Part shown: piece by piece, positions 1-64,000 of the stretch
How the letters are laid out: each line of letters opens with the position of its first letter
How positions within the stretch are numbered: the stretch's first letter is position 1
NCBI RefSeq assembly: GCF_005377625.1
Contig: NZ_CP040098.1
Location: forward strand, 1,853,501 to 1,917,500
From: Desulfoglaeba alkanexedens ALDC
Lineage (GTDB): Bacteria > Desulfobacterota > Syntrophobacteria > Syntrophobacterales > DSM-9756
Length of the DNA: 64,000 nucleotides
Direction of reading: 5' to 3'
Notes under the pieces: model-generated
What the model was told of the DNA's origin: nothing
What the model saw: the letters and a program-made list of their open reading frames with translations, nothing else
The model's database searches: none
Position numbers and translations under genes: made by a program

Positions 1-921
1 GTGGTCCTGTTTTCGGGCGGGGAACCCTTCGTGCGGCCGGACTTGCTCGAACTGGCCGCTTACGCCGTGGATCGCGGTATGCGCGCGGTTATCTCCACCA
101 ACGGCACGCTCATCACGCCGACACTCGCAAAACAACTCAAAACCGTCGGCCTCTCCTACGTGGGGATCAGCCTGGACGGCATGGAAGACGTCAACGACAG
201 ATTCCGAGGCGTTCCCGGTTCCTTCCGCCGCGCTCTCGATGGCATCGCCGCCTGCGCGGAAGCCGAAATCAAGGTGGGGCTTCGGTTCACCATGAACCGG
301 TTGAACGCCGCGGAAATTCCGGCGATCTTCGACCTCCTGGAGGAACGGGACATTCCCCGCGTCTGCTTCTATCACCTGGTGTACGCCGGGCGCGGAAGCG
401 CCCTGATGAAAGAGGACCTGTCCCACGAAGAAACCCGCCGTGCGGTGGACCTGATCATCGATCGAACAGCGGACCTCCACCGCCGCGGCAAGCCCAAAGA
501 AGTGCTCACCGTGGACAATCACGCGGACGGCCCCTACCTCTATTTGCGGCTCCTCAGAGAAGGTTCGCCGCGCGCCGCCGAAGTCCTGGAACTGCTCAAG
601 ATGAACGAAGGAAACAGTTCAGGACGCGGCATCGGGTGTGTGAGCTGGGACGGGACGGTCCACGCCGATCAGTTCTGGCGGCACCACGCCTTTGGCAATA
701 TCCGGGAGCGGCCCTTCAGCGAAATCTGGACGGATCTCTCGGACCCCCTGATGGCACGGCTTAAAGAGAAGAAACGCTACATCAAGGGGCGGTGCGCCCG
801 GTGCCGCTGGCTCGATATCTGTGCCGGCAACTTCCGCGTGCGAGCCGAAGCGGCGACCGGAGATGTGTGGGCGCCCGATCCGGCATGCTACCTCACCGAT
901 GAAGAAATCGGTCTCCAGTGA
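1..921 (+). CDS. ahbC: AhbC, 12,18-didecarboxysiroheme deacetylase (radical SAM), 5' end outside window
   Basis: The reading frame is open from the first base, so the N-terminus, including the CxxxCxxC cluster motif, lies outside the window. The visible part starts at the SAM-binding GGEP motif (SGGEPF) and continues through the radical-SAM barrel (STNGT, ISLDG). It ends in a cysteine-rich tail (CARCRW...CAGN) that would bind an auxiliary 4Fe-4S cluster. In the AhbC family this enzyme removes the acetate side chains of 12,18-didecarboxysiroheme to give Fe-coproporphyrin III, in the cytoplasm. The assignment rests on family resemblance (HLVYAGRGS and the C-terminal GNFRVRAEA) and on its place directly before hemB and ahbD, the grouping seen in sulfate reducers. 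A NirJ-type enzyme is the main alternative, but no other heme d1 gene is nearby. Confidence 0.85.
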
Positions 922-955
922 TTGCAAACGCTTCCGGCAAGAGGAGTCCACGACC

Positions 956-1933
956 ATGATGTTTCCCGATTATCGCCCTCGACGGTTTCGCCGAACCGAA
1001 AACCTCCGACGCATGATCCGCGAGACCACGCTTACCGTGGATCGGCTGGTGTATCCGCTGTTCGTTTCGGCCGGTGAGGGGCTCCGAAACCCCGTGGCGT
1101 CCATGCCCGGAGTCTTCCAGCTGTCGGTGGACGAACTCCTCAAGGAAGTGGACTCGGCTGCCGCACTCGGCATCCCGGCTGTGCTTCTCTTCGGACTGCC
1201 CGAAACGAAGGACGAAATAGGGAGCCAGGCATCGGCCGCACATGGCCCCGTTCAGACAGCCACCCGCCGCATCAAAGAACATCACCCGGAGCTGGTCGTG
1301 ATCACCGACGTGTGCCTCTGCGAATACACAAGCCACGGTCACTGCGGCATCCTGCGGGGCCGCGAAGTGGACAACGACGCCACCCTGGAAGCGCTGTCCG
1401 CCGTAGCCCTGTCGCACGCCAGGGCCGGTGCGGACGTAGTGGCTCCATCGGACATGATGGACGGCCGTGTGGGCGCCATAAGGGGCGTTCTGGACGACAA
1501 TGGGATGGAAAACGTAGGCATTCTTGCTTATTCGGCCAAATACTGTTCCGCCTTCTATGGCCCGTTCCGGGAGGCTGCCGATTCCGCCCCCCAGTTCGGC
1601 GACCGGCGCACCTACCAGATGGATCCCGCCAATTCCGACGAAGCCCTCCGCGAAACCGCCATGGACATCGAGGAAGGGGCCGACATGGTGATGGTGAAGC
1701 CCGCTTTGCCCTACCTCGACATCATCCGGCGCGTCAAGGAAGAGTTCGATTGGCCGGTGGCCGCCTACAACGTGAGCGGCGAATACGCCATGGTCAAGGC
1801 GGCGGCTTCCATGGGCTGGTTGAACGAGGAGCCCGTCATGATGGAAATGCTTCTGTCCATCCGCCGGGCCGGTGCGGACCTCATCATCACCTATTTCGCC
1901 AAAGACGCCGCAAGGCTCCTGCGTGAGGCGTGA
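956..1933 (+). CDS. hemB: Porphobilinogen synthase (delta-aminolevulinic acid dehydratase)
   Basis: This enzyme condenses two 5-aminolevulinate molecules to porphobilinogen, the shared early step of all tetrapyrrole synthesis. I chose the ATG at 956 because AGAGGAG lies about 10 bases upstream; the frame is open further 5' but that part overlaps ahbC. The product is 325 aa, normal for the family. The metal-site stretch [12 protein letters not shown] has the cysteines of zinc-type HemB. The two active-site lysines are seen in [13 protein letters not shown] and VKPALPYLD. It sits 34 bases after ahbC and 13 bases before ahbD, so the three are probably co-transcribed for siroheme-dependent heme synthesis. 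Confidence 0.97.
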
Positions 1934-1946
1934 GAGGAAGAGATCA

Positions 1947-3086
1947 TTGACGATACAGGCCTCGGATTTTCCTTCGGGCACCGGACCGCTCGAAAGCCAC
2001 GCGCCGGACACGCCCGCTTCAGATCATTCCCTGCGGCTTGTCGCCTGGGAAGTGACCCGGAGCTGCAACCTTGCTTGCATCCATTGCCGTGCCGCCGCTC
2101 AGAACCGCCCTTATCCCGGTGAACTCGCCACGGAGGAATGCTTCAGGTTTCTCGACGACATCGCCGGGTTCGCGCGACCCATCGTCATTCTGACCGGCGG
2201 GGAACCGCTCCTGCGCCCGGATATTTTCGATATCGCGGCCTATGGGACCCGCCTGGGGCTCCGTATGACCATGGCCCCCAACGGCACACTGGTGAGCCCG
2301 GAAAATGCCCGCCGCATGGTCGAAACAGGCATCCAGCGGATCAGTATCAGCCTGGACGGCGCCACCGCCGCATCCCACGACGCTTTCCGCGGCATGCCCG
2401 GAGCGTTCGACGGAGCCATTCAAGGCATCCGTTGCGCCCGGGAAAGCGGCCTCCCGTTTCAGGTCAACACCACCATCACCGCACAGAATCTGCATGAACT
2501 GCCCGCCATCCAGGAACTGGTGGTGTCGCTCGGAGCCGTCGCTCACCACATTTTCTTGCTGGTGCCGACCGGTCGCGGAAAGAACCTGGAAGAACAGGTG
2601 ATCAACGCCCGCCAGTACGAGGAAACCCTCCACTGGTTCTACGAACAGCGCGAGCGCGTCCCCCTTCAATTGAAGGCCACCTGCGCACCGCACTACTACC
2701 GCATCCTCAGGCAGCGGGCCCGCGAGGAAGGACGCCCGGTGGATATGCAGACCTTCGGGCTCGACGCCGTGACCCGGGGCTGCCTCGCGGGGACCGGTTT
2801 CTGCTTCCTTTCCCATGTGGGTACGGTCCAGCCCTGCGGCTACTTGGAGCTCGACTGTGGAAACATCCGGCGGAGGCCGTTCCGGGACATCTGGGAAAAC
2901 TCGGAGGTGTTTCAGCGATTGCGGGATTTTCGAAACTACGAGGGAAAGTGCGGGCGCTGTGAATATATCCGGGTCTGCGGCGGGTGTCGAGCTCGAGCCT
3001 ACGAGGCCACGGGAAACTACCTGGCCGAAGAACCTCTTTGCCTGTATGAACCCCGCGGTCGAACCGCGTCTTGCCCTTCAAAGTAA
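1947..3086 (+). CDS. ahbD: AhbD, Fe-coproporphyrin III decarboxylase (heme synthase, radical SAM)
   Basis: This radical SAM enzyme oxidatively decarboxylates two propionates of Fe-coproporphyrin III to vinyl groups, giving heme b in the siroheme-dependent pathway. The protein shows CNLACIHC (the CxxxCxxC cluster site) near residue 33, TGGEPL, and a C-terminal cysteine cluster (KCGRCEYIRVCGGCRARAYE) for a second Fe-S cluster. The start is taken as the TTG at 1947 because GAGGAAGAG precedes it at proper spacing. An in-frame ATG at 1872 lies inside hemB and has no such site. At 379 aa it fits the family. Gene order ahbC-hemB-ahbD supports AhbD over a generic SPASM protein. Confidence 0.88.
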   Translation: MTIQASDFPSGTGPLESHAPDTPASDHSLRLVAWEVTRSCNLACIHCRAAAQNRPYPGELATEECFRFLDDIAGFARPIVILTGGEPLLRPDIFDIAAYGTRLGLRMTMAPNGTLVSPENARRMVETGIQRISISLDGATAASHDAFRGMPGAFDGAIQGIRCARESGLPFQVNTTITAQNLHELPAIQELVVSLGAVAHHIFLLVPTGRGKNLEEQVINARQYEETLHWFYEQRERVPLQLKATCAPHYYRILRQRAREEGRPVDMQTFGLDAVTRGCLAGTGFCFLSHVGTVQPCGYLELDCGNIRRRPFRDIWENSEVFQRLRDFRNYEGKCGRCEYIRVCGGCRARAYEATGNYLAEEPLCLYEPRGRTASCPSK

Positions 3087-3189
3087 AATGCGGAAGAATT
3101 CGGCCTCGCCTCCTGCACCACCTTGTTATGACAAGGGACTTCGAAGGCGGCGGCCTTCACCCCTGGAACGCCCTGCGTTCCATATACCG

Positions 3190-4236
3190 TCAGCGGTTCA
3201 CCACGAACACGTCGATCTGGTGTCTACGGTCGGGTTCCGCATCCGTCGCCAGCGTAAGCGTGGCATGCTGCTGCGTGCCCTTGGGGACGTGTTCGAGTTT
3301 GGGTTCCACCTGTAGTGTATAACCCTGGCCTTCCGGCAAAGGTTGCTGCCGGATGGAAAGCAGCCGGTCGTCGAAGGTCAGTTGGGTGATGCGAAACGGC
3401 CTGTCCTCGTTGTTTACGATAAGGATGCTCCCCGATCGGGGGGGACTCTGAGCGTTCAACCGTCCAACCAGCACATTGGTGGGCCGGATGCCGATGACCC
3501 CCTCGATCACGCCCGTCACCCGGACCTGGATCTTAGGTTTTTGGGGATGGTCGGTGAAGCAGGTGAGCATCCCCTGATAGTTTCCGCTCGAAGCTCGATT
3601 GGCCACAACGAGACGGTAGTGAGTCCCCTCGGTCACCGTTTCAAGGCGGAATTCAACCCGGTCGCCCAGATCCGTTTCCACCTTTTGGATATGAAACGGC
3701 CCGGAGCGTGAAATAAGGTCCAGACTCTGTTCGGTCAGCGCCTTGGCCACACCGCGGAAGACAACGCTGGGCACGGGCTTCACCTCAATGACGGGCCTTA
3801 CCGTCCCTTTGATCAGCAGAGCGAGACGCGGACTCTTGGGATCGTTGGTGAACACGGTGGCCCCTTTGGCCACCCGCCCGTGATAACCTCGAAGATCGAC
3901 CTTCAAAGTGATGACCCCCTCGCCACCGGGAGGGACGGCCCGATCGAAATCGGACACCGCGCAGCCTCAGCCCGGGCGCACGTTGAGGATCTTGAGCTCC
4001 GCATCGCCCGAGTTCTTCACCTTGAACGCATGAACGATCCAGCCGCCTTCGTCGATTTCGCCGAACTCGTATTCCGGTTCGGCGATTACTACGGCGGGCG
4101 CGGCATCGCCTGCCGGTTGCTGAGCCGTTTGCGCCGGTTTCGTCTCCGCTGGAACGGCCGGTGAGTCCTCGGCAAGAACCGGCATCGCCGTACAAGTCAC
4201 GAAAAACACCAAACAACCGATCCAACTCGACAGCAT
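3190..4236 (-). CDS. Exported DUF1573 protein with in-frame TGA (candidate selenocysteine at residue 90)
   Basis: Two frames separated only by one TGA codon (bases 3969-3967) read as one 348-residue protein. It starts at the ATG at 4236, preceded by AAAGGAGA. Residues 1-24 are a signal peptide (WIGCLVFFVTCTAMPVLA). A Pro/Ala/Gln-rich linker follows, then a DUF1573 domain (EYEFGEIDEGG, HAFKVKNSGDAELKI), then two further Ig-like repeats. DUF1573 normally has a CGC motif after the first strands; here it reads R-P-G-TGA-G-C-A-V, so TGA sits exactly at the first cysteine. The 255 residues after the TGA are intact and conserved-looking (PPGGEG). I infer selenocysteine insertion; a TGC-to-TGA nonsense change or sequencing error is the alternative. 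Function of the family is unknown. It is convergent with ahbD. Confidence 0.7.
3938..3955 (-). promoter_or_regulatory. Hairpin just after the in-frame TGA, candidate bacterial SECIS element
   Basis: On the minus strand, 12-29 bases after the TGA of the DUF1573 gene, the sequence folds as a perfect five-pair stem CCGAT / ATCGG around a TTCG loop, extendable by a G-C and a U-G pair. Position and size are right for a bacterial SECIS element, which lies in the coding region directly after the UGA. The loop lacks a G in its first two bases, which SelB usually prefers, so this is only suggestive. Confidence 0.35.
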
Positions 4237-4332
4237 CGACACGTCTCCTTTGCCGCACAAATCCGAACCATTGGAAGGGGCCCGCCGCGCCGGGCAACTC
4301 CTGGAATCCGTGGAAATCCGGCAAACATCGCT

Positions 4333-5412
4333 TCAGCCGGAAGCGACGTCTCCGTTCACTTTTCGCAGCAGAACGCTCAGGGGAACCACCTGGACCCCTT
4401 CCTTTTCGAAGCGAGGCGCTTCTTCCGCCAACACCTTTAAGGTGACGGCATGAGGATGCCCGATGGCGACGGCGGTCCCCTCCACCTTCGCCTTGCGAAT
4501 CAGGGCCTGCACCTGCTTTCGCACGAAGGCTTCGGTGGGGGTATGATCGAGAAAAATATCCCGCCTCAAGGCGGGAACTTGCAGGTCTCGTGCGGAAGAC
4601 AGCCCGGCCGTCTTGGCGCTGGTATAGCTGTCCAGAAAAAAGAGTCCTCGTCGGCGAAGTTCACGCAGGACGATCCGCATCTTTTCCGGATCCTCTGTAA
4701 AACGGGACCCCATGTGGTTGTTCATCCCTACCGCGTACGGCGTGGCGTCCAGAGCCGCCTGGAGCGTTTCTTCCACCTGTTCTTCGGTCATCGAAAGCAG
4801 AAGCGCCCCAGGACCTGGATCCGTCTCAGGAAATCCCTGGGGTTCCATGGGCATGTGCACTATGACCTCTCGGCCGCGGGCGTGGACCCGTTCCGCCACT
4901 TCCCGGCTGTGCCGCAGGTGGGGCAGGACGGAAAAGGTGACGGGGAAGGGAAGGCTCAAAAATTGATTGGCAATGTCAATATCTTGGCCGAAATCGTCGA
5001 TCACGATGGCCGCAAAACCTTGAGGCGGAAGCGGTATCGGCCTGGTTTCGGGTTCCGGCTCGAGCTGGGGAGCGGCGGGCGGGCTCAGTCGTAAGGCCAG
5101 CTCGCTTTCCGTCCGTTCGCGTTCCGCGCCGGGCCCTTGAGCTGCAGGAGGCCCGACGGTCTCCTTGGCCGTGGAGGCCGGACTTCGCGGTACGGACCGC
5201 GCAGGCTCGGACGAAGCCCTGTTGGACGCGGCTTCGGAAACCGGGCCGGATTTACGCGTCCCGGTGGCGTTTTGCGACGAGGGTCCGCCCCAGTAAATCA
5301 GGCTGGCCAGGACCACCACCGCCAGGAACCAAACCGTGAACAACGGCAGCAAGGCCGGGTTCCGTTTCTTCCCGGCCTTGCGCTTTGTCGTCGTCTTCTC
5401 CTTCTTCGGCAT
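4333..5412 (-). CDS. Divergent polysaccharide deacetylase family protein (YibQ/DUF610 type)
   Basis: A membrane-anchored protein of 359 aa. A basic N-terminus (KKEKTTTKRKAGKKR) is followed by one transmembrane helix (about residues 19-39). A Pro/Ala/Ser/Glu-rich linker runs to about residue 125. The rest is a polysaccharide-deacetylase-like barrel (AIVIDDFGQD, HMPMEPQG, MNNHMGSR, AIGHPHA). The conserved Asp and His residues of this subfamily are present, but the reaction is not established. The start at 5412 follows the ctpA stop by 19 bases. In many Proteobacteria this gene follows envC-ctpA, as here, so it probably acts in peptidoglycan or envelope processing at the septum. Confidence 0.85.
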   Translation of the reverse strand: MPKKEKTTTKRKAGKKRNPALLPLFTVWFLAVVVLASLIYWGGPSSQNATGTRKSGPVSEAASNRASSEPARSVPRSPASTAKETVGPPAAQGPGAERERTESELALRLSPPAAPQLEPEPETRPIPLPPQGFAAIVIDDFGQDIDIANQFLSLPFPVTFSVLPHLRHSREVAERVHARGREVIVHMPMEPQGFPETDPGPGALLLSMTEEQVEETLQAALDATPYAVGMNNHMGSRFTEDPEKMRIVLRELRRRGLFFLDSYTSAKTAGLSSARDLQVPALRRDIFLDHTPTEAFVRKQVQALIRKAKVEGTAVAIGHPHAVTLKVLAEEAPRFEKEGVQVVPLSVLLRKVNGDVASG

Positions 5413-5431
5413 CCGCGCTTCCACGATTCTG

Positions 5432-6751
5432 CTACTGAAACTGCATCTGCGCCATGATCTTGTAGCCCTTGAGCAAGTCGACAGCGCGCCGGAGCTGGTT
5501 ATCCTTTTCGAGGATCCGCGTCGGTTGCTCCACCTCCCCTTCATCCTCGTTCGCTACGGGTTCCTCGCCCTCCGGGGCTTCCATGTGCCGCGGCAAATCC
5601 TTCTCCCGCACCCGGTGGTCCGGCTCTTCCGCAGCGCCGGAAGCAACCGGAAGCTCCCGCTTCACCAGGATGTCGGGTTCAATGCCTTTGGCCTGAATGG
5701 ATCGACCGCTCGGCGTGTAGTAGACGGCGGTGGTGAGCCGTACCGCGGAACCGTCATTGAGCGGAATGACGGTCTGGACCGAACCTTTTCCAAAGGTGTC
5801 CTCGCCCAGGATGACGGCTCGTTTATGGTCTTGGAGCGCCCCCGCCACGATCTCGGATGCGCTGGCACTGCCGCCGTTGACAAGAACCACCATCGGGTAG
5901 GGACGAGGCGTTCCGTTCTTCTGCGCTTCAAACTTCATCTGCTGGCTCTCGCGGCGGCCCCCGGTGTAAACGATCAAGCCCGAATCAAGAAACTCGTCGG
6001 CCACCGCCACGGCCTGATCCAGCAGGCCGCCCGGATTGTTCCTGAGATCGAGCACAAGACCCTGAAGGGGCCCGCTGCCCTTTTCCAGTCGATCCAGCTC
6101 CCTGGCCAGGTCCCGGCTCGTACCGCTCTGAAAACTGGAAATCCGCACGTACCCGATCCCTTTTTCGATCTCCTGGCTGCGTACGCTTTGAACCGAAATG
6201 ATGTCCCGTGTCAGCTCGAACTCCAACGGTTTGCGTTCCCCTTCCCGAAGGATGGTCAGCTGGACTTTCGTCCCCTTGGGGCCGCGCATCTTCTGAACGG
6301 CTTCCATGAGGGTCATCTCCTGGGTGGGGGTGCCATCGATCTTGATGATCTGGTCGTTGGCCTGGATGCCCGCCCGGTCCGCCGGCGTATCCTCGAGCGG
6401 CGCGACCACCGTCAGGACTCCGTTCCGCAAAGTGATCTCTATGCCGATCCCCCCGAATTTCCCTTTGGTCTCGATCTGAAGCTCTTTGTAATCTTCGGGC
6501 CGCAGAAAGGACGAATGCGCATCGAGTTCCCTCAGCATACCGCTGATCGCCCCGTACACCAGCTTCTCGCTGGCGACTTCCTCCACGTAATGATCCTGGA
6601 TCAGGTTCATCACATCGCTGAAAAGTTTCAGGCGTTCGTATACCGTCTTTTCGTCGGCGGTGGCCTTCGCCGCCTGGAAGGACACCCACCCGAAGGCCAA
6701 AATCGCGATGCTGATGGCCAGAACCAGTAACTTCTTCTTTCGTTTAAGCAT
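5432..6751 (-). CDS. ctpA: Carboxy-terminal processing serine protease, S41 family
   Basis: A periplasmic C-terminal processing protease of 439 aa. Residues 1-31 form an N-terminal signal or anchor helix (LLVLAISIAILAFGWVSF). A PDZ domain follows (about residues 100-180, GGIGIEI, TPADRAGI). The S41 catalytic core has the nucleophile in GSASASE and the general-base lysine in GKGSVQ. The C-terminal tail is acidic (EAPEGEEPVANEDEGEVE). It lies 10 bases downstream of the EnvC-like gene and before the deacetylase, so all are likely one transcript with ftsEX. Members of the family trim exported proteins and, in some species, control peptidoglycan hydrolases. Confidence 0.95.
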   Translation of the reverse strand: MLKRKKKLLVLAISIAILAFGWVSFQAAKATADEKTVYERLKLFSDVMNLIQDHYVEEVASEKLVYGAISGMLRELDAHSSFLRPEDYKELQIETKGKFGGIGIEITLRNGVLTVVAPLEDTPADRAGIQANDQIIKIDGTPTQEMTLMEAVQKMRGPKGTKVQLTILREGERKPLEFELTRDIISVQSVRSQEIEKGIGYVRISSFQSGTSRDLARELDRLEKGSGPLQGLVLDLRNNPGGLLDQAVAVADEFLDSGLIVYTGGRRESQQMKFEAQKNGTPRPYPMVVLVNGGSASASEIVAGALQDHKRAVILGEDTFGKGSVQTVIPLNDGSAVRLTTAVYYTPSGRSIQAKGIEPDILVKRELPVASGAAEEPDHRVREKDLPRHMEAPEGEEPVANEDEGEVEQPTRILEKDNQLRRAVDLLKGYKIMAQMQFQ

Positions 6752-6761
6752 GCTCAGGTCC

Positions 6762-7874
6762 TCACCGTTTGGCTACTTTTCCCAGATTCACCCAGTCCCG
6801 CACATCAACAGGCCGGCCGCCGTGTCGAATCTCGAAGTACAGCTTAGGCCCGTCGATACTTCCCGTCTCACCCACCACCCCCACCACTTCCGACTCCCCG
6901 ACTCGATCTCCCGCCTTTTTGCGCAGGCGGTCCAGATGAGCCATCAAGCTGTAATAATGCTGGCCATGGTCGATGATCATCAGGTTTCCGTAACCCTTGA
7001 ACCACCCCGCAAACACCACCACCCCGGGATGAATCGCCTTCACGGGTTCTCCCGCCGGGGCCCGAAGGATAATGCCATTATTATATAAAATTGAATAATA
7101 TGGAGAATCTTTTTTTCCTTCTTTCCCGGTGAACACCTGTCCGGAGGCGGGAAGGGGGAGTTGGCCGCGCCGCTGCGAAAACGGGACGGGGTCGGCCTCT
7201 GGATCGGCGGCACGGCTCTTCCGCTCGCCGAAAACGGCGCCGCCGGGCTCTCCAGCCTTCAGGCGGGGTTCTTCCTGAAGGCATACCAAGAGCTGTATCT
7301 TTTCGTTTCTGAGCTCTTCCAGGACCGCCTTCTTCTCCTCCAGCCGCGACTGGACAGCGGCACGGCTTCTTTCCTTTTCTTCAAGTTCCCTCCGGAGCGC
7401 TTCCAGGGACGTCTGTTCCGCGTTGAGCGCGGCGAACAGAACCTTATCGCTTTTCAGCAGCTCACCCATCGCCTTGACGGCATGGATCCCCGACTCCAGG
7501 TCGCCCGCCGTCAGCAGGGGAAACAGGTAGCCCATTCCACTGAACTTGTAGAGCGCCACCAGGCGGGATTCCAGTTTCTCCCGCAACGCCTGAAGGGCGA
7601 TCCGGGACTGCTCGAGGCGTTCCTCCAGGTCCTGCCGGCGCTCTTCGAGCGCTTCACGTTCCCTGGCTGCTTCCTCCAGTTTTGAAGCGACCCGAGTCAT
7701 TTTTGCTTCCAGGGTCTCCAGTTGATCGAGAATCCGTTCCCGCCGTCCATCGGCCCCCGAAGCGAGCTCCGCCGGACCCTCGGGTCGGGCGGCCCGTCCG
7801 GCAGGTACCGTGCAAACCCACGCGAGGAGAGCGATCAGAGTCACCACGAGGGAGTCGGTCATCCGCTTCGTCAT
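6762..7874 (-). CDS. envC: EnvC-like murein hydrolase activator (coiled coil plus LytM/M23 domain)
   Basis: A secreted 370-aa protein. After a signal peptide (residues 1-29) it has a long coiled coil (about 35-200, many Glu/Leu/Arg heptads such as LEKERRQDLEERLEQ-type stretches). A linker leads to a C-terminal LytM domain (about 255-365, PAGEPVKAIHPG, MIIDHGQHYYSLMAHLD, GPKLYFEIRHGG). The zinc ligands of active M23 peptidases are not all there (YFEIR in place of HxH), as in EnvC proteins that activate amidases rather than cut murein. It sits 7 bases from ftsX, and FtsEX is the known regulator of EnvC in E. coli, so this is a coherent division module. Confidence 0.88.
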   Translation of the reverse strand: MTKRMTDSLVVTLIALLAWVCTVPAGRAARPEGPAELASGADGRRERILDQLETLEAKMTRVASKLEEAAREREALEERRQDLEERLEQSRIALQALREKLESRLVALYKFSGMGYLFPLLTAGDLESGIHAVKAMGELLKSDKVLFAALNAEQTSLEALRRELEEKERSRAAVQSRLEEKKAVLEELRNEKIQLLVCLQEEPRLKAGEPGGAVFGERKSRAADPEADPVPFSQRRGQLPLPASGQVFTGKEGKKDSPYYSILYNNGIILRAPAGEPVKAIHPGVVVFAGWFKGYGNLMIIDHGQHYYSLMAHLDRLRKKAGDRVGESEVVGVVGETGSIDGPKLYFEIRHGGRPVDVRDWVNLGKVAKR

Positions 7875-7881
7875 GATCGTT

Positions 7882-8775
7882 TCAGACCTTCAGGAACCGT
7901 CTCAGTGCCAGCCAGGACCCGAGGCAGCTCAACAAAACGCCGACCAGGAGCAACCCGAAAAGGCATTCCAGGATCTCTTGCGGCCCCAGCGCAAGGGTCT
8001 CGGCCAGCGGTTCGGGAAGAATGCGCCGCGCCGCCAGCAAGGCAAACGTCAGGGGCCCTGCGGCCAGGACGCCCCCCATCACGCCCTGAAGTAATCCTTC
8101 GAGAACAAACGGCAGCCGAATGAATCCCTCCGTCGCTCCAACGATCGAATAAACTTCGATTTCGTTCCGCCTTGCGAGGACGGTCAACTTCACCGTGTTG
8201 GAGACGATGAGAGTGGTCGCAAAAAAGAGCAAAGCCACCAGAGCGATTCCCACCACCTGGATCAAGTGCAGCGCCCCTTCGATCTTCCGCTGCCAGACGC
8301 TTCCCGAATAGACGTCCTCCACTTCGGCGATGGCTTCGATCTTTTCCACGAGCCCGTCCATCTCCTCGGCCGTAACTGCTCCAGGGCGAAACGAAATTTC
8401 CAAAGAATCCGGCAACGGATTGCTTTCAAAGCCGTCGAAAACGTCCCGCCAGCGGTCCAGCCTTTCCTGAAGACGCCGCCAGGCCTCTTCCCTGGGCACG
8501 GGGACCACTGAATCCACCTCAGGCCACCTTTCCAATTCTCTGGCCAGGGCGTGCAGGCGGTCGTCGGAGACACCATCTCGCAGGTAGGCGACCGCCTTGG
8601 CTTCCGCCATCCATTGAGGCACCCATTGCCGGACCGCCCAAAACGCGACCGAAAAAGTCCCCAGAAGGAGCAGGCAGAGCGCCAGCGTGAGAACACTCAG
8701 CGAAGTGGCGAAGAGGTTCACCTTCAGGTTTTCGACCGCTCGCCGCAGGTGAAAAAGGAATCGTTCTATAACCAA
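7882..8775 (-). CDS. ftsX: Cell division protein FtsX (permease subunit)
   Basis: The membrane partner of FtsE in the ABC-like complex that transmits a cytoplasmic signal to periplasmic murein hydrolases. The protein of about 297 aa has a first helix at residues 24-46, a periplasmic domain of about 110 residues (RLHALARELERWPEVDSV) and three more C-terminal helices (FtsX_C, NTVKLTVLARRNEIEVYSIVGA). I chose a TTG start at 8775 because GGGGGAT precedes it and it overlaps the ftsE stop by 10 bases, giving the family's normal length. The frame is open further upstream, but that translation is antisense-like noise inside ftsE. Confidence 0.92.
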   Translation of the reverse strand: MVIERFLFHLRRAVENLKVNLFATSLSVLTLALCLLLLGTFSVAFWAVRQWVPQWMAEAKAVAYLRDGVSDDRLHALARELERWPEVDSVVPVPREEAWRRLQERLDRWRDVFDGFESNPLPDSLEISFRPGAVTAEEMDGLVEKIEAIAEVEDVYSGSVWQRKIEGALHLIQVVGIALVALLFFATTLIVSNTVKLTVLARRNEIEVYSIVGATEGFIRLPFVLEGLLQGVMGGVLAAGPLTFALLAARRILPEPLAETLALGPQEILECLFGLLLVGVLLSCLGSWLALRRFLKV

Positions 8776-9554
8776 GGATCCCCCGTTGGCCTGCCGGAGC
8801 AGGGCTGCCGGCCGATGGGTGCGTCTTCGTGGAACCGCCCGCCTTCGATCCGCACCTTCCGGCTTTCGGGAAAAAGCCCCGGCAATCGCGCGTCGTGGGT
8901 GGCCACAATCACCGTCGCTCCGCGGAAATGGATCTCCTTGAACAGCTCCATAACCCGCTCGGACGAACACTCGTCCAGGTTCCCGGTGGGCTCGTCCGCC
9001 AGAACGATTTTGGGATCGTTGGCCACCGCCCGGGCAATGGCCACCCGCTGCTGTTCCCCCCCGGACAGCTGCCGGCACGGCAGCGACGCTTTGGCCTCGA
9101 GCCCCACGAAACGAAGGATGTAATGCACTTTCTTCTGGATGTAGGCGCTGGGTCTGCCGACGACTTCCAGGGGCAGAGCCACGTTCTTCAAAACGGAAGC
9201 CGATCCCAGGAGCTTGAAGTCCTGGAAGACCATCCCCACCTGCCGCCTCAAAGCGGGAATGTCGCGCCTGGGCAGGCGTCTCAAGTTTCGGCCGTCGATG
9301 ACGATCTGCCCCTCACTGAGGGGTTCCAAGGCCAAAAGAAGCTTCAAGAAGGTGGTCTTTCCAGCACCGCTCGGCCCCATCAGAAAAACGAACTGGCCTT
9401 GCTGGATCTGGAGGTTGGCATCCCGGATCACCTCGTGTCCCCTGACATAGCGCTTGCCTACATTGAAACACTGGATCAGCGCCCCTCCCGCTCCGGCTTC
9501 CGGCCGAGATCCCCCGAACCCAGGGCGCAGCGGGGACGCCCGCCTTTCACTCAT
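8766..9554 (-). CDS. ftsE: Cell division ATP-binding protein FtsE
   Basis: ABC ATPase of 262 aa partnering FtsX. Walker A is GPSGAGKTT, the signature is LSGGEQQR, Walker B is IVLADEPTGNLD and the H-loop is VATHDARL. The start at 9554 has GGAGG eight bases upstream; in-frame codons further 5' have none. Compared with typical FtsE (about 225 aa) it carries an extra N-terminal stretch of about 22 residues rich in Arg, Gly and Ala and a short extra C-terminal tail (RQPCSGRPTGDPWL). It is first in the ftsE-ftsX-envC-ctpA-deacetylase series. Confidence 0.95.
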   Translation of the reverse strand: MSERRASPLRPGFGGSRPEAGAGGALIQCFNVGKRYVRGHEVIRDANLQIQQGQFVFLMGPSGAGKTTFLKLLLALEPLSEGQIVIDGRNLRRLPRRDIPALRRQVGMVFQDFKLLGSASVLKNVALPLEVVGRPSAYIQKKVHYILRFVGLEAKASLPCRQLSGGEQQRVAIARAVANDPKIVLADEPTGNLDECSSERVMELFKEIHFRGATVIVATHDARLPGLFPESRKVRIEGGRFHEDAPIGRQPCSGRPTGDPWL

Positions 9555-9915
9555 GCCGCCCTCCAGAAACGCCCGAAACCGGTTCCCACCGGCAACCGGA
9601 AGACGCCCCGTTTCGCAACCCCGCCGGAGAACGGTCCGGGATCGGGCGGACAACCGTCCCAGTCCCTCGAAAATTCAGGGAATCCCGTTATCGCCTTTAC
9701 AGCGGAGGCTCTTGATCGTTCCAATCTCCGGCAATTCATAAAACCGGCGGTGCCCGCTCCCCTGGCGATCCTTTCCCGCGCGCCATATCCTTCAGGCAAG
9801 ACGACCATCAGGTCTTAGGAGATTGCCTCATCCCTGTCAAGGCGGTATAAAACCGCTTGAGCGACCCCGGAACGTTCCGGCGTTCCGGAAAACCACGAAC
9901 ACACGGGAGCGGAAG
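9555..9915. other. Divergent intergenic region between ftsE and a hypothetical gene
   Basis: This 361-base stretch separates two divergent genes and must hold both promoters. It contains the palindrome GGAACGTTCC near 9870 and a small hairpin GCGGT-ATAAA-ACCGC near 9842-9857 whose loop could also serve as a -10-like TATAAA. I see no convincing paired -35/-10 and no gene. Confidence 0.4.
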
Positions 9916-10458
9916 ATGGCTGAAATCAAAAGCACCCTGGATCTCGTCATGGAAAAGACCAGGGACCTGGTGCTTTCCCGCGAAGAACGGAAGGCGATGG
10001 AACGTGAAGAGCAGATGAAAAAAGTGCCGGCGGCGGTCCAGCGCTACCTCGAGGGCGCCACCGGCCTTGAACGGCTTCTGGAAGAACTGGATGATTTTCC
10101 CGAGCATCTGAAACCGGAAATCCGGTGCCTGGCCAAGCGGTGCCTCCTGGACGCCCTGGTACCCGGAGAAGGGGGCGTCCGGTCCCGGGACGCCCTGGCC
10201 GCACTGGCCGAGGACCGGGAAAAACCCTGGCGGGAACAGCTTGCCCTGCTGTTCGAAGATCACGAACGCAGCCGGCGTGAGATGCTTCCCCGAATCCGAG
10301 CGGAACACCTGGAAGCCTTGGCCGCTGAAGGCATCCGGGGCGATGCCGTTGTGGTGCGGCCGGAAAGGAGTTCACAATGGCAGGCCGTTCAGCAGGAGCT
10401 CTCCAGCAGGTTGGAAGAAATACGGGCGGCCTGGCGGGCTCAGCTCGCTTCAGACTAG
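9916..10458 (+). CDS. Hypothetical charged alpha-helical protein
   Basis: A 180-aa protein I do not recognise. It is predicted to be almost entirely helical and highly charged (REERKAMEREEQMKK, ERLLEELDDFPEHL). It lacks cysteine clusters, membrane segments or a signal peptide, so it is probably cytoplasmic. The ATG at 9916 follows GGGAGCGGAAG. Codon use matches the neighbouring core genes, which argues it is real. It stands alone, divergent from ftsE, and the accessory repeat patch begins directly after its stop. Confidence 0.7.
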   Translation: MAEIKSTLDLVMEKTRDLVLSREERKAMEREEQMKKVPAAVQRYLEGATGLERLLEELDDFPEHLKPEIRCLAKRCLLDALVPGEGGVRSRDALAALAEDREKPWREQLALLFEDHERSRREMLPRIRAEHLEALAAEGIRGDAVVVRPERSSQWQAVQQELSSRLEEIRAAWRAQLASD

Positions 10459-10479
10459 GCTGTGTTGGCAAAGTCGGTT

Positions 10480-10583
10480 GGGTGCAGATCTTTTGCTTCT
10501 TGTTCCCAAGCTCCAGCTTGGGAACACAACTGTGCAGAAGCTCCAGCTTCGGTGGGGCCGTTCCCAAGCTGGAGCTTGGGAAC
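10480..10583. repeat. Composite palindromic repeat (AAGCT-nn-AGCTT family), copy 1
   Basis: It contains two 24-base palindromes (10502-10525 and 10560-10583, arms GTTCCCAAGCT / AGCTTGGGAAC) and a shorter one between them (10537-10550, GAAGCT / AGCTTC). The leading 22 bases (from GGGTGCAGATC) recur at 11444. The central part is the reverse complement of 18440-18488. Each palindrome can form a strong hairpin. Confidence 0.9.
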
Positions 10584-10800
10584 AAGGGGAAAAAAGCGCC
10601 AGATCAAAGTCGATTGGATGGAACAGGTATTGACCGCGCCGGAGGTGATCGAAACCGATCCGGTGGACCCGGACTTGGAACATCGCCTGGCGCGCATTGC
10701 TGAGTTCGTCAATCGGGTGCTACGGGTGATTGTCAACGCTAAGAAAAGGCCACCGCATGTTGTGACCGCATTTTTTGATCGAAGGAGGACCACTCAATGA
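10584..10800 (+). pseudogene. 3' remnant of a DUF4258-type gene
   Basis: The frame ending at 10800 reads RQIKVDWMEQVLTAPE, then RVIVNAKKRPPHVVTAFFDRR. This matches my knowledge of small DUF4258-like proteins, whose C-terminus ends in V-T-A-F-F-D-R-R. The N-terminal part is replaced by the palindromic repeat that ends at 10583, so the gene is truncated at its 5' end. Its stop overlaps the start of the DUF2283 gene (ATGA), the usual arrangement for this pair, which is often seen in toxin-antitoxin-like contexts. Confidence 0.6.
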
Positions 10801-11009
10801 AACTGAAAGTGGACCAACAAGCCGATGCGCTGTATCTCACCCTGAGCGAAGCGCCAGCGGCCCGTTCAGAGGAAGCATCGCCGGGGATCATTCTGGATTA
10901 CGACGATCAAGACCGAGTGGTCGGTATCGAGATGCTATACCTATCCAAGCGAGCGCCGGGAGTCGAAGTTCGCAAATTGTTATTCGAAACGATCCCGGAA
11001 TTCGCCTGA
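10797..11009 (+). CDS. DUF2283 domain protein
   Basis: A complete 70-aa protein with the DUF2283 pattern: MKLKVDQQADALYL at the start, then PGIILDYDDQDRVVGIEML. GAAGGAGG lies nine bases upstream of the ATG. Proteins of this family are usually partners of a DUF4258 protein, and the truncated upstream frame is such a gene. The function is not established; an antitoxin-like role is inferred from this pairing only. Confidence 0.8.
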   Translation: MKLKVDQQADALYLTLSEAPAARSEEASPGIILDYDDQDRVVGIEMLYLSKRAPGVEVRKLLFETIPEFA

Positions 11010-11010
11010 A

Positions 11011-11268
11011 GCAGGAAGGGCCCGCCGTGATGTCCCGCTTTCCATTGGCCAGCTTGCTCACAGGGTCTTTTTCACGATGGTCGGACCCAAGGACGGCTGG
11101 GCGCGTCTGGGGAAGAACCTGAAGGCGGAGATCGACGAGGAGCGCATCGAGGCCAATCGGGGCACGGTGTCGCTTCCCTTTGGACCGGGCGAGCACAAGC
11201 GCATCGCCGTGAAGATCGTAGACGACCGGGGCATCGAGAGCTTGAAGGTGATGGATGTGGATGAATGA
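11011..11268 (+). pseudogene. C-terminal remnant of a DNA methyltransferase-like gene
   Basis: The frame reads SIGQLAHRVFFTMVGPKD, then LKAEIDEERIEA, then HKRIAVKIVDDRGIESL, ending at 11268. This resembles the extreme C-terminus of large modification methylases of type III or related restriction systems. No catalytic motif is present, and the frame cannot be followed upstream of about 11011, where the DUF2283 gene ends. I treat it as a leftover 3' end; the identification is from memory of the family and moderate at best. Confidence 0.4.
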
Positions 11269-11537
11269 AAACCAGAATTTCGCTACCCAGTGAACAAATC
11301 ACCGATTATTACCGCATATGGCAGATTACCGAACTATCCTTGTTCGGTTCGGTCTTGCGCGATGATTTCCGCCCGGACATCGACGTGGAGGTGCGGGTAC
11401 GCTTTCATGAAGATGCCCGCCATACCCTAAGTCCAATGAGAAGGGGTGCAGATCTTTTGCTTCTTGTTCCCAAGCTCCAGCTTAGGAACACATATGATTG
11501 GATCGGAATAGTAAATAACTTTGCAGATATAGCCTAG
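11265..11537 (+). pseudogene. Truncated MNT-type nucleotidyltransferase (MntA-like antitoxin remnant)
   Basis: The first 55 residues match the start of minimal nucleotidyltransferase domains: ITELSLFGSVLRDDF followed by RPDIDVEVRVRF, where the family has G-S-x(n)-S-D-I-D. The Ser-Asp-Ile-Asp element is damaged (one aspartate pair rearranged). At 11444 the frame runs into a palindromic repeat, after which the translation (LLLLVPKLQLRNTYD) is repeat-derived. The gene is therefore broken. MNT proteins usually pair with a HEPN toxin; none is visible here. Confidence 0.6.
11444..11491. repeat. Palindromic AAGCT-nn-AGCTT repeat, copy 2
   Basis: The 48 bases are identical to 10480-10527 except for one substitution that breaks the palindrome (AGCTTAGGAAC instead of AGCTTGGGAAC). 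They interrupt the nucleotidyltransferase frame. Confidence 0.9.
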
Positions 11538-12199
11538 ACCATCCCGAAAAAGTGGTTTCTCACAAGGTAGAAATTTTCTTTTACCGCACCGCGCCCTTCC
11601 AGATAAGGGCCGTGCCCCGGCAGGAGCAGTTCCACGTCCAGCTCCATCAGTCGGTCCAGGCTCTGCAGCAGGAGAGCATCGTTCCCCCCGGGAAGGTCGA
11701 CCCGCCCCACGCTTTGAAAGAAAATCACATCCCCGGAGAATAAAGCCTTCTCTTCCTCCCAATACAGGCAGATGGAACCCGGCGCATGGCCCGGGGTTTC
11801 CAGCACTCGAAACGTTTCCGACCCCAACTGCAACCTGCCCTGCCGCAGGTGGAAGTCCACGCGGAAGGCGGGCACCTTCTTTCCTGTCATGGCCTCCCAC
11901 TGGGCGCGAAACTCGGTCAGAAACGCCTCGGCTTCTTCATGCATGGCAATACGCGAACCTCTCGCCTGGAGAGCCGGAAGCGCTTCGCAATGATCGGGAT
12001 GCGGGTGGGTGGTGACGGCCAGGTGGACATCCGAAAGGCGGAATCCGTCTTCAGCCATCCGCCGCTCCAGCTCAGGCAGGAGGTGCAGGTGTCCCGGGTC
12101 GATGAGCGTTCTCACCGGGCCGTCCACCAGATAACTGTTGCAGTTATTTTCCGTCAGTGATTCCCAAAGATAAACGTACAGTCCGTTGCGAAGCCTCAT
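11534..12199 (-). CDS. Metallo-beta-lactamase fold hydrolase (glyoxalase II-like)
   Basis: A 221-aa protein with the metal-binding motif THPHPDHCEA (HxHxDH) near residue 80, a GHAPGS histidine near 148, the aspartate in FSGDVIF, and a late histidine in LLPGHGPYLE. These are the ligands of a dinuclear hydrolase site. The start at 12199 follows GAGGGAGGTTAC. It resembles the hydroxyacylglutathione hydrolase-like group, but the substrate cannot be told. It is a single gene facing the broken accessory patch. Confidence 0.85.
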   Translation of the reverse strand: MRLRNGLYVYLWESLTENNCNSYLVDGPVRTLIDPGHLHLLPELERRMAEDGFRLSDVHLAVTTHPHPDHCEALPALQARGSRIAMHEEAEAFLTEFRAQWEAMTGKKVPAFRVDFHLRQGRLQLGSETFRVLETPGHAPGSICLYWEEEKALFSGDVIFFQSVGRVDLPGGNDALLLQSLDRLMELDVELLLPGHGPYLEGRGAVKENFYLVRNHFFGMV

Positions 12200-12305
12200 G
12201 TAACCTCCCTCAGCCGCACCCGGCACCCCGATCCCGCACGGCAACGCTTCGGCGATCGCCGCCGTCCCAACAGGCCGGGCCGGCTTCCCGAATGCTGTCT
12301 CGCGC

Positions 12306-14270
12306 TCAATCGCCCGCGTCCTTCAAACTCGGACTTTCCGTCAGGCACGCCTCGGCGCGGTCGCCGAAATAAATCCTAATCTCATAGAGACCGTCCATGA
12401 ACGAACTTTCCATGACGTATCCCAGTTTCTGAAAGACTCCGAAAACCCTTTCGTTCCCAGGGGTGATGTAAGCAACGAACTTCTGGACGCCACGTGCCTT
12501 GGCTATTTCTGACAGGTGCTGGATGAGAAAGGACCCGATCCCCTTGCGGCCGTAATCGGGATGCACAGCGAAGTCGATCTCCGCTGTAAGCGTCTCTTCA
12601 TCCACCACGTAGCGACCAATGGCGATGACCCGCTCCGAATCATGTTCGCCCACGAGCCCCAACACCGTCATTTCGCGGTCGTAGTCCACATTCACCAACT
12701 TCTGCGTGTCATGGTGCGGATAGACCTTCATCGTGGAAAGGAACCGGACGTAAGATTCGTCCGGTGGCAGCGAGTAGAAGAATTCCTGCAGAGCCCGTTC
12801 GTCGGTGGGCTTGGCGGGGCGGAAAAACACCTGCGTCTGTTCGTCGAAGATTTGCCGGATTTCCCAGCGGTCCGGATACACGGCCTTCGCGGCGCTCACC
12901 TGAACCAACTCGCGCCTGAGGTATTTGAGCCTGTACGCAGCCCGCATCAGGTCCTCACGGTGGTCGGGATGAGCGATCCCGATCAAAGCCAGGGCCCTTT
13001 CTCTAAGACTTTTCCCCTGCAAGTAGGCGGCCCCGTATTCAGTCACCACGTATTCCACACCCCCGCGGGTCGTCACCACGCCGCTTCCTTCCGTGAGCGC
13101 CGGAAGAATCCGGGAACGCCCGTCCTCTAAGCTGGTGGAAGGAAGCATCACGATGGCCTTCCCTCCCCTGGAATTACGTGCACCTCGAAGGAAATCGACG
13201 GCACCTCCCACCCCGCTGTAGATCTTGTATCCCTGGGAATCGGAACATACCTGGCCGGTCAAATCCACTTCAAGAGCCGAATTGAAGGTGACCATTTTTT
13301 CATTTTGAGAAATTACCAAATAATTGTTCGTGTATTCGATGGGATAAAACGCCACCATGGGGTTATTGTGCACAAAATCGTACAGGTCGCGGGTTCCCAG
13401 GCAGAAACTGGCCACGATCTTTCCCGGATGAAGCGTTTTTCGGGCATTGGTGATGACGCCCTTTTCGACCAGGTAAAGGTAGGGGTCGGTTAGCATGTCC
13501 GAGTGAACGCCGAGGTCTTTTTTTTCTTCAAGGGCGTAAAGCACCGCGCTGGGAATACTTCCTATGCCCACTCGCAAGGTGGAACCGTCCTCGACGAGTT
13601 TCGCCACCTGGGCTCCGATGGCTTGGGCCACCGGGTTGACTTCCGGGGAGTGCATTTCGAGAAGCGGTTCCTCGTATTCGATAAAAGCATCGATGTCTCG
13701 AACATGAATGAACGAATCGCCCAGGGTTCTCGGCATTTGCGGATTGATCTGAGCGATGACGTACCCGGCGTTTTCCGCCGCCGCTTTCACGATATCCACG
13801 GCAATGCCGAAACTGCAGAACCCGTGGGAATCCGGCGGCGATACCTGGATGAGGGCCACGTCGATGGGCATGATTCCAGCCTTGAACAAGCCTGGGACGT
13901 CCCCGAGGTTGATGGGCGTGTAATCGGCGCGGCCTTCCGCGACGGCTTCCCGGGTCGCGGCGGCCACGAAAAACGACTTGAGCCGGCATTGATCGTGACA
14001 CAAATCGTCCACGAAGCGCCGTCTACCGAGGCTCAGGATGTGAAGGATTTCCAGGTCGGCCAGCTTGGGGATGATTTCTTCGAGGGCCGCCACCAGGTGC
14101 TGGGGTTCCCCGCAACCGGAGCCGATGAAGACCCGGTGCCCCCGCCCGAGGCGTCGGAAGGCTTTGCGGGTGGTCGAGATCTTCGCCTGGAGCAGATCCT
14201 GCCATGAAGCGGCCTTCCCCTCCGGCTTCAGCACGGTTTCCCTGGTCTGTTGTTCCTTCTGGTTCATCAT
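12306..14270 (-). CDS. Acetyl-CoA hydrolase/transferase fused to a GNAT acetyltransferase domain
   Basis: A fusion of 654 aa. Residues 1 to about 470 are a class I CoA-transferase/acetyl-CoA hydrolase (IGSGCGEPQHL, GIGSIPSAVL, the YSGVGGAVDF region, TRGGVEYVVTEYGAAYLQG). The active-site glutamate would be in the segment around LEVDLTGQVCSD. From about 490 a GNAT domain follows (FFRPAKPTDERALQEF, IDFAVHPDYGRKGIGSFL with the acetyl-CoA pyrophosphate loop). The start at 14270 follows AAGGATCC. Likely roles are acetate or 4-hydroxybutyrate-type CoA exchange, with the GNAT part possibly self-regulatory. Such fusions are known in Desulfobacterota; the partner of the acetyltransferase is unknown. 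Confidence 0.85.
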   Translation of the reverse strand: MMNQKEQQTRETVLKPEGKAASWQDLLQAKISTTRKAFRRLGRGHRVFIGSGCGEPQHLVAALEEIIPKLADLEILHILSLGRRRFVDDLCHDQCRLKSFFVAAATREAVAEGRADYTPINLGDVPGLFKAGIMPIDVALIQVSPPDSHGFCSFGIAVDIVKAAAENAGYVIAQINPQMPRTLGDSFIHVRDIDAFIEYEEPLLEMHSPEVNPVAQAIGAQVAKLVEDGSTLRVGIGSIPSAVLYALEEKKDLGVHSDMLTDPYLYLVEKGVITNARKTLHPGKIVASFCLGTRDLYDFVHNNPMVAFYPIEYTNNYLVISQNEKMVTFNSALEVDLTGQVCSDSQGYKIYSGVGGAVDFLRGARNSRGGKAIVMLPSTSLEDGRSRILPALTEGSGVVTTRGGVEYVVTEYGAAYLQGKSLRERALALIGIAHPDHREDLMRAAYRLKYLRRELVQVSAAKAVYPDRWEIRQIFDEQTQVFFRPAKPTDERALQEFFYSLPPDESYVRFLSTMKVYPHHDTQKLVNVDYDREMTVLGLVGEHDSERVIAIGRYVVDEETLTAEIDFAVHPDYGRKGIGSFLIQHLSEIAKARGVQKFVAYITPGNERVFGVFQKLGYVMESSFMDGLYEIRIYFGDRAEACLTESPSLKDAGD

Positions 14271-14293
14271 GGATCCTTGGGTCAGGTTTGGTA

Positions 14294-15145
14294 TCAAGTT
14301 ATGGGGCCGCGGGAGCCGGACGATATGACATTCTGACCCGCGTTGGGCGTTTTGGGAGTTGGGGCCCGTCTGCGCAGAAACGCTTCCAGCCCGACGGCCG
14401 CCAGAATCATGCCGACGCAGAGCAGCTGGCCCATGGAAAGCGGCCCAAGCACAAACCCCAGGTGAGGGTCGGGTTCCCGGAAAAATTCCAGGAAGAAACG
14501 GAAGAGGCCGTAAAGGAAAAGAAATGCGGCGACCATGAACCCGTCGTGGAAGTTCCTCTTTCGAAGTCCCCAGAGGATGCCGAAAAGCACGGCGCCCTCA
14601 AAGAAGGCTTCATAGAGTTGAGAAGGGTGCCGCGCGAGGGGACCGCCTCCGGGAAAGATCATGGCCCACGGTACGTCGCTCGGCCGCCCGAAGAGTTCGC
14701 CGTTGATGAAATTGCCGAGGCGCCCCAGTCCGAGTCCGACGGGCGCCGTCACCGTGACGCTGTCGGCGACGGCCCAGAAAGGCAGTCTTCGCCGACGGCA
14801 GAAGAGCCAACCCGCGATCACGCAGCCCAGCAGCCCTCCGTGAAAGGACATGCCGCCGAGCCACGTGGCGAAGATGTCCAGCGGGCGGCTCAAGTAATGG
14901 TCCAGATTCTCGAACTGGTAGAACACGATGTAACCCAGCCGCGCCCCCACCACCAGGCCCACGGCCAGGTAGAACACCAGGTCTTGAGCCACGTTTCCTT
15001 GGAGGCCGATGGACTTCGATCGCGTCTGCCTTTGAATGAGAACATAGGCGGCCAGGAATCCCAGAACATACATGACCCCGTACCAGCGGACATGGATCGG
15101 ACCGATCCGAATCAGAGTGGGGTCGATGTGCGGGTACGGAATCAT
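14294..15145 (-). CDS. lgt: Prolipoprotein diacylglyceryl transferase
   Basis: An inner-membrane enzyme that attaches diacylglycerol to the lipobox cysteine of prolipoproteins. The 283-aa protein has about seven membrane helices and the family motifs: HGGLLGCVIAGW, GRLGNFINGELFGRP and RHPSQLYEAFFEG. The start at 15145 gives the normal N-terminus (MIPYPHIDPTLIRIGPIHVR); codons further upstream translate into the divergent promoter region. It lies 23 bases upstream of the CoA-transferase fusion on the same strand and may be co-transcribed with it. Confidence 0.96.
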   Translation of the reverse strand: MIPYPHIDPTLIRIGPIHVRWYGVMYVLGFLAAYVLIQRQTRSKSIGLQGNVAQDLVFYLAVGLVVGARLGYIVFYQFENLDHYLSRPLDIFATWLGGMSFHGGLLGCVIAGWLFCRRRRLPFWAVADSVTVTAPVGLGLGRLGNFINGELFGRPSDVPWAMIFPGGGPLARHPSQLYEAFFEGAVLFGILWGLRKRNFHDGFMVAAFLFLYGLFRFFLEFFREPDPHLGFVLGPLSMGQLLCVGMILAAVGLEAFLRRRAPTPKTPNAGQNVISSGSRGPIT

Positions 15146-15320
15146 GCGCGGAATCTCTCGAATCCTCTGTTCGCCGTTGAACCGGCGCTTTCCCCGGGCC
15201 GCCGGCGCGGCCTCATATAAGCACAGGCCGTCCGGACCGTCAATGGATCGCGCACCCAGGAGGTTCACGGCGGCTTTCCTTCCCCTGCCGCCTGCCCTAA
15301 AAGGCAAGCCCGCCGGCGCG

Positions 15321-15349
15321 TTGACACTCCAAGAGGCGTGTGCCATATT
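15321..15349 (+). promoter_or_regulatory. Candidate sigma-70-type promoter upstream of the aldehyde dehydrogenase gene
   Basis: TTGACA at 15321-15326 and CATATT at 15344-15349 are separated by 17 bases. They lie 68 bases before the start codon, within the 271-base divergent region shared with lgt. Confidence 0.5.
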
Positions 15350-15416
15350 TCGCACCGCCTGCCGGCCTGCCCCACACTATGGAAATGGAGAAGCCGAATT
15401 GAACACGGGAGATCTC

Positions 15417-16841
15417 ATGCGGTTCGGTTGCTGGATACACGGAGAATCCGTCACGGGAAACGACCGGTCGGCTGTGGTGGACCCGGCCACGGAAGAGTGC
15501 TTCGCGGAAGTCCCGGTATGCGATGCGGCTCTGGTGGATAGAGCCGTCGCGTCGGCGTCCGAGGCGCTGACGGCCTGGCGCCGCGAACCCACCGTCAAAC
15601 GCGTGGCGTGCTTGCGCAGGCTTTCCCAAAAAATCCTGGAGTACGCGGAAGAACTGACGGCGCTCGTGGTCCGGGAAGTGGGAAAACCCACCGCCGCCGC
15701 TCGATCCGAAGTGGAAAACGCGGCGGAACTTGTCGGCTATTTCGCCGAGGAAGCGCTGCGCCTTTCCGGTGAAATCCCCTGTCTGAACGTCCCGAAGGAA
15801 CAGGTCCTCATCCTGCGGGAGCCGGTTGGTGTGGTGGCAGCCGTCACTCCGTTCAATTACCCGTTGAGCACCCTGGCATGCAAGATCGCTCCGGCCCTGG
15901 GGGTGGGTTGTACGGTGGTGGCCAAACCCGACGAACACACCCCGCTCGCCACGTTGAAAGTCGCCCAACTGGCTTCCGAAGCGGGCTTTCCCCCGGGAGC
16001 CTTCAACGTGGTCACCGGTTTCGGCCTCCAGACGGGAAGACTCCTTGTGAGTCACCCCGTGCCACGCCTCGTGGCGTTTACGGGAAGCAGCGAAGTGGGA
16101 AAGGAAATCCAGAAAAACGGTGCCGACCACGTCAAACGTCTCATTCTGGAACTCGGCGGTCATTGCCCCGCCATCTTGTGCGCCGATGCTCCCTGGCGAA
16201 GCGTCGTGCCTCAGATGATTTCCCAGGCATTCAAGAACAGCGGGCAATACTGCTATCGCATCAGCCGGATCTACGTGGACCGCAGGATCGCCGCCGAGTT
16301 CACGGAAGCGTTCGTGAAAGCCGCATCCGCCCTGAAGGTGGGACCTCCCGGCGACCCGGCCACCCAGCTGGGCCCCCTCAACAATCCGGACGTCCTGGAG
16401 ACGGTACGCCGCCAGGTCGAGGCCGCCGTGGGTTCGGGAGCCACCATCCTGCTGGGCGGAAGGCGGCTTGAGACCCGGTCAGCCGGCTATTACTTTCCCC
16501 CTACGGTCCTCACCGGAACCCATCCCGGAATGGAGGTTATGCAGGAAGAGGTCTTCGGGCCCGTGGTCGTCATCGAACCCTTCGACGATCTGCAAGAAGC
16601 CATCCGCATGGCCAACGCCACCCCTTACGGGCTCGCCGCCTACCTTTTCACCGCTGACTTGGGCAAAGCGCTGGAACGGGCCGGCGAACTCGAAGTGGGA
16701 AGCCTCTGGATCAACCGCATTCATCAGGCGCTGCCCTTCGCGCCTTTTGGAGGCGTCAAAGAAAGCGGCCTGGGGCGCGAAAAATCCCGCTTCGGCGTGC
16801 AAGAATACACGGAGCTGAAAACGATCTACCTGTCCTATTGA
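15417..16841 (+). CDS. NAD(P)-dependent aldehyde dehydrogenase family protein
   Basis: A 474-aa enzyme oxidising an aldehyde to the acid or acyl product. It has the nucleotide-binding FTGSSEVGKEI, the general-base glutamate in LELGGHCPAI, the catalytic cysteine in NSGQYCYR, and the C-terminal EEVFGPVVVI and PFGGVKESGLG. The family usually shows G-Q-x-C followed by a small residue; here Tyr flanks both sides. The start at 15417 has GGGAGA five bases upstream. The substrate cannot be told; succinate semialdehyde or lactaldehyde types are the nearest by pattern. No metabolic partner gene is adjacent. Confidence 0.88.
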   Translation: MRFGCWIHGESVTGNDRSAVVDPATEECFAEVPVCDAALVDRAVASASEALTAWRREPTVKRVACLRRLSQKILEYAEELTALVVREVGKPTAAARSEVENAAELVGYFAEEALRLSGEIPCLNVPKEQVLILREPVGVVAAVTPFNYPLSTLACKIAPALGVGCTVVAKPDEHTPLATLKVAQLASEAGFPPGAFNVVTGFGLQTGRLLVSHPVPRLVAFTGSSEVGKEIQKNGADHVKRLILELGGHCPAILCADAPWRSVVPQMISQAFKNSGQYCYRISRIYVDRRIAAEFTEAFVKAASALKVGPPGDPATQLGPLNNPDVLETVRRQVEAAVGSGATILLGGRRLETRSAGYYFPPTVLTGTHPGMEVMQEEVFGPVVVIEPFDDLQEAIRMANATPYGLAAYLFTADLGKALERAGELEVGSLWINRIHQALPFAPFGGVKESGLGREKSRFGVQEYTELKTIYLSY

Positions 16842-16960
16842 CCGGCGGGCCGTTTGAACACCCCGGTTGGACGGATCCTCACGTGAAAGGTGCGCGAGAA
16901 GGACATCCGCCTGAACACGGCGTCCCCACAGCTCAAACACCCGAAAGGAGCGGCATTGTC

Positions 16961-17620
16961 ATGATCCCCATCGTCTGCATTGTGGGTGCTTCCGATTCCG
17001 GAAAGACCACCCTCCTGGAACGACTCATCCCGGAATTGACCCGCCGGGGGTACCGGATCGGTACCGTGAAGCACGATGTCCACGGCTTTCAAATGGACCA
17101 GGAAGGAAAGGACACTTGGCGGCACAGCCGCGCCGGCGCCCAGACCATCGCGATCGCTTCGCCCCGTGGAGTGGCCTCCATCCGAAAGACTTCGGACGAG
17201 CTGCCCCTGGAAGAAGTCGTCGCCCGTTATTTCTGGGAAGAAGACCTGGTGCTGGCGGAAGGGTTCAAGCGCAGCCGGTTTCCAAAGATCGAGGTGTTCC
17301 GGTCGGAGGTGGAACCGTCACCTCTCTGCGGCCCCGGCGACAACCGGATCGCCCTGGTCGGCGACGAAACGCAGGGGCTGGAGATCCCCCGCTTTTCCTT
17401 CGACCAGATCCGTGAACTGGCCGATTTCATCGAAGAACGCTACCTGAAGGACCGAAAGTCACACCCGGTGTTGGTTCAAATCGACGGCAAGCGGCTGCCC
17501 ATGAACGCTTTTGTTCAGGACTTCTTCGTGGGATGCATCCTGGGCATGCTTTCGCGGCTTCGGGGTTGGCGGAAGCCCCGAAGCCTCCTGATTCACATTC
17601 GTCTGGGGGAAGACCCATGA
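16961..17620 (+). CDS. mobB: Molybdopterin-guanine dinucleotide biosynthesis adapter MobB
   Basis: A 219-aa GTP-binding protein that assists MobA in adding GMP to molybdopterin. The P-loop is GASDSGKTTLLE; the family's KHDVHGF and the histidine-rich following segment are present. The C-terminal quarter (FIEERYLKD onward, KRLPMNAFVQDFF) is an extension sometimes found in this group. The ATG at 16961 follows AAAGGAG at 10 bases. Its last bases overlap the start of mobA (ATGA), showing translational coupling. Confidence 0.92.
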   Translation: MIPIVCIVGASDSGKTTLLERLIPELTRRGYRIGTVKHDVHGFQMDQEGKDTWRHSRAGAQTIAIASPRGVASIRKTSDELPLEEVVARYFWEEDLVLAEGFKRSRFPKIEVFRSEVEPSPLCGPGDNRIALVGDETQGLEIPRFSFDQIRELADFIEERYLKDRKSHPVLVQIDGKRLPMNAFVQDFFVGCILGMLSRLRGWRKPRSLLIHIRLGEDP

Positions 17621-18198
17621 TCTCGGGAGCCGTTCTCGCCGGGGGGCAAAGCCGGAGGTTCGGCCGCAACAAGTGCCTGGAGACCTTCCGCGGAAAACGA
17701 CTGATCGATCGGGCGGTGGAATCGCTCGCCGAATCAGCGTCGCTTGTCCTGCTGGTGGCCAACGAACTGGAACCCTACCTGAACGTGGACGCCAGGCTTG
17801 TAAGAGACGTGATCCCCCGGCAGGGCCCCCTGGGAGGCATCTACACGGCGCTTCTTTTTTCGCCCTATCCAAGGGTTTTCGTGAAGGCCGCCGACATGCC
17901 TTTCCTCGAACCCCGCCTGGCTCGCAGACTGCTCACGATCGACGAGAAGGCGGATGTGGTGGTTCCCGTGCTGGAGGGTGAATACGAACCGCTCCTTGCC
18001 GTCTATCACGCGCGCTGCATCCCGCTGATCGCCCGCACGCTGGAAGAGGGGGAGCGAAGGATCGTCGGTTTTTATCGAAGGGCCCGAGTCAAACGCATCG
18101 AGGAAGAAGCCTGGCGTCCTTTCGACCCCGACGGCCGGAGCTTCTGGAACGTCAACACGGCGGAAGACTTGGAAAGGATTCTCGCTTTCGAACCGTAA
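17617..18198 (+). CDS. mobA: Molybdenum cofactor guanylyltransferase MobA
   Basis: This enzyme transfers GMP from GTP to molybdopterin to make the MGD cofactor used by formate dehydrogenases and related enzymes. The 193-aa protein has the nucleotidyltransferase motif AVLAGGQSRRFGRNKC at the N-terminus, the QGPLGGI loop and the metal-binding DMPFL. It overlaps mobB by four bases and is followed by a repeat block and then moeA, so this is a molybdenum or tungsten cofactor cluster interrupted by repeats. Confidence 0.93.
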   Translation: MISGAVLAGGQSRRFGRNKCLETFRGKRLIDRAVESLAESASLVLLVANELEPYLNVDARLVRDVIPRQGPLGGIYTALLFSPYPRVFVKAADMPFLEPRLARRLLTIDEKADVVVPVLEGEYEPLLAVYHARCIPLIARTLEEGERRIVGFYRRARVKRIEEEAWRPFDPDGRSFWNVNTAEDLERILAFEP

Positions 18199-18203
18199 AG
18201 ATC

Positions 18204-18313
18204 TTGGTAGCGTTCTAAAGCGGCGGCCTTAAGCAAAAAGGTTAACGAAAGTCAAAAAATCCACATCTCCCCCTCCCCTTAATCCCCTCCCACAAGGGGA
18301 GGGGAAATAGAAT
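18204..18313 (+). repeat. MITE-like GGTAGCG element, copy A
   Basis: It begins TTGGTAGCGTTCTAAAG and contains AAGCAAAAAGGTTAACGAA, then a C-rich inverted repeat (CCCCTCCC / GGGAGGGG type). It matches the reverse complement of 38054-38207 and the start of 50245-50345. Confidence 0.8.
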
Positions 18314-18320
18314 TCCCCTC

Positions 18321-18488
18321 GTTCCCAAGCTCCGGCTTGGAAACGGCAGCTCCGGCTTGGAAACGGCAGCTCCGGCTTGGGAACGGCAGCTCCGGCTTGG
18401 AAACGGCAGCTCCGGCTTGGGAACGGCCTCATGGGAATCGAAGCTGGAGCTTCTGGACAGTTGTGTTCCCAAGCTGGAGCTTGGGAAC
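18321..18488. repeat. Tandem and palindromic repeat array upstream of moeA
   Basis: Five tandem copies of a 20-base unit (TCCGGCTTGG, then A or G, then AACGGCAGC) span about 18331-18430. They are followed by GAAGCT/AGCTTC (18440-18453) and a full 24-base palindrome (18465-18488) of the AAGCT-nn-AGCTT family. The unit is a half-palindrome of that family, suggesting local amplification. It ends 41 bases before the moeA start. Confidence 0.9.
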
Positions 18489-18529
18489 AAGGTGGAAAGC
18501 CCGGCGGTCGATCGAAAGGCAAGGAAACC

Positions 18530-19789
18530 ATGGCTGAAAAACCCATCGGCCTGGAAGAAGCCAGGGAACGGACTCGTCGGCTGGCGACTCCCAAACCCGC
18601 GGAAACCATCTCGCTCAGCGAAGCCCTGGGTCGGGTCCTCGCCGAGGATGTGAAGGCTCCCCGAGATTTTCCGCCGGAAGCCCGATCCCGCAGGGACGGT
18701 TTCGCGGTCAGAAGCGGGGACACCCTCGGCGCCACGCGCGAACGCCCGGTCCTCCTGGAACGGCTGCCGGGACTCCTGGCGGCGGGCCACTTCCCGTCCA
18801 TCGCTTTGAAGGCTCATCAATGCGCCCGGGTGGTTACGGGAGCCCCTCTTCCGGACGGAGCCGATGCGGTCATTGCCCAGGAACACGTGAAGGCCCAAGG
18901 ATCCTGGATCGTGGTGTCCGAACCGTTCGCCCCGGGGAGCCACGTGATCCCGGCGGGCGAAGAAGCCCGGACCCACCGGACGGTACTCCACCGGGGCACC
19001 TGTCTCAATCCCACAGCCCTGGCCATCCTCGTGAACCTTGGGGTCGGGAAGACCACGGTCTTCGGGAAGCCTTCTGCTGCCCTTCTGGCCACAGGCGACG
19101 AGGTGGCAGAACCGGAGGAAAAGGCTCCGGGGCCAGGGGTCTTCGCCAGCGGGCGGTATATTTTGAGTCTGCTGGTTCGTCTTTGGGGAGGGAATGCCGA
19201 TTCTCTGGGAATCGCCCGAGACGATCCCGACGAGATCGCCCGCCGCCTGGATGATGCCCGCGCGGACCTGGTGGTCACCACCGGGGGCACCGGACACGGT
19301 GAGCGGGATCTGATAGCCCAGGTCTGGAATTCGCTGGGAATAGCGCCCGTTTTCCAGCGCATCCGGGCGACCCCGGGACATCGGACCGCCCTGGGTTGCC
19401 GAGGATCGCAGATCTTTCTGGCCCTTTCCGGAAACCCCTGGGCGGCCCGAGTGATCTTTCAGGAGCTGGCCGCGCCCCTTCTGGCCGCATGGCAGGGAAT
19501 CCAGGCGCTGGAACGGTTTGAGGTGCCGGCGGTGATCACCGAAGGGGTGACCAAGCGGAGAGGGGAAACACGAGCGATCCCAGGAGTTTGTGATTTTTCC
19601 ACGGCGCCCCCCCGTTTCCACCCATCGCGCTCCGCGCCGGGCGAGTACCTGGAATCCATCGGCTTTGCCAACGCTTACGTTCTCCTGGAAGAAGGCGTCG
19701 ATCACCTCCCGGACGGCGGTACCGTGACCGTGCGCTTCTTCGATCTCCCCCTGTGGGTGGAAACCCGCCTCAAAGCCTCGAACCCTTGA
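18530..19789 (+). CDS. moeA: Molybdopterin molybdenumtransferase MoeA
   Basis: This enzyme inserts molybdate (or tungstate) into adenylated molybdopterin. The 419-aa protein shows the family features RRDGFAV, GAPLPDGADAVI, TGDEV, TTGGTGHGERDLI (the MoCF domain) and LSGNPWAA. The start at 18530 has AAGGAAA directly upstream; the frame stays open into the repeat array, but that translation is repeat-derived. It follows mobB-mobA, with the array between. Confidence 0.9.
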   Translation: MAEKPIGLEEARERTRRLATPKPAETISLSEALGRVLAEDVKAPRDFPPEARSRRDGFAVRSGDTLGATRERPVLLERLPGLLAAGHFPSIALKAHQCARVVTGAPLPDGADAVIAQEHVKAQGSWIVVSEPFAPGSHVIPAGEEARTHRTVLHRGTCLNPTALAILVNLGVGKTTVFGKPSAALLATGDEVAEPEEKAPGPGVFASGRYILSLLVRLWGGNADSLGIARDDPDEIARRLDDARADLVVTTGGTGHGERDLIAQVWNSLGIAPVFQRIRATPGHRTALGCRGSQIFLALSGNPWAARVIFQELAAPLLAAWQGIQALERFEVPAVITEGVTKRRGETRAIPGVCDFSTAPPRFHPSRSAPGEYLESIGFANAYVLLEEGVDHLPDGGTVTVRFFDLPLWVETRLKASNP

Positions 19790-19890
19790 ATCGCCTCAAT
19801 CGGAAGCGCCCGTGCGGCTTCCTCTGTTCAACCGCTCGCATTGCAGGTATAAAGGGCCAAAAGTCGACCACCTGCTGGAGATGATATGCG

Positions 19891-20532
19891 ATGTTGAAAG
19901 GAACCTCCCTGGAAACGGAATACTATCGGTTTCTCGAGCGCCACTTCGTGCCCTCCCTGGTAAGACTCAAGCTCAGGCCGAATCATATCTCCTTCATCGG
20001 CCTCCTGGTCAGTGTCCTGGCGGGTGTGATGTTCGCCTTCCAGCCCTTCTGGGGCGGCATCTTCACCCTGCTCACGGGCCTTGTGGACACACTGGACGGG
20101 TGCCTGGCACGAGCTCTCGGACAGGCCAAAAAATACGGTGCCTTTCTCGATTCGGTCCTGGACCGCTACACCGAACTCATCATCTACCTGGGAATCTGGT
20201 TCTATTTCTACCGGAAGGGCGGGGTCAGCCCGTTTCTCTCGCTCTTGATCCTTCTGATCCTTTTCGGATCGCTGATGGTGAGCTACACGAGGGCTCGGGC
20301 GGAAGGGTTGGGAGAACGTTGCCTTGTTGGGTTTCTTCAACGCGGAGAGCGCATCATACTGCTGGGCCTCGCCGGCATGGCAAATCCCCTGGTGAATCAG
20401 GTCCTCCAGCCCCTGGGGCCTCTGGCCATTCCGGATGCCGCGCTGCTGGCCGCCCTCGTCTTCTTGGCGGTGGGGACCAACCTGACCGCTCTGTGGCGTT
20501 TCTGGCATGTACTGAAAAATCTTCGACAGTAG
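19891..20532 (+). CDS. CDP-alcohol phosphatidyltransferase family protein
   Basis: A 213-aa integral membrane enzyme of phospholipid synthesis with about six helices. The catalytic signature is DTLDGCLARALGQAKKYG, continuing FLDSVLDR; this is the D-G-x2-A-R-x8-G-x3-D-x3-D motif. It would transfer a phosphatidyl group from CDP-diacylglycerol to an alcohol; whether the acceptor is glycerol phosphate, inositol phosphate or another cannot be told. The ATG at 19891 has GGAG 11 bases upstream. It stands 101 bases after moeA. Confidence 0.88.
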   Translation: MLKGTSLETEYYRFLERHFVPSLVRLKLRPNHISFIGLLVSVLAGVMFAFQPFWGGIFTLLTGLVDTLDGCLARALGQAKKYGAFLDSVLDRYTELIIYLGIWFYFYRKGGVSPFLSLLILLILFGSLMVSYTRARAEGLGERCLVGFLQRGERIILLGLAGMANPLVNQVLQPLGPLAIPDAALLAALVFLAVGTNLTALWRFWHVLKNLRQ

Positions 20533-20705
20533 GCGGCGAAGACCCTGAACGCTTGAGACTTCCACGGCGGGGGACCCGGAACATTTTCACGCGAAACGCG
20601 TCGGGAAGCCCCAGAGGGGAACACGGGCCGTAAAGCGCGGCCGGGTAAACGGCCGGTGGGTCGAAAACCGGAAGAACGGCCATGAAAGAGGGCGCGGTCC
20701 CCTTG

Positions 20706-21203
20706 TCAGACGGCCGAGGTGGAGATCTTTTTCAGCACCACCCGATCGTCCTCCCTGTAAATTTCAAAGGCGTCTCCCGCCGAAAAACCCAACTGATCGA
20801 TGAGCAGAGACTTGTTCAGCGTGATGCTCCCGCTCTGCCCAATGGTTCTGAGGTTCGGCGTCTTGATCACCACCGAAGGCTCCTGCGGAACCGGCCTTCC
20901 TCGACGGCGCACGACCGGCCGCTGAGACGGCGCCGGCCGTCTGGCCTGACCATGAACCACCTCAGGTTCCACCCGCGCGGATTCCACCTCCACCTGCGGC
21001 GTCTCCTTGGCATGCAGCCCGTTCTCCCGGCTGAAGCCCACCTGAGGAATTTCGCCCAGCTCCATGAGCCCTCTCAGGTACAGATCCTGCACTTCACTCT
21101 TGAACTTGATCCCGAACAGCTTCTGCACCGCTTCGAGAGACCTTCCGTTTCGGATTTCGTTGACCACGAGTTTCGGGTCGATGTTCTTGTATTCTACCTG
21201 CAT
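20706..21203 (-). CDS. Hypothetical protein with C-terminal AbrB/SpoVT-like domain
   Basis: A 165-aa protein. Residues 1-55 (VEYKNIDPKLVVNEIRNGRS) form a small helical domain with a repeated D/N-x-x-V pattern. The middle is Arg/Pro/Val-rich. The C-terminal 45 residues look like a swapped-hairpin AbrB domain (SITLNKSLLIDQLGFSAGD, then DRVVLKKI). Such proteins are usually transition-state regulators or antitoxin-like DNA binders. The start at 21203 has AAAGGAAA 11 bases upstream. It stands alone between two repeat-rich gaps. Confidence 0.7.
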   Translation of the reverse strand: MQVEYKNIDPKLVVNEIRNGRSLEAVQKLFGIKFKSEVQDLYLRGLMELGEIPQVGFSRENGLHAKETPQVEVESARVEPEVVHGQARRPAPSQRPVVRRRGRPVPQEPSVVIKTPNLRTIGQSGSITLNKSLLIDQLGFSAGDAFEIYREDDRVVLKKISTSAV

Positions 21204-21603
21204 TCCAACTTTTCCTTTCGATTTGACACGACACTCATTCCTTACCGATTCGCTGTCTGAAACCACTGCAGGACATCCGTTTCATTGTGCCGGCATAGGC
21301 AAATGAATACACGCAGCCGGAAGCGAACCGGAACCGCCACCCAGCCTGGCGACGCTCGCGGGGGTTCCCCGGCTCGAGCCCGGCAGACCCTATCAGTCAT
21401 GTGCAGGATTGAGCCGTTTTCTACCTGTCTGAGAAGAAGGTCGGACGGTTGCCGGAAGGTCTGAGCATCCTTCCACGGGCGGATTCACACCCACAAATGT
21501 TTTCTCGCTTAGAGCTTGTCCAAAAACAAGCTCATGAAAATCGGGCCATGAGGTTCCTTGTTCCTGTAGGAGCGGCCTTTACGTGGATTGCGGATTTTTT
21601 CTT

Positions 21604-21627
21604 GTTCCCAAGCCAGAGCTTGGGAAC
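21604..21627. repeat. Palindromic AAGCT family repeat, diverged copy
   Basis: Arms are GTTCCCAAGC and GCTTGGGAAC around a CAGA centre, so the core is altered relative to other copies. It is flanked by GTAGGAGCGG and GCTCCTAC, which are REP-like half sites. Confidence 0.85.
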
Positions 21628-21719
21628 GAGGGGAATGCCCGCTCCTACAGCGATGCAAATCGCCGGCAAGAATCGGCCAGGCGTTCTGTTATCGGTTGTA
21701 GGGACACACCGCCGCTCCG

Positions 21720-21946
21720 CCCCTACGCGCCCGCGACCCGTAAATCCGGCAACGCCGCGCTGACCCTGATCGCCGGCAAGCCGGCTCCTACAGGGGATGA
21801 GTGGACCGCCGGCTCCTACAGGGGATGAGCGGCACGCCGGCTCCTACAGCATAAGCGCTCCTTAAGTGCCGTTTGCGAACCGCCCCTACGCGAAAAAACG
21901 GACACTCAGTCTTCAGAAGGGCGAAGGGTATTCTCAGACAGCCTCT
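21720..21946 (-). repeat. Long dispersed repeat, arm 1 (inverted relative to 58581-58823)
   Basis: From 21868 on it reads GTGCCGTTTGCGAACCGC, then GCGAAAAAACGGACACT, then GGGTATTCTCAGACAGC. These are the reverse complement of 58587-58662 with few changes. The part at 21730-21775 (CCCGTAAATCCGGCAACGCC) matches the reverse complement of 58700-58745. REP-like GCCGGCTCCTACAGGG units are embedded. Confidence 0.85.
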
Positions 21947-22211
21947 TACGGAACGGCCGACCGGCCATAGTTTCTACCGACAGAGATTGAAGCACCCCGG
22001 GGACGCCGAGCCTTCTTTAGAGATTCGGACCGGAACTGTCAAGAATTTTGCGCCTCGTCCTCCGCAGATTCATCCGCCGCCCCGCCGGATCTGAAACGGT
22101 TGTGGAAGCCGTCATATGGGCGGGCGCCGCTGCGCAAGGGCCGGTCCAGTTCACCCGCCGTATAAAGTCAACCGGGTACCAAGGCAGCGGTTCGGACCGG
22201 TCACCCGCGCT

Positions 22212-23291
22212 TCACCTTCTAAAACCCAGTTTTTCTCTCAGCCGGTCCGACACCCCCCGGGTCAGTTCCACGACCCGCTCGGCTTCTCGTTCGTTCAAGG
22301 TGCCGCAACCGCAACTCGGCGTAAAAAGCGACCGCGAAAAGATTCTTTCCATCGGAAGCTCCGGCCCGGTCAATGTGGTCACTTCCTGCAGCCACCGGTC
22401 GCACAACGAATCCACCGTCTCGCTGTCAATCCATTCGGGGTTTCCCGTAGGCACAATCCCCCATGCCACAGTCCCCCCACCTTCCAGGAAAGCCGCCAGC
22501 TCCTTTCGGTAGAGCGCGAAGCGATCGAAGTATTGGTAAGCATCGAAGTTAATGATGTCCACGGGTGATCGAAAGGCGAGCAGCCAGTCCGTATTGGCAC
22601 ACACGTGGATGCCGGCCAGCCCTTCGGCGTCATGAACAGCGTCCATCACCTCCCGCAGCAGCTGCGCCACCTGCTCCTCGGTAACCGTGATGAACGCGGA
22701 AGATCCAAACCCCGCCAAAGCCGGCTCATCCAGGAAAAGGATCACGGGGCGGCCGAAGCTCTTCATGCGATTGACTTGCCACCGGGCTTTCATCGCCAGG
22801 TGTTTCACCACCACGTCCTGCAGCCGCTCATCGAAGAGCAGCGCCCTCTGGTCCTGGTCCTTCAAGCCGCTCAAGAGCGTGAACGGTCCGACCACCTGCC
22901 CCTTGACGGCGCGATACGGAAGGTCCAGCCTCTCCAGCGCCTGAAGAAACGCGAAGAAGGTCCGGCCCGTCTCTTCTCCGAACCCGAAACGGGAATCCAT
23001 CAGGAAGACATCGTCTTCCGAAGCGGCCAGGTAGTCTTCATAAAAGCGGTACAGTTCTTCTTCGAAGGCGGCCCCTTGCGTTTCGACCCAAATCTGCCCG
23101 CTCTCTTTCCGCAACCCCGGCAATCCTTCCAGGAACTGAACCATCATCTGTTCGGCTTCATATTTAACCAGTTGAGGCCATACGGGGATTTCCGGAACTT
23201 TCTCAAGGATGAAGTCGATCGCCCGTACCCGGTCCTTGTGCGGCATGCTGCCCACAAGGGTTGCCGCACCGGATGCCTTCCATTCTCCCAT
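22212..23291 (-). CDS. MetE-like / uroporphyrinogen decarboxylase-superfamily protein
   Basis: A 359-aa protein of the cobalamin-independent methionine synthase fold. It begins with the typical TLVGSMPHKDRVRAIDFIL and has GQVVGPFTLL, FLDEPALAGFGSSAF and GIHVCANTDW. A C-terminal SCGCGTL carries the zinc-binding cysteine, with histidine and cysteine ligands upstream. It is about half the length of full MetE, as for the archaeal and anaerobe core MetE proteins, so it likely moves a methyl group to a thiol or corrinoid carrier. The start at 23291 has AAAGGATT. It is divergent from the LysM-like gene. Confidence 0.8.
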   Translation of the reverse strand: MGEWKASGAATLVGSMPHKDRVRAIDFILEKVPEIPVWPQLVKYEAEQMMVQFLEGLPGLRKESGQIWVETQGAAFEEELYRFYEDYLAASEDDVFLMDSRFGFGEETGRTFFAFLQALERLDLPYRAVKGQVVGPFTLLSGLKDQDQRALLFDERLQDVVVKHLAMKARWQVNRMKSFGRPVILFLDEPALAGFGSSAFITVTEEQVAQLLREVMDAVHDAEGLAGIHVCANTDWLLAFRSPVDIINFDAYQYFDRFALYRKELAAFLEGGGTVAWGIVPTGNPEWIDSETVDSLCDRWLQEVTTLTGPELPMERIFSRSLFTPSCGCGTLNEREAERVVELTRGVSDRLREKLGFRR

Positions 23292-23319
23292 TGCAAATCC
23301 TTTCAATGAAAAGTAAAAT

Positions 23320-23333
23320 TTTAGAATTCTAAA
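23320..23333. promoter_or_regulatory. Perfect 14-base palindrome in a divergent promoter region
   Basis: TTTAGAATTCTAAA lies 29 bases upstream of the MetE-like start, in the 157-base gap to the divergent membrane protein. It is AT-rich in a GC-rich region, which suits an operator for a dimeric repressor, but no regulator is identified. Confidence 0.4.
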
Positions 23334-23448
23334 GGAAGTTCTTCGGGGTGAGCGAATCGGTCCGGCGTGGAGTCCGAAGCGCTGATGCCCTTTTTGCCTA
23401 ACACAGGCGGATCGCAAGGGTCAAATCTTTAGTCGCGAGGGAAAGCGC

Positions 23449-24504
23449 ATGGCGCTGAAGCCTTCGGAAGACCAGAGATCTGGGATGCAAGGCAACCGCC
23501 GTGCCGGCCTGGCGGCGGTCGTTGTACTGCTTGTGGTCCTGGCGGGAGGATACTGGTTCTGGAGCCAGAACACGCCCATGGCTCCCCCTGGCGAGGCGGT
23601 CACTTCAACGCATCCACCCGCCGACCCCCAGAACACCCTCGCGAAGGGCCGCCACGGCGAAGCTCAGGCCCCTCCAACGCCAGGATCATCCCGTGACGGC
23701 CGCAGAGCGGCTTCCCCCCCTTCGGGGGATCGGATCGTCAAGCCCATCGAGACGTCTGAGGTGCCGCCGCCTCTGCCGCTGCCCAAGGTTTCCCGGGAAT
23801 CCGGCCAGGAGGAACGTAAATCCGCCTACGGCCTCAAGGAAAGCGTGGATCATATTGTTTCTGAAGAAGAGTCTTTCCCGGTTCACGGCAGCCAGTGGAG
23901 CATCGCGGACATCCGCGAAAAACTGGCGCAAAAGGATCGCGAATCCGAGGAACAAGGCGTTTACCCCGTGCTCCCGAGCGTCGTAGAAAAAGACATCCCC
24001 TCAATACTGAGAAAGCGGATCCCGGGCGCCGCAGGAGCCAACGAGGCCTTCCCGGGCTTTTACGGTGTGAAGGTGGTCCGCCCGGGGGAAAACCTCTGGA
24101 ATATTCACTATAATATTTTGCGCGAATATTTCGCCCGCCGCGGCGTGAATCTCCCGCGCCACGCCGATGAACCCCAGGCCGACGGCCGGAGCAGCAGCGT
24201 CGGGCGGATTCTCAAATTCCTGGAAAGCGCGGTGCAGGTCTACAGTATCCCGGAAAATCGCCTGGTCCGGGACCTGGACCGGATCCATCCCGACGACCTG
24301 ATCGTTTTCTTCAATATCTCCGACGTCTTTTCGGTCCTCGACAATCTCCAGCCCGAGGAACTCCGATGGATTCGCTACATAGCCGGAAGGCTTCAACTGG
24401 AACGACCGGAAGGCTCCCGGGAACTCATCACCCGGAAGGACCTGCTCCCGCGGAACGAACCTCCGATCCCCGAAAGTCGGATCCACGTTGAGGAACACCG
24501 CTAG
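23449..24504 (+). CDS. Single-pass membrane protein with LysM-like C-terminal region
   Basis: A 351-aa protein with one transmembrane helix (about residues 20-38, GLAAVVVLLVVLAGGYWFW) and a long Pro/Ser/Arg-rich periplasmic linker to about residue 200. A C-terminal region then begins FYGVKVVRPGENLWNIHYNI, the hallmark of a LysM-type peptidoglycan-binding motif. After it come helices rich in acidic residues and the sequence LVRDLDRIHPDDLIVFF. The start follows GAGGGAAAGCGC. The role is inferred to be at the cell wall; I do not recognise a named family. Confidence 0.7.
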   Translation: MALKPSEDQRSGMQGNRRAGLAAVVVLLVVLAGGYWFWSQNTPMAPPGEAVTSTHPPADPQNTLAKGRHGEAQAPPTPGSSRDGRRAASPPSGDRIVKPIETSEVPPPLPLPKVSRESGQEERKSAYGLKESVDHIVSEEESFPVHGSQWSIADIREKLAQKDRESEEQGVYPVLPSVVEKDIPSILRKRIPGAAGANEAFPGFYGVKVVRPGENLWNIHYNILREYFARRGVNLPRHADEPQADGRSSSVGRILKFLESAVQVYSIPENRLVRDLDRIHPDDLIVFFNISDVFSVLDNLQPEELRWIRYIAGRLQLERPEGSRELITRKDLLPRNEPPIPESRIHVEEHR

Positions 24505-24612
24505 TGCGATCGGCTTGAACCCGCTGGAGCACCATCCATGAACCGGCCTTGAATCGCCCATTCCGGATGCCAGTCGTACAAGTTCTCGTTTCCTTTCGTT
24601 TTCACTTGGCAT

Positions 24613-24646
24613 AAAAAAGGCCTGGAGACTCAATCAGGCCTTTTTC
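24613..24646. terminator. Bidirectional intrinsic terminator
   Basis: The hairpin has arms AAAAAGGCCTG (24614-24624) and CAGGCCTTTTT (24635-24645) around a 10-base loop, with T/A runs on both sides. It closes the LysM-like gene's transcript and lies 34 bases before the AICAR transformylase start. Confidence 0.85.
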
Positions 24647-24679
24647 ATTTGGCTTCCGGCCGGCGCAAGGAGGATGCAC

Positions 24680-25969
24680 ATGGCCAACGACCTCAAAAAG
24701 ATCTACCGGACTGTGATGGAAGACCATTTCCCGGAAACCCTTCGCATCGCATTCGGTGAACAGGTACTGGTTTACCGCAAACGCACCTGGAAAATCCCTG
24801 ACGACAAAACGGGCGAGGTCATCGAAAAGGGCCTCCGTTACGGCGAAAATCCGGGACAGGAAGCCGCTCTTTACGAACTGGTCGGGGGCCACCTCACCCT
24901 CGGCGACTGCCGTTTCATCGACCCGGGAAACGGGCTGACCAGCGCCATCACGGAAGACGACATGATCCAGGCGGGAAAGCACCCGGGCAAGACGAACCTC
25001 ACCGACCTGGACAACGGCTTATACATTATGAAGTTTTTGATGGCGAAGCCCGCCGCCGTGATCCTTAAGCACAACAACCCCTGCGGCGCCGCCCACGGCG
25101 AGACCCTTTCCGAAGCCTACCATCGAGCCAACCGGGCCGACCGCATCGCCGCCTTCGGCGGATGCCTGGTGCTGAACCGTTCCATGGACAGGGAAACCGC
25201 TTCGCTGGTCGCCGAAAACTACCTGGAGGTGGTGGCCGCACCGGAGTTCGAGGAAGGAACCCTGGACATCCTGAAGCGCCGTGCGAACCTGAGGATCATC
25301 CGCGTGTCCCGCATCGACCGGCTGGCCGACTACATGCCCCTTCGTTTCGTCGAGTTCAAGTCGCTCATGGACGGAGGGCTCATCGTCCAGCAGTCAGCCG
25401 TCAACAGGGTGAAAAACGCCCAGGATCTGACCCTCGCCGAAACCGTCCACCAGGGAAGGACCTACCGGATCGAGCGCGCGCCGACCGGACGGGAGATGCA
25501 GGACTTGCTGTTCGGCTGGTTCGTGGAACAGGGCGTGACCTCCAATTCGGTGCTTTTCGTGAAAGATGAATGCACGGCGGCCATCGGGACCGGCGAACAG
25601 GACCGCGTCGGGGTCGCCGAAATCGCGGTTTTCAAGGCCTACAAGAAGTATGCGGATGCCCTCTGCTTCGAGCGGCACGGCCTTTCTTACAACGAACTGG
25701 AACTGGCGGTGGAACGGGGGGAACGCCCCAGGGAAGAAAAAGAAGCCATCGACCATGAAACCGCCGAAGCCAAAGGCGGTTTGAACGGTTCGGTCATGGT
25801 GTCGGACGCCTTCTTTCCGTTTCGCGACGGTGTGGACGTGGGAATCCGTCAGGGGATCACGGCGGTGGTGCAACCCGGAGGGTCTCTGCGCGATTGGGAA
25901 GTCATCACGGCCTGCAATGAAGCCGGAGTCACCATGGTGTTCACCGGCCAGCGGGCCTTCAAACATTGA
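24680..25969 (+). CDS. Stand-alone AICAR transformylase domain protein (PurH C-terminal domain-like)
   Basis: A 429-aa protein matching the AICARFT half of bifunctional PurH: RYGENPGQEAALY, LKHNNPCGAA, GGCLVLNRSMD, VLFVKDECTAAIGTGEQDRV, then SDAFFPFRDGVD and QPGGSLRDWEV. It would formylate AICAR to FAICAR in purine synthesis. The N-terminal IMP cyclohydrolase domain of PurH is absent, so a separate cyclohydrolase is needed elsewhere. AAGGAGG lies six bases before the ATG at 24680. It is convergent with the menaquinone operon. Confidence 0.88.
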   Translation: MANDLKKIYRTVMEDHFPETLRIAFGEQVLVYRKRTWKIPDDKTGEVIEKGLRYGENPGQEAALYELVGGHLTLGDCRFIDPGNGLTSAITEDDMIQAGKHPGKTNLTDLDNGLYIMKFLMAKPAAVILKHNNPCGAAHGETLSEAYHRANRADRIAAFGGCLVLNRSMDRETASLVAENYLEVVAAPEFEEGTLDILKRRANLRIIRVSRIDRLADYMPLRFVEFKSLMDGGLIVQQSAVNRVKNAQDLTLAETVHQGRTYRIERAPTGREMQDLLFGWFVEQGVTSNSVLFVKDECTAAIGTGEQDRVGVAEIAVFKAYKKYADALCFERHGLSYNELELAVERGERPREEKEAIDHETAEAKGGLNGSVMVSDAFFPFRDGVDVGIRQGITAVVQPGGSLRDWEVITACNEAGVTMVFTGQRAFKH

Positions 25970-26000
25970 TGAGTCTGCCCCGCTGAGGCCGATTACCCAT

Positions 26001-26585
26001 TCATGAGGAGAAGTCCCCGGTCCAGGGCGGAATGAGGTTCTGGGCAATGCCGAACTGGTCCAGGACGCGGGCGACCACGAAATCCACCAGTTCGTCCACG
26101 GTGTGCGGCCGGTGGTAAAAACCGGGCATGGCGGGGAGCACGATGCCCCCCGCATCCGTCACAGCCAGCATGTTCTCGAGATGGATCCTGTGGAGGGGGG
26201 TTTCCCTCGGCACCACCACCAGGCGCCGTCGTTCCTTGAGGCACACATCGGCGGCACGGTGGAGCAGGTTTCCCGAAATGCCGTGGGCCACCGCTGCAAG
26301 CGTTCCCATGGTGCAGGGAACGATCACCATGCCCCTGGCGGGAAAGGATCCGCTGGCGACGGGAGCCGCCAGATCCCGCTCGTCGTGAAGCACCGCCTGG
26401 TCGGGAAGGTCCTCTTCGAGCGGGCGGCCGATTTCCAGGCTGTAAACCTGTCTGGCTGCAGCCGACGCCACCACGTGAAGCGGCACGTCTTCCGCGGCCA
26501 GCACATGCAGCAGCCGACGGGCGTAGGGAGCCCCGCTGGCCCCGGTGATTCCGACAATGAGAGCTCGCGTGTCCTGCGGATTCAT
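26001..26585 (-). CDS. ubiX: UbiX-like flavin prenyltransferase (MqnM-type in futalosine pathway)
   Basis: A flavoprotein of 194 aa that makes prenylated FMN for a UbiD-type decarboxylase. It has the N-terminal VGITGASGAPYARRLL, VIVPCTMGTLAAVAHGISGNLLHRAADVCLKERR, and RETPLHRIHLENML with the conserved Arg and Glu. It ends the mqn operon, and UbiX-like proteins act with a UbiD-like decarboxylase in the later futalosine steps. The start overlaps the stop of a small upstream frame (ATGA). Confidence 0.93.
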   Translation of the reverse strand: MNPQDTRALIVGITGASGAPYARRLLHVLAAEDVPLHVVASAAARQVYSLEIGRPLEEDLPDQAVLHDERDLAAPVASGSFPARGMVIVPCTMGTLAAVAHGISGNLLHRAADVCLKERRRLVVVPRETPLHRIHLENMLAVTDAGGIVLPAMPGFYHRPHTVDELVDFVVARVLDQFGIAQNLIPPWTGDFSS

Positions 26586-26724
26586 GCCTCGCGCCCCGCC
26601 GGATCCTCGATCTCTGAAAACCCCGCCAACGCCTGATCCACCGTCAACCCGTCGTGGACCAGGCCGACCACGACGCGCAGAAATCGCTCCGGGGTATCAT
26701 GCTGAAAAAGGACTTGCCGCTCAT
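26582..26724 (-). CDS. Small gene in the mqn operon, readable only with a -1 frameshift
   Basis: An ATG at 26724 has a very strong site (AGGAGGGAGG) but its frame stops after 26 codons. A one-base backward shift on the TTTTT run (26709-26705 on this strand) gives a coherent 47-residue product: MSGKSFF then QHDTPERFLRVVVGLVHDG, ending DPAGREA. Its stop overlaps the ubiX start. It may be a programmed frameshift, a recent deletion or a sequencing error in the homopolymer. I do not recognise the family. Confidence 0.5.
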
Positions 26725-26777
26725 GGGATCCCTCCCTCCTGGTTCGATCTCAGCGCCAACTTCCCGCATCCGCGCTC

Positions 26778-27617
26778 TCAAGCTTCCCGGCAGAGCGGCC
26801 GGCTGAGTTCGATTTCGGGAACCGCCGGAATCTCTCCGAGCTCCGCCAGGTGTTCGAAGAAGTGACGCAAGCCCTCCCGTTCATCCGGCCCGAAGTCATA
26901 GTGCAGATGCCCGTAATAGGACCGAAGTTCGTCGAAATCGAGAATTTCCTGGTTTTTCGCCGCCTGGCAGACCAGCTCCAGATGGTCCAATCCCCAGGCC
27001 TTGGCCCGCCGCAGGCAGGCCGCCGCCTCCTCCAGCACCGTAGGGGTATGTTCGAAAAGGCGCCGCTGCGCCACCCAGAGCGCGAACACGAAAGGCCGTC
27101 CCGTCCATTGGGTCCACACCGATCCCAGATCCCAGGTATGCGGGTAGTCGGTCCGATGCGCCCACATCAAAGCCTCGTCGCCGATGGCAAGGAACGCTTC
27201 GGGGCGCTCGCCGTTTTGAAGCGCCTGCGACAAAGCCACGGTCTTCAGATGCACCTCCCGGAATCCCAGCAAGCGCCGGAACAACACCTTCAAGAGACGG
27301 ATCGATGTACCGGACTGATTGGTCACGTGGACGGCCGCGCCCTCGAGCGCCTCGACGGGCCGCCGGCTCAACAGGAGTACGCTTTGGACGGGTCCGCGGC
27401 AGCTGATGGAAAGGTCCGGCAGCACCAGGTAACGCTCAGGGTGCCTCGCAACTTCCACCGACGAAACCACGCTGAGATCCAGGGACCCTTCCGCCATCAG
27501 CCGGTTCAGCGCGGCCGGCGGCCCGCTCACCAGATCGAAGGCATGCCGGACGAACCCGGCTTCCAGCGGATAGTAGATCGGCAAGACGTTCAGGAAGCCG
27601 ATCCTTCCGAGCCGCAT
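26778..27617 (-). CDS. mqnA: Chorismate dehydratase MqnA
   Basis: The first enzyme of the futalosine menaquinone pathway, converting chorismate to 3-enolpyruvylbenzoate. The protein of about 279 aa is of the periplasmic-binding-protein fold, with the family start RIGFLNVLPIYYPLE, DLSVVSSVEVARHPERY, and AIGDEALM near residue 150. I took the ATG at 27617, whose product begins at the conserved N-terminus; it overlaps the end of mqnX by 28 bases. An upstream ATG eight codons earlier is possible. Confidence 0.92.
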   Translation of the reverse strand: MRLGRIGFLNVLPIYYPLEAGFVRHAFDLVSGPPAALNRLMAEGSLDLSVVSSVEVARHPERYLVLPDLSISCRGPVQSVLLLSRRPVEALEGAAVHVTNQSGTSIRLLKVLFRRLLGFREVHLKTVALSQALQNGERPEAFLAIGDEALMWAHRTDYPHTWDLGSVWTQWTGRPFVFALWVAQRRLFEHTPTVLEEAAACLRRAKAWGLDHLELVCQAAKNQEILDFDELRSYYGHLHYDFGPDEREGLRHFFEHLAELGEIPAVPEIELSRPLCREA

Positions 27618-28891
27618 CCTTCTGCTGAACCCACAATCCATTGGCATCGTCCTTCCTGTCCTTCGCGAATGACCGCTTCCACAACTTCCCGGGGCGAGAT
27701 CGCCGGTGGGAGAGGGATCGCCGTAAATTCGGCCCGTTTCCCGGATTCCAGGCTTCCCCTCGATGCCTGGACACCCAGCACACCGGCTCCACCGACCGTC
27801 GCCATTTGCAGCACGACGGCGGGATCCATTTCCGGCCAGTGATCCAACACGAAAGCGGCTTCGCGGAAAAGATTCAAATCCGTGTTGCTTGCCAGACTGT
27901 CGGTACCGAGCGCCGTCGGGACTCCGGCTTCGATGAATCGGGCGATGTTGGGACGCCCCACCCCCATGTGGTGGTTGCTCCGGGGACAGAAACACACCGC
28001 CGCACCGCGTCGCCGGATCCTTTCCGTATCTTCCGCAGTGACGTGAACCGCGTGCACGAGGAGCGTCCGCTCGTCCAGAACCCCCAGTTGATCCAGGTAG
28101 GCCACGGGCGTCGCTCCGGGCGGCCGCCACGTTTCCACCCACCGGCCCAGGCGCTGGAGCACCTCGCGGCAGAACCCTGTACCGTCTCGGACGAATTCGA
28201 CTTCCTCAGGATGCTCGGCCACATGGATCGAAAAGGGACGACCGAGCCTGCGGCACCAAGCCTTGGCCGAAACGATCAGTTCCGGGGAAACTGCGTAGGG
28301 AGAATGCGCCGCCAGGGAAATCGGCTCCATCCCCGGACCCTCCTCATCGCCAATGCCCAAAGCGTCAAGGACCGGCACATCTTCCAGGCGCCATCGGTCG
28401 AATCCCAGCACCTCGACGAAAAGCCGCCGATGCGGAACACCGCAACCCCGCCTGCCGCACCTCCAACTCAAAGCAGGGTCGTTGGTCATGTCGGCGAAAA
28501 CGGCGGTACCGGTCCCGTGCATTTCAGCAACGCTCGCTTCGGCCGCCCGCCGGTGTTCTTCCGGGGAAAACGTCCCGCGAACCGCAAGGATCTCTTCCAG
28601 CCAGGCGCGAAAACCTTCCAGAGGGAACACCAGGTCTCCCCGAAGAACACTCCAGTCCAGGTGGGTGTGGGCGTTCACCAGCCCAGCGACCAACGCGGCA
28701 TCCCCATGATCACGCACGCCTCCGCGGGCGGGAAGGAAGGCTCGAACATCCTTGAAGGTCCCCGCCGCCCGGATGGTTTCCCCTTCCACCAGGACCGCTC
28801 CGTCCTCCACGGGAAAACCGCGCCCGGTGAGCAGCCAGCGGGCGCGGTGGAGCACCGCCGGCGCCGGTCTACGCACCTCATCGTCCTTCAT
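27590..28891 (-). CDS. mqnX: Aminodeoxyfutalosine deaminase-type amidohydrolase (MqnX)
   Basis: A 433-aa metal-dependent amidohydrolase. Metal ligands are seen in NAHTHLDWS, HVAEHPEEVE, HAVHV and GTDSLASN. In the branch of the pathway that starts from 6-amino-6-deoxyfutalosine, this enzyme deaminates that intermediate to futalosine. Its location between mqnC and mqnA supports this over the related S-adenosylhomocysteine deaminases. The ATG at 28891 overlaps the mqnC stop (ATGA); an ATG two codons earlier is also possible. Confidence 0.85.
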   Translation of the reverse strand: MKDDEVRRPAPAVLHRARWLLTGRGFPVEDGAVLVEGETIRAAGTFKDVRAFLPARGGVRDHGDAALVAGLVNAHTHLDWSVLRGDLVFPLEGFRAWLEEILAVRGTFSPEEHRRAAEASVAEMHGTGTAVFADMTNDPALSWRCGRRGCGVPHRRLFVEVLGFDRWRLEDVPVLDALGIGDEEGPGMEPISLAAHSPYAVSPELIVSAKAWCRRLGRPFSIHVAEHPEEVEFVRDGTGFCREVLQRLGRWVETWRPPGATPVAYLDQLGVLDERTLLVHAVHVTAEDTERIRRRGAAVCFCPRSNHHMGVGRPNIARFIEAGVPTALGTDSLASNTDLNLFREAAFVLDHWPEMDPAVVLQMATVGGAGVLGVQASRGSLESGKRAEFTAIPLPPAISPREVVEAVIREGQEGRCQWIVGSAEGCGSEGSAS

Positions 28892-29943
28892 AACCATTGG
28901 TATGCCATGGTGCGCTGCCTGGGCTCGAATCCTGCGGCCCGGACGATACGGTGGATTTCCTCGCGGGAGAGCCGAAAATGCACTCCGGTCGCCGCCACGA
29001 CGTTTTCTTCAATCATGGTGGATCCGAAGTCGTTGGCGCCGAAAAAAAGTGCCAACTGGGCCACTTTCGGCCCCATGGTGACCCAGGATGCCTGTATGTT
29101 GTCGAAATTGTCGAGGACGAGGCGGCTCAAGGCGAGAAGCCGCAGATAAGAGACCGCCGTTTCGGGTTCCACCGAGATGGCGGTGTTTTTCGGCTGGAAG
29201 GTCCACGGGATGAAGGCCGTGAATCCTCCCGTCCGGTCCTGCAACTCCCGCAGCGCAAACAGATGCGTCACTCGGTCCTCGATCCCTTCCTCATGCCCGA
29301 ACATCATGGTGGCCGTGGTCCGAAGCCCCTGCCGATGCGCTTCTTCCATCACCTCGAGCCATTCCCCGGCGGTGCACTTGTTGGGCGAAACCCTCCGCCT
29401 CACTGCGTCCACCAGGATTTCCGCGCCGCCTCCCGGAATGGAATCCAGCCCGGCCGCACGGAGTCTGGAAATGACCGCCTTCACGTCGATCCCTTCCAAA
29501 CGGCTGAAATAATGGATTTCCGGCGGCGAAAACGCATGCACGTGAATCGGATAACGCGCTTTGATGAAGGACAGCATCTCCTCGTAAAAGCTCAGAGGCA
29601 GCTCCGGGTGATGGCCGCCCTGCATCAGGATCTGGGTGCCGCCCAGCGCCAGGGTTTCCTCGATTTTTTCAGCCAGCTGGTCCCGCGTGATTACGTAGGC
29701 TTCGGGGTGACCTACCGGACGATAAAAGGCGCAGAACCGGCACCCGCAGCTGCATACATTGGAATAGTTGATGTTTCGGTCCACCACGTAAGTCACCACC
29801 GGCTCAGGATGCTTTCGGAGCCGTGCCAGGTGCGCCGCATACCCCAGCCGGTGCCAGTCGGCTTTCAGGTACAGCTCCAAGGCCTCGTCGAAGCTGAGTC
29901 GCGCGCCGGTTTCGGCCTTTTCCAGGACTCGCCGATGCGGCAT
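28888..29943 (-). CDS. mqnC: Cyclic dehypoxanthine futalosine synthase MqnC (radical SAM)
   Basis: A 351-aa radical SAM enzyme that cyclises dehypoxanthine futalosine. The cluster motif is in NVCSCGCRFCAFYR (CxxxCxxC with one extra Cys). Family-specific segments are QILMQGGHHPELPL, HAFSPPEI, LDSIPGGGAEILVD and ATMMFGHEE. GGTQILMQGG separates MqnC from MqnE, which has EVHIVGGCHPDL. GGAGATG lies 10 bases upstream of the start. It follows mqnE directly. Confidence 0.94.
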   Translation of the reverse strand: MPHRRVLEKAETGARLSFDEALELYLKADWHRLGYAAHLARLRKHPEPVVTYVVDRNINYSNVCSCGCRFCAFYRPVGHPEAYVITRDQLAEKIEETLALGGTQILMQGGHHPELPLSFYEEMLSFIKARYPIHVHAFSPPEIHYFSRLEGIDVKAVISRLRAAGLDSIPGGGAEILVDAVRRRVSPNKCTAGEWLEVMEEAHRQGLRTTATMMFGHEEGIEDRVTHLFALRELQDRTGGFTAFIPWTFQPKNTAISVEPETAVSYLRLLALSRLVLDNFDNIQASWVTMGPKVAQLALFFGANDFGSTMIEENVVAATGVHFRLSREEIHRIVRAAGFEPRQRTMAYQWL

Positions 29944-29946
29944 GGT

Positions 29947-31101
29947 TCAGCATCTCCCCACGCGCGAGGCTCCGGAGAGAGCCTTAAGCCCCTCCGGCAT
30001 CCCCGCCTTCGAAACGGGTTGGAAGAAAGAGTCGCGTTCCACCGGCCGAAAGCCCGCTTCCCGGATCAACCGTTCCAGCTCGGCGCGGGTCAGCGCCTGG
30101 TCCGATTCCGCTCCCGCCATGTGGCCGATGCGCTCCTCAATCACGGTTCCGTCCAGGTCGTCAGCTCCGAAATAAAGGGCCACCTGGGCGATTTTCACCG
30201 TGAGCATGACCCAGTAGGCCTTGATGTGGGGGATATTGTCCAGCATGAGCCGGCTTACCGCGATGGTCTTCAGTTCGTCCACGCCGGTGGTAGGCTGGGC
30301 ACCGGCGATGCCCGTGTTGTGCGGCTGAAAGGGAAGCGGAATGAAGCAGATGAACCCGCCGGTTTCATCTTGAAGCCGCCGGAGCGCGTCCAGATGTTCC
30401 AGGCGTTCTTCGACCGTTTCCCGATGTCCGAAAAGCATGGTGGCGTTGCTCTGGATGCCCAGTTCATGCGCCTCGCGCATGACGCGGAGCCATCCGTCGC
30501 CGCTCAGTTTCCTGGGACAGAGCAGCTCGCGGATCCGACCGCTGAAGACTTCCGCGCCGCCTCCGGGGAGCATTTCCAGGCCGGCATCCTTCAGCCGAGC
30601 CAGGACTTCCCGGGTGGAAAGACCTTCCTTGTCTGCAAAATGAGCAATTTCCACCGCCGTGAACGCCTTGATATGGACCTGGGGACGCAGCTTTCGAATC
30701 TCCCGGAGCATCCGTTCGAAATAATCGAGCCGCAGATCCGGGTGGCACCCGCCGACAATGTGAACTTCCGTGATGGGCTCGTCCAGGCGATCGCGCACCT
30801 TGGCGAGGATGGCGTCCAGACTCAGTTCGAAAGCCAGGGGATCGCCTGCGTTCCGGCCGAAGGCACAGAACCGGCAGAGGTTCACGCAGATGTTGGAATA
30901 ATTGATGTGCTGGTTCAACACGTAATAGGCCAGCTCGCCGTGAAGGCGGCTGCGAACCTCGTGGGCCAAAGCCCCCACCGCCAGCGGATTAGGGCAATCG
31001 AACAGCCTCTTTCCGTCTTCGAGATCGAGCCGCCGGCCCGAAATCACCTTGTCATAGACGCCTTCGAGCCCCATGGCTCCGTAGAAATGCCGGTCCAGCA
31101 T
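29947..31101 (-). CDS. mqnE: Aminofutalosine synthase MqnE (radical SAM)
   Basis: A 384-aa enzyme joining 3-enolpyruvylbenzoate and SAM-derived adenosyl to give aminofutalosine. It has NICVNLCRFCAFGR (CxxxCxxC), EVHIVGGCHPDLRLDYF, LEMLPGGGAEVFS and SNATMLFGHRE. I chose the ATG at 31101 because GAAGGAGA precedes it by four bases; the ATG six codons earlier has no good site. It is the first gene of the mqn operon on this strand. Confidence 0.94.
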   Translation of the reverse strand: MLDRHFYGAMGLEGVYDKVISGRRLDLEDGKRLFDCPNPLAVGALAHEVRSRLHGELAYYVLNQHINYSNICVNLCRFCAFGRNAGDPLAFELSLDAILAKVRDRLDEPITEVHIVGGCHPDLRLDYFERMLREIRKLRPQVHIKAFTAVEIAHFADKEGLSTREVLARLKDAGLEMLPGGGAEVFSGRIRELLCPRKLSGDGWLRVMREAHELGIQSNATMLFGHRETVEERLEHLDALRRLQDETGGFICFIPLPFQPHNTGIAGAQPTTGVDELKTIAVSRLMLDNIPHIKAYWVMLTVKIAQVALYFGADDLDGTVIEERIGHMAGAESDQALTRAELERLIREAGFRPVERDSFFQPVSKAGMPEGLKALSGASRVGRC

Positions 31102-31149
31102 GATGTCTCCTTCAGCCATCGTTTACAGATCGACCCGGGAGCGGCCCGT

Positions 31150-31869
31150 TCACGTCCTGTCGGCCGACTCCGCGGCAGGCGTTTTCCCTACCCCCGGTCT
31201 ACGGGGCGTGGAAACCATCACTCCGGTTCCCTTTCCCAGTCCGTGCCGCAGCAGCAGCATGAATTCATCTATGAACCGCATGACCTGTTCCGGGTCGGCC
31301 CGATACAGCCCCACGCCGGCATCCAGGAAGGAGACGGCATACGCTTGGAGGAAACGGTCCATCGACGCGTCGAGAAAAAAAAGAGCCAGGTCCACATCCA
31401 AATCGTCGCGAAGTTCCCCGTCCCGGATGCCGCGTTCCAGGTGAGGCCTCAGGTATTCCGCCGAAAAGAGCCGCACCTGCTGCAGAAATTCGGCTCGCCA
31501 AGGAAACCCTTCCTGGAAAATCATCTTCAGGTAGATCTGATAAACGTGGGGGTGCTCATCGATGAACCGGACGCCGGCCAGGATGCTCTGGCGGATGCGT
31601 TCAAAAAAGTCTGCGTCACGGGTTTCTTCCTTCACGCAGCGAAGCCGCCCGCGGACCAGTTCCACGGCGTGGCGGAAGACAAACTGGAACAGGCCTTCCT
31701 TGCTCCCGAAATACTGAAAAAGGGAGCCCTTGGCGATGCCGACGGCCTGGACGATCCGGTTGACACTCGCCTGACGGAAGCCGTGACGAGCGAATTCATC
31801 CACGGCTGCATCGAGGATCTTTTGCTGCTTACCGGGTTCCAGCTTGATGAACCTGTCGCTTACGGGCAT
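31150..31869 (-). CDS. TetR/AcrR family transcriptional regulator
   Basis: A 239-aa regulator. The N-terminal helix-turn-helix is typical (KILDAAVDEFARHGFRQASV, IVQAVGIAKGSLFQYFGSKEGLF). The C-terminal ligand-binding part is helical. AAAGGG lies upstream of the ATG at 31869. A 16-base palindrome 35 bases upstream is a likely autoregulatory operator. It ends 48 bases before mqnE, so readthrough could link it to the menaquinone operon, but its targets and ligand are unknown. Confidence 0.92.
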   Translation of the reverse strand: MPVSDRFIKLEPGKQQKILDAAVDEFARHGFRQASVNRIVQAVGIAKGSLFQYFGSKEGLFQFVFRHAVELVRGRLRCVKEETRDADFFERIRQSILAGVRFIDEHPHVYQIYLKMIFQEGFPWRAEFLQQVRLFSAEYLRPHLERGIRDGELRDDLDVDLALFFLDASMDRFLQAYAVSFLDAGVGLYRADPEQVMRFIDEFMLLLRHGLGKGTGVMVSTPRRPGVGKTPAAESADRT

Positions 31870-31903
31870 GATCCAACCCTTTCGCCTAACAGAAAGCGTC
31901 AAA

Positions 31904-31919
31904 ATGACCACCTGGTCAT
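31904..31919. promoter_or_regulatory. Candidate TetR operator
   Basis: Perfect inverted repeat ATGACCA-CC-TGGTCAT, 7+2+7, lying 35 bases upstream of the TetR-family start codon. Size and symmetry fit a dimeric TetR operator. Confidence 0.55.
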
Positions 31920-32072
31920 CATAGAGCCGTCGGGCTGCCGCCGTCAACGGGATTGTTCCGTTGGCCCTCGAATGTGAGGAATGTTTCACGAATTTATCCG
32001 CCCGCTGGAGCGGCAGGCCGGATGCTGCCGTGTCGCTTCGGCGCCGGCGTGGATGTAACGAGCGGAAAAGTC

Positions 32073-32102
32073 TTGACCGGAAAGCGGCTTCGTTTCTATA
32101 AT
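32073..32102 (+). promoter_or_regulatory. Strong sigma-70-type promoter upstream of the RsbRD-dsrMKJOP genes
   Basis: TTGACC at 32073-32078 and a perfect TATAAT at 32097-32102 are separated by 18 bases. The predicted start of transcription is about 255 bases before the first gene (32364), leaving a long leader in which I see no recognised riboswitch. The rest of the 31,920-32,363 gap shows no gene. Confidence 0.7.
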
Positions 32103-32363
32103 CGGCGCGTTTATTTCGACCCTGCGGGGGCTGTTGCACCCCGAAAGGCCCGGGCACCACCGCGGATCGGAGCCGGTGGCTCTTCCTGCCGCTTCGGCTT
32201 GACAGCCCGATGGAGCCCGCCTATGGTGATTTTGTTCACAAGATCTCCGGGCTGCGCCCTAATCGCCCGGAGCCGTTCGCCGTGACGGGACCGATCCTCT
32301 GAAAGCCGCGTTCACGGCGGTGAGCCCAGTGGACCCCAGCCGGAAAGCAAGCGGTCGACATCT

Positions 32364-32897
32364 ATGGCATTCGAAGACCAGCTCAGCGCCAACCGTTCGA
32401 AAATCCTAAAGAAGTGGTTTCAGGCCATTGCGGACACTTATTCGCCGGAAACCGCGCGATTCCTGAAGAAGGAAAAAGATCCTTTCGCCAATCCCGTAGG
32501 CAATTCCATCCTGGAGGGCATCGAAGGGATCTACGATGCCCTCTTCGAAGAGATCGACGCGGCCAAGGTCAGTCCCTTCCTGGACCAGGTGATCCGCGTG
32601 CGGGCGGTGCAGGAATTCAAGCCGTCCGAGGCTCTCGTTTTCATCTTTCTGTTGAAAGAGGTGATCCGGGAGGCATTGAGCGAGAGCATCGACGTGTTTC
32701 CGGAAGCCTTTCAGCGGATGGAAGGGAAGATCGATGAGCTGGCCTTGATTTCCTTCAACATCTACATGGAATGCCGGGAAAAGCTCTACCAACTGCGGGT
32801 GGATGAAATCAAGAACAGGACGGCCAGGCTTCTGCAAAGGGCCGATTTTATATGGGAAACCTATTTGAAGGAAAAGGAACCCCAAGAGGATTCATAA
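32364..32897 (+). CDS. RsbRD N-terminal-like domain protein
   Basis: A 177-aa, all-helical protein matching the RsbRD_N sensor fold: ANRSKILKKWFQAIADTYSPETARFL, FANPVGNSILEGIEGIYDALF. The C-terminus (REKLYQLRVDEIKNRTARLLQRA) is a helix. Such single-domain proteins commonly precede dsrMKJOP in sulfate reducers; it may sense or assist the complex, but no function is shown. It lies 30 bases upstream of dsrM, likely in one operon. Confidence 0.8.
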   Translation: MAFEDQLSANRSKILKKWFQAIADTYSPETARFLKKEKDPFANPVGNSILEGIEGIYDALFEEIDAAKVSPFLDQVIRVRAVQEFKPSEALVFIFLLKEVIREALSESIDVFPEAFQRMEGKIDELALISFNIYMECREKLYQLRVDEIKNRTARLLQRADFIWETYLKEKEPQEDS

Positions 32898-32927
32898 ACT
32901 CCAATCAACGAAGCGAGGGTGTTACTC

Positions 32928-33935
32928 ATGAACCCATTGAACGCCATTGTTTTTTCATTGGTAGCCGTGGGCGTGCTGGTGCTGGTTGCTCTGCTGGGGG
33001 CGGGGGTGGCGGATCTGCAGTATTTCTTTGGGGTGGTGGTGCCTTATGCGGCCGCCGCCGTCTTTTTCATAGGGGTGGTCTACCGGGTCGTCTATTGGGC
33101 GCGTTCCCCCGTACCGTTTCGCATCCCCACCACCTGCGGGCAGCAGAAGTCGCTTCCCTGGATCAAACACGATGCCCTTGAAAACCCCGTGACCAAGGGC
33201 CAGGCGGTGATGCGCATGGTCCTGGAGGTGTTGCTTTTCCGATCGCTGTTTCGGAACACCAGGCTGGAGTTCCGCCGGGGACCCAAAATCGATTACGCCT
33301 CGGCCAAGTGGCTGTGGCTGGGAGCCATCGTATTTCATTACGCGTTTCTTGTAGTGTTCATCCGGCATCTGCGTTTTTTCACCGAGCCCATCCCCGGGTT
33401 CATTCATCTGATTGAAAACGTGGACGGTTTCCTCGAAGTCGGCGTCCCGCGGCTTTTCCTTTCCGGCGTTGTGTTGCTTGCGGCTCTGACCTACCTTTTC
33501 CTGCGCCGCGTGACCGTCCCCCAGCTGAGCTACATCAGCCTGCCCGCCGACTATTTCCCGCTCTTTCTCATTTTCGGTATCGGCCTCACGGGAATTCTCA
33601 TGCGGTATTTCATCAAGGTGGACGTGGTGGCCGCCAAGGAACTCACGCTGGGACTGGCCACGTTCCATCCCACAGTTCCCGAGGGGATCGGAAGCATCTT
33701 TTATCTTCACTTGTTTTTGGTGAGCGTGCTTTTCGCCTATTTTCCCTTCAGCAAGCTGGTGCACATGGCCGGCGTGTTCCTGAGCCCAACGCGGAATCTG
33801 CCCAACAACAGCCGCATCCAGCGTCACATCAATCCATGGAATTATCCTGTCAAGGTTCATACATACGAAGAGTATGAGGAAGAATTCAGGGAAAAGATGA
33901 TTGAAGCTGGTTTGCCAGTCGAGAAAAAGGAGTGA
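32928..33935 (+). CDS. dsrM: DsrM, membrane cytochrome b subunit of the DsrMKJOP complex
   Basis: A 335-aa integral membrane subunit of the respiratory complex that passes menaquinol electrons toward dissimilatory sulfite reduction (DsrC trisulfide). It has about six helices, with histidines in helices suited to bind heme b (IVFHYAFLVVFIRHLRFF, HLFLVSVLFAYFPFSKLVH), as in NarI-type cytochromes. GCGAGGG precedes the ATG at 32928. The stop is followed after two bases by the dsrK start. Confidence 0.95.
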   Translation: MNPLNAIVFSLVAVGVLVLVALLGAGVADLQYFFGVVVPYAAAAVFFIGVVYRVVYWARSPVPFRIPTTCGQQKSLPWIKHDALENPVTKGQAVMRMVLEVLLFRSLFRNTRLEFRRGPKIDYASAKWLWLGAIVFHYAFLVVFIRHLRFFTEPIPGFIHLIENVDGFLEVGVPRLFLSGVVLLAALTYLFLRRVTVPQLSYISLPADYFPLFLIFGIGLTGILMRYFIKVDVVAAKELTLGLATFHPTVPEGIGSIFYLHLFLVSVLFAYFPFSKLVHMAGVFLSPTRNLPNNSRIQRHINPWNYPVKVHTYEEYEEEFREKMIEAGLPVEKKE

Positions 33936-33937
33936 TC

Positions 33938-35566
33938 ATGGCCAAAGTCCCCAAACCCGACGAACTCGCTCAGATAGAACATCGGCCGCCCGAAAGCCCA
34001 TGGACCGAAACCCCGGTGGAATTTCGGCCGGGCACCTACTGCTATGGGGCGAAACCGCAGAACATCGAACCGGTGGACATGCCCAATCCCAGGGACTGGA
34101 ACCCCGCGGACGAAGACTGGAAGCTCCCGGAGAACTGGAAGCAGACCGTACTGGACGGCATGAAGCTCCGCCTGAACCGGTTTCGATCCTTCAAGCTCTT
34201 CATGGACATCTGCGTGCGGTGCGGGGCCTGCGCCGACAAGTGCCATTACTTCATCGGATCGGGCGATCCCAAGAACATGCCGGTGCTTCGAGCCGAACTG
34301 ATGCGTTCCGTGTACCGAAACGATTTCTCCACGTTCGGAAAAATGCTCAAAAAGTATGCCGGCGCACGCGAACTCACCGAAGACGTCATCAAGGAATGGT
34401 TCTACTACTATTTCCAGTGCACGGAATGTCGGCGTTGCTCGGTTTTCTGTCCCTACGGCATCGACACGGCCGAAATCACCATCATTGGCCGCGAACTCCT
34501 GAACGAAATCGGCTGTCAGATCGACTGGATCGCCGGCGCGGTGGCCAACTGCTACAGGACGGGCAACCACCTGGGTATCCAGCCTCACGCCTTTCGTGAC
34601 ATGATCGAATTTTTCGTTGATGAAATCGAGGAAGTGACCGGCGTGCGGGTGGAACCAACGTTTAACCGCAAAGGCGCCGAAATCCTCTTCATCACGCCTT
34701 CGGGTGACGTCTTCGCAGACCCGGGCACCTATACCCTCATGGGCTACATGATGCTCTTCCACGAAATCGGCCTGGACTACACGTGGAGCACCTATGCGTC
34801 GGAAGGCGGCAACTTCGGGCTGTTCACCTCCCATGAAATGATGAAGCGGCTGAACGCAAAGATGTACGCGGAAGCCAAGCGCCTGGGAGTCAAGTGGATC
34901 CTGGGCGGTGAATGCGGCCACATGTGGCGCGTGATCAACCAGTACATGGATACCATGAACGGACCGGCTGATTTTCTGGAAGTGCCCAAGTCGCCCATCA
35001 CCGGAACCGTTTTTGAAAACGCGCGGTCCACCAAGATGACCCACATCGTGGAATTCACGGCGGACCTGATCCGGCACGGCAAGCTGAACCTGGACCCCAG
35101 CCGCAATGACAACAAGATCGTGACATTCCACGATTCCTGCAACCCGGCGCGCGCTATGGGCATCCTGGAAGAACCGCGCTACATTTTGCGAAACGTGTGC
35201 AACCACTTCTACGAAATGCCGGAAAACACCATCCGGGAACGGACCTTCTGCTGCGGTGCAGGTACGGGACTGAACACCGACGAATACATGGAAATGCGCA
35301 TGCGCGGCGGGCTGCCCCGGGCGAATGCCGTCAAGTATGTCCATGATAAGTTCGGCGTCAACATGCTTGCCAACATCTGCGCCATCGACCGCGCCGTGTT
35401 CCCGCCTCTCATGGACTACTGGGTGCCGGGAGTCGACGTCACCGGCATTCACGAACTGGTGGCCAACGCTCTCATCATGAAGGGCGAAAAGAAGCGGACC
35501 ACGGACCTCCGTTATGAGCCGCTTCCGGGGATGGAAGAGGAAGAGGAGGAGGAAGAAGATGTATGA
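33938..35566 (+). CDS. dsrK: DsrK, HdrD-like iron-sulfur subunit of DsrMKJOP
   Basis: The 542-aa cytoplasmic catalytic subunit, related to heterodisulfide reductase HdrD. It has two ferredoxin-type cluster motifs (CVRCGACADKCHYF and CTECRRCSVFCPYG). The CCG-domain features are HDSCNPARAMG and FCCGAGTGLNTDEY, which would hold a special 4Fe-4S cluster acting on the DsrC disulfide or trisulfide. AAAAAGGAG lies upstream of the ATG. The C-terminus is very acidic (EEEEEEEED). It overlaps dsrJ by eight bases. Confidence 0.97.
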   Translation: MAKVPKPDELAQIEHRPPESPWTETPVEFRPGTYCYGAKPQNIEPVDMPNPRDWNPADEDWKLPENWKQTVLDGMKLRLNRFRSFKLFMDICVRCGACADKCHYFIGSGDPKNMPVLRAELMRSVYRNDFSTFGKMLKKYAGARELTEDVIKEWFYYYFQCTECRRCSVFCPYGIDTAEITIIGRELLNEIGCQIDWIAGAVANCYRTGNHLGIQPHAFRDMIEFFVDEIEEVTGVRVEPTFNRKGAEILFITPSGDVFADPGTYTLMGYMMLFHEIGLDYTWSTYASEGGNFGLFTSHEMMKRLNAKMYAEAKRLGVKWILGGECGHMWRVINQYMDTMNGPADFLEVPKSPITGTVFENARSTKMTHIVEFTADLIRHGKLNLDPSRNDNKIVTFHDSCNPARAMGILEEPRYILRNVCNHFYEMPENTIRERTFCCGAGTGLNTDEYMEMRMRGGLPRANAVKYVHDKFGVNMLANICAIDRAVFPPLMDYWVPGVDVTGIHELVANALIMKGEKKRTTDLRYEPLPGMEEEEEEEEDV

Positions 35567-35936
35567 TGCAGGAAAGATCATTCCCGGCATAATCCTGTTT
35601 CTGGCCGTGTTTACCTTTCCCTTGTGGTCCAACATGGGGCAGGCGGTTCCGCCTCCCAACCCGGAATTGCCCAAGACGGAAACCGCATGCGTGGACCCCA
35701 GGGAAGTCATGAAGACATCGCACATGCAACTCCTCAACGAATGGCGGGACTTGGTTGTCCGCGACGGCAACCGACGCTGGGTGGGGTTCAACGGCCGCGA
35801 GCACATAATGAGCCTGCAGAACAATTGCATGTCCTGTCATTCCAGTAAGGTGAAGTTCTGCGACCAGTGCCACAACTACGCCGGCGTGACCCCATATTGC
35901 TGGGATTGCCACATTGAGCCCAAGGAGAATATGTGA
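35559..35936 (+). CDS. dsrJ: DsrJ, triheme cytochrome c of DsrMKJOP
   Basis: A 125-aa periplasmic triheme cytochrome c with an uncleaved N-terminal signal helix (IIPGIILFLAVFTFPLW). The three heme sites are CMSCH, CDQCH and CWDCH. An additional conserved cysteine (TACVDPREVM) matches the unusual His/Cys heme ligand reported for DsrJ. It lies between dsrK and dsrO as in all full-length complexes. Confidence 0.95.
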   Translation: MYDAGKIIPGIILFLAVFTFPLWSNMGQAVPPPNPELPKTETACVDPREVMKTSHMQLLNEWRDLVVRDGNRRWVGFNGREHIMSLQNNCMSCHSSKVKFCDQCHNYAGVTPYCWDCHIEPKENM

Positions 35937-35937
35937 G

Positions 35938-36723
35938 ATGGAAGAAAGCAGAAGAAGCTTTTTGAAGATAGGCGGCATCTCCGTTTTGGGCCTGAGCGCG
36001 CTGCCCGTCCTGCAAGCCGTGGCCCAGAACGACGGCCCGAAGTTCAAGCCCGACCCAAACGCTCTGCAGGCGCGCCAGTGGGGCATGGTGATCGACATGA
36101 ATAAATGTTGGGAGGAACAGCAGAAGCGCCACTGTACCGACTGCATCGCGGCCTGCCACAAAGTGCACAACGTTCCGGATATCGCCGATCCCAAGCGCGA
36201 AATCAAGTGGATCTGGACCGACAAGTATGAACACGTCTTTCCGGATCAGGCGCACGAATACGTACCGGAAAAGATACGGGAGAGCCGGTTCCTGCTGCTG
36301 TGCAACCATTGCAGCAACCCGCCCTGCGTCCGGGTTTGCCCGACACAGGCCACGTTCAAGCGCGAGCAGGACGGGATCGTGATGATGGACTTCCATCGCT
36401 GCATCGGTTGCCGTTACTGCATGGCCGGCTGTCCCTTCGGCGCGCGTAGCTTCAACTGGGGAGACCCCCGGCCTTATCTCGCCGAGCAGAACATGGAGTT
36501 TCCCACGCGAACCAAGGGCGTGGTCGAGAAGTGCAACTTCTGCGCCGAACGTCTCGACGTGGGCCAGATTCCGGCGTGCGTGGAAGCCTGCAAGGCCAAG
36601 GCGCTGGTTTTCGGGGACGTGGAAGATCCTGACTCTGAGATCCGAAAGATTCTGGACACACACTACACCATCCGCAGAAAGGTCAACCTGGGTACCGGTC
36701 CCAACATCTACTACATCGTGTGA
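35938..36723 (+). CDS. dsrO: DsrO, periplasmic ferredoxin-like subunit of DsrMKJOP
   Basis: A 261-aa subunit with a Tat signal peptide (RRSFLKIGG) and cysteine motifs for four 4Fe-4S clusters (CTDCIAACHKVH, CNHCSNPPCVRVCPTQ, CIGCRYCMAGCPFGAR, CNFCAERL...CVEACKAKALVF). It links the cytochrome DsrJ with the membrane subunit DsrP. The ATG at 35938 has AAGGAG further upstream and starts two bases after the dsrJ stop. Confidence 0.96.
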   Translation: MEESRRSFLKIGGISVLGLSALPVLQAVAQNDGPKFKPDPNALQARQWGMVIDMNKCWEEQQKRHCTDCIAACHKVHNVPDIADPKREIKWIWTDKYEHVFPDQAHEYVPEKIRESRFLLLCNHCSNPPCVRVCPTQATFKREQDGIVMMDFHRCIGCRYCMAGCPFGARSFNWGDPRPYLAEQNMEFPTRTKGVVEKCNFCAERLDVGQIPACVEACKAKALVFGDVEDPDSEIRKILDTHYTIRRKVNLGTGPNIYYIV

Positions 36724-36732
36724 GGGTTCACT

Positions 36733-37890
36733 ATGCTTGAAAAGGCACTCAGAGGCAGTCAGAGGTATTGGAGCTGGATCCTGTTCCTTCTCATCCTCAT
36801 CGGGGTCGGAGCAGGTTGCTTCCTCCTTCAGGTCTCTCAGGGTTTGAAAATTACGGGCATGAGCCGGGACGTCTCCTGGGGGTTCTACATCGCCCAGTTC
36901 ACCTTCCTGGTCGGTGTGGCGGCCTCGGCGGTGATGCTGGTGCTGCCCTATTACCTGCACCATGTGAAGGATTTCGGCCGCATCACCATTCTGGGGGAAT
37001 TCCTGGCGGTGGCGGCCGTTTCCATGTGCCTGCTGTTCATCGTGGTGGACCTGGGCCGTCCCATGCGGCTCCTCAACGTACTGATCCATCCCACCCCCAA
37101 TTCCATCCTCTTTTGGGACATGATCGTTCTTAACGGCTACCTGTTTTTGAACATCGTGATCGGTTGGACCGTACTGGCCGCGGAACGCAAGGAAGTGGCG
37201 CCGCCCGCGTGGGTGAAACCGCTCATTTACATTTCCATCCCTTGGGCCGTCAGCATCCACACCGTTACGGCCTTTCTCTATGCCGGCCTTCCCGGGCGGC
37301 ATTTCTGGCTCACCGCCATCATGGCCGCCCGCTTTCTCGCATCAGCCTTCGCCTCCGGCCCGGCGCTCCTCATCCTGCTGATGCTCATTCTGAAAAAGCG
37401 CACCAAGTTCGATGCCGGACAACCCGCCTTGGACAAGCTCTCCCAGATCGTCACCTATGCGATGTGCGTGAGCGTCTTCTTTGTGCTGTTGGAGCTCTTC
37501 ACGGCATTTTACAGCCAAATCCCGGGACACATGCACGGTTTCGAATACCAGTTCATCGGACTTGAAGGCCACGGCGTTCTGGTGCCCTTCATGTGGCTGT
37601 CCGCCATCCTGGCCGTGGTGGCCCTCACCCTCCTTATCAACCCCAACACCCGAAGAAACGAGAAAAAGCTCACCGTGGCCTGCATCGCCGTCTTCTTCTC
37701 GCTTTGGATCGAAAAGGGCATGGGTCTCGTGGTCACAGGCTTCATCCCCAACCCCTTTGAAACGGTGACCGAGTACGTGCCCACCGTTCCCGAACTGCTC
37801 ATCACCTTGGGCGTCTGGGCCACGGGCTTCCTGATCCTCACCGTCCTTTACAAGACGGCCATCGGGGTCAAAGAAGAAAAACTGGGCTGA
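36733..37890 (+). CDS. dsrP: DsrP, NrfD-type membrane subunit of DsrMKJOP
   Basis: A 385-aa NrfD/PsrC-family protein with about ten transmembrane helices (for example ILFLLILIGVGAGCFLLQV, FTFLVGVAASAVMLVLP). It is the second quinone-interacting membrane subunit, pairing with DsrO. It is the last gene of the operon. No clear intrinsic terminator follows within 160 bases; the MITE-like repeat at 38054 is the next structured sequence. Confidence 0.96.
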   Translation: MLEKALRGSQRYWSWILFLLILIGVGAGCFLLQVSQGLKITGMSRDVSWGFYIAQFTFLVGVAASAVMLVLPYYLHHVKDFGRITILGEFLAVAAVSMCLLFIVVDLGRPMRLLNVLIHPTPNSILFWDMIVLNGYLFLNIVIGWTVLAAERKEVAPPAWVKPLIYISIPWAVSIHTVTAFLYAGLPGRHFWLTAIMAARFLASAFASGPALLILLMLILKKRTKFDAGQPALDKLSQIVTYAMCVSVFFVLLELFTAFYSQIPGHMHGFEYQFIGLEGHGVLVPFMWLSAILAVVALTLLINPNTRRNEKKLTVACIAVFFSLWIEKGMGLVVTGFIPNPFETVTEYVPTVPELLITLGVWATGFLILTVLYKTAIGVKEEKLG

Positions 37891-38053
37891 AGCCACACTG
37901 AGGCGGTAACCGTCACCGACCGAGGTGGGCACATCTTTTGAAACGAACGTGTAGAGGAGTTGTTGGATATTATTTTTCTCAATATGACCCCGTGGGGTCA
38001 CAACGAAGCATGAAAATATTGTGAATTGTGGGTTGGACCAGGAATATACAAAG

Positions 38054-38207
38054 TTTGGTAGCGTAAAAAATAATAGGCTTAATATTTGATGCCAAATTCT
38101 ATTTCCCCTCCCCTTGTGGGAGGGGATTAAGGGGAGGGGGGAGAGGGGGAGTTTTTGACCTTCGTTATCCTTTTTCCTTAAGGTCTCCACTTTAAAACGC
38201 TACCAAA
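38054..38207 (-). repeat. MITE-like element with terminal inverted repeats, copy B
   Basis: The ends TTTGGTAGCGT (38054-38064) and ACGCTACCAAA (38197-38207) are perfect 11-base inverted repeats. Inside is a C/G-rich inverted repeat (CCCCTCCCC / GGGGAGGGG) and the same core as copy A in reverse orientation. It has no coding capacity, so it would need a transposase in trans. It lies 164 bases after dsrP. Confidence 0.8.
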
Positions 38208-38569
38208 AGTTTATGACAGTTGGCGTGCTCAACATACCGGAATCGCTTTAGTAATTGGTTATTTTCATATAACATTGGCGTGACTGATTTTTGCAGCATG
38301 GTAATGGATTGCAGCTTCCGGATCGGGGTCCGGGGCAGGTTTCGCTGGAATGACGAAACACCCCCCCGTCAGGTAGAAGGCTTTCGAAGATTGTTCAATT
38401 TCGATTCTCTTCATGAGTGCAGCTGCCGGATGAAGATTTGACAGGAGGCCCTATACCATAAAAGCGGATGAAATTCATCATGATATCTGCGGTATGATAC
38501 TTTTCATGTATAGACGCAATCTCACGGATTAAGGATCTTGACAAACGCTGCTATCAACGAAAAAAACGG
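38208..38569. other. Non-coding stretch between the MITE-like element and the cobalamin promoter
   Basis: Visibly AT-richer than the surroundings. Short open frames exist but have no ribosome site and no recognisable product. A stretch near 38340-38360 (TTTCGCTGGAATGACGAAA) is a small imperfect inverted repeat. I see no gene. Confidence 0.5.
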
Positions 38570-38599
38570 TTGACAGAAAGCGGCGCCGGGAGCTATGAA
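38570..38599 (+). promoter_or_regulatory. Candidate promoter of the cobalamin-riboswitch operon
   Basis: TTGACA (38570-38575) and TATGAA (38594-38599) with 18 bases between. The predicted transcript would begin about 55 bases before the riboswitch P1 stem. Confidence 0.55.
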
Positions 38600-38661
38600 T
38601 CGTTTCATCTGCCCGGCGGTTGCCGCCGCCGTGAGCCGGATATGCGTCAAATATGTAAGAT

Positions 38662-38819
38662 GCGTTGCAGTTCTTTCGGGATGAAAAGGGAACCCCGTGC
38701 GAATCGGGGACGGACCCACCGCTGTAACCGGGGACGAAGACGGCAGCATGCCACTGGAATCAATTCCGGGAAGGCGCCGTTGATGGGTGATCCGGGAGTC
38801 AGAAGACCTGCTGCAACGC
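38662..38819 (+). promoter_or_regulatory. Cobalamin (adenosylcobalamin-type) riboswitch
   Basis: The closing P1 stem is exact: GCGTTGCAG (38662-38670) with CTGCAACGC (38810-38818). Between them are the conserved B12-box elements: AAAAGGGAA, CCGTGCGAATCGGGGACGG, CCACCGCTGTAACCGGGGA, CATGCCACTGG, CCGGGAAGGC, TGATGGGTGATCC and GGGAGTCAGAAGACCTGC. This aptamer binds cobalamin and here switches off transport genes when B12 is plentiful. It precedes a terminator and a TonB-dependent receptor. Confidence 0.96.
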
Positions 38820-38882
38820 CGATGAAGTGCCTTTTGCCGGAAGGGGAATGACGGCCGGGGGCGAGGTACGGGAAAAAATGGG

Positions 38883-38915
38883 AGCCCGAAACCGCAAGGT
38901 TTCGGGCTTTTTTTG
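38883..38915 (+). terminator. Intrinsic terminator acting as riboswitch expression platform
   Basis: Perfect 11-pair stem AGCCCGAAACC / GGTTTCGGGCT around GCAA, followed by seven T. It lies 64 bases after the cobalamin aptamer and before the receptor gene, so cobalamin probably controls transcription termination here. Confidence 0.92.
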
Positions 38916-39024
38916 TTCCCCGTACCATACCCGCTCCGCCGCCGGAATGGGCCGGTGCTTCGGCGGCCGGCCGGTTCCAGATCACCACACATGCCGCCGC
39001 CAGGGGCGGGGAGGGGAGGAATCC

Positions 39025-39248
39025 ATGCAGTTAGGTAGCCGGAACGTATCGATGATGGATGTACGGCGCTCAATTTTGACATGCAAGAGAACGGTGAATA
39101 CGGCGCATTCAATGTCGATGTTGTCGCCGCAAAGGTCGCTCCGGCAATCGGCGTTGGCGCCGTTGGCACAATCGTCGGCGTCGGCGTGGGAGCCGTCAGG
39201 GATGACGTTGTCGACGCCTTGGCGGATAATGATCCCGCCGCTTATTGA
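39025..39248 (+). pseudogene. Small frame between the riboswitch and the TonB receptor, probably frameshifted
   Basis: An ATG at 39025 has a strong site (GGGGAGGAATCC) but its frame gives an unnatural Ser/Arg/Thr-rich translation. In the -1 frame, from about 39060 to a TGA at 39248, the translation is protein-like: TALNFDMQENGEYGAFNVD, then a Gly/Val helix APAIGVGAVGTIVGVGVGAV, ending DPAAY. A one-base indel between 39052 and 39060 would join them into one peptide of about 74 residues. I do not recognise it. Its stop overlaps the start proposed for the receptor. Confidence 0.4.
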
Positions 39249-41391
39249 TACTGATATTGCATTTATCGCATTGCGGCTACTGATACCGCTGATGGTGGCG
39301 GGCGGGTTATTGTTGTTGGTGTCCGTCCTGCCGGTGCGGGCCGCGGATGACTCTGACGTGCATCGCCTCGACGAGATCGTCGTGACCGCCACCCGCTCCG
39401 CCGCCCGCAGCTTCGACGTGGCGGCACCGGTGGCGGTGGTAGACGAAAAGCGGCTGGCGGAAACCGCGCCGGCGTCCGCCGCCGATGCCTTAGACGAGGT
39501 GCCCGGGGTGTCGCTGGTGCGCGGCGGTTCCTGGGAAGCGCACCCGGTCATTCGCGGCTTGGGCGGCAGCCGCGTGCTGGTGCTCTATGACGGCGACAGG
39601 GAGGTTAACCTGTGGTCCGGGCGGGCGCCGCTGACGCCGTTTATCGACGTCGGCAGTATCGCCCGCATCGAGGTAGTCAAGGGCCCGGCCTCGGCCCTCT
39701 ACGGCACCGACGCCCTCGGCGGGGTGATCAATATCATCACCAAAGAGGTGGATTTTGCCGACAGCGACACCTGGCGCTTCGAAAACACCGTCAACGGCCG
39801 CTATGCATCCGTTGACGAGGGCTGGTTCGGCCGCTACGAACTGGCCGCCGGGGGCAAGGGTTTTGGTTTCCGCCTCGGCCTTTCCGGCCGCGACGCTAAC
39901 AACTACGAGGACGGCAACGGCGACGAGGTGAACAATTCACATTTCGAAAACCGTAATCTCGATTTCAAGGCGCTCCATAACATCGCCGATAACCACCGGC
40001 TGACCGCCGCGGTGCGGGTCAACGAAATCGACGACATGGGAGTACCCCAAAAGGATCCCACGGCGCCGTTTTCCCATTTCGATCATTTCGATACCGGATC
40101 ATACAAGCTCGGCTACGAGGGCAGGGAACTGGGTCTGTTCGACGAGATTCAGGCCCGGCTGTTCTACGTCGACCAGGACCGCGCTTTCGCCGGGTATCTT
40201 CCAAGCCCCAGCCAACCGGTGTACACCCTGAAAACCAACGATATCGAGACCTCGGCCGCCGGCGCCTCGCTGCAGCTGACCGTGACGCCCGGTGCGGCCC
40301 AGCAGCTGATCGGCGGCTTCGAACTGGTGCGCGAGGACAGCGACTCCGATGAGACCCAGGTGATCCACCGGAACAAGGATGACAGCATCGCCAAGCGGCT
40401 GACCTTTCAGCCGGTGCCCGATGCCGAGCGGGTGCATTTCGGCATCTTCGCCCAGGACGAGATCACCATCGGCAATCGGCTGACGCTCATCGCCGGCGGG
40501 CGCTACGATTACTTCACCGCCGATGCCGATGATGTCACCTTCACCGACGAGCGCTTCGACGGCAAGAGCAAGCTCACCTCGACCACCGCTTCGATCAACC
40601 GTTTCAGTGATGAGAGCGACAGCGCCGCGACCTTCAATCTCGGCCTGGTGTATGCCCTCACCGAACATCTGCACCTGACCGGTACCGTCGGCAGCGGCTT
40701 CCGGGCGCCGGACATCTTCGAGCGCTACTCGACGCGCGGCGGCGGCGTGATCTACATCGGCGACCCGAACCTTGATCCCGAGTATTCCTACAACTTCGAT
40801 GCCGGTATTAAGGCCAGTTATGCCCGTTTTCGCGGCGGGATCGACGGGTTCTACAACCGCGTCGACGACTACATCGACACCGTGCGCCAGGCGGAATCAT
40901 TCATTTCCGGGGTTCCTACCTACAAGTACACCAACGTCCAGGATGCCGAACTCTACGGGTTCGACGGCGCCGCTGAGGTGCTGCTAACCGCCAACCTGAC
41001 GCTGTTCGGTACAGTGGCGTATGTGGTCGGCGAGGACCGCGACAGCGGCGACCGGTTGAGTAACATTCCGCCGCTGAACGGCACCCTCGGCGCCCGCTGG
41101 GAGGCGGCCGCGGGCGACCGGCTGACCTACTGGTTCGAGGCCGCCGGCGAGTTCTTCGATCGCCAGGACCACCCGGCGCCGGGGGAGTCGGAAACCGCGG
41201 GCTACGCTACGGCGAACCTGCGTACCGGGCTGCGCATGCCGGCACTTGGCCCCCTGCACGACGTAATGCTGGCCCTCAACGTCGAGAACCTCTTCGATAA
41301 GTACTACCGGTCGCACCTGCGCCTGGGCCAAAGTGATTTCATCCCCGAGCCGGGGTGCAACGTGATCACCTCGCTGCGGTTTTCGTTCTGA
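39229..41391 (+). CDS. TonB-dependent outer-membrane receptor, likely for cobalamin
   Basis: A beta-barrel receptor of about 720 aa. A signal peptide (LLIPLMVAGGLLLLVSVLPVRA) is followed by a TonB box (LDEIVVTATR). The plug domain has ALDEVPGVSLVRGG, VIRGLGGSRVLVLYDGD and SALYGTDALGGVINIITKE. The barrel ends in VENLFDKYYRSHLRLG and a terminal Phe. I place the start at the ATG at 39229, giving a normal signal peptide; the frame stays open to 39025 but that extension looks like out-of-frame translation. Riboswitch control and the following btuF/C/D-like genes point to B12 or a cobinamide-type corrinoid. Confidence 0.9.
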   Translation: MIPPLIDTDIAFIALRLLIPLMVAGGLLLLVSVLPVRAADDSDVHRLDEIVVTATRSAARSFDVAAPVAVVDEKRLAETAPASAADALDEVPGVSLVRGGSWEAHPVIRGLGGSRVLVLYDGDREVNLWSGRAPLTPFIDVGSIARIEVVKGPASALYGTDALGGVINIITKEVDFADSDTWRFENTVNGRYASVDEGWFGRYELAAGGKGFGFRLGLSGRDANNYEDGNGDEVNNSHFENRNLDFKALHNIADNHRLTAAVRVNEIDDMGVPQKDPTAPFSHFDHFDTGSYKLGYEGRELGLFDEIQARLFYVDQDRAFAGYLPSPSQPVYTLKTNDIETSAAGASLQLTVTPGAAQQLIGGFELVREDSDSDETQVIHRNKDDSIAKRLTFQPVPDAERVHFGIFAQDEITIGNRLTLIAGGRYDYFTADADDVTFTDERFDGKSKLTSTTASINRFSDESDSAATFNLGLVYALTEHLHLTGTVGSGFRAPDIFERYSTRGGGVIYIGDPNLDPEYSYNFDAGIKASYARFRGGIDGFYNRVDDYIDTVRQAESFISGVPTYKYTNVQDAELYGFDGAAEVLLTANLTLFGTVAYVVGEDRDSGDRLSNIPPLNGTLGARWEAAAGDRLTYWFEAAGEFFDRQDHPAPGESETAGYATANLRTGLRMPALGPLHDVMLALNVENLFDKYYRSHLRLGQSDFIPEPGCNVITSLRFSF

Positions 41392-41477
41392 AACCGTGGT
41401 GTGCGGTGAATTAGCGCGGGCGATGCCTGATGCATCACCCGACGGGGTTATCCTTTCGAGCTGGATGCGGTGTCGTG

Positions 41478-42575
41478 ATGTGCTGGAATCGTCTTCTTGG
41501 CTGGCTGTTGCTCATTAATGTGCTGCTGGTGCCGGCGCTGACCACGCCGCTGGCAAGGGCCGCTACCAGGGTGGTGACCGACCTGCAGGGCCGGGCGGTG
41601 CCGGTGCCGGTGCCGGCGAAACGCATCGTCGCTCTGCGTGGGGCCCTGGGGCTTATATGCTATCTCGATCTCGCCGACCGGGTGGTGGGGGTAGAGGATC
41701 ACGAAACCCGGGAGACGGAATGGGTCGGTGCGGCGGGTCGTTCCTACCGCATGGCCAACCCACGGCTCGGCCGTCTGCCGGTTGTCGGCAGCCGCAACCG
41801 TCCGGACGCGGAGCGGCTCATGGCGGCGGCCCCCGAGGTCATCTTCGCCGCCGGCGGTGATCTCCGCTTCGCCGACAACCTCCAGAGGCAAACCGGCATT
41901 CCGGTGCTTTTCGTCGACAACGGCGACCTTGCCGAGCAGCGCAAAGCGTTCTTTGCTTCCCTGCGGTTGATGGGTATGATCTGCGGCGCCGAGGCCCGGG
42001 CGGCGGCGGTCATCGACCGGGTGACGGCGGCGGTTGCCGACCTGCGGCGGCGTACCGCCGATATCCCCGCTGCCAACCGCCCGAGCACCTACATCGGCGG
42101 GATGAACTTCCGCGTCGCCCATGGCCTGCTGGGTACCAGCCGGCGCTATCCGCCCTTCATCCTGCTCGGGGCGGACAACGTCGCCGACCGGGTAAGCGTC
42201 GACCGGGGCATGGTGAAGGGGCGCTTCAGCATCGATCTGGAAACCCTGCTGGCGCTGGATCCGGAGATTATCTTCGTTTGCGAGGGCGGCCTGGAGCTGG
42301 TGCGCCGGGATCTTTGCAACCCCGCCATGGGGGAGCTTCGGGCGGTACGGGAGGGTAAGCTGTACGGCGTTTTGCCGCACTACTACGCCGCCAGCCCCGA
42401 CACCGTGCTGGCGGAAACCTACTTCATGGGTAAAGTCCTTTATCCCGAACGGTTCGCCGATATCGACACTGCCACTCTCGCCGACGATCTCTACCGCTTC
42501 TTCGTCGGCCGGCCGCTGTACGCCGAGATGACGCAAATCTTCGGTGGCTTCAAGCGTCTGGAGACGGGTCCGTGA
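41478..42575 (+). CDS. Periplasmic corrinoid/siderophore-type ABC substrate-binding protein
   Basis: A BtuF/FecB-type binding protein of 365 aa with a signal peptide (WLLLINVLLVPALTTPLARA). Features are the N-terminal VPAKRIVALRGALGLICYL and NRPDAERLMAAAPEVIFAAGG; later come NVADRVSVDRG and the C-terminal SPDTVLAETYFMGKVLYPERF. Riboswitch control indicates a corrinoid. It shares its C-terminal pattern with the binding protein at 45396 on the other strand, so the two systems are paralogous. Confidence 0.85.
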   Translation: MCWNRLLGWLLLINVLLVPALTTPLARAATRVVTDLQGRAVPVPVPAKRIVALRGALGLICYLDLADRVVGVEDHETRETEWVGAAGRSYRMANPRLGRLPVVGSRNRPDAERLMAAAPEVIFAAGGDLRFADNLQRQTGIPVLFVDNGDLAEQRKAFFASLRLMGMICGAEARAAAVIDRVTAAVADLRRRTADIPAANRPSTYIGGMNFRVAHGLLGTSRRYPPFILLGADNVADRVSVDRGMVKGRFSIDLETLLALDPEIIFVCEGGLELVRRDLCNPAMGELRAVREGKLYGVLPHYYAASPDTVLAETYFMGKVLYPERFADIDTATLADDLYRFFVGRPLYAEMTQIFGGFKRLETGP

Positions 42576-43642
42576 TGACCGCCCCGGCCGACATCGAGCG
42601 GTACCGCCGCCGGCGCCGCCGGCGCCAGCTCTGGCTTACCGGCGCGGCGCTGCTTCTTGCCTGCACGGCGCTGGTAGCCATGACCACCGGCGCGATTTCC
42701 GTTTCCCCGCATGATTTTTTCGGCCTGTTCAGGGAGGCGCCGGCGGGGCTGGCGGCGCGGGTCATCTGGTACGTGCGGCTGCCCCGGCTGGTCGGGGCCA
42801 TCCTTGGCGGTGCCGGTTTCGCCGTCGCCGGGATGGTGCTGCAGGCCATTTTACGCAATCCCCTGGCCTCGCCCTCGACCCTGGGGATCTCCCAGGGCGC
42901 GGCCTTCGGCGCGGCGCTGGGCATCATGCTGCTGAGTCTCAACGATGCCACCGCCGGTAGCCAGGGGGCGCAGCTCAGCCGCTGTCCAGCGCTGGTGAGC
43001 CTGCTCGCCTTCGGCTGTTCCCTGGCGACCACGGCCTGCATCGTCGGCCTCGCGGCGCTGCGCCGCGCAGGCCGCGAGGCCATCGTCCTTGCCGGGGTCG
43101 CCCTCGGCGCATTCTTCATGGCCGGTACCACCGTCATCCAGTATTTCGCCGACGAGACCCAGCTGGCCGCCATCGTCCGGTGGAGCTTCGGCGATGTCGG
43201 CCGGGCGACGTGGCCGGAGCTGCGGGTCATCGCCGTGGTGGTTGCCGCCGGCACCGGCTATTTCTTCTTTCAGTCCCTGTGGTTCAACGCCCTGCTGGCC
43301 GGCGGCGAGGTTGCCCGCAGCCTCGGAGTGGCGGTCTCCCGGCTGCGCCTCTGCGGAATGGTGGTCGCCGCCATGATGACCGCCGTCATCGTCACCTTCT
43401 TTGGCGTGATCAGCTTCATCGGTCTGGTGGCGCCGCACATGGCCCGCCTGCTGGTGGGCGAGGACGCCCGAACACTGCTGCCGCTGACGGCGCTCATCGG
43501 CGCCGTGCTGCTGCTGGGCGCCGACCTTCTCGGGCGGCTGATTCTTGCCCCGGTGGTGCTGCCGGCCGGGGTGGTGACCGCTTTCATGGGGACGCCGGTA
43601 TTTCTGTTGCTGCTCTTTGGGGGGCGTGGTTCGTGGAGGTAA
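42575..43642 (+). CDS. FecCD/BtuC-type ABC transporter permease
   Basis: A 355-aa permease with about ten helices. Family signatures are VRLPRLVGAILGGAGFAVAG, QAILRNPLASPSTLGISQGA, WSFGDVGRATWPEL and FFGVISFIGLVAPHMARLLVG. The N-terminus is unusually Arg-rich (RYRRRRRRRQ). Its ATG overlaps the binding-protein stop by one base (TGATG). It imports the ligand delivered by the upstream binding protein. Confidence 0.92.
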   Translation: MTAPADIERYRRRRRRRQLWLTGAALLLACTALVAMTTGAISVSPHDFFGLFREAPAGLAARVIWYVRLPRLVGAILGGAGFAVAGMVLQAILRNPLASPSTLGISQGAAFGAALGIMLLSLNDATAGSQGAQLSRCPALVSLLAFGCSLATTACIVGLAALRRAGREAIVLAGVALGAFFMAGTTVIQYFADETQLAAIVRWSFGDVGRATWPELRVIAVVVAAGTGYFFFQSLWFNALLAGGEVARSLGVAVSRLRLCGMVVAAMMTAVIVTFFGVISFIGLVAPHMARLLVGEDARTLLPLTALIGAVLLLGADLLGRLILAPVVLPAGVVTAFMGTPVFLLLLFGGRGSWR

Positions 43643-44385
43643 GGGTTGCCGACCTGAGTTTTGCCTACGGACGTCGGGAGGTGCTGAACGGTTTTGCCTG
43701 CCACCTGCAGCCGGGAAAGCTGACCGCCATCCTCGGCGTCAACGGGGCGGGGAAATCGACCCTGCTCAAGATCATCGCCCGGCTCGAACGGCCCCGGGCC
43801 GGCACCGTCATGCTGGCTGCCGACGATCTTGCCGGGCTGTCGCCGCGCCGCCTCGCCCGGCGGCTGGGTTACGTCGCCCAGCACCACGTCGTGCCCCGCC
43901 TGACGGTGTTCGAATACCTGCTCATCGGCCGCACGCCCTACCGCCGGCAACGGTACCACGCCGCGGACGAGGAGATCGTCGCCGCGGTTTTGGCCGACAT
44001 GGGGCTTACGGCATTCGCCGACCGCTGGCTCGGGGAGCTGAGCGGCGGCGAGCTGCAGCAGGTGGTCATTGCCCGCGCCCTGGTGCAGCGGCCCCGGGTG
44101 CTGCTGCTGGACGAGCCCACCGGCAACCTCGATCTGAAGAACCAGGTGGCGGTGCTGGCGGCGGTGCGGGAGCGGGCCCGGCGGGACGCGCTGACCGTAG
44201 CCTTCAGCATTCACGATGTCAACCTGGCGGTGCGTTTCGCCGACCGGTTCCTGCTCCTGCGTGACGGCCGGGTGCTGGCCGCCGGCGGTTCCGAGGTGCT
44301 GGCGCCGGAAACCTTGAGCCGGGTCTACGACGTGCCGCTCACGGTGTACCGCATCGATGGCCGGCTGCTCGTGCTGCCGGCCTGA
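43633..44385 (+). CDS. Corrinoid/siderophore-type ABC transporter ATP-binding protein
   Basis: An ATPase of about 250 aa. Walker A is GVNGAGKSTLL, signature LSGGELQQVVIARAL, Walker B VLLLDEPTGNLD, H-loop SIHDVNLA. I chose the GTG at 43633, overlapping the permease end by 10 bases, because its product begins at the family N-terminus (VEVRVADLSFAYG). It is the last gene of the riboswitch-controlled set; 90 bases later a second riboswitch-like element begins. Confidence 0.92.
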   Translation: MEVRVADLSFAYGRREVLNGFACHLQPGKLTAILGVNGAGKSTLLKIIARLERPRAGTVMLAADDLAGLSPRRLARRLGYVAQHHVVPRLTVFEYLLIGRTPYRRQRYHAADEEIVAAVLADMGLTAFADRWLGELSGGELQQVVIARALVQRPRVLLLDEPTGNLDLKNQVAVLAAVRERARRDALTVAFSIHDVNLAVRFADRFLLLRDGRVLAAGGSEVLAPETLSRVYDVPLTVYRIDGRLLVLPA

Positions 44386-44474
44386 CGGAAATGGGCGGGC
44401 AATGAAAGATGAACGCGGCGGCTGAACGCAAGGGAACGCCGATGAATCGCTAGCCGGATAACGCTTGCGGATCA

Positions 44475-44600
44475 AGGGAAGGAAGTGGAAAACTTCCGCC
44501 GCCCGGCGACTGTAACCGGGAGGAAAACAGCGGTTGCCCCCTGTGTAAGGATGGTTGTCGCATGATCTGAATCCATCTATAATCCAGTACTTCGGGGGCG
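44475..44600 (+). promoter_or_regulatory. Divergent cobalamin-riboswitch-like element with no gene downstream
   Basis: It has CAAGGGAAGGAAGTGGAAAA, CCGCCGCCCGGCGACTGTAA followed by CCGGGAGGA (the B12-box core), CCCCTGTG and a late ATAATCCAGTACTTC similar to the AGCCAGGAGACC segment. Peripheral stems are shorter than in the element at 38662, and no closing P1 is obvious. On the + strand nothing codes between here and the convergent gene at 44755, so it is an orphan or a remnant. The 155 bases after it hold nothing I recognise. Confidence 0.5.
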
Positions 44601-44754
44601 ATGGTTGATGACCGTGCGGCCGGAGAACTAACGGCACACGACGTCGGGCGGTACCGGGGCGGGTGCTCGGAATCCAAACACATCGAAGGCGCCCTCCGGG
44701 GGAGTGTGTCTCACGGGCCCCCGGAAAAGTCGCTGAAGCCGATCGATTCACGTG

Positions 44755-45360
44755 TCAGTTGGCGGCGCAGCCCCGGCAGAGCCGCCGGCCGTCGACGGAC
44801 ACCAGCTTGGAGACCATGGTGGGCTCTCCACAGCGTTCACAAGGCTCCGAAGACTCGATCCTCGCCTTGTCCGGCACTTCCGTTTCCACCGCCCGCACAC
44901 TGAAAAGAGCCTCGAGCGGCGCTTCGAGCACATCACAGCTCCGCTTGAAATGGAGTGAGTTGAACCGCTCCCTTTCCTCCTCAGTGGCTTCGCCTCGGAT
45001 GAGCTTCTGGAGCAGAGCCATGTGCTCCGAATCGGGCGCAAACGCTCCCGGCTTCAGGCTGACCCTCACGCCTTTTCCGGAATCGCGGCTCATGAGAGTG
45101 AGCGCCATCTTGCCGTAATCCTTGAAGACAAAATTTCCCTTCCCAAAGGTGCAGCCTGTGAGCACCTGAACGGCGTCCGCGGCACAGGCGTCCGTTTCCA
45201 CGATGGCGACGAGCTCTTCGTCTTCGGCCCGATTTGCCTTGAGCCAGTCCATGGCGGCGTGCGCCGCTCGATAGCCCAGTGAAAGCCCTGGACACACGTG
45301 CCCGTGAAACCGAACACATCCCCTGAAGTCTTCCCGTTCCATGATTTCCTGTGCGGCCAT
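44755..45360 (-). CDS. FmdE family protein
   Basis: A 201-aa cytoplasmic protein. The FmdE domain covers residues 1-150 (FRGCVRFHGHVCPGLSLGYRAA, VETDACAADAVQVLTGCTFGKGN), with the His-x-C and Cys-Asp-x-C-type residues that bind metal in this family. A C-terminal zinc ribbon follows (CERCGEP, CRGC). FmdE was named from a formylmethanofuran dehydrogenase operon but its role is unclear. AGGAGGAAC precedes the start. It ends the DUF3842-cooT-ABC transporter operon, suggesting a metal-handling role. Confidence 0.88.
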   Translation of the reverse strand: MAAQEIMEREDFRGCVRFHGHVCPGLSLGYRAAHAAMDWLKANRAEDEELVAIVETDACAADAVQVLTGCTFGKGNFVFKDYGKMALTLMSRDSGKGVRVSLKPGAFAPDSEHMALLQKLIRGEATEEERERFNSLHFKRSCDVLEAPLEALFSVRAVETEVPDKARIESSEPCERCGEPTMVSKLVSVDGRRLCRGCAAN

Positions 45361-45395
45361 GATGTTCCTCCTCGTTCCTCCAAACCCCGAAGTCC

Positions 45396-46487
45396 TCAGT
45401 TGTCAAAGAGTACCACGCCGCCCAGCGGACCGTAGATCTCTTTCATCAGCGCGTAAACCGGTTTCCCGACCAGGAACGAATAGATTTCGTCGGCCTTGGT
45501 TTCCGGATCCATACCGGCGAAGGCATCGGGATAGAGCGCTTTTCCGATGGCATAGGCGTCCGTAAGGGCCGTCCCCAGGTTGGTGCTGTAAGAGTTGTAC
45601 GGATGCAGCAAGTACACGCGGCGGGACCGGAAGGCTCGAAGCGCCTCATACACCTTGGGTCGCTTGGCGTAGTCCTCCAGGATTAGCGCCTTGCCGCCGC
45701 CGTCGATGAAGATCACATCCGGGTCCAGGGTGAGCAACATTTCCTTGTCCAAAAAAACGTGGCTCCCCAAGTGCGCGGGGATGTCTTCGGCCACATTGTG
45801 CGCCTTCGCCCATTCCAGCGGAAGATAATCCCTTTCCGTGCTCTCGATGCCGTGGGCGCCCCGGTGGCCGATTCCGCCGACGTAAACCCGCACCGGTTTC
45901 GAGCCCCTCCCCTTCAGAGCCCTCCGTTCGACCTCCAGCTTCCATGATTCGATTCCAGCGATGACCGCCTCAGCACGGCCCTCGCAGCCCAGGACCCGTC
46001 CTGCGATCCGAAGCGCGTGAAAGACTTCCGTATCGAATGTCCCCAGTTCGCCGTAGCTCAGCACAACCACCGGAATCCCAAGGCTCCGCTGCACCTCGTC
46101 GGCAAGCGGCGCCTCCATGTACGTGACAAAGATCACCTGGGGACGGACGCGCAGAAGGCTTTCCATGTCCGGTTTCTTGTTGATGGCGGCCGGACCGCCG
46201 GGGCCCACGGACGGAAGCGCAGCCAGCTCCGGGTGAGCCAACCGATACGGACGGCCTGCAGGGTCACGCTTTTCCAGCGATTCGACGCCGCAAACCCTTT
46301 CGACGGCCCCCAGATAAACGATCAGTCGAAGGGACCCCGGGCCGAGGCAGACGATCCGCGACGGCTCGCGGCCCACTTCCACCGATCGACCCGCCTGATC
46401 CCGCACGGTGACGGTCGCGGCCCATCCGGGTACCGTCATGAGACACACAACCCAGGCAATGCCCAAGCAGCCGATAAGTCGGGTCAA
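45396..46487 (-). CDS. ABC transporter substrate-binding protein, metal-chelate or corrinoid type
   Basis: A binding protein of about 363 aa with a signal peptide (LIGCLGIAWVVCLMTVPGWAA). Features are VGREPSRIVCLGPGSLRLIVYL, PDMESLLRVRPQVIFVTY, VYVGGIGHRGAHGIEST and the C-terminal HPYNSYSTNLGTALTDAYAIG. I chose a TTG start at 46487 because TTGGAG precedes it by six bases and it overlaps the ATPase stop (TTGA). The ligand is not known; neighbours CooT and FmdE suggest a metal such as nickel, possibly as a chelate. Confidence 0.82.
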   Translation of the reverse strand: MTRLIGCLGIAWVVCLMTVPGWAATVTVRDQAGRSVEVGREPSRIVCLGPGSLRLIVYLGAVERVCGVESLEKRDPAGRPYRLAHPELAALPSVGPGGPAAINKKPDMESLLRVRPQVIFVTYMEAPLADEVQRSLGIPVVVLSYGELGTFDTEVFHALRIAGRVLGCEGRAEAVIAGIESWKLEVERRALKGRGSKPVRVYVGGIGHRGAHGIESTERDYLPLEWAKAHNVAEDIPAHLGSHVFLDKEMLLTLDPDVIFIDGGGKALILEDYAKRPKVYEALRAFRSRRVYLLHPYNSYSTNLGTALTDAYAIGKALYPDAFAGMDPETKADEIYSFLVGKPVYALMKEIYGPLGGVVLFDN

Positions 46488-47338
46488 GAGTTGCTCCAAA
46501 CGGCTCGTCCCCTTTGTTCGCTCCCACGCGCCTCCGGTGGAACCCCGTGAAAGGCGCCCTCTCCGTCTTTCGATCCAACGGGATCGCCCATTGGAACCAC
46601 CACCCGGTGCCCACCAGCCTCCACTAAGAGCACCTCCACGCCGTAGACTTCCCGGACCATCTCCGCCGTTACGGCTTCCGCGCGAATCAAGGCGTGCACC
46701 CGGCGATCCTTGAGAAAGAGAAGTTTATCGGCAAACCGCAGCGCGAGATTCAAATCGTGGAGGCAGATCGCCGCGGCAAGGTTTCCATCTTTCACCGCCG
46801 CTCGGACGAGCCCCATGACTTCCAGCTGGTTCTTGAGATCCAAGCTGCTCGTGGGTTCGTCCAGAAGGAGCACCTTGGGCTCCTGCACCAGCGCCCGCGC
46901 GATCACCACCTTCTGGGCTTCCCCGCCGGAGAGCTCCGAAACCGGCCGAAGAGCCAGATCCTCCAGGCCCATCTGTCGGATCGCCGTTTCAACCCGTCGA
47001 TAGTCTGCGGGCTCAGGCGACCATCGGATGTGAGGCTTTCGACCCAGGAGCACCGCTTCGAACACCGTGAGGCGGGTTTCTCGAGACCGTTGAGGCACGT
47101 GGGCCACGTGCCGGGCGATTTCGCGCTGAGGCATTGCCAGAAGATTTCGTCCGTCCAGCAGCACCACACCCAACTGAGGCCGCAGAATCCCGTTGAGGCA
47201 CCGAAGGAGGGTGGACTTTCCTGCCCCGTTTACGCCCATCACCGCCAGCACCGCCCCGGATCGGAGCGTCAGAGCCACCTCGGTCAGCACGGACCGGCCG
47301 TTGTAACTGAAATGAAGATCCGTCGCCGAAAGGATCAT
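46484..47338 (-). CDS. ABC transporter ATP-binding protein of the CooT/FmdE-linked system
   Basis: A 284-aa ATPase. Walker A is GVNGAGKSTLL, signature LSGGEAQKVVIARAL, Walker B VLLLDEPTSSLD, H-loop CLHDLNLA. It is a FepC/BtuD-type subunit, longer than its paralogue at 43633 by a C-terminal tail (DPVGSKDGEGAF...) that runs toward the next gene. Start and stop both overlap neighbours by four bases, showing tight coupling. Confidence 0.92.
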   Translation of the reverse strand: MILSATDLHFSYNGRSVLTEVALTLRSGAVLAVMGVNGAGKSTLLRCLNGILRPQLGVVLLDGRNLLAMPQREIARHVAHVPQRSRETRLTVFEAVLLGRKPHIRWSPEPADYRRVETAIRQMGLEDLALRPVSELSGGEAQKVVIARALVQEPKVLLLDEPTSSLDLKNQLEVMGLVRAAVKDGNLAAAICLHDLNLALRFADKLLFLKDRRVHALIRAEAVTAEMVREVYGVEVLLVEAGGHRVVVPMGDPVGSKDGEGAFHGVPPEARGSEQRGRAVWSNS

Positions 47339-48420
47339 CGTGTTCCCCGAATGAGCAGGCCCAGGAAGAGGGGGGCCCCAAGAAAGGACGTGATGACACC
47401 CACCGGAAGGGCGCCTGAGCCCATGACAGCCCGTCCCAGCGTGTCCGCTGCGAGAAGGAGGAGCGAACCCAGGACACCGGAGGCGGGGACCAGAAAACGG
47501 TGATCCGGGCCCACCAGCCGCCGGGCCATGTGGGGAGCGATAAGACCCACGAAGGCGATCACACCGTGGAAGGCGGTCGCGAGAGCCGAAACGAGCGCCG
47601 CCGCGAGCAGTCCTTCAAAGCGCAGGCGTTCCACCGGAACTCCCAGCCCTCTCGCCGTCTCCTCACCCGCCTCCAACGCGTTCAGGTCCCAGCGGCGTCG
47701 CGCGAGGTGGACGGCTGCCAGGCAAGCCACAAGCGTCAACAGGCCTATTTCCCGCCATCCGGAACGGCCAACGTCCCCAAAGCTCCACACCACCGCCTGG
47801 GCCAGCCGCGTCTCGTCGGAAAGATATTGGACAAGAATCGTACCGGCCCCGAAGAGCGACGATAGGGCCACCCCCGCCAGAATGACCGCCTCTGGCGAAA
47901 GCCTTCGCAAACGCCCCAGGCTCAAGATGATCAGCGTGGCACCCATGGCGCCGCAAAAGGCGAAAAGCGATACCGAAAGCACGCGCCCTTCAAACAGGAT
48001 GATGGCGCACGCCGCACCGAAGGCCGCCCCTTGACTGATGCCCAAGGTCGACGGAGACCCGAGCGGGTTCCGAAGCAGCGCCTGAAGACTCAGCCCAGCC
48101 AGTCCCAGCCCCCCGCCTACGACCAGCGCCGCCGCGATGCGGGGCATACGGATCTGCCAGACGACGATCCCGGCCGGTCCCTCCGCCGGTTTTCCCACGA
48201 GTGACCACCAGACGCTCGCTAGGTCCAGGTGATACGCTCCATGGGTTACCGCCAGCAGCGCGGTGCCGATCGTGACAACCAGAAGGATCGCCAAAAGCCA
48301 GGTCCTCTTCCTGGCCAGCCGCAAATAGGAGCGGGTCACCCCTTCAGAGCGCCAACCGACCGCCGAGCCGTCCGAATCTTCACGCAACGAGAGGATCCCC
48401 CCGGTAGGCCCTTCAGGCAT
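47335..48420 (-). CDS. FecCD/BtuC-type permease of the CooT/FmdE-linked system
   Basis: A permease of about 361 aa with around ten helices. Signatures are RMPRIAAALVVGGGLGLAG, QALLRNPLGSPSTLGISQGA, VVWSFGDVGRSGWREIG and HGVIAFVGLIAPHMARRLVG, closely resembling the forward-strand paralogue at 42575. The first 35 residues are polar and lie before the first helix. The ATG at 48420 overlaps the end of cooT by eight bases; a TTG three codons upstream is possible. Confidence 0.9.
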   Translation of the reverse strand: MPEGPTGGILSLREDSDGSAVGWRSEGVTRSYLRLARKRTWLLAILLVVTIGTALLAVTHGAYHLDLASVWWSLVGKPAEGPAGIVVWQIRMPRIAAALVVGGGLGLAGLSLQALLRNPLGSPSTLGISQGAAFGAACAIILFEGRVLSVSLFAFCGAMGATLIILSLGRLRRLSPEAVILAGVALSSLFGAGTILVQYLSDETRLAQAVVWSFGDVGRSGWREIGLLTLVACLAAVHLARRRWDLNALEAGEETARGLGVPVERLRFEGLLAAALVSALATAFHGVIAFVGLIAPHMARRLVGPDHRFLVPASGVLGSLLLLAADTLGRAVMGSGALPVGVITSFLGAPLFLGLLIRGTR

Positions 48421-48607
48421 CTTCTTCAAAGAAGATCTTATGGTTCACCAGGTTCATGGATTTGATCCGCCCGCGAACCGTCTTCCGGTCTCCAAAAATA
48501 CCAACCAACCGCCAAGTCCTTTCGTCTTCCGGTTCAATGACATCGACGGACTCCATCAGAAGTTCCTCCCGACCTTCCTTGAGCAGGTACGCGTTGGCTT
48601 CACACAT
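48413..48607 (-). CDS. cooT: CooT family nickel-binding protein
   Basis: A 64-aa protein beginning MCEANAYLLKEGREELLMES, then VDVIEPEDERTWRL, IFGDRKTVRGRIKSMNLVNHKI. The start fits CooT, whose N-terminal Cys2 binds nickel and whose best-known member supports maturation of nickel carbon-monoxide dehydrogenase. The ATG at 48607 overlaps the DUF3842 stop by eight bases; the frame upstream of it is not conserved. Its place between DUF3842 and a metal-type transporter suggests nickel handling by the whole operon. Confidence 0.88.
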   Translation of the reverse strand: MCEANAYLLKEGREELLMESVDVIEPEDERTWRLVGIFGDRKTVRGRIKSMNLVNHKIFFEEDA

Positions 48608-49028
48608 CTTCCAAAACCTCCTTGAGCTTTTCCTGAACAAGGGCTTGCACCAGGTGAGGCAGCGGTTCCTTGCCCACCCCCACGATCACGACCCGTTCTT
48701 GCGTGAGCGGCAACAGGATCTTGGGTGACGGGCAGGACATGACCGCCTCCGCCACCCGCGGCGTCACTTCTCCGAGCATCGCGTTGGCCCACGTGATCGC
48801 GACGGGGCCGATGACGCAGTCGGCCTGACGGACAGTCCAACAGATGGCGCTTTCACCGGTGGCTCCCCGGTTGGCACCGGCCCGCATCATCTGTGACGTG
48901 GCGATGGCATTCGTTCCCAAGGCCAAAACCTCCAGCGATTCCCCGTAGGCCTCCTTGATGTACTTGATGAGGGTCGCCCCGATACCGCCCCCTTGGCCGT
49001 CGATAACGCAGATCCGCTTGAGTCCCAC
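48600..49028 (-). CDS. DUF3842 family protein
   Basis: A protein of about 142 aa with an N-terminal Rossmann-like start (RICVIDGQGGGIGATLIKYI), a central GTNAIATSQMMRAGANRGATGE, and conserved CWTVRQADCVIGPVAI and NAMLGEVTP. I chose the GTG at 49028 with GAGGA 10 bases upstream, since it starts just before the conserved region. Function unknown; it typically accompanies CooT and such transporters. It is the first gene of the operon and follows a leader with a strong terminator. Confidence 0.85.
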   Translation of the reverse strand: MGLKRICVIDGQGGGIGATLIKYIKEAYGESLEVLALGTNAIATSQMMRAGANRGATGESAICWTVRQADCVIGPVAITWANAMLGEVTPRVAEAVMSCPSPKILLPLTQERVVIVGVGKEPLPHLVQALVQEKLKEVLEDV

Positions 49029-49125
49029 CCGTTTTCGTCCTCGCTTTCCGCTGAACCATCCCGGCTCCCGGCGTTCGAAGCCGTCCCCTCGCCACTCGCC
49101 CGGTTTGCCCAACCGCCGTCTTCCC

Positions 49126-49176
49126 AAAAAGAAAAACCACGAAAGCCGAGCCCCTTTTGAGCCCCGGCCTTCGTGG
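49126..49176 (-). terminator. Strong intrinsic terminator inside the leader of the DUF3842-cooT operon
   Basis: On the minus strand the arms CCACGAAGGCCGGGGCTC and GGGGCTCGGCTTTCGTGG pair over about 18 positions (one mismatch, a few G-U) around AAAA, followed by TTTTTCTTTTT. It lies after the promoter and about 100 bases before the DUF3842 start codon, so it must be conditionally bypassed for the operon to be made. Confidence 0.9.
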
Positions 49177-49247
49177 CCGCCTTCAACAGACTGATCTTGC
49201 GTCTTCACAGAAACGGCACCTTCATGATGCCGTCTATTAGGTTCTAC
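49177..49247 (-). promoter_or_regulatory. Structured leader preceding the terminator, candidate riboswitch or attenuator
   Basis: Between the promoter and terminator the minus strand can form a perfect hairpin ACGGCA / TGCCGT (49213-49233) and a smaller AGAC / GTCT stem, leaving GGCGGCC next to the terminator arm. I do not recognise a known aptamer. No short leader peptide with repeated codons is evident. Given the nickel-type gene content, a metal sensor is a natural guess. Confidence 0.45.
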
Positions 49248-49276
49248 TAGTAACGTATCGCCGTCGCCTTTGTCAA
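49248..49276 (-). promoter_or_regulatory. Promoter of the DUF3842-cooT-ABC-fmdE operon
   Basis: Minus-strand TTGACA (49276-49271) and TTACTA (49253-49248) separated by 17 bases. Transcription would start near 49240, just ahead of the structured leader. Confidence 0.6.
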
Positions 49277-49402
49277 CCGCCCGCAACAACCCAGGACGAT
49301 TTTATTCTGCAAAAAAACACAAATACAACTCACAATTTCAGAAATTGAGGCATAACGGGTGTGCTCCTCCTATCCTGAACCGCTGAGAACTCTGCTTCAT
49401 GA

Positions 49403-49777
49403 TCAGCGCCATCCAGCCATCTCTCTCTGCATCTCTCCAGTATCGAGCCAGTCCGCCGCGAAGGCTTTTCGGAGGAGCGTCGGTGGCACGAATTCATCGT
49501 ATTTTTGTAGTTGTGGAGCCTCCGGTTCACCCACCAGATCTCCCCCTCTAATCTCCTCACTGCGCATTGAGATAATCCGTTGGCGCAGCTCTTCGACGGC
49601 ATGCTTCCTGATCCGGACTGTTAGAAAATAGGGTGAGATGCCGCCTGTGCTCACAATGCTCAGATCTTCCTTTGCGGTATGGCGGATCCATCGCTCCAAC
49701 GCGCGATAGGCATCGGAGGAGAGCATCGCCCTCATCGACTCCACCGCCACTGGACCGATAGCAAGATCCCCTGCCAT
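49403..49777 (-). pseudogene. C-terminal remnant of a large DEAD/DEAH (Lhr-like) helicase
   Basis: The frame reads LRQRIISMRSEEIRGGDLVG, then LQKYDEFVPPTLLRKAFAAD and WLDTGEMQREMAGWR. I recall this K-x-D-E-F-V-P-P-x-L-L-R pattern from the extreme C-terminus of Lhr-type helicases. No helicase motif is present, and the frame ends against a transposase fragment on the other strand at about 49,760, so it is probably a truncated leftover. The identification is tentative. Confidence 0.4.
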
Positions 49778-50020
49778 ATCCTCAGCTGCCTGGTGGCTCT
49801 GACCTATCTCAGGCTCATCGAGCTAGAGCTCCACCGAGCTGGATTGCCCATATCCGCGCTGACAGTCATGGATCAGATGCGAAGGCTCCACTCCTGTCTT
49901 TGGTGGACCGCCCCCAAGCGTAGGGCGGATCGCATCATCGAAGGCCCAACCGAACTCCAGGGGCAGATCCTCGGCGCATTCGGCTGCAAGACAACCGGTG
50001 GGGTCTTACAAAAACCCTAA
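49760..50020 (+). pseudogene. C-terminal remnant of an IS1634/IS4-type transposase
   Basis: The frame reads HILSCLVALTYLRLIELELH, then LHSCLWWTAPKRRADRIIE and GAFGCKTTGGVLQKP before the stop at 50020. This resembles the C-terminal end of IS1634-family DDE transposases (L-H-S-C-L-x-W-x-P-P-K-R-R). The catalytic part is missing, and the 5' side runs into the antisense helicase remnant. No terminal inverted repeat could be paired. Confidence 0.5.
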
Positions 50021-50244
50021 GATCAACTCATTGATTTGACTCCTATTGTCCCACCTTGGACGCTGAGAAGCCTGAAACTTCTGCCAGAGGCTCATTTGCC
50101 TGAGCGAGCTTTCTACAGTATTTCGGATTGCGGATTTAAAAAAAAGCAAATTCGGATGCTTATTGGAACTTCCGATAAAAATGACGTTATGTATCAATAT
50201 TTCCTATTTGCCACATCCGATATATCTATAATATCCACCTAGTG
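50021..50244. other. AT-rich intergenic stretch without a gene
   Basis: From the transposase remnant to the MITE-like copy the sequence turns AT-rich. I see no coding frame with a ribosome site and no structured RNA. The similar stretch at 50346-50548 must hold the porin promoter; TATAAT at 50505-50510 is a candidate -10 without a clear -35. Confidence 0.4.
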
Positions 50245-50345
50245 TTTTAGTAGCGTTCTAAAGTGGAGATCTTAAGCAAAAATAGTTGACGAAGGTCAAA
50301 AAAATCCCCTCCTCCCTTGACGGGATAGGGTTGGGGTGAGGGTGA
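50245..50345 (+). repeat. MITE-like GGTAGCG element, copy C (diverged)
   Basis: TTTTAGTAGCGTTCTAAAGTGG, GATCTTAAGCAAAAATAG and GACGAAGGTCAAAAA match copies A and B. The C-rich inverted repeat is altered. A possible degraded right end (GTCGTACCAA) lies at about 50435. It is 200 bases upstream of the AT-rich porin. Confidence 0.65.
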
Positions 50346-50548
50346 TAAAACTAATGAGATGGGAATACGTATCCTGAATGACGGATCAAGTTCAGCATGA
50401 CGAGAGAACTTTGGACTCTCAAGTTTGTAATAAAGTCGTACCAATAATATCTAGGTTAAGTTGACTCAGGGAATCAAAGTAACATTGTTCTATCCCCTTA
50501 TTTTATAATCAGCGCAGGCTATTACTACTGAAAGGAGGAGGAGTGAAC

Positions 50549-51730
50549 ATGAAAAGAATTTTCGGTTTTTTTGTGGCTGGGTTACTTTTGCCATCCATAG
50601 CCATGGCAGTTGAAATATACAAAAAAGACGACATGTCGTTAAACGTAGGTTGGTGGGGGCAGGTTTGGTTTCAAAATATATCGGATATGAATATGGATAA
50701 TGATGACGAGAAGTACGATGATAACCTAAACGATTTCCTCATCCGCCGTAGTTATTTTTACTTAGATGGTACCATTACGCCTGAACTGAGTTTCTTTGTT
50801 CATTTTGCCAGTGACAAGTTGGGGATGGACGAGATCACCAATGATTCAGATAAAGGCCTGGGATCGGGTATTGCCGTGCGGGATGCCTGGTTCAATTATA
50901 AGATCCTTGGCGATGATCTTATGGTCCAGGTCGGCCGGATGTATATCCCCTTTACACGCAATTACGGGACCACTTCCACCAAAGCGATGTTGACGCTTGA
51001 CCTTGACTGGGGCCAAGGTGGGTCGCACAGCGGTATATTTTATCCCAGTAATATCGGTCGCGATGATTCTATCACACTGTGGGGTAATGTTCTGGAGGAT
51101 AAGTTACAGTATCGATTGATGATAGGAGATGGGGAAGATAACAATACAAAAAATCCCGACGATAATGTGCGTTTTGCTGGGCGTCTTAGCTACAGTTTCT
51201 TCGATCCTGAAACAAAGTGGTTCAATTCTGAGACCTATCTGGGAACCAAGCGAATCCTTGCCATAGGTGCGGGCTTTGATTTTGAACATGACATGGTGAT
51301 CGCCGGGAAAAAGGATGATTATACAGCCTGGACTGTTGATTTTACTTACGATCAACCGATGGCACAGGGAAATAGCCTGACCTTGGTCCTTTCTTACATC
51401 AATATTTCGCACGTTCCCAATGCCATCACATGGACCCAATTGGGCGCGGGAGATGATGGCGATATCATTTCCGCTAAGATAGGGTACTATTTTGGGGATA
51501 AACTCGCGTTAGGCAACCTTCAGCCGTATACTCAGGTGCAAAATATTCATTCAGATGAAAGCGGCGACGATGATACGATGATTTACGGATTTGGGCTAAA
51601 CTATTATCTAAAAGGCGTGGCAAACAAAATCAGCTTGGAGGCCTCTTTTATGGATCAGGATGAGGAAGTTCCAGATTCTGCAATTAGGGACAATACAACA
51701 ATCACCCTTCAGTTTGCGCTTGGATTTTGA
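50549..51730 (+). CDS. Outer-membrane porin, AT-rich and probably acquired
   Basis: A 393-aa beta-barrel protein with a signal peptide (IFGFFVAGLLLPSIAMA). Alternating aromatic strands follow (WWGQVWFQNI, RRSYFYLDGTITPELSFFVHF), with GRMYIPFTRNYG and a terminal Phe (TLQFALGF). The pattern resembles the phosphate-selective or ExtI-type porins. AAAGGAGGAGG lies eight bases before the ATG. Its codon use (many AAT, GAT, AAA, ATT) is unlike the GC-rich neighbours, and it is flanked by a MITE-like copy and transposase remnants, so recent transfer is likely. The substrate is unknown. Confidence 0.85.
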   Translation: MKRIFGFFVAGLLLPSIAMAVEIYKKDDMSLNVGWWGQVWFQNISDMNMDNDDEKYDDNLNDFLIRRSYFYLDGTITPELSFFVHFASDKLGMDEITNDSDKGLGSGIAVRDAWFNYKILGDDLMVQVGRMYIPFTRNYGTTSTKAMLTLDLDWGQGGSHSGIFYPSNIGRDDSITLWGNVLEDKLQYRLMIGDGEDNNTKNPDDNVRFAGRLSYSFFDPETKWFNSETYLGTKRILAIGAGFDFEHDMVIAGKKDDYTAWTVDFTYDQPMAQGNSLTLVLSYINISHVPNAITWTQLGAGDDGDIISAKIGYYFGDKLALGNLQPYTQVQNIHSDESGDDDTMIYGFGLNYYLKGVANKISLEASFMDQDEEVPDSAIRDNTTITLQFALGF

Positions 51731-51739
51731 GTGGAAGTA

Positions 51740-52148
51740 GTCCTTCAAAATTGGAAGCATTGGGGGTGACCGCCTCTTACAGCCGCCCGCACGTGAGTGA
51801 CGACAATCCCTATTCGGAGGTCCTGTTCAGGACAGTCAAATACCGGCCGGACTATCCGTACCGCGGGTTTGAGAGCCTCGAAGAGGCCCGGCGTTGGGTA
51901 CTGAATTTGTGCGTTGGTACAACCATGATCACCAGCACAGCGCTATCCGTTTTGTCACTCCTTGCCAGCGGCACGACGGAGAAGACCACGACATTTTGGC
52001 CGGTCGGCGGCGCGTGTACGAAGAGGCCGAGGCCCGCCATCCAGAACGCTGAAGTGGCAACATCCGCAACTGGGAGCCCGTTCCTGAAGTTTGGCTCAAC
52101 CCACCGGCTGATGCCAATAGACAGCGAACATCGGCCAGGGCGGCATGA
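51740..52148 (+). pseudogene. C-terminal remnant of an IS3-family transposase (OrfB)
   Basis: The part before 51907 reads YSRPHVSDDNPYSEVLFRTV and YPYRGFESLEEARRWV, typical of the IS3 integrase domain. After a one-base frameshift it continues FVRWYNHDHQHSAIRFVTP, then GRRRVYEEAEARHPER. There a TGA replaces the expected Trp codon, and it goes on NIRNWEPVPEVWLNPPADA to the stop at 52148. The N-terminal half is absent. Confidence 0.8.
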
Positions 52149-52202
52149 CTTCGTTCCCTCTGTGCCAATGTAGGTGAGACACGGACCCCTTGGTAAATTA
52201 GT

Positions 52203-52490
52203 GTATGGCGGACTCTTGACCTTGATGCCCTGGAGTTCATCCGGCGCTACCTTCAGCATGTGCTGCCGACCGGCTTCATGAAAATCCGATATTACGGTTT
52301 CCTGGGCTCGGTCTCGACTGTGACTTTGGACGATGTCCGGGCGGCGATTGAACGTTCTCTGGATACTTTTGTTGCGCCACGACCGGAAAGCAGGGCCGTG
52401 GAGGCTCACTATCCTTATTGTCCGCATTGTCGGGGCCGACTGGTGTTCGCCTACAAACTTGCCGTAGGCGAGAGTTGGAATCCGGGGTAA
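52203..52490 (+). pseudogene. C-terminal remnant of an IS91-type (Y2) transposase
   Basis: The frame reads LDALEFIRRYLQHVLPTGFM, then KIRYYGFLGS, ending with a CxxC pair (YCPHCRGRLVF). This is the C-terminal region of IS91/ISCR-type rolling-circle transposases. The catalytic HUH and tyrosines are missing, so it is inactive. Confidence 0.7.
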
Positions 52491-52782
52491 AGAAACTTAA
52501 CCGCCTGCTATCCTGAGAAAAAGCGGCCGCATCGCAGCCCGCTTTCGGACCGTCTCTTTAGCCGCCTTCGCCGGCGGACAGGACGACTGTTGCTTTTTTT
52601 CTCAATTTACCGTCGGAAACACAAAATCACGACCATGGACGACAATGAAAACCACTCCGGCAACTGACTTTTTTCAAAGAGCAGCTTTACCAAACCCCAA
52701 ACCACCGGATTTCAGCCCATCCGCCACTGAACTTTAGCGGCACCTTTCCAGCCCCAGCCAATCATTAGCCTATAATAAGATC
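52491..52782. other. Non-coding stretch between the IS91 remnant and the first attC-like site
   Basis: 292 bases with no recognisable gene. It contains GC-rich inverted stretches near 52560-52580 (GCCGCCTTCGCCGGCGG) and could include the IS91-type end. No assignment is made. Confidence 0.35.
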
Positions 52783-52879
52783 GGGCTTATTGAACAATGG
52801 ATTGAGTCCGACCCGCTAGCCATCCCTACGCCTTGAAGCTTAGCGGTTTTGGGTCGGCTCAATCCTTATTGGTTATGCC
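52783..52879 (-). repeat. attC-like integron recombination site, 3' of the nuclease-like cassette
   Basis: On the minus strand it starts GCATAAC, which includes the stop codon of the cassette gene. It then has GGATTGAG-C-CGACCC pairing with GGGTCGG-A-CTCAATCC, separated by a loop of about 30 bases, and ends at a GTT core (ATTGTTCAAT). The imperfect pairing with an unpaired base in the stem is typical of attC sites. Confidence 0.65.
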
Positions 52880-53289
52880 GCGCCGTCGCCACGTCCAATC
52901 CTATCCCAAGCTTCGCGAAACTCGTCGGTTTCGTAGGAGTTGGGCTGAAGCCAGAACGAAACCCTGCCATCCTTCTCGCCGCGATGCGCAAGTCTTTTCA
53001 CTTCGTGGGGTGTGAGGATGAATGCTGTCGGTTCCGAGCTGAGTTTGTTGATGATCACCCAGAAGTCGCCCATTAGATTTTCTATTGACGCACCGAGGGG
53101 TACTGGTGCCTGCTTACTGAGCGATTTGACTTGAATGCCAAGATATCGCTTTCCATCGCGACTGTACGCGACGATATCGATGCCCCGAGCGTTGCGCGCG
53201 GTCGGCATAGCGTTCCACCCAAGCAGTGAGAGATGGTAACAAGTGAAATAGAGACCTGCGTTGCCGACAATTTGGCTGTCAAGCTTCAT
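52873..53289 (-). CDS. Restriction-endonuclease-like protein in an integron-type cassette
   Basis: A 138-aa protein with LGWNAMPTARNARGIDIVAY followed by RYLGIQVKSL: the D...Q-x-K arrangement of a PDDEXK-type nuclease core. Then DFWVIINKL and AHRGEKDGRVSFWLQP follow. Its substrate is unknown. The ATG at 53289 has GAGGTG upstream and lies 16 bases after an attC-like site. Its TAA stop falls inside the next one, exactly as in an integron gene cassette. Confidence 0.75.
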   Translation of the reverse strand: MKLDSQIVGNAGLYFTCYHLSLLGWNAMPTARNARGIDIVAYSRDGKRYLGIQVKSLSKQAPVPLGASIENLMGDFWVIINKLSSEPTAFILTPHEVKRLAHRGEKDGRVSFWLQPNSYETDEFREAWDRIGRGDGAA

Positions 53290-53304
53290 GTGCACCTCGA
53301 AGCG

Positions 53305-53376
53305 GCATAACGCCCAAGCTCACCTGCCGCTATGGAGCGCAGCAGAATAGCGGTCAGGTGCAGGGCCTTGCTAGGC
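53305..53376 (-). repeat. attC-like integron recombination site between hicBA and the nuclease-like cassette
   Basis: Minus strand: GCCTAGC at one end and GTTATGC at the other. Inside, GCACCTGACCGCTAT pairs with ATAGCGGCAGGTGAGC with an unpaired position. These match the R'', L'', L' and R' layout of attC sites. The hicA stop (53385) lies eight bases before it, so hicBA would be the preceding cassette. Confidence 0.75.
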
Positions 53377-53384
53377 ACCAAACC

Positions 53385-53606
53385 TCATGTTTCAAATTCA
53401 CTCCGAGGCAGCCCGGACTGACGGATAATGGATCGAAGCGTTCCAATTTTGATTTAATCATGGTCTGGGACAGGAACCGTTATTGTGCTTTGGGGAAGGT
53501 TTTTCTGCATGACGATGTGGCTACCGCGGCGACGGATTTCTATGAAGCCATGCGTTGCCAAAATCGAGCATACCTCTCTGCCAGATAGAACTCGCAGCTT
53601 ACCCAA
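53385..53606 (-). pseudogene. hicA: HicA-type toxin gene with internal TAA stop
   Basis: From a TTG at 53606 the frame gives a HicA mRNA-interferase: VLSGREVCSILATHGF, IRRRGSHIVMQ (the double-stranded-RNA-binding fold with its catalytic His), TITVPVPDHD. Then a TAA occurs at 53456-53454, followed in frame by IKIGTLRSIIRQSGLPR to the stop at 53385. A single G-to-T change in a Glu codon would explain it. The toxin is therefore likely inactive, whereas hicB upstream is intact. Confidence 0.8.
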
Positions 53607-53823
53607 CCACCACCTCAAATTGTGTCACAAAAACCTCGTCATGAAGTCGCTGCTTTATCTCCTCGGGTGATGCACTTTCGAAAAATAGTTCCAATGCTTC
53701 GCGAAGATTGTCCCTGGCCTGCTCCACACTATTCCCTTGGCTTGCGATATCTAATTCCGGGCATAATGATACGTATCCATCACCTTCGCGTTCAATAATT
53801 GCTGTAAATTTCATTGATGACAT
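53599..53823 (-). CDS. hicB: HicB family antitoxin
   Basis: A 74-aa protein with the HicB partial RNase H-like fold: KFTAIIEREGDGYVSLCPEL, DIASQGNSVEQARDNLREAL. GGGAGATAAG precedes the ATG. It normally neutralises HicA and may repress its own promoter. The gene order hicB-hicA with an eight-base overlap is common. It is probably driven by the strong promoter at 53900. Confidence 0.88.
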   Translation of the reverse strand: MSSMKFTAIIEREGDGYVSLCPELDIASQGNSVEQARDNLREALELFFESASPEEIKQRLHDEVFVTQFEVVVG

Positions 53824-53899
53824 CTTATCTCCCTAAAACTACTCATCATATAAAGGAATGTTAAAGGGCATCCAAAAACCCCGAAGACCGCATGGCAAA

Positions 53900-53929
53900 A
53901 TTATAGTGCGTGGATTTAACGGCTGTCAA
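53900..53929 (-). promoter_or_regulatory. Strong promoter reading into hicB and the cassette array
   Basis: Minus-strand TTGACA (53929-53924) and TATAAT (53905-53900), both perfect, separated by 18 bases. It lies 76 bases upstream of hicB. Its position at the head of the cassettes resembles an integron Pc promoter, but no attI or integrase is visible. Confidence 0.7.
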
Positions 53930-54226
53930 CAAGCTCTGTGGTCCATATGACGGCCTGGGCCATCGGGGCTGCGAACGCCCCGTAAGCGTTTCGGTTGAAG
54001 AGCCATTGAAGGCGGCGCGTCGGGGCCGGCCTGGGCGGCGTTCGGGCCCGCATTGCCAAGCGGCGGCGGTTGGGCTACATTGGACACGAGTGAGGGTCTG
54101 CGGGTTATTCAAGCGTTTGCGTCCCATCCGTGAGACCAGCGGGATGTTCCCCTTGGTACTCCGGCGTCTTCCCGACCGGCGAAGCGACAGGGGGAAGCCC
54201 ATTCCTTTTCGATGCGGGGAGGCAGC

Positions 54227-54540
54227 ATGGCCGGACACGAAGCGTTGCCAAAGGACCTGGAAAAGCAGCTCAAGGAGGTCTTCAAGCGGCTTTCGTACAC
54301 GGTTTCCATCTACCTTTTCACCGACCGCCGGCAGCCGCGGGAAATCGCCGAAGCCGCCCGGAATCTCGTCAAGATCTTTCAGGGGCTTTCGGAAAAGATC
54401 GCGTTCGAAGAACACGACCTGAACGACGACCTGGCCAAGGAATGGCACGTGTACCGAGCGCCGCGGCGGCCATCACCATCTTCGAGGATCTTTCGCGACC
54501 CTACTGGAAGGAGGAAGCGAAAAAGGAATACATGGTCTGA
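54227..54540 (+). pseudogene. Thioredoxin-fold protein without CxxC, frameshifted near the end
   Basis: GGGGAGG precedes an ATG at 54227. The first 78 residues (LPKDLEKQLKEVFKRLSY, VSIYLFTDRRQPREIAEAA, IFQGLSEKIAFEEHDL) resemble the N-terminal thioredoxin fold of AhpF/PDO-type proteins. The usual redox CxxC is replaced by TDRRQPRE. Near 54,460, within GCGCCGCGGCGGCC, the frame must shift by one base to continue ITIFEDLSRPYWKEEAKKEY to the stop at 54540. It is either a broken gene or a sequencing slip; the missing cysteines argue against a redox role. Confidence 0.5.
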
Positions 54541-54621
54541 GGCCGCCGGTGCGGTGTGCGGACAGGCCGCGCCGGCCCGGAACGATCGGGTACGGGCAGC
54601 GGGATGCCAGGGGGAGAAGTG

Positions 54622-54930
54622 TCACTCTTCTTCGTTGTCAGCGTCCCACCATTCCGTGCAGGCTTCTTCGATGGCGCGCTTCAGTTCGGCGTCGACCTGG
54701 TCCTTGAGGCTCCAGGCCAACGCCGCCCATTCCTCCATGACCCGTTCCGCTTCGTCGCCCCGGTCGGACTCCTCCAGTTCATCGGCCAGGTCGATCAAAG
54801 CGCTCAGCGCTTTCCTCACCGGCACTTCACCCCCGCTTGTGGCCACGGGAACGCCCGAGCGCACGTATTCCCAGGCCAGCCGGCCGGTTTCGGGATCCCA
54901 TCGCCATCGTAAGAGCTTTTTCTTCGCCAT
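54622..54930 (-). CDS. Hypothetical small acidic protein
   Basis: A 102-aa protein with a basic N-terminus (MAKKKLLRWRWDPETGRLAW) and a long acidic helix (ALIDLADELEESDRGDEAERVM). It has no membrane segment or motif I recognise. GGGAGT lies upstream of the ATG and codon use fits the local core genes. No neighbour suggests a role. Confidence 0.6.
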   Translation of the reverse strand: MAKKKLLRWRWDPETGRLAWEYVRSGVPVATSGGEVPVRKALSALIDLADELEESDRGDEAERVMEEWAALAWSLKDQVDAELKRAIEEACTEWWDADNEEE

Positions 54931-55675
54931 GCCGGACTCCCGTTCCGTAAGTGATCACAGGGTACGCTTTTTGCGGTCCCAGTCACAAGAGGGCTGGACC
55001 GTTCGTTTATTTTCTGCTCTCTTGAATGAAGGGATCGAACCCCATGTCATCCTAAACCAAGCAGAGATCAGGCTAGTCAAAATTCGGTTATCACAGACGG
55101 TCCATTTTGGGGTGTCACTTCTTCCCTTGGCAGAGAACCTATTTTTGGTCATTCTCGCATGGTCGGCTGTCCGTCGATAATTTCGATGGGAAACCCTTTT
55201 GACATCGATTTTATCGATTTGACAACCGCCGTCTTTCCCGTTTAAGGGACCTACTGATTCGACAAGCGTCTTCTGCAGTAACCAAGGCAGGTCATCCATC
55301 ATGTTTATTTGGCGCTTCGGGTTTACCTGAATCTCCAGCCATTGCCGTCCGGGTCGGCAGGCATGGGCAGGGAACCGGTGCGCCGCCGCAAAGTATTTTT
55401 TCTGATTTTTCCAAGGCACTCCGGAGACGTTGACCCACGGCATGCCGCCGGCATGAGCCAGCGTTGCACGGCGCTGTGGCTTGCGCCGCCGTGGCGGGCA
55501 TCAAGCCCGGAGGCCAGCCAAAGGAGAGCCTCATGAATACAGCTGTTCGCATACCTGCCAACCGATCCATCCTTTGAAAGTCCTGATGAGAAAGGCTCAT
55601 CGGATAGGAACTATCGTTTTGTATTCGGTCAGGGTTGGCGGGTAGTTGAACTCGTTTGGAGCCTTGGGAGGGTTT
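54931..55675. other. Long stretch without a recognisable gene
   Basis: 745 bases. Several open frames exist on both strands but give unfamiliar, low-plausibility translations without ribosome sites. One short frame at 55533 (ATG after AAAGGAGAGCCTC) runs for 14 codons only and may be the start of a lost gene. An AT-rich part near 55190-55225 has TTTTGACATCGATTTTATCG, possibly promoter debris. Confidence 0.45.
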
Positions 55676-55711
55676 CCCCTTGTTCCCAAGCTGGAGCTTG
55701 GGAACAAGGGG
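55676..55711. repeat. Palindromic AAGCT-nn-AGCTT repeat, extended perfect copy
   Basis: The arms CCCCTTGTTCCCAAGCT and AGCTTGGGAACAAGGGG form a perfect 17-pair stem. It is the most symmetrical member of the family in this window and sits 88 bases before the yedE gene. Confidence 0.9.
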
Positions 55712-55799
55712 GAATTTCCAGGGAATTTTAAGATCTCACAATGAACACTCTATTCTGGGGAGCTGTAGTTAGGTCAGCAATTTCGTGAAGGAGGAGAGG

Positions 55800-56888
55800 A
55801 TGGGAAAGAACTGGTTCGCCACCCGGTGGGGGATCATCGGCGTGGGGGCGACGATCGGCGTGCTGGCCGCCTTGCTCCAGAAACTGGGCAATCCGGGCAA
55901 CATGGGGATCTGCGTGGCCTGCTTCGAGCGCGACATCGCCGGGGCTCTGGGTCTGCACCGAGCAGCGGTGGTCCAGTACATCCGGCCGGAGATCATCGGG
56001 TTTGTGCTCGGGTCCCTCGTCGCTGCGTATCTTTTCAAGGAATACCGGCCGCGGCTGGGCTCGGCGCCCGTGGTGCGGTTCATCCTGGGCGTATTCGCCA
56101 TGATCGGCGCCCTGGTGTTTCTCGGCTGCCCCTGGCGGGCCATGCTGCGCCTGGCCGGCGGTGACGGAAACGCCATACTGGGCCTGGCCGGACTGGCCTT
56201 CGGCATCTGGATCGGCACCCTGTTTCTCAAGAGCGGCTACAACCTGGGCCGCAGCCAGAAGACCTACGCTTCGGCGGGATGGCTGCTGCCCCTGACCATG
56301 GTCGGTTTTCTCGTCCTGATGCTTATCTACCCCCAGGTACCCGACCAAGCGCAGAGCGGAGTGTTGTTCTATAGCCAGAAAGGCCCTGGAGCGATGCACG
56401 CCCCGCTGCCGGTGTCGCTGAGCCTCGGTCTGCTCATCGGCTTTCTCGCCCAGCGCAGCCGTTTCTGCACCATGGGCGCTCTGCGCGACCTGATCCTCTT
56501 CGGCCAGACCCATCTGTTCGGCGGGTTTATCACTCTGGTCATCTTCGCCTTCATCACCAATCTCATCCTCGGCCAGTTCAAACCGGGATTCGTCGGCCAG
56601 CCGGTCGCCCATACCCTCCATGTCTGGAACTTCGCCGGCATGATGCTTGCCGGTTTGGCCTTCGCCCTGGCCGGCGGCTGCCCTGGGCGCCAGCTCTTCC
56701 TGGCCGGCGAGGGCGACGGGGATTCAGCCCTCTTTGTCTTCGGCATGATCGTCGGCGCCGGCATCGCACACAACTTCGGTCTGGCCAGCTCTCCCGAGGG
56801 CCTGGGCCCCCACGGGGTGGCCGCTGTGGTCGTCGGTATGGCGGTGTGTCTGTTCATCGGTTTTACTATGCGTCAAACAGTCAAATAA
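55800..56888 (+). CDS. yedE: YedE-type selenium-metabolism membrane protein
   Basis: A 362-aa membrane protein of the YeeE/YedE family with around ten helices. Conserved cysteine motifs are GICVACFERDIAGALGL, FLGCPWRAMLRLAGGDGNA, SRFCTMGALRDLI and AGGCPGRQLFLAGEGDGD. The subgroup with these motifs next to a TusA-like protein is associated with selenium use and is proposed to import a selenium or sulfur species. AAGGAGGAGAGG precedes the ATG at 55800. It leads a four-gene operon. Confidence 0.88.
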   Translation: MGKNWFATRWGIIGVGATIGVLAALLQKLGNPGNMGICVACFERDIAGALGLHRAAVVQYIRPEIIGFVLGSLVAAYLFKEYRPRLGSAPVVRFILGVFAMIGALVFLGCPWRAMLRLAGGDGNAILGLAGLAFGIWIGTLFLKSGYNLGRSQKTYASAGWLLPLTMVGFLVLMLIYPQVPDQAQSGVLFYSQKGPGAMHAPLPVSLSLGLLIGFLAQRSRFCTMGALRDLILFGQTHLFGGFITLVIFAFITNLILGQFKPGFVGQPVAHTLHVWNFAGMMLAGLAFALAGGCPGRQLFLAGEGDGDSALFVFGMIVGAGIAHNFGLASSPEGLGPHGVAAVVVGMAVCLFIGFTMRQTVK

Positions 56889-56899
56889 GGAGATCAAAA

Positions 56900-57118
56900 A
56901 TGGCGGTGACAGTCGATGCCCGGGGGCTTTCCTGCCCGCAGCCGGTGCTCATGACCCTCAGCGAGATCAAGAGCGGCACGGACAACGAGATCGTCGTGCT
57001 GGTGGATACCGATACCTCCAAGGAGAACGTGATCCGCGCGGCGGTGAGCCAGGGGTGCACGATACAGAACATTGCGCCCGACGGCGAAGGCTACAAGATC
57101 ACGCTGGCGAGGAAGTGA
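56900..57118 (+). CDS. yedF: TusA/YedF-like sulfurtransferase (selenium-linked)
   Basis: A 72-aa TusA-fold protein with the signature DARGLSCPQPV, whose cysteine would carry a persulfide or selenium. Then DNEIVVLVDTDTSKENVIRAA follows. In selenium-using bacteria this partner of YedE is thought to hand the element on for selenophosphate synthesis; full-length YedF has a second domain that is absent here. It begins 12 bases after yedE. Confidence 0.85.
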   Translation: MAVTVDARGLSCPQPVLMTLSEIKSGTDNEIVVLVDTDTSKENVIRAAVSQGCTIQNIAPDGEGYKITLARK

Positions 57119-57119
57119 A

Positions 57120-57686
57120 ATGGGACTGTTATCTTTTCTGAAAAACGGCATCCGGGGCGGCCGGGGGCAGGCCGCCGAGGGGTCCAAGGCCGACCGCGGA
57201 ATCCTGATCTTCGAGAACACCAGCGATGTGATCCGGGCCGAGAACCGCCTCAAGGCGGCCGGTTGGCCGGTGAGGGTGATGGGACCGCCGCCGGAGATCC
57301 AGCGCGGCTGCGACCTGGTCATCGAGTTCCCCCTCATCCAGCGGCTGGAGATCATGCGCCTGCTCGAGGAGGCCCAGGCGGTGCCGCTGGAAATGGTGCC
57401 GGTGACCGGTCCCCTGCTGACGCCGGTGGACTTGTTTCAGACCGTCGACTACGGCGACTGGCTGATGGTGCGGGCCGCCAACATGAAGATCTGCATCGAA
57501 AAGAGCACTCGGACCATTGTGAACATCTCCGGCGGGGGGTGCCCGGACGTGCCCTACCTGGCCCAGGAGATGGTGGGAAAGTCCCTGACCGAAGCGCCCC
57601 GGCCCCGGGAAATCGGCCACACCCTCTGCGGCTACGCCCTGGAATTGGCCTACGAGGAGATTTGCCGCCAATGCTCTGCATCGTAG
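57120..57686 (+). CDS. DUF3343 domain protein
   Basis: A 188-aa protein. Residues 25-100 are a DUF3343 domain (GILIFENTSDVIRAENRLKA, then GCDLVIEF). The C-terminal part has GGGCPDVPYLAQEMVGKSL and ends with CRQC. DUF3343 genes commonly accompany yedE and yedF in selenium loci, but the activity is unknown. GAGGAAG lies just before the start, which follows the yedF stop by one base. Confidence 0.8.
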   Translation: MGLLSFLKNGIRGGRGQAAEGSKADRGILIFENTSDVIRAENRLKAAGWPVRVMGPPPEIQRGCDLVIEFPLIQRLEIMRLLEEAQAVPLEMVPVTGPLLTPVDLFQTVDYGDWLMVRAANMKICIEKSTRTIVNISGGGCPDVPYLAQEMVGKSLTEAPRPREIGHTLCGYALELAYEEICRQCSAS

Positions 57687-58543
57687 GCACCGTTCCGGAT
57701 GCCGAGTTTCCCCTGGTCACTGGGCCGCTGCGAATGGAAAACGACCGGCTGGTCATAGGCGGGCGGACCGTGGCGATCCAGCGGGGCACTCCGGCCCTGG
57801 CGGGCGCTGTGGTGGCGGTCGCCCGGGTCCTGCCTCTGCCGCCGGTTCAGGCTTGGCTGGTGGGCGACATCGGCCGGGGCGACGGCAGTCGGCGGCTGTA
57901 CGCCCACCTGGAGGTCGAGCTGCCCCGTCACCCCTGGACGGTGGTTGTTTTTCACTACCTCCAGCCGGATGTGGACTGGCACAACCGGGTCCTCTTCGCC
58001 GTGGAGAAGATGCACCCCAGGCCGGTGCTCATCGCGGACGCCGGCTTCATGTACGCCGCCAAGATGAGCGGCCAGGCCCGGGAATACGACCTGTTCACCC
58101 CGGACGCGGGCGAGCTGGCTTTTCTGGCCGACGAGGATGCGCCCCATCCGTTTTACACCCGTGGGTTCATTTTGCACCAGGAAGACCGGGTGCCCGAGCT
58201 CATCCATAGGGCTTATCAGAATGCCAACGCGGCCCGCTGGCTTCTGGTCAAGGGACGCACGGATTACCTGGCTTGCGCCGAAGGGGTCCAGGCCACCGTG
58301 GATGCACCGGCCAGTCCGGCCATGGAGGCCATGGGCGGCACCGGTGACACACTCACCGGATTGGCGGCGGCTTTGACGGCCAGCGGAATGCCCGTCGAGA
58401 GGGCCGCCGTCATGGCCGCCCGGGTGAACCGCCTGGCCGGCCACCTGGCCGATCCGACTCCGGCCACTCAGATCGCAGCCATAGTGCGCCAGATTCCTGT
58501 GGCCCTGAAGCAAGTGATCGACACCCCCGGCGAACTCAAATGA
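57671..58543 (+). CDS. Sugar-kinase-like protein of the NAD(P)H-hydrate dehydratase fold
   Basis: A 290-aa protein of the ribokinase-like superfamily, closest to the YjeF C-terminal domain. It has LFTPDAGELAFLADE, LLVKGRTDYLA and the anion-hole motif MGGTGDTLTGLAAAL. Linked to yedE-yedF-DUF3343 by a 16-base overlap. Its role in selenium handling is only inferred from that linkage; a repair enzyme for hydrated NAD(P)H is the family alternative. The ATG at 57671 is chosen because upstream frame translation is out-of-phase DUF3343. Confidence 0.75.
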   Translation: MLCIVGTVPDAEFPLVTGPLRMENDRLVIGGRTVAIQRGTPALAGAVVAVARVLPLPPVQAWLVGDIGRGDGSRRLYAHLEVELPRHPWTVVVFHYLQPDVDWHNRVLFAVEKMHPRPVLIADAGFMYAAKMSGQAREYDLFTPDAGELAFLADEDAPHPFYTRGFILHQEDRVPELIHRAYQNANAARWLLVKGRTDYLACAEGVQATVDAPASPAMEAMGGTGDTLTGLAAALTASGMPVERAAVMAARVNRLAGHLADPTPATQIAAIVRQIPVALKQVIDTPGELK

Positions 58544-58580
58544 ACCACATCTGTCGATCGACACTTAAATTTACGCAATA

Positions 58581-58823
58581 AGAAGCTGTCTGAGAATACC
58601 CTTTAGCCTTCTGGGGATGCAGTGTCCGTTTTTTCGCGTAGCGCGGTTCGCAAACGGCAGTATGATAGGGGCGCAGCGTCGCTGCGCCCCGGCTTGTCAG
58701 CGATCAGGATCAGCGCGGCATTGCCGGTTTTACGGGTCGCGGGCAAGCCCGCTCCTACCGATAACGAAACACCGGGCCGATCCCCTGTAGGAGCCGGCTT
58801 GCCGACGATCCGCGTCGCGGCTC
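58581..58823 (+). repeat. Long dispersed repeat, arm 2 (inverted copy of 21720-21946)
   Basis: It contains GCTGTCTGAGAATACCC, GTGTCCGTTTTTTCGCG, GCGGTTCGCAAACGGCA and GATCAGGATCAGCGCGGCA, then REP-like GGGCAAGCCCGCTCCTACC and GTAGGAGCCGGCTTGCC. The interval 58,544-58,852 holds only this repeat, with no gene. Confidence 0.85.
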
Positions 58824-58852
58824 GCGGCCAAGGCCGTTCCTAACCGTCGGAT

Positions 58853-59401
58853 TCACGTGAAGTCTCGAAGGGGAGCCTTCCCGGCGGGTGCGGGGAAGGC
58901 CGGAGACCGGACAGGCTGTACTCCGGGTATGCGGAGTCTGAGCGCCTGTTCCAGTTCCGAGCCGGCGGTGAGTTCCCGGCCGACGACGGTCCGGATCTCC
59001 TTCATGGCGGCCGGACCCAGGCTGGCCTTGATTTCCGGGCAGAAGTAATTCACGCAGAAAGGATCGCGGGCGAGCAGGGTGCATCCCCGGGGCCCCAGGA
59101 AGATGCATTGGCCGGCGTATAGGCGGGTACGGGGAAGCGGTGCGCCCAGCAGCCTGTTGGCGAGAAGCTGGACGAGGTCGTAGGTGTCTTCGATTTCCTG
59201 AAAGCAGCAGCCTCCGGGCACCTTGGCGGCGCACGCCGAACAGAAGGCACCGATGCGGTTCCGAGCGAAAATCCGGGCGGTTTCCTCCAGGGCTTCGCGA
59301 TAAGCGCTCAACAATACCCGCACCCGTTCGTCCGCGATGAATGAAGCCCCGCGGCGCGTGAAGAGTCCTTCGGCGGCTTCGATGCGATCCTCGATGGTCA
59401 T
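58853..59401 (-). CDS. YkgJ family cysteine-cluster protein
   Basis: A 182-aa protein with clustered cysteines: FCSACAAKVPGGCCF, QCIFLGPRGCTLLARDPFCV and NYFCPEI. The pattern is that of the YkgJ family, thought to bind Zn or Fe-S. The N-terminal 40 residues (IEAAEGLFTRRGASFIADER) and the last 30 are helical or polar. The start at 59401 is chosen as the ATG before the conserved MTIEDRIE; an upstream codon lacks a ribosome site. No neighbour points to a target. Confidence 0.78.
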   Translation of the reverse strand: MTIEDRIEAAEGLFTRRGASFIADERVRVLLSAYREALEETARIFARNRIGAFCSACAAKVPGGCCFQEIEDTYDLVQLLANRLLGAPLPRTRLYAGQCIFLGPRGCTLLARDPFCVNYFCPEIKASLGPAAMKEIRTVVGRELTAGSELEQALRLRIPGVQPVRSPAFPAPAGKAPLRDFT

Positions 59402-59473
59402 TTCCCAAGCCTTCTCAGCATTTCTGAAGAAAACCACCCGAGGTTGCGGCGCGTTTACGATCCGGGGCTTCCG

Positions 59474-61368
59474 TCAGAGTTCCTGCAGGATTTCCACGTT
59501 GGCTTTGGCGCGCCGGTCTTCAAGCCAGGCTTGCCAGAGCTGTGCCTGTTTCTGAGCCATGAGCCTGCGGCGGGTGGCCTCGCGTTCCTTGGCGAAGACT
59601 TCTTCGGACGGGGGCCGCGCTTCCAGAAGTTCGCAGACCACGAAACCGCCGTCCACCGCTAGCGGCGCTTCCGGGAACCGGTGAGCTTCGCTCAGCGAGA
59701 ACACCTCGTCCCGATCGTTCGGACGCAGCAGAAGCTTTGGGTCGAACCTCTCCCGGGAAAACCAGTCCGTCTTTTCGATGACCAGGTTTTCCTCCGCCGC
59801 CGCCGCTTCAAGGCTTCCCGCAACGCGGGCCGCTTTCAGGAGCTCCGCCGCCCGCTGCTGCGCGGCCTGGCGCGCCTTTTCCCGCTTGAAGTCGCCGACC
59901 ACCCGCTGTTTCACCGCGTCCAGGGGGGGATTTCCGAAGCCTTGACGGCCTTCACCTGTGCAACCAGGTACCCGGATTCGGACTCCAGCACCCGGCTGAT
60001 CCCTCCTTCAGGAAGGTCGAACAGCGCCCGGCTGATTTCCGGAGCCGCTTCCACATCCGGAAGCGGTTCCCCTTGGACGAACCAGCGCTCCGGGGCCGGC
60101 GCTTCCATGGCCGCAGACGCCGCCGCCTTGACCACGTCGCCTTCGGCCGAGGCAAGGTCGGAAAATTCCAGGGCCTTTTCGTAGGCCAGGTCCTGAGCCT
60201 TGTTGTGCTTGAGTCGCGCTTCGATGGCGGGGCGGGCTTCTTCGAGGGGAGTGGTCTTTTCCGGCTTCATGTCTTCGTTCTTGATGATGTGGAACCCATA
60301 GGGGGTACGGACGAGATCGCTGATTTCGCCGGGTTTGAGAGAAAAGGCGGCTTCCCCGAAGGTCGGGATCATCTGTTCCCTGGTGAAATAGCCGAGATCA
60401 CCCCCGCGGGTCGCCGAACCCGGATCCTGGGAATGTTCCAGGGCCAACTGGGAGAAGTCCTCGCCTCCCTTGGCCTTTTCCAGGACGTCCAGGGCCTTGG
60501 CCCGGATTTCGTTCACCTCGTCTTCCGGAGCGGTGTCCGCCACCCGAAACAGGATGTGTCGTGCCCGGACCTGGGGATCCTGGTGGAACTCCTCCGGATG
60601 ATCCTCGTAGTACAGGCTGATTTCCTCGTCCGTCACCTGAACGCTTTCCAGATAGTCTTCCACTCTGAAAAGCACCCACGCGAAGCGCCGCTTTTCAGGT
60701 TCGCGGTATCTTTCCTTGTGTTGTTCAAAATAGGCCTGCACTTCCGCGTCGTCGGGTGAAGGGAGGTTCTCGATGGGTTCGGGTCGGACGGTGGTGTGGG
60801 CCAGGCGGATTTCCGAGTGGTTGAAGCGGATGTCCTCCGTCACTTCGTCTTCAGTCACCACGGCCTGCCGCCGCACGAAGTCTTCGACTTTGCGGAGCAT
60901 CAGATCCTGGGCCAGGCGGCCTTCGAACATGGCCGGGGACATGCGGTTCTGTTGGAGAATGAAAACATATCGTTCCTGGTCGAATACCCCGTCTTTCTGA
61001 AAAACGGGGTATTCGAGGATTTCGCGCTGCACTTCTTCGGTAGTGGATTCAAGCCCCAGTTCCCGGGCGGCCATGGCGATGACGAGCCGGTCGATGAGCA
61101 GATTCAAGGCCTGCTGCTTGAGATTCAACTGCCGAGCCAATTCGGGGGAAAAGTTGTCTCCGAACTGGCGCCGGTACATTTCCAGCAGCTGGTCGTGAGC
61201 CTGATCGTATTCCGCGAATGTGATGAACGTATCGCCCACCCTGGCGAGCTGGTTTGCCTTGCGGCTCTGATAGGAATAGCCGCCCCAGAAGATGAAGACG
61301 ATCACGATGGCGAACAGGGCGACCTTGATCAGCCACGAGGTGGCGTGTTTTCGAAAGAGATGGAGCAT
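59474..61368 (-). CDS. ppiD: PpiD/SurA-like peptidyl-prolyl isomerase chaperone, frame interrupted by a G7 run
   Basis: A membrane-anchored periplasmic folding factor, about 631 residues if the frame is restored. The N-terminal helix is VALFAIVIVFIFWGGYSYQS. A SurA_N-type domain follows, then a parvulin domain (ARHILFRVADT, LALEHSQDPGSATRGGDLGYF, PYGFHIIKNEDM), then a C-terminal helical part ending NVEILQEL. At 59923-59929 a run of seven G (C on this strand) shifts the frame: the first part ends ASEIPPWTR, and the continuation begins VKQRVVGDFKREKARQ. One more base in the run restores it. AAGGAGG lies 11 bases before the ATG at 61368. Confidence 0.8.
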
Positions 61369-61396
61369 GAGTCGATCGACCTCCTTAGTCGAAGAT

Positions 61397-61606
61397 TCAC
61401 TGCCATTCCATGGGCTGCGTACGACGCCGGGCGAAGGCAAGGTAAGCGAGAGCTCCGATGCAGGGAAGCAAGGATACCACGAAAAACCACGTCACCTTCC
61501 GGCGCCGTGTTTGAAACCGGCGCCTCGGAATGTCCTGAATGGCCCAGAACGTCGGCACCAGGGGAAGCACGAAGAGAACGGTGAGGATGAGGATTTTAAC
61601 CGGCAT
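61397..61606 (-). CDS. Small two-helix membrane protein (PLDc_N type)
   Basis: A 69-aa protein with two hydrophobic helices (ILILTVLFVLPLVPTFWAI and TWFFVVSLLPCIGALAYLA) separated by a basic linker RRRFQTRRRK, ending RRR. This is the PLDc_N-type layout, usually a small membrane accessory domain. Its start overlaps the end of the GTPase gene by 11 bases. Function unknown. Confidence 0.7.
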   Translation of the reverse strand: MPVKILILTVLFVLPLVPTFWAIQDIPRRRFQTRRRKVTWFFVVSLLPCIGALAYLAFARRRTQPMEWQ

Positions 61607-63347
61607 GGGTTCGGGGTCCTTGAGGCGGCTTTCGGAGCGCCGCAACGCTCGTCTTTCGGGCTTGAACCTCCTTCTTGAGGTCTTCGATCCGGGTCAGGAC
61701 GTCGTTCCACCGGTTGTCCCAGAACGCTATGAAATCCGATTCGAGGGATTTTATAATCTTTTGAGCCTTTCGCTGCAAGATCTTCTTGTAGCGGCGCGAA
61801 AAGCGCAGTCCCAGGAAGAAGAGGAGAAGACTGTAGCTTCCGAGGGCGGCCAGCCCCCTGCCGCTGAAGACCGCGTGGACGATCGCCAGGACCAGGCGCG
61901 CCGACGATGCGGGCGAGGGCTGTTCCAGGAAAGTTCCCCATGCCGTTTCGCCCCCCAGGGCCACCAGGAGGAGGGCGAGGAGCATCCCCGAAGCTGCCGT
62001 CTGGCGGAGGCGAAACCAGACAAGGCCGGGGCCCGGTCGCCCCTTCAGGTGCAGAGACGTCCTTTCGGACAGTTCTTCGGCCAGGGAGCCCGGACTTTCC
62101 GGCAGTTGCAGCATTTCCTGGATGCGCGATCGGACGGCGGGCGGCACGTTGCGGCGGAGCAGGCCATGAGTGATCCGGTTTTGCAGCCACTGTCCGTGCT
62201 GTTCCAGGCTTCGCACCACCGTTTCGGGCGGTGCGAAGAACCCCGGCTCCCGCCGCGGAACCCCTCCGTTCCGAAAGCGCTGTTCCCATTGAAGGCTCAG
62301 AACATAGACCCATCGTGCGGCGCCTCGGAGGTGTTCCGGGTCCTGAAGGGACAGCATTACCTTTTCTTTCAGTTCCCCTTCAATCCAAGGCTCCAAGATC
62401 CGCCGGCCCGCTTGCATCCACTCCGAGTGAAGATCCTTGAATTCCCGTTCCAGCTCCGAAAGGGCCGTTTCGAACAGCTCGAGGGTCAGGCTTTCCCGGT
62501 CGAGCGCCTGCAGAAGGACGTCCACTTCGACATCCAGGTTGGCTTCCTTGATCCCCCGGATTTCCTTGGCGTCGCGTTGTTGGAAGGCGAACCGCCGAAA
62601 GGCTGGAAACTGATTCCATGGGGATAGGTTACCCGGATTCTCCAGAACTTCCCTGGCGGAAACCACGAAGAGGAGCGGTTCCGAAAAGCCGTGTTCCCTG
62701 AGGTGGGCCAGGAACCGGCGCGTCACCACGTCCAGGTTCCGGTAGCCGTCTTCGCCGGAGCCCCCGGCAAAGAAATGGTCGCACTTGTTCAGTACGAAGC
62801 AGAAATTTTCCCGCGCCTTGGAAACGCCCTCCATGAACCGGTAAAAGAGGGCGTCCGCGTATTTTTCCGGAGAGGTGACCCAGATGACGAGATCCAAGTG
62901 TTCCAGAAAGCCGAGGACCCGTTCCCTGTGTTCGCCCATGAGGCTGTCGAAATCGGGCAGGTCGCACAGGACGATCTGTCGAACGGCGTCCGCTTGGTGC
63001 GGGACGTCCACCCATGGGACGGGGCAGGAACGCACGGCTTCCGGAAGAGGCGTGCTTTCGTGCCGGTAGACGAGGACCCGGTCGGTGTGCGGGCGCCGGT
63101 GACTGGTCGAGGCGATGGGAGAGCCCGCAAGGCCGTTCATGAGCGAAGACTTTCCGACCCCGGTCCCTCCCAGAATGCCCACCACAAGCGAACGGGTTTC
63201 CAGGTTTTCGAGCCTTTTACGCAGTTCCAAAGCGGCGGCGTGGAGAGACTCCCGTTCTTCGGAAGTCAACGACAGCGATTCCCCCTCTTCGAGAAAGCGG
63301 GTGAAGCGTTCCAGGTCCGACTGGAGTCGGTGGACGGAAGCATTCAT
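61596..63347 (-). CDS. Dynamin-like / YfjP-type GTPase with C-terminal membrane anchor
   Basis: A 583-aa protein. The GTPase domain is at residues 55-235: G1 GGTGVGKSSLMN, G3 DLPDF, G4 NKCDHF. A long helical stalk follows. Two hydrophobic segments near residues 455-515 (MLLALLLVALGG and YSLLLFFLGLRF) would anchor it in the membrane. It is not an Era or EngB type. Overlap with the next gene (ATGA at 63344) shows coupling; the partner continues past the window. Such paired GTPases are implicated in membrane remodelling; no role is known here. Confidence 0.78.
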   Translation of the reverse strand: MNASVHRLQSDLERFTRFLEEGESLSLTSEERESLHAAALELRKRLENLETRSLVVGILGGTGVGKSSLMNGLAGSPIASTSHRRPHTDRVLVYRHESTPLPEAVRSCPVPWVDVPHQADAVRQIVLCDLPDFDSLMGEHRERVLGFLEHLDLVIWVTSPEKYADALFYRFMEGVSKARENFCFVLNKCDHFFAGGSGEDGYRNLDVVTRRFLAHLREHGFSEPLLFVVSAREVLENPGNLSPWNQFPAFRRFAFQQRDAKEIRGIKEANLDVEVDVLLQALDRESLTLELFETALSELEREFKDLHSEWMQAGRRILEPWIEGELKEKVMLSLQDPEHLRGAARWVYVLSLQWEQRFRNGGVPRREPGFFAPPETVVRSLEQHGQWLQNRITHGLLRRNVPPAVRSRIQEMLQLPESPGSLAEELSERTSLHLKGRPGPGLVWFRLRQTAASGMLLALLLVALGGETAWGTFLEQPSPASSARLVLAIVHAVFSGRGLAALGSYSLLLFFLGLRFSRRYKKILQRKAQKIIKSLESDFIAFWDNRWNDVLTRIEDLKKEVQARKTSVAALRKPPQGPRTHAG

Positions 63348-64000
63348 GCGGTTTCAGCCTCTCGATGCCGTGCGCGGAGAGCGCTTTTCCACGATTCCAG
63401 TTGCTGCCGGGTGGACCCGTCGGTCATGAGGGACTGAAGGGCGCGCTCATACCGGTCCCGTTGTTCGCGGACCACCGAGAGCAGCCCCGCCTGGTAGCGC
63501 TCCGCCAGTTCGCGGGCGAGCCGCTGAATTTCATGGTAGGCGAACAGTTCCACGGCCCCCTTGGTGACAAACGGAGCCAGTGCCGAATCCAGCGCCACGT
63601 CCAGCCCGGAAAGTCCGCCTCCCACCACCGCTTCCAGGGATACGATCAGGATGCCCCAGAGGATGGACGTCGAATAGATTCCCCATTCCTTGCTCCTGGG
63701 AATCCCCTTGGCCAGCCGGGCGAAGGTTTCCTCCAGCCAGAGCACCAGCTCGTCCTGAGCCTTCCACACGATCTCCCGCACTTCTTCGCGGCTGAGTTCC
63801 ATCCCTGGCTGTCGCATCTTCCGGTACAGAGGGGAATCGGCGTCCGCGGGCGAGAGGTCTTCCAGAACCCTCCGGTTGAGATGATCCAGGGCCGCATGGA
63901 TGGGATGCAGGTCGATCTTGCGGCGGATCTTTTCCAGAGTCTTTTCATGGGATTCCGGAACCGCCGGCCCGCGCATTCCCAGAAGTCGAAGGGGTGCCAG
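63344..64000 (-). CDS. Partner protein of the GTPase, 5' end outside window
   Basis: The frame is open to the window edge (it reads APLRLLGMRGPAVPESH without a stop), so the N-terminus is missing; an internal ATG at 63976 may or may not be used. The visible part is helical (KIDLHPIHAALDHLNRRVL, VLWLEETFARLAKG) with a hydrophobic stretch (GILIVSLEAVVGGGLSGLDVAL) near its middle, then a coiled C-terminus. It may be the C-terminal half of a second GTPase of the same family, since these come in pairs; that is inference. Confidence 0.6.
   Translation of the reverse strand: MAPLRLLGMRGPAVPESHEKTLEKIRRKIDLHPIHAALDHLNRRVLEDLSPADADSPLYRKMRQPGMELSREEVREIVWKAQDELVLWLEETFARLAKGIPRSKEWGIYSTSILWGILIVSLEAVVGGGLSGLDVALDSALAPFVTKGAVELFAYHEIQRLARELAERYQAGLLSVVREQRDRYERALQSLMTDGSTRQQLESWKSALRARHREAETA

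Follow-up and report, generated by a model that had tools for sequence, protein, structure and literature searches.

Metal riboswitches are an established kind of leader RNA, and the NiCo (cobalt/nickel) riboswitch is a metal-linked leader of this sort that controls export. Protein-dependent leaders are represented by the targets of ANTAR-domain antiterminators, in which two small hairpins, the second overlapping a terminator, carry hexaloops with A1 and G4 (PMC3369931). For nickel, the deltaproteobacterial NikR regulon includes NikMNQO and NikK (PMC545781), NikR-independent regulation of NikABCDE has been suggested (PMC2667541), and CooT binds one nickel per dimer with the involvement of Cys2 (PMC6006190). 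In the part consulted of a paper on nickel in cable bacteria (PMC11247825), the word "riboswitch" has no occurrences and NikR is named only in the references.

The locus described here lies in a 64,000-nt window (the whole stretch of Desulfoglaeba alkanexedens ALDC DNA that was analysed), where a terminator-bearing leader precedes an operon beginning with genes for DUF3842 and CooT. Judged from sequence comparison, this leader is one copy of a switch-like element that many sulfate-reducing bacteria and related organisms carry ahead of their nickel-uptake genes. It resembles the ANTAR targets (EutV, NasR, AmiR) in its tandem small hairpins, the mutual exclusion of second hairpin and terminator, its variable linker and its occurrence at several operons per genome, but differs in its mostly (A)NGAA loops of 4-5 nt, in the nickel-uptake genes it precedes and in showing no association with ANTAR proteins. 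Its targets overlap those of NikR, such as NikMNQO and NikK; NikR, however, is a DNA-binding repressor, and the NikR operator GTGTTAC-N13/14-GTAACAC had no match near positions 49126-49340 with up to 3 mismatches allowed. Unlike the NiCo riboswitch, the element would control uptake, and a search of Rfam 15, with NiCo and other riboswitch families included, gave the leader no match at the gathering score nor up to E = 1, in keeping with the earlier note, which had recognised no known aptamer; among 20 element loci, no Rfam regulatory family scored above its gathering score. Elsewhere in the window, a related transporter operon is preceded by a cobalamin riboswitch (RF00174), which does not resemble the leader. 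Neither a description of the element nor a mention of DUF3842 was found in the literature searched, which excluded most subscription journals, and the element is apparently unreported so far. What is new here is the hairpin code together with the gene set; the terminator/antiterminator leader is an already known kind.

Anatomy of the leader and its operon

The whole leader was read on the minus strand, from 49276 down to 49126 (Table 1). The earlier note had described a good promoter, two small stems and a strong terminator. Of the promoter, the perfect -35 box stands, but the -10 is weak, and consensus scans of the window called neither a promoter nor a terminator at the leader. Of the stems, P1 holds as claimed, whereas the second relevant stem, P2, forms part of the terminator's 5' arm instead of preceding the terminator. 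The strength of the terminator, a stable hairpin followed by a U-tract, is borne out.

Table 1. Parts of the leader and of the operon behind it, numbered by position in the window
Feature	Position	Strand	Basis
-35 box TTGACA	49271..49276	-	perfect match to consensus, sequence
Candidate -10 TACTAG, weak, 18-nt spacer	49247..49252	-	sequence; under promoter-scan threshold
Hairpin P1, 9 bp, pentaloop AUGAA	49212..49234	-	fold -12.9 kcal/mol
Hairpin P2, GGCC-ACGAA-GGCC	49166..49178	-	fold -5.8 kcal/mol
Intrinsic terminator stem, P2 within its 5' arm	49136..49177	-	fold -33.2 kcal/mol
Terminator U-tract TTTTTCTTTTT	49126..49136	-	sequence
DUF3842 protein, GTG start, candidate trans-acting factor	48600..49028	-	Pfam PF12953, E 3.4e-53
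CooT, nickel-binding accessory protein	48413..48607	-	Pfam PF10133, E 1.7e-24
FecCD-type ABC permease	47335..48429	-	Pfam PF01032
ABC transporter ATPase	46484..47338	-	Pfam PF00005
Periplasmic binding protein (Peripla_BP_2)	45396..46499	-	Pfam PF01497
FmdE-domain protein with DksA/TraR-type zinc finger	44755..45360	-	Pfam PF02663 + PF01258

P1 and P2 are separated by a linker of 33 nt, and about 98 nt lie between the U-tract and the GTG of DUF3842 (49028). For the stretch 49245-49111 the folding energy is -58.7 kcal/mol; shuffled versions average -40.65 (z -5.16), and 0/200 of them are as stable. P2 and the terminator are mutually exclusive pairings located ahead of the first gene, and folds of truncated transcripts indicate that P2 is able to form before the 3' arm of the terminator exists. 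Of the two folds, the terminator has the greater stability; for read-through to occur, something must hold P2.

Converging on the nickel operon is a second uptake operon (38651-44379, plus strand), in which a cobalamin riboswitch is followed by a TonB receptor, a binding protein, FecCD and ABC genes. The FecCD and ABC proteins of this B12-type operon are 49% and 45% identical, respectively, to those of the nickel operon.

Same-family relatives and a second copy

The productive route to further copies was comparison of orthologous clusters, followed by motif and model searches. At the level of DNA, similarity to the whole leader across 59 genomes (E<=0.01) was confined to the genome's own second copy, the terminator of one relative (G005) and a match within a coding gene of G046. 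The leader seemed unique at first because DUF3842 in the relatives usually comes after tonB; likewise, searching directly upstream of DUF3842 was misleading, since the Desulfacinum-type leader precedes exbB and it is tonB that adjoins DUF3842. Six of the seven same-family relatives (G001, G003, G004, G005, G006, G007) nevertheless keep the element's layout in their orthologous clusters; the seventh, G002, was left out because its stretch as read was without this cluster. In these relatives, the gene order is receptor, (binding protein,) FecCD, ABC, exbB-exbD-tonB-DUF3842-cooT-FecCD2-ABC2-BP2 and FmdE, with tonB identified from its translation, and the element occupies the gap that follows ABC, ahead of exbB or of a repeat-protein gene that precedes exbB. 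Its parts follow one another in the order TTGACA, CC-(A/U)CGAA-GG hairpin, linker, a second CCACGAAGG and terminator.

The D. alkanexedens genome itself holds a second copy of the element (L277, G000:C1:1605711; model score only E 0.06), which precedes a short stretch resembling part of the repeat-protein gene and then exbB-exbD. From this second copy before exbB-exbD, we infer that the window operon may be one half of a split ancestral cluster, with one leader per half. The genome's second DUF3842 copy (L039, G000:C1:1381815) is without a detectable element.

Distribution across the phylum

A tandem-hairpin regular expression applied to 152 loci (1.17 Mb) returned 25 rows, some of them one place twice and one (L041) probably a chance match, while the reversed pattern returned 0 matches in the same loci. 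A P2-plus-terminator pattern gave 42 matches, of which 32 were aligned (A1) and used to build model R1. Left out of A1 were a reverse-strand match (L117), a short one (L072:5932), L094, L100:4350, L115 and the near-duplicates L038, L083, L118, L125:5786 and L128. At E<=0.01, 50 of the 59 relatives contain an R1 match; in the phylum sample, searched at E<=1e-3, 64 of 197 genomes do and 133 do not. Some R1 matches are both strands of one palindromic terminator. Pattern and model matches, after removal of identical 80-nt windows, yielded a set of 137 distinct elements, for which R1 matches were fetched in part. Across the phylum, the element precedes DUF3842-cooT, exbB/tonB, TonB receptor, NikM, NikK and FecCD genes, and it is this recurrence as a 5' leader of metal-uptake genes that sets aside the possibility, allowed for in the earlier note, of a terminator belonging to a stray separate transcript.

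P1, P2 and the terminator as a conserved RNA

P1 was tested strictly, as an upstream hairpin with a stem of >=5 and a loop of 4-6 nt ending in GAA. Such a hairpin was found in 77 of the 137 elements, compared with 6/98 control windows 300 nt further up and a shuffle mean of 3.5 (maximum 7), and was not matched in the other 60; among the 95 elements supplied by model searches, it was found in 45. Other loop endings gave counts of 1-13, apart from AAG (31), an ending that overlaps GAAG. Nearly all of the P1 loops (72/77) are of 4 or 5 nt, the remaining five being hexaloops, some of them ANNGAA, and the P1-P2 distance ranges from 3 to 99 nt. Likewise, CANGAAG or CNGAAG with all four outer positions paired occurred at 49/83 sites upstream of P2 versus 226/5882 elsewhere. 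TTGAC is present at -200 to -45 relative to P2 in 103/137 elements (shuffle mean 17.4, maximum 26).

The earlier note had proposed that related leaders be compared for covariation, and the structure is indeed kept. The letters of the P1 stem vary widely while pairing persists: in A6 (14 leaders), both sides have changed in 5 of 7 P1 pairs, the number of both-side-changed cells being reached in 1/500 shuffles and the covariation score in 5/500, although for percent paired the alignment does no better than shuffles (101/500). P2 is paired in 91.4% of cells on A1, with both-side changes in 2 of 4 pairs. The terminator pairs are nearly invariant, with a slight covariation signal on A1 and none on A6. 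Taken as a whole, what is conserved is a pair of tiny GAA-loop hairpins joined by a linker of varying length, which looks like a protein-binding site.

The downstream gene set

For each of the 95 model-found elements, the first ORF behind it was classed by phmmer against seeds named from element loci, the "hydrogenase-type protease" and CooC assignments resting on reading of the sequences; the ORF taken was the longest one starting <=420 nt away, such that a few may be spurious. Seventy-five of the 95 fall into nickel/cobalt uptake, TonB-system, porin or nickel-accessory classes, namely TonB receptors (20), NikK/DUF4198 (12), NikM/CbiM (11), OprB-like porins (7), ExbB (6), FecCD (4), TonB (4), hydrogenase-type proteases (3), CooT (2), DUF3842 (2), binding proteins (2), CooC (1) and CbiQ (1), with 20 others. 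Putative TonB-receptor substrates aside, these targets fit nickel uptake and nickel-enzyme assembly, and the suggestion of a metal regulon, raised earlier from the single operon, thus extends to a gene set that shares the element.

Two further observations concern these loci. The OprB-like porins that follow the elements L153, L160, L171 and L237 may be nickel porins that have so far escaped recognition. A small protein with an LNHWIKHN-like region adjoins element-bearing nickel/cobalt transporter genes at L234, L239, L246 and L105:7088-7372, and is histidine-rich in L105.

Co-occurrence with DUF3842, CooT, NikR and ANTAR proteins

Co-occurrence was scored across one 197-genome sample of the phylum. 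DUF3842 is present in 59/64 element genomes versus 8/133 others (p 3.5e-35) and CooT in 63/64 versus 47/133, whereas NikR is present in 4/64 versus 89/133 (p 2.8e-17) and thus absent from 60/64; these p-values overstate the associations, since DUF3842 loci formed part of the training set of R1 and the genomes share ancestry. The mutual exclusion of DUF3842 and NikR, which occur together in 2/197 genomes, is independent of R1, and extends to families, 26 of which have DUF3842 and 40 NikR, with 2 shared, out of a total of 83 that is approximate (taken from label numbers). In one family (f49), the DUF3842/element and NikR systems are found in different genera. The D. alkanexedens genome has an ANTAR protein and no NikR_C match. 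ANTAR proteins show no association with the element (29/64 versus 55/133, p 0.65).

The exceptions are few. In the one element genome without CooT (G005), a contig break (contigs of 3637 and 3230 bases) interrupts the cluster at the expected tonB-DUF3842-cooT place, and the lack is probably an assembly gap. Among the element genomes without DUF3842, the element of G112 is clear and lies downstream of cooT, and that of G040 lies before NikK (L175), while G106 and G158 have weak R1 matches. Conversely, eight DUF3842 genomes are without an R1 match, and the leaders read among them carry no element. Finally, G123 and G148 have NikR, yet carry the element before NikK-like genes.

DUF3842 is often the first gene of an element-bearing operon. 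Its predicted structure is a confident Rossmann-like fold with no telling neighbour, and structure searches with the model found no RNA-binding relative, with middling Z. The CooT model matches the CooT structures 6fan and 5n76, its next match, RimM, being weak, and Cys2 is invariant in 51 CooT sequences.

Proposed mechanism and alternatives

The leader is best read as a cis-acting transcription attenuator of the nickel-uptake gene set, in which a trans-acting factor would hold P1 and P2 when nickel is scarce (probability about 0.68). By default, the nascent RNA would form the terminator, and transcription would end ahead of DUF3842-cooT. Under nickel scarcity, a trans-acting RNA-binding factor would grip the tandem P1 and P2 at their (A)NGAA loops, P2 would take up the 5' arm of the terminator, and polymerase would read through; with nickel present, the factor would let go and uptake would be halted. 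As with ANTAR, a pair of near-identical small hairpins whose spacing varies points to a protein dimer as the binder. The likeliest factor would be DUF3842, perhaps together with CooT, the nickel protein; these two are encoded first in the operon. We infer that regulation takes place, in this direction; nickel is probably its signal, the sensor is probably a protein rather than RNA, and DUF3842, by its association, is the leading though tentative candidate for the sensing factor. More speculatively still, DUF3842 with CooT could be the founder of a new family of nickel-sensing RNA-binding antiterminators that replaces NikR in many families of the phylum and reads tandem GAA-loop hairpins in a multi-operon regulon.

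The earlier note had raised the possibility of a new metal- or cofactor-sensing RNA. The corresponding alternative here is a two-hairpin metal riboswitch, whose leader would itself bind nickel, cobalt or a metal complex. Terminator-bearing leaders before metal-uptake genes would suit such a riboswitch, but the element offers no extended conserved core, just two 11-13-nt hairpins whose linker varies from 3 to 99 nt, and it has no Rfam match, a strict genomic partnership with the protein DUF3842 and a rarity where NikR is present, all of which makes direct sensing by the RNA unlikely. A response to cobalt or corrinoid supply instead of nickel is comparably improbable: CbiM/CbiQ, TonB and FecCD also serve cobalt or B12, and the adjoining uptake operon is of the B12 type and preceded by a cobalamin riboswitch, but that neighbouring operon owns its separate riboswitch, and the NikK/DUF4198, CooT, CooC and hydrogenase-type protease targets, together with the exclusion of NikR, point to nickel.

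Very unlikely is a feature with no part in controlling the operon, be it an ordinary terminator, a stand-alone small RNA or a DNA operator. In favour of such readings, terminators of the intrinsic type occur commonly, termination would produce an RNA of 100 nt, and operators can take the form of inverted repeats; against them, the same conserved motif recurs in the terminator stem before metal genes in many families, 133/197 genomes are without a match at E<=1e-3, and P1 pairing is kept despite changing stem letters, which a DNA operator would not need. Least probable of all is a target of an ANTAR-domain antiterminator, an identity suggested by the pair of small hairpins, of which P2 overlaps the terminator, and by the few P1 hexaloops (5/77, some ANNGAA), but rejected because both loop form (AUGAA and ACGAA in the window, and mostly 4 or 5 nt elsewhere, not a hexaloop with A1 and G4) and protein distribution (35/64 element genomes without an ANTAR match) fail.

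Since most element genomes in the 197-genome sample are without NikR, the question arises of how nickel is controlled there. The analysis supplies an RNA element, a list of its targets and, as candidate regulator, DUF3842, a domain of unknown function; it also suggests what DUF3842 may do and a regulatory context for CooT. If the attenuator reading is true, these genomes would control a nickel regulon at the level of RNA, through a new code of hairpin recognition.

Other features of the window

Elsewhere in the window, positions 50543-51730 (plus strand) encode a porin like ExtI of selenite/tellurite reduction operons, with a score under the model cut-off, and a perfect TTGACA-18-TATAAT promoter-like site lies at 53929-53900 (minus strand). 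Finally, a dispersed palindromic repeat, approximately GTGTTCCCAAGCTCCAGCTTGGGAACAA, is present in at least three copies, at 10500, 11464 and 18463.
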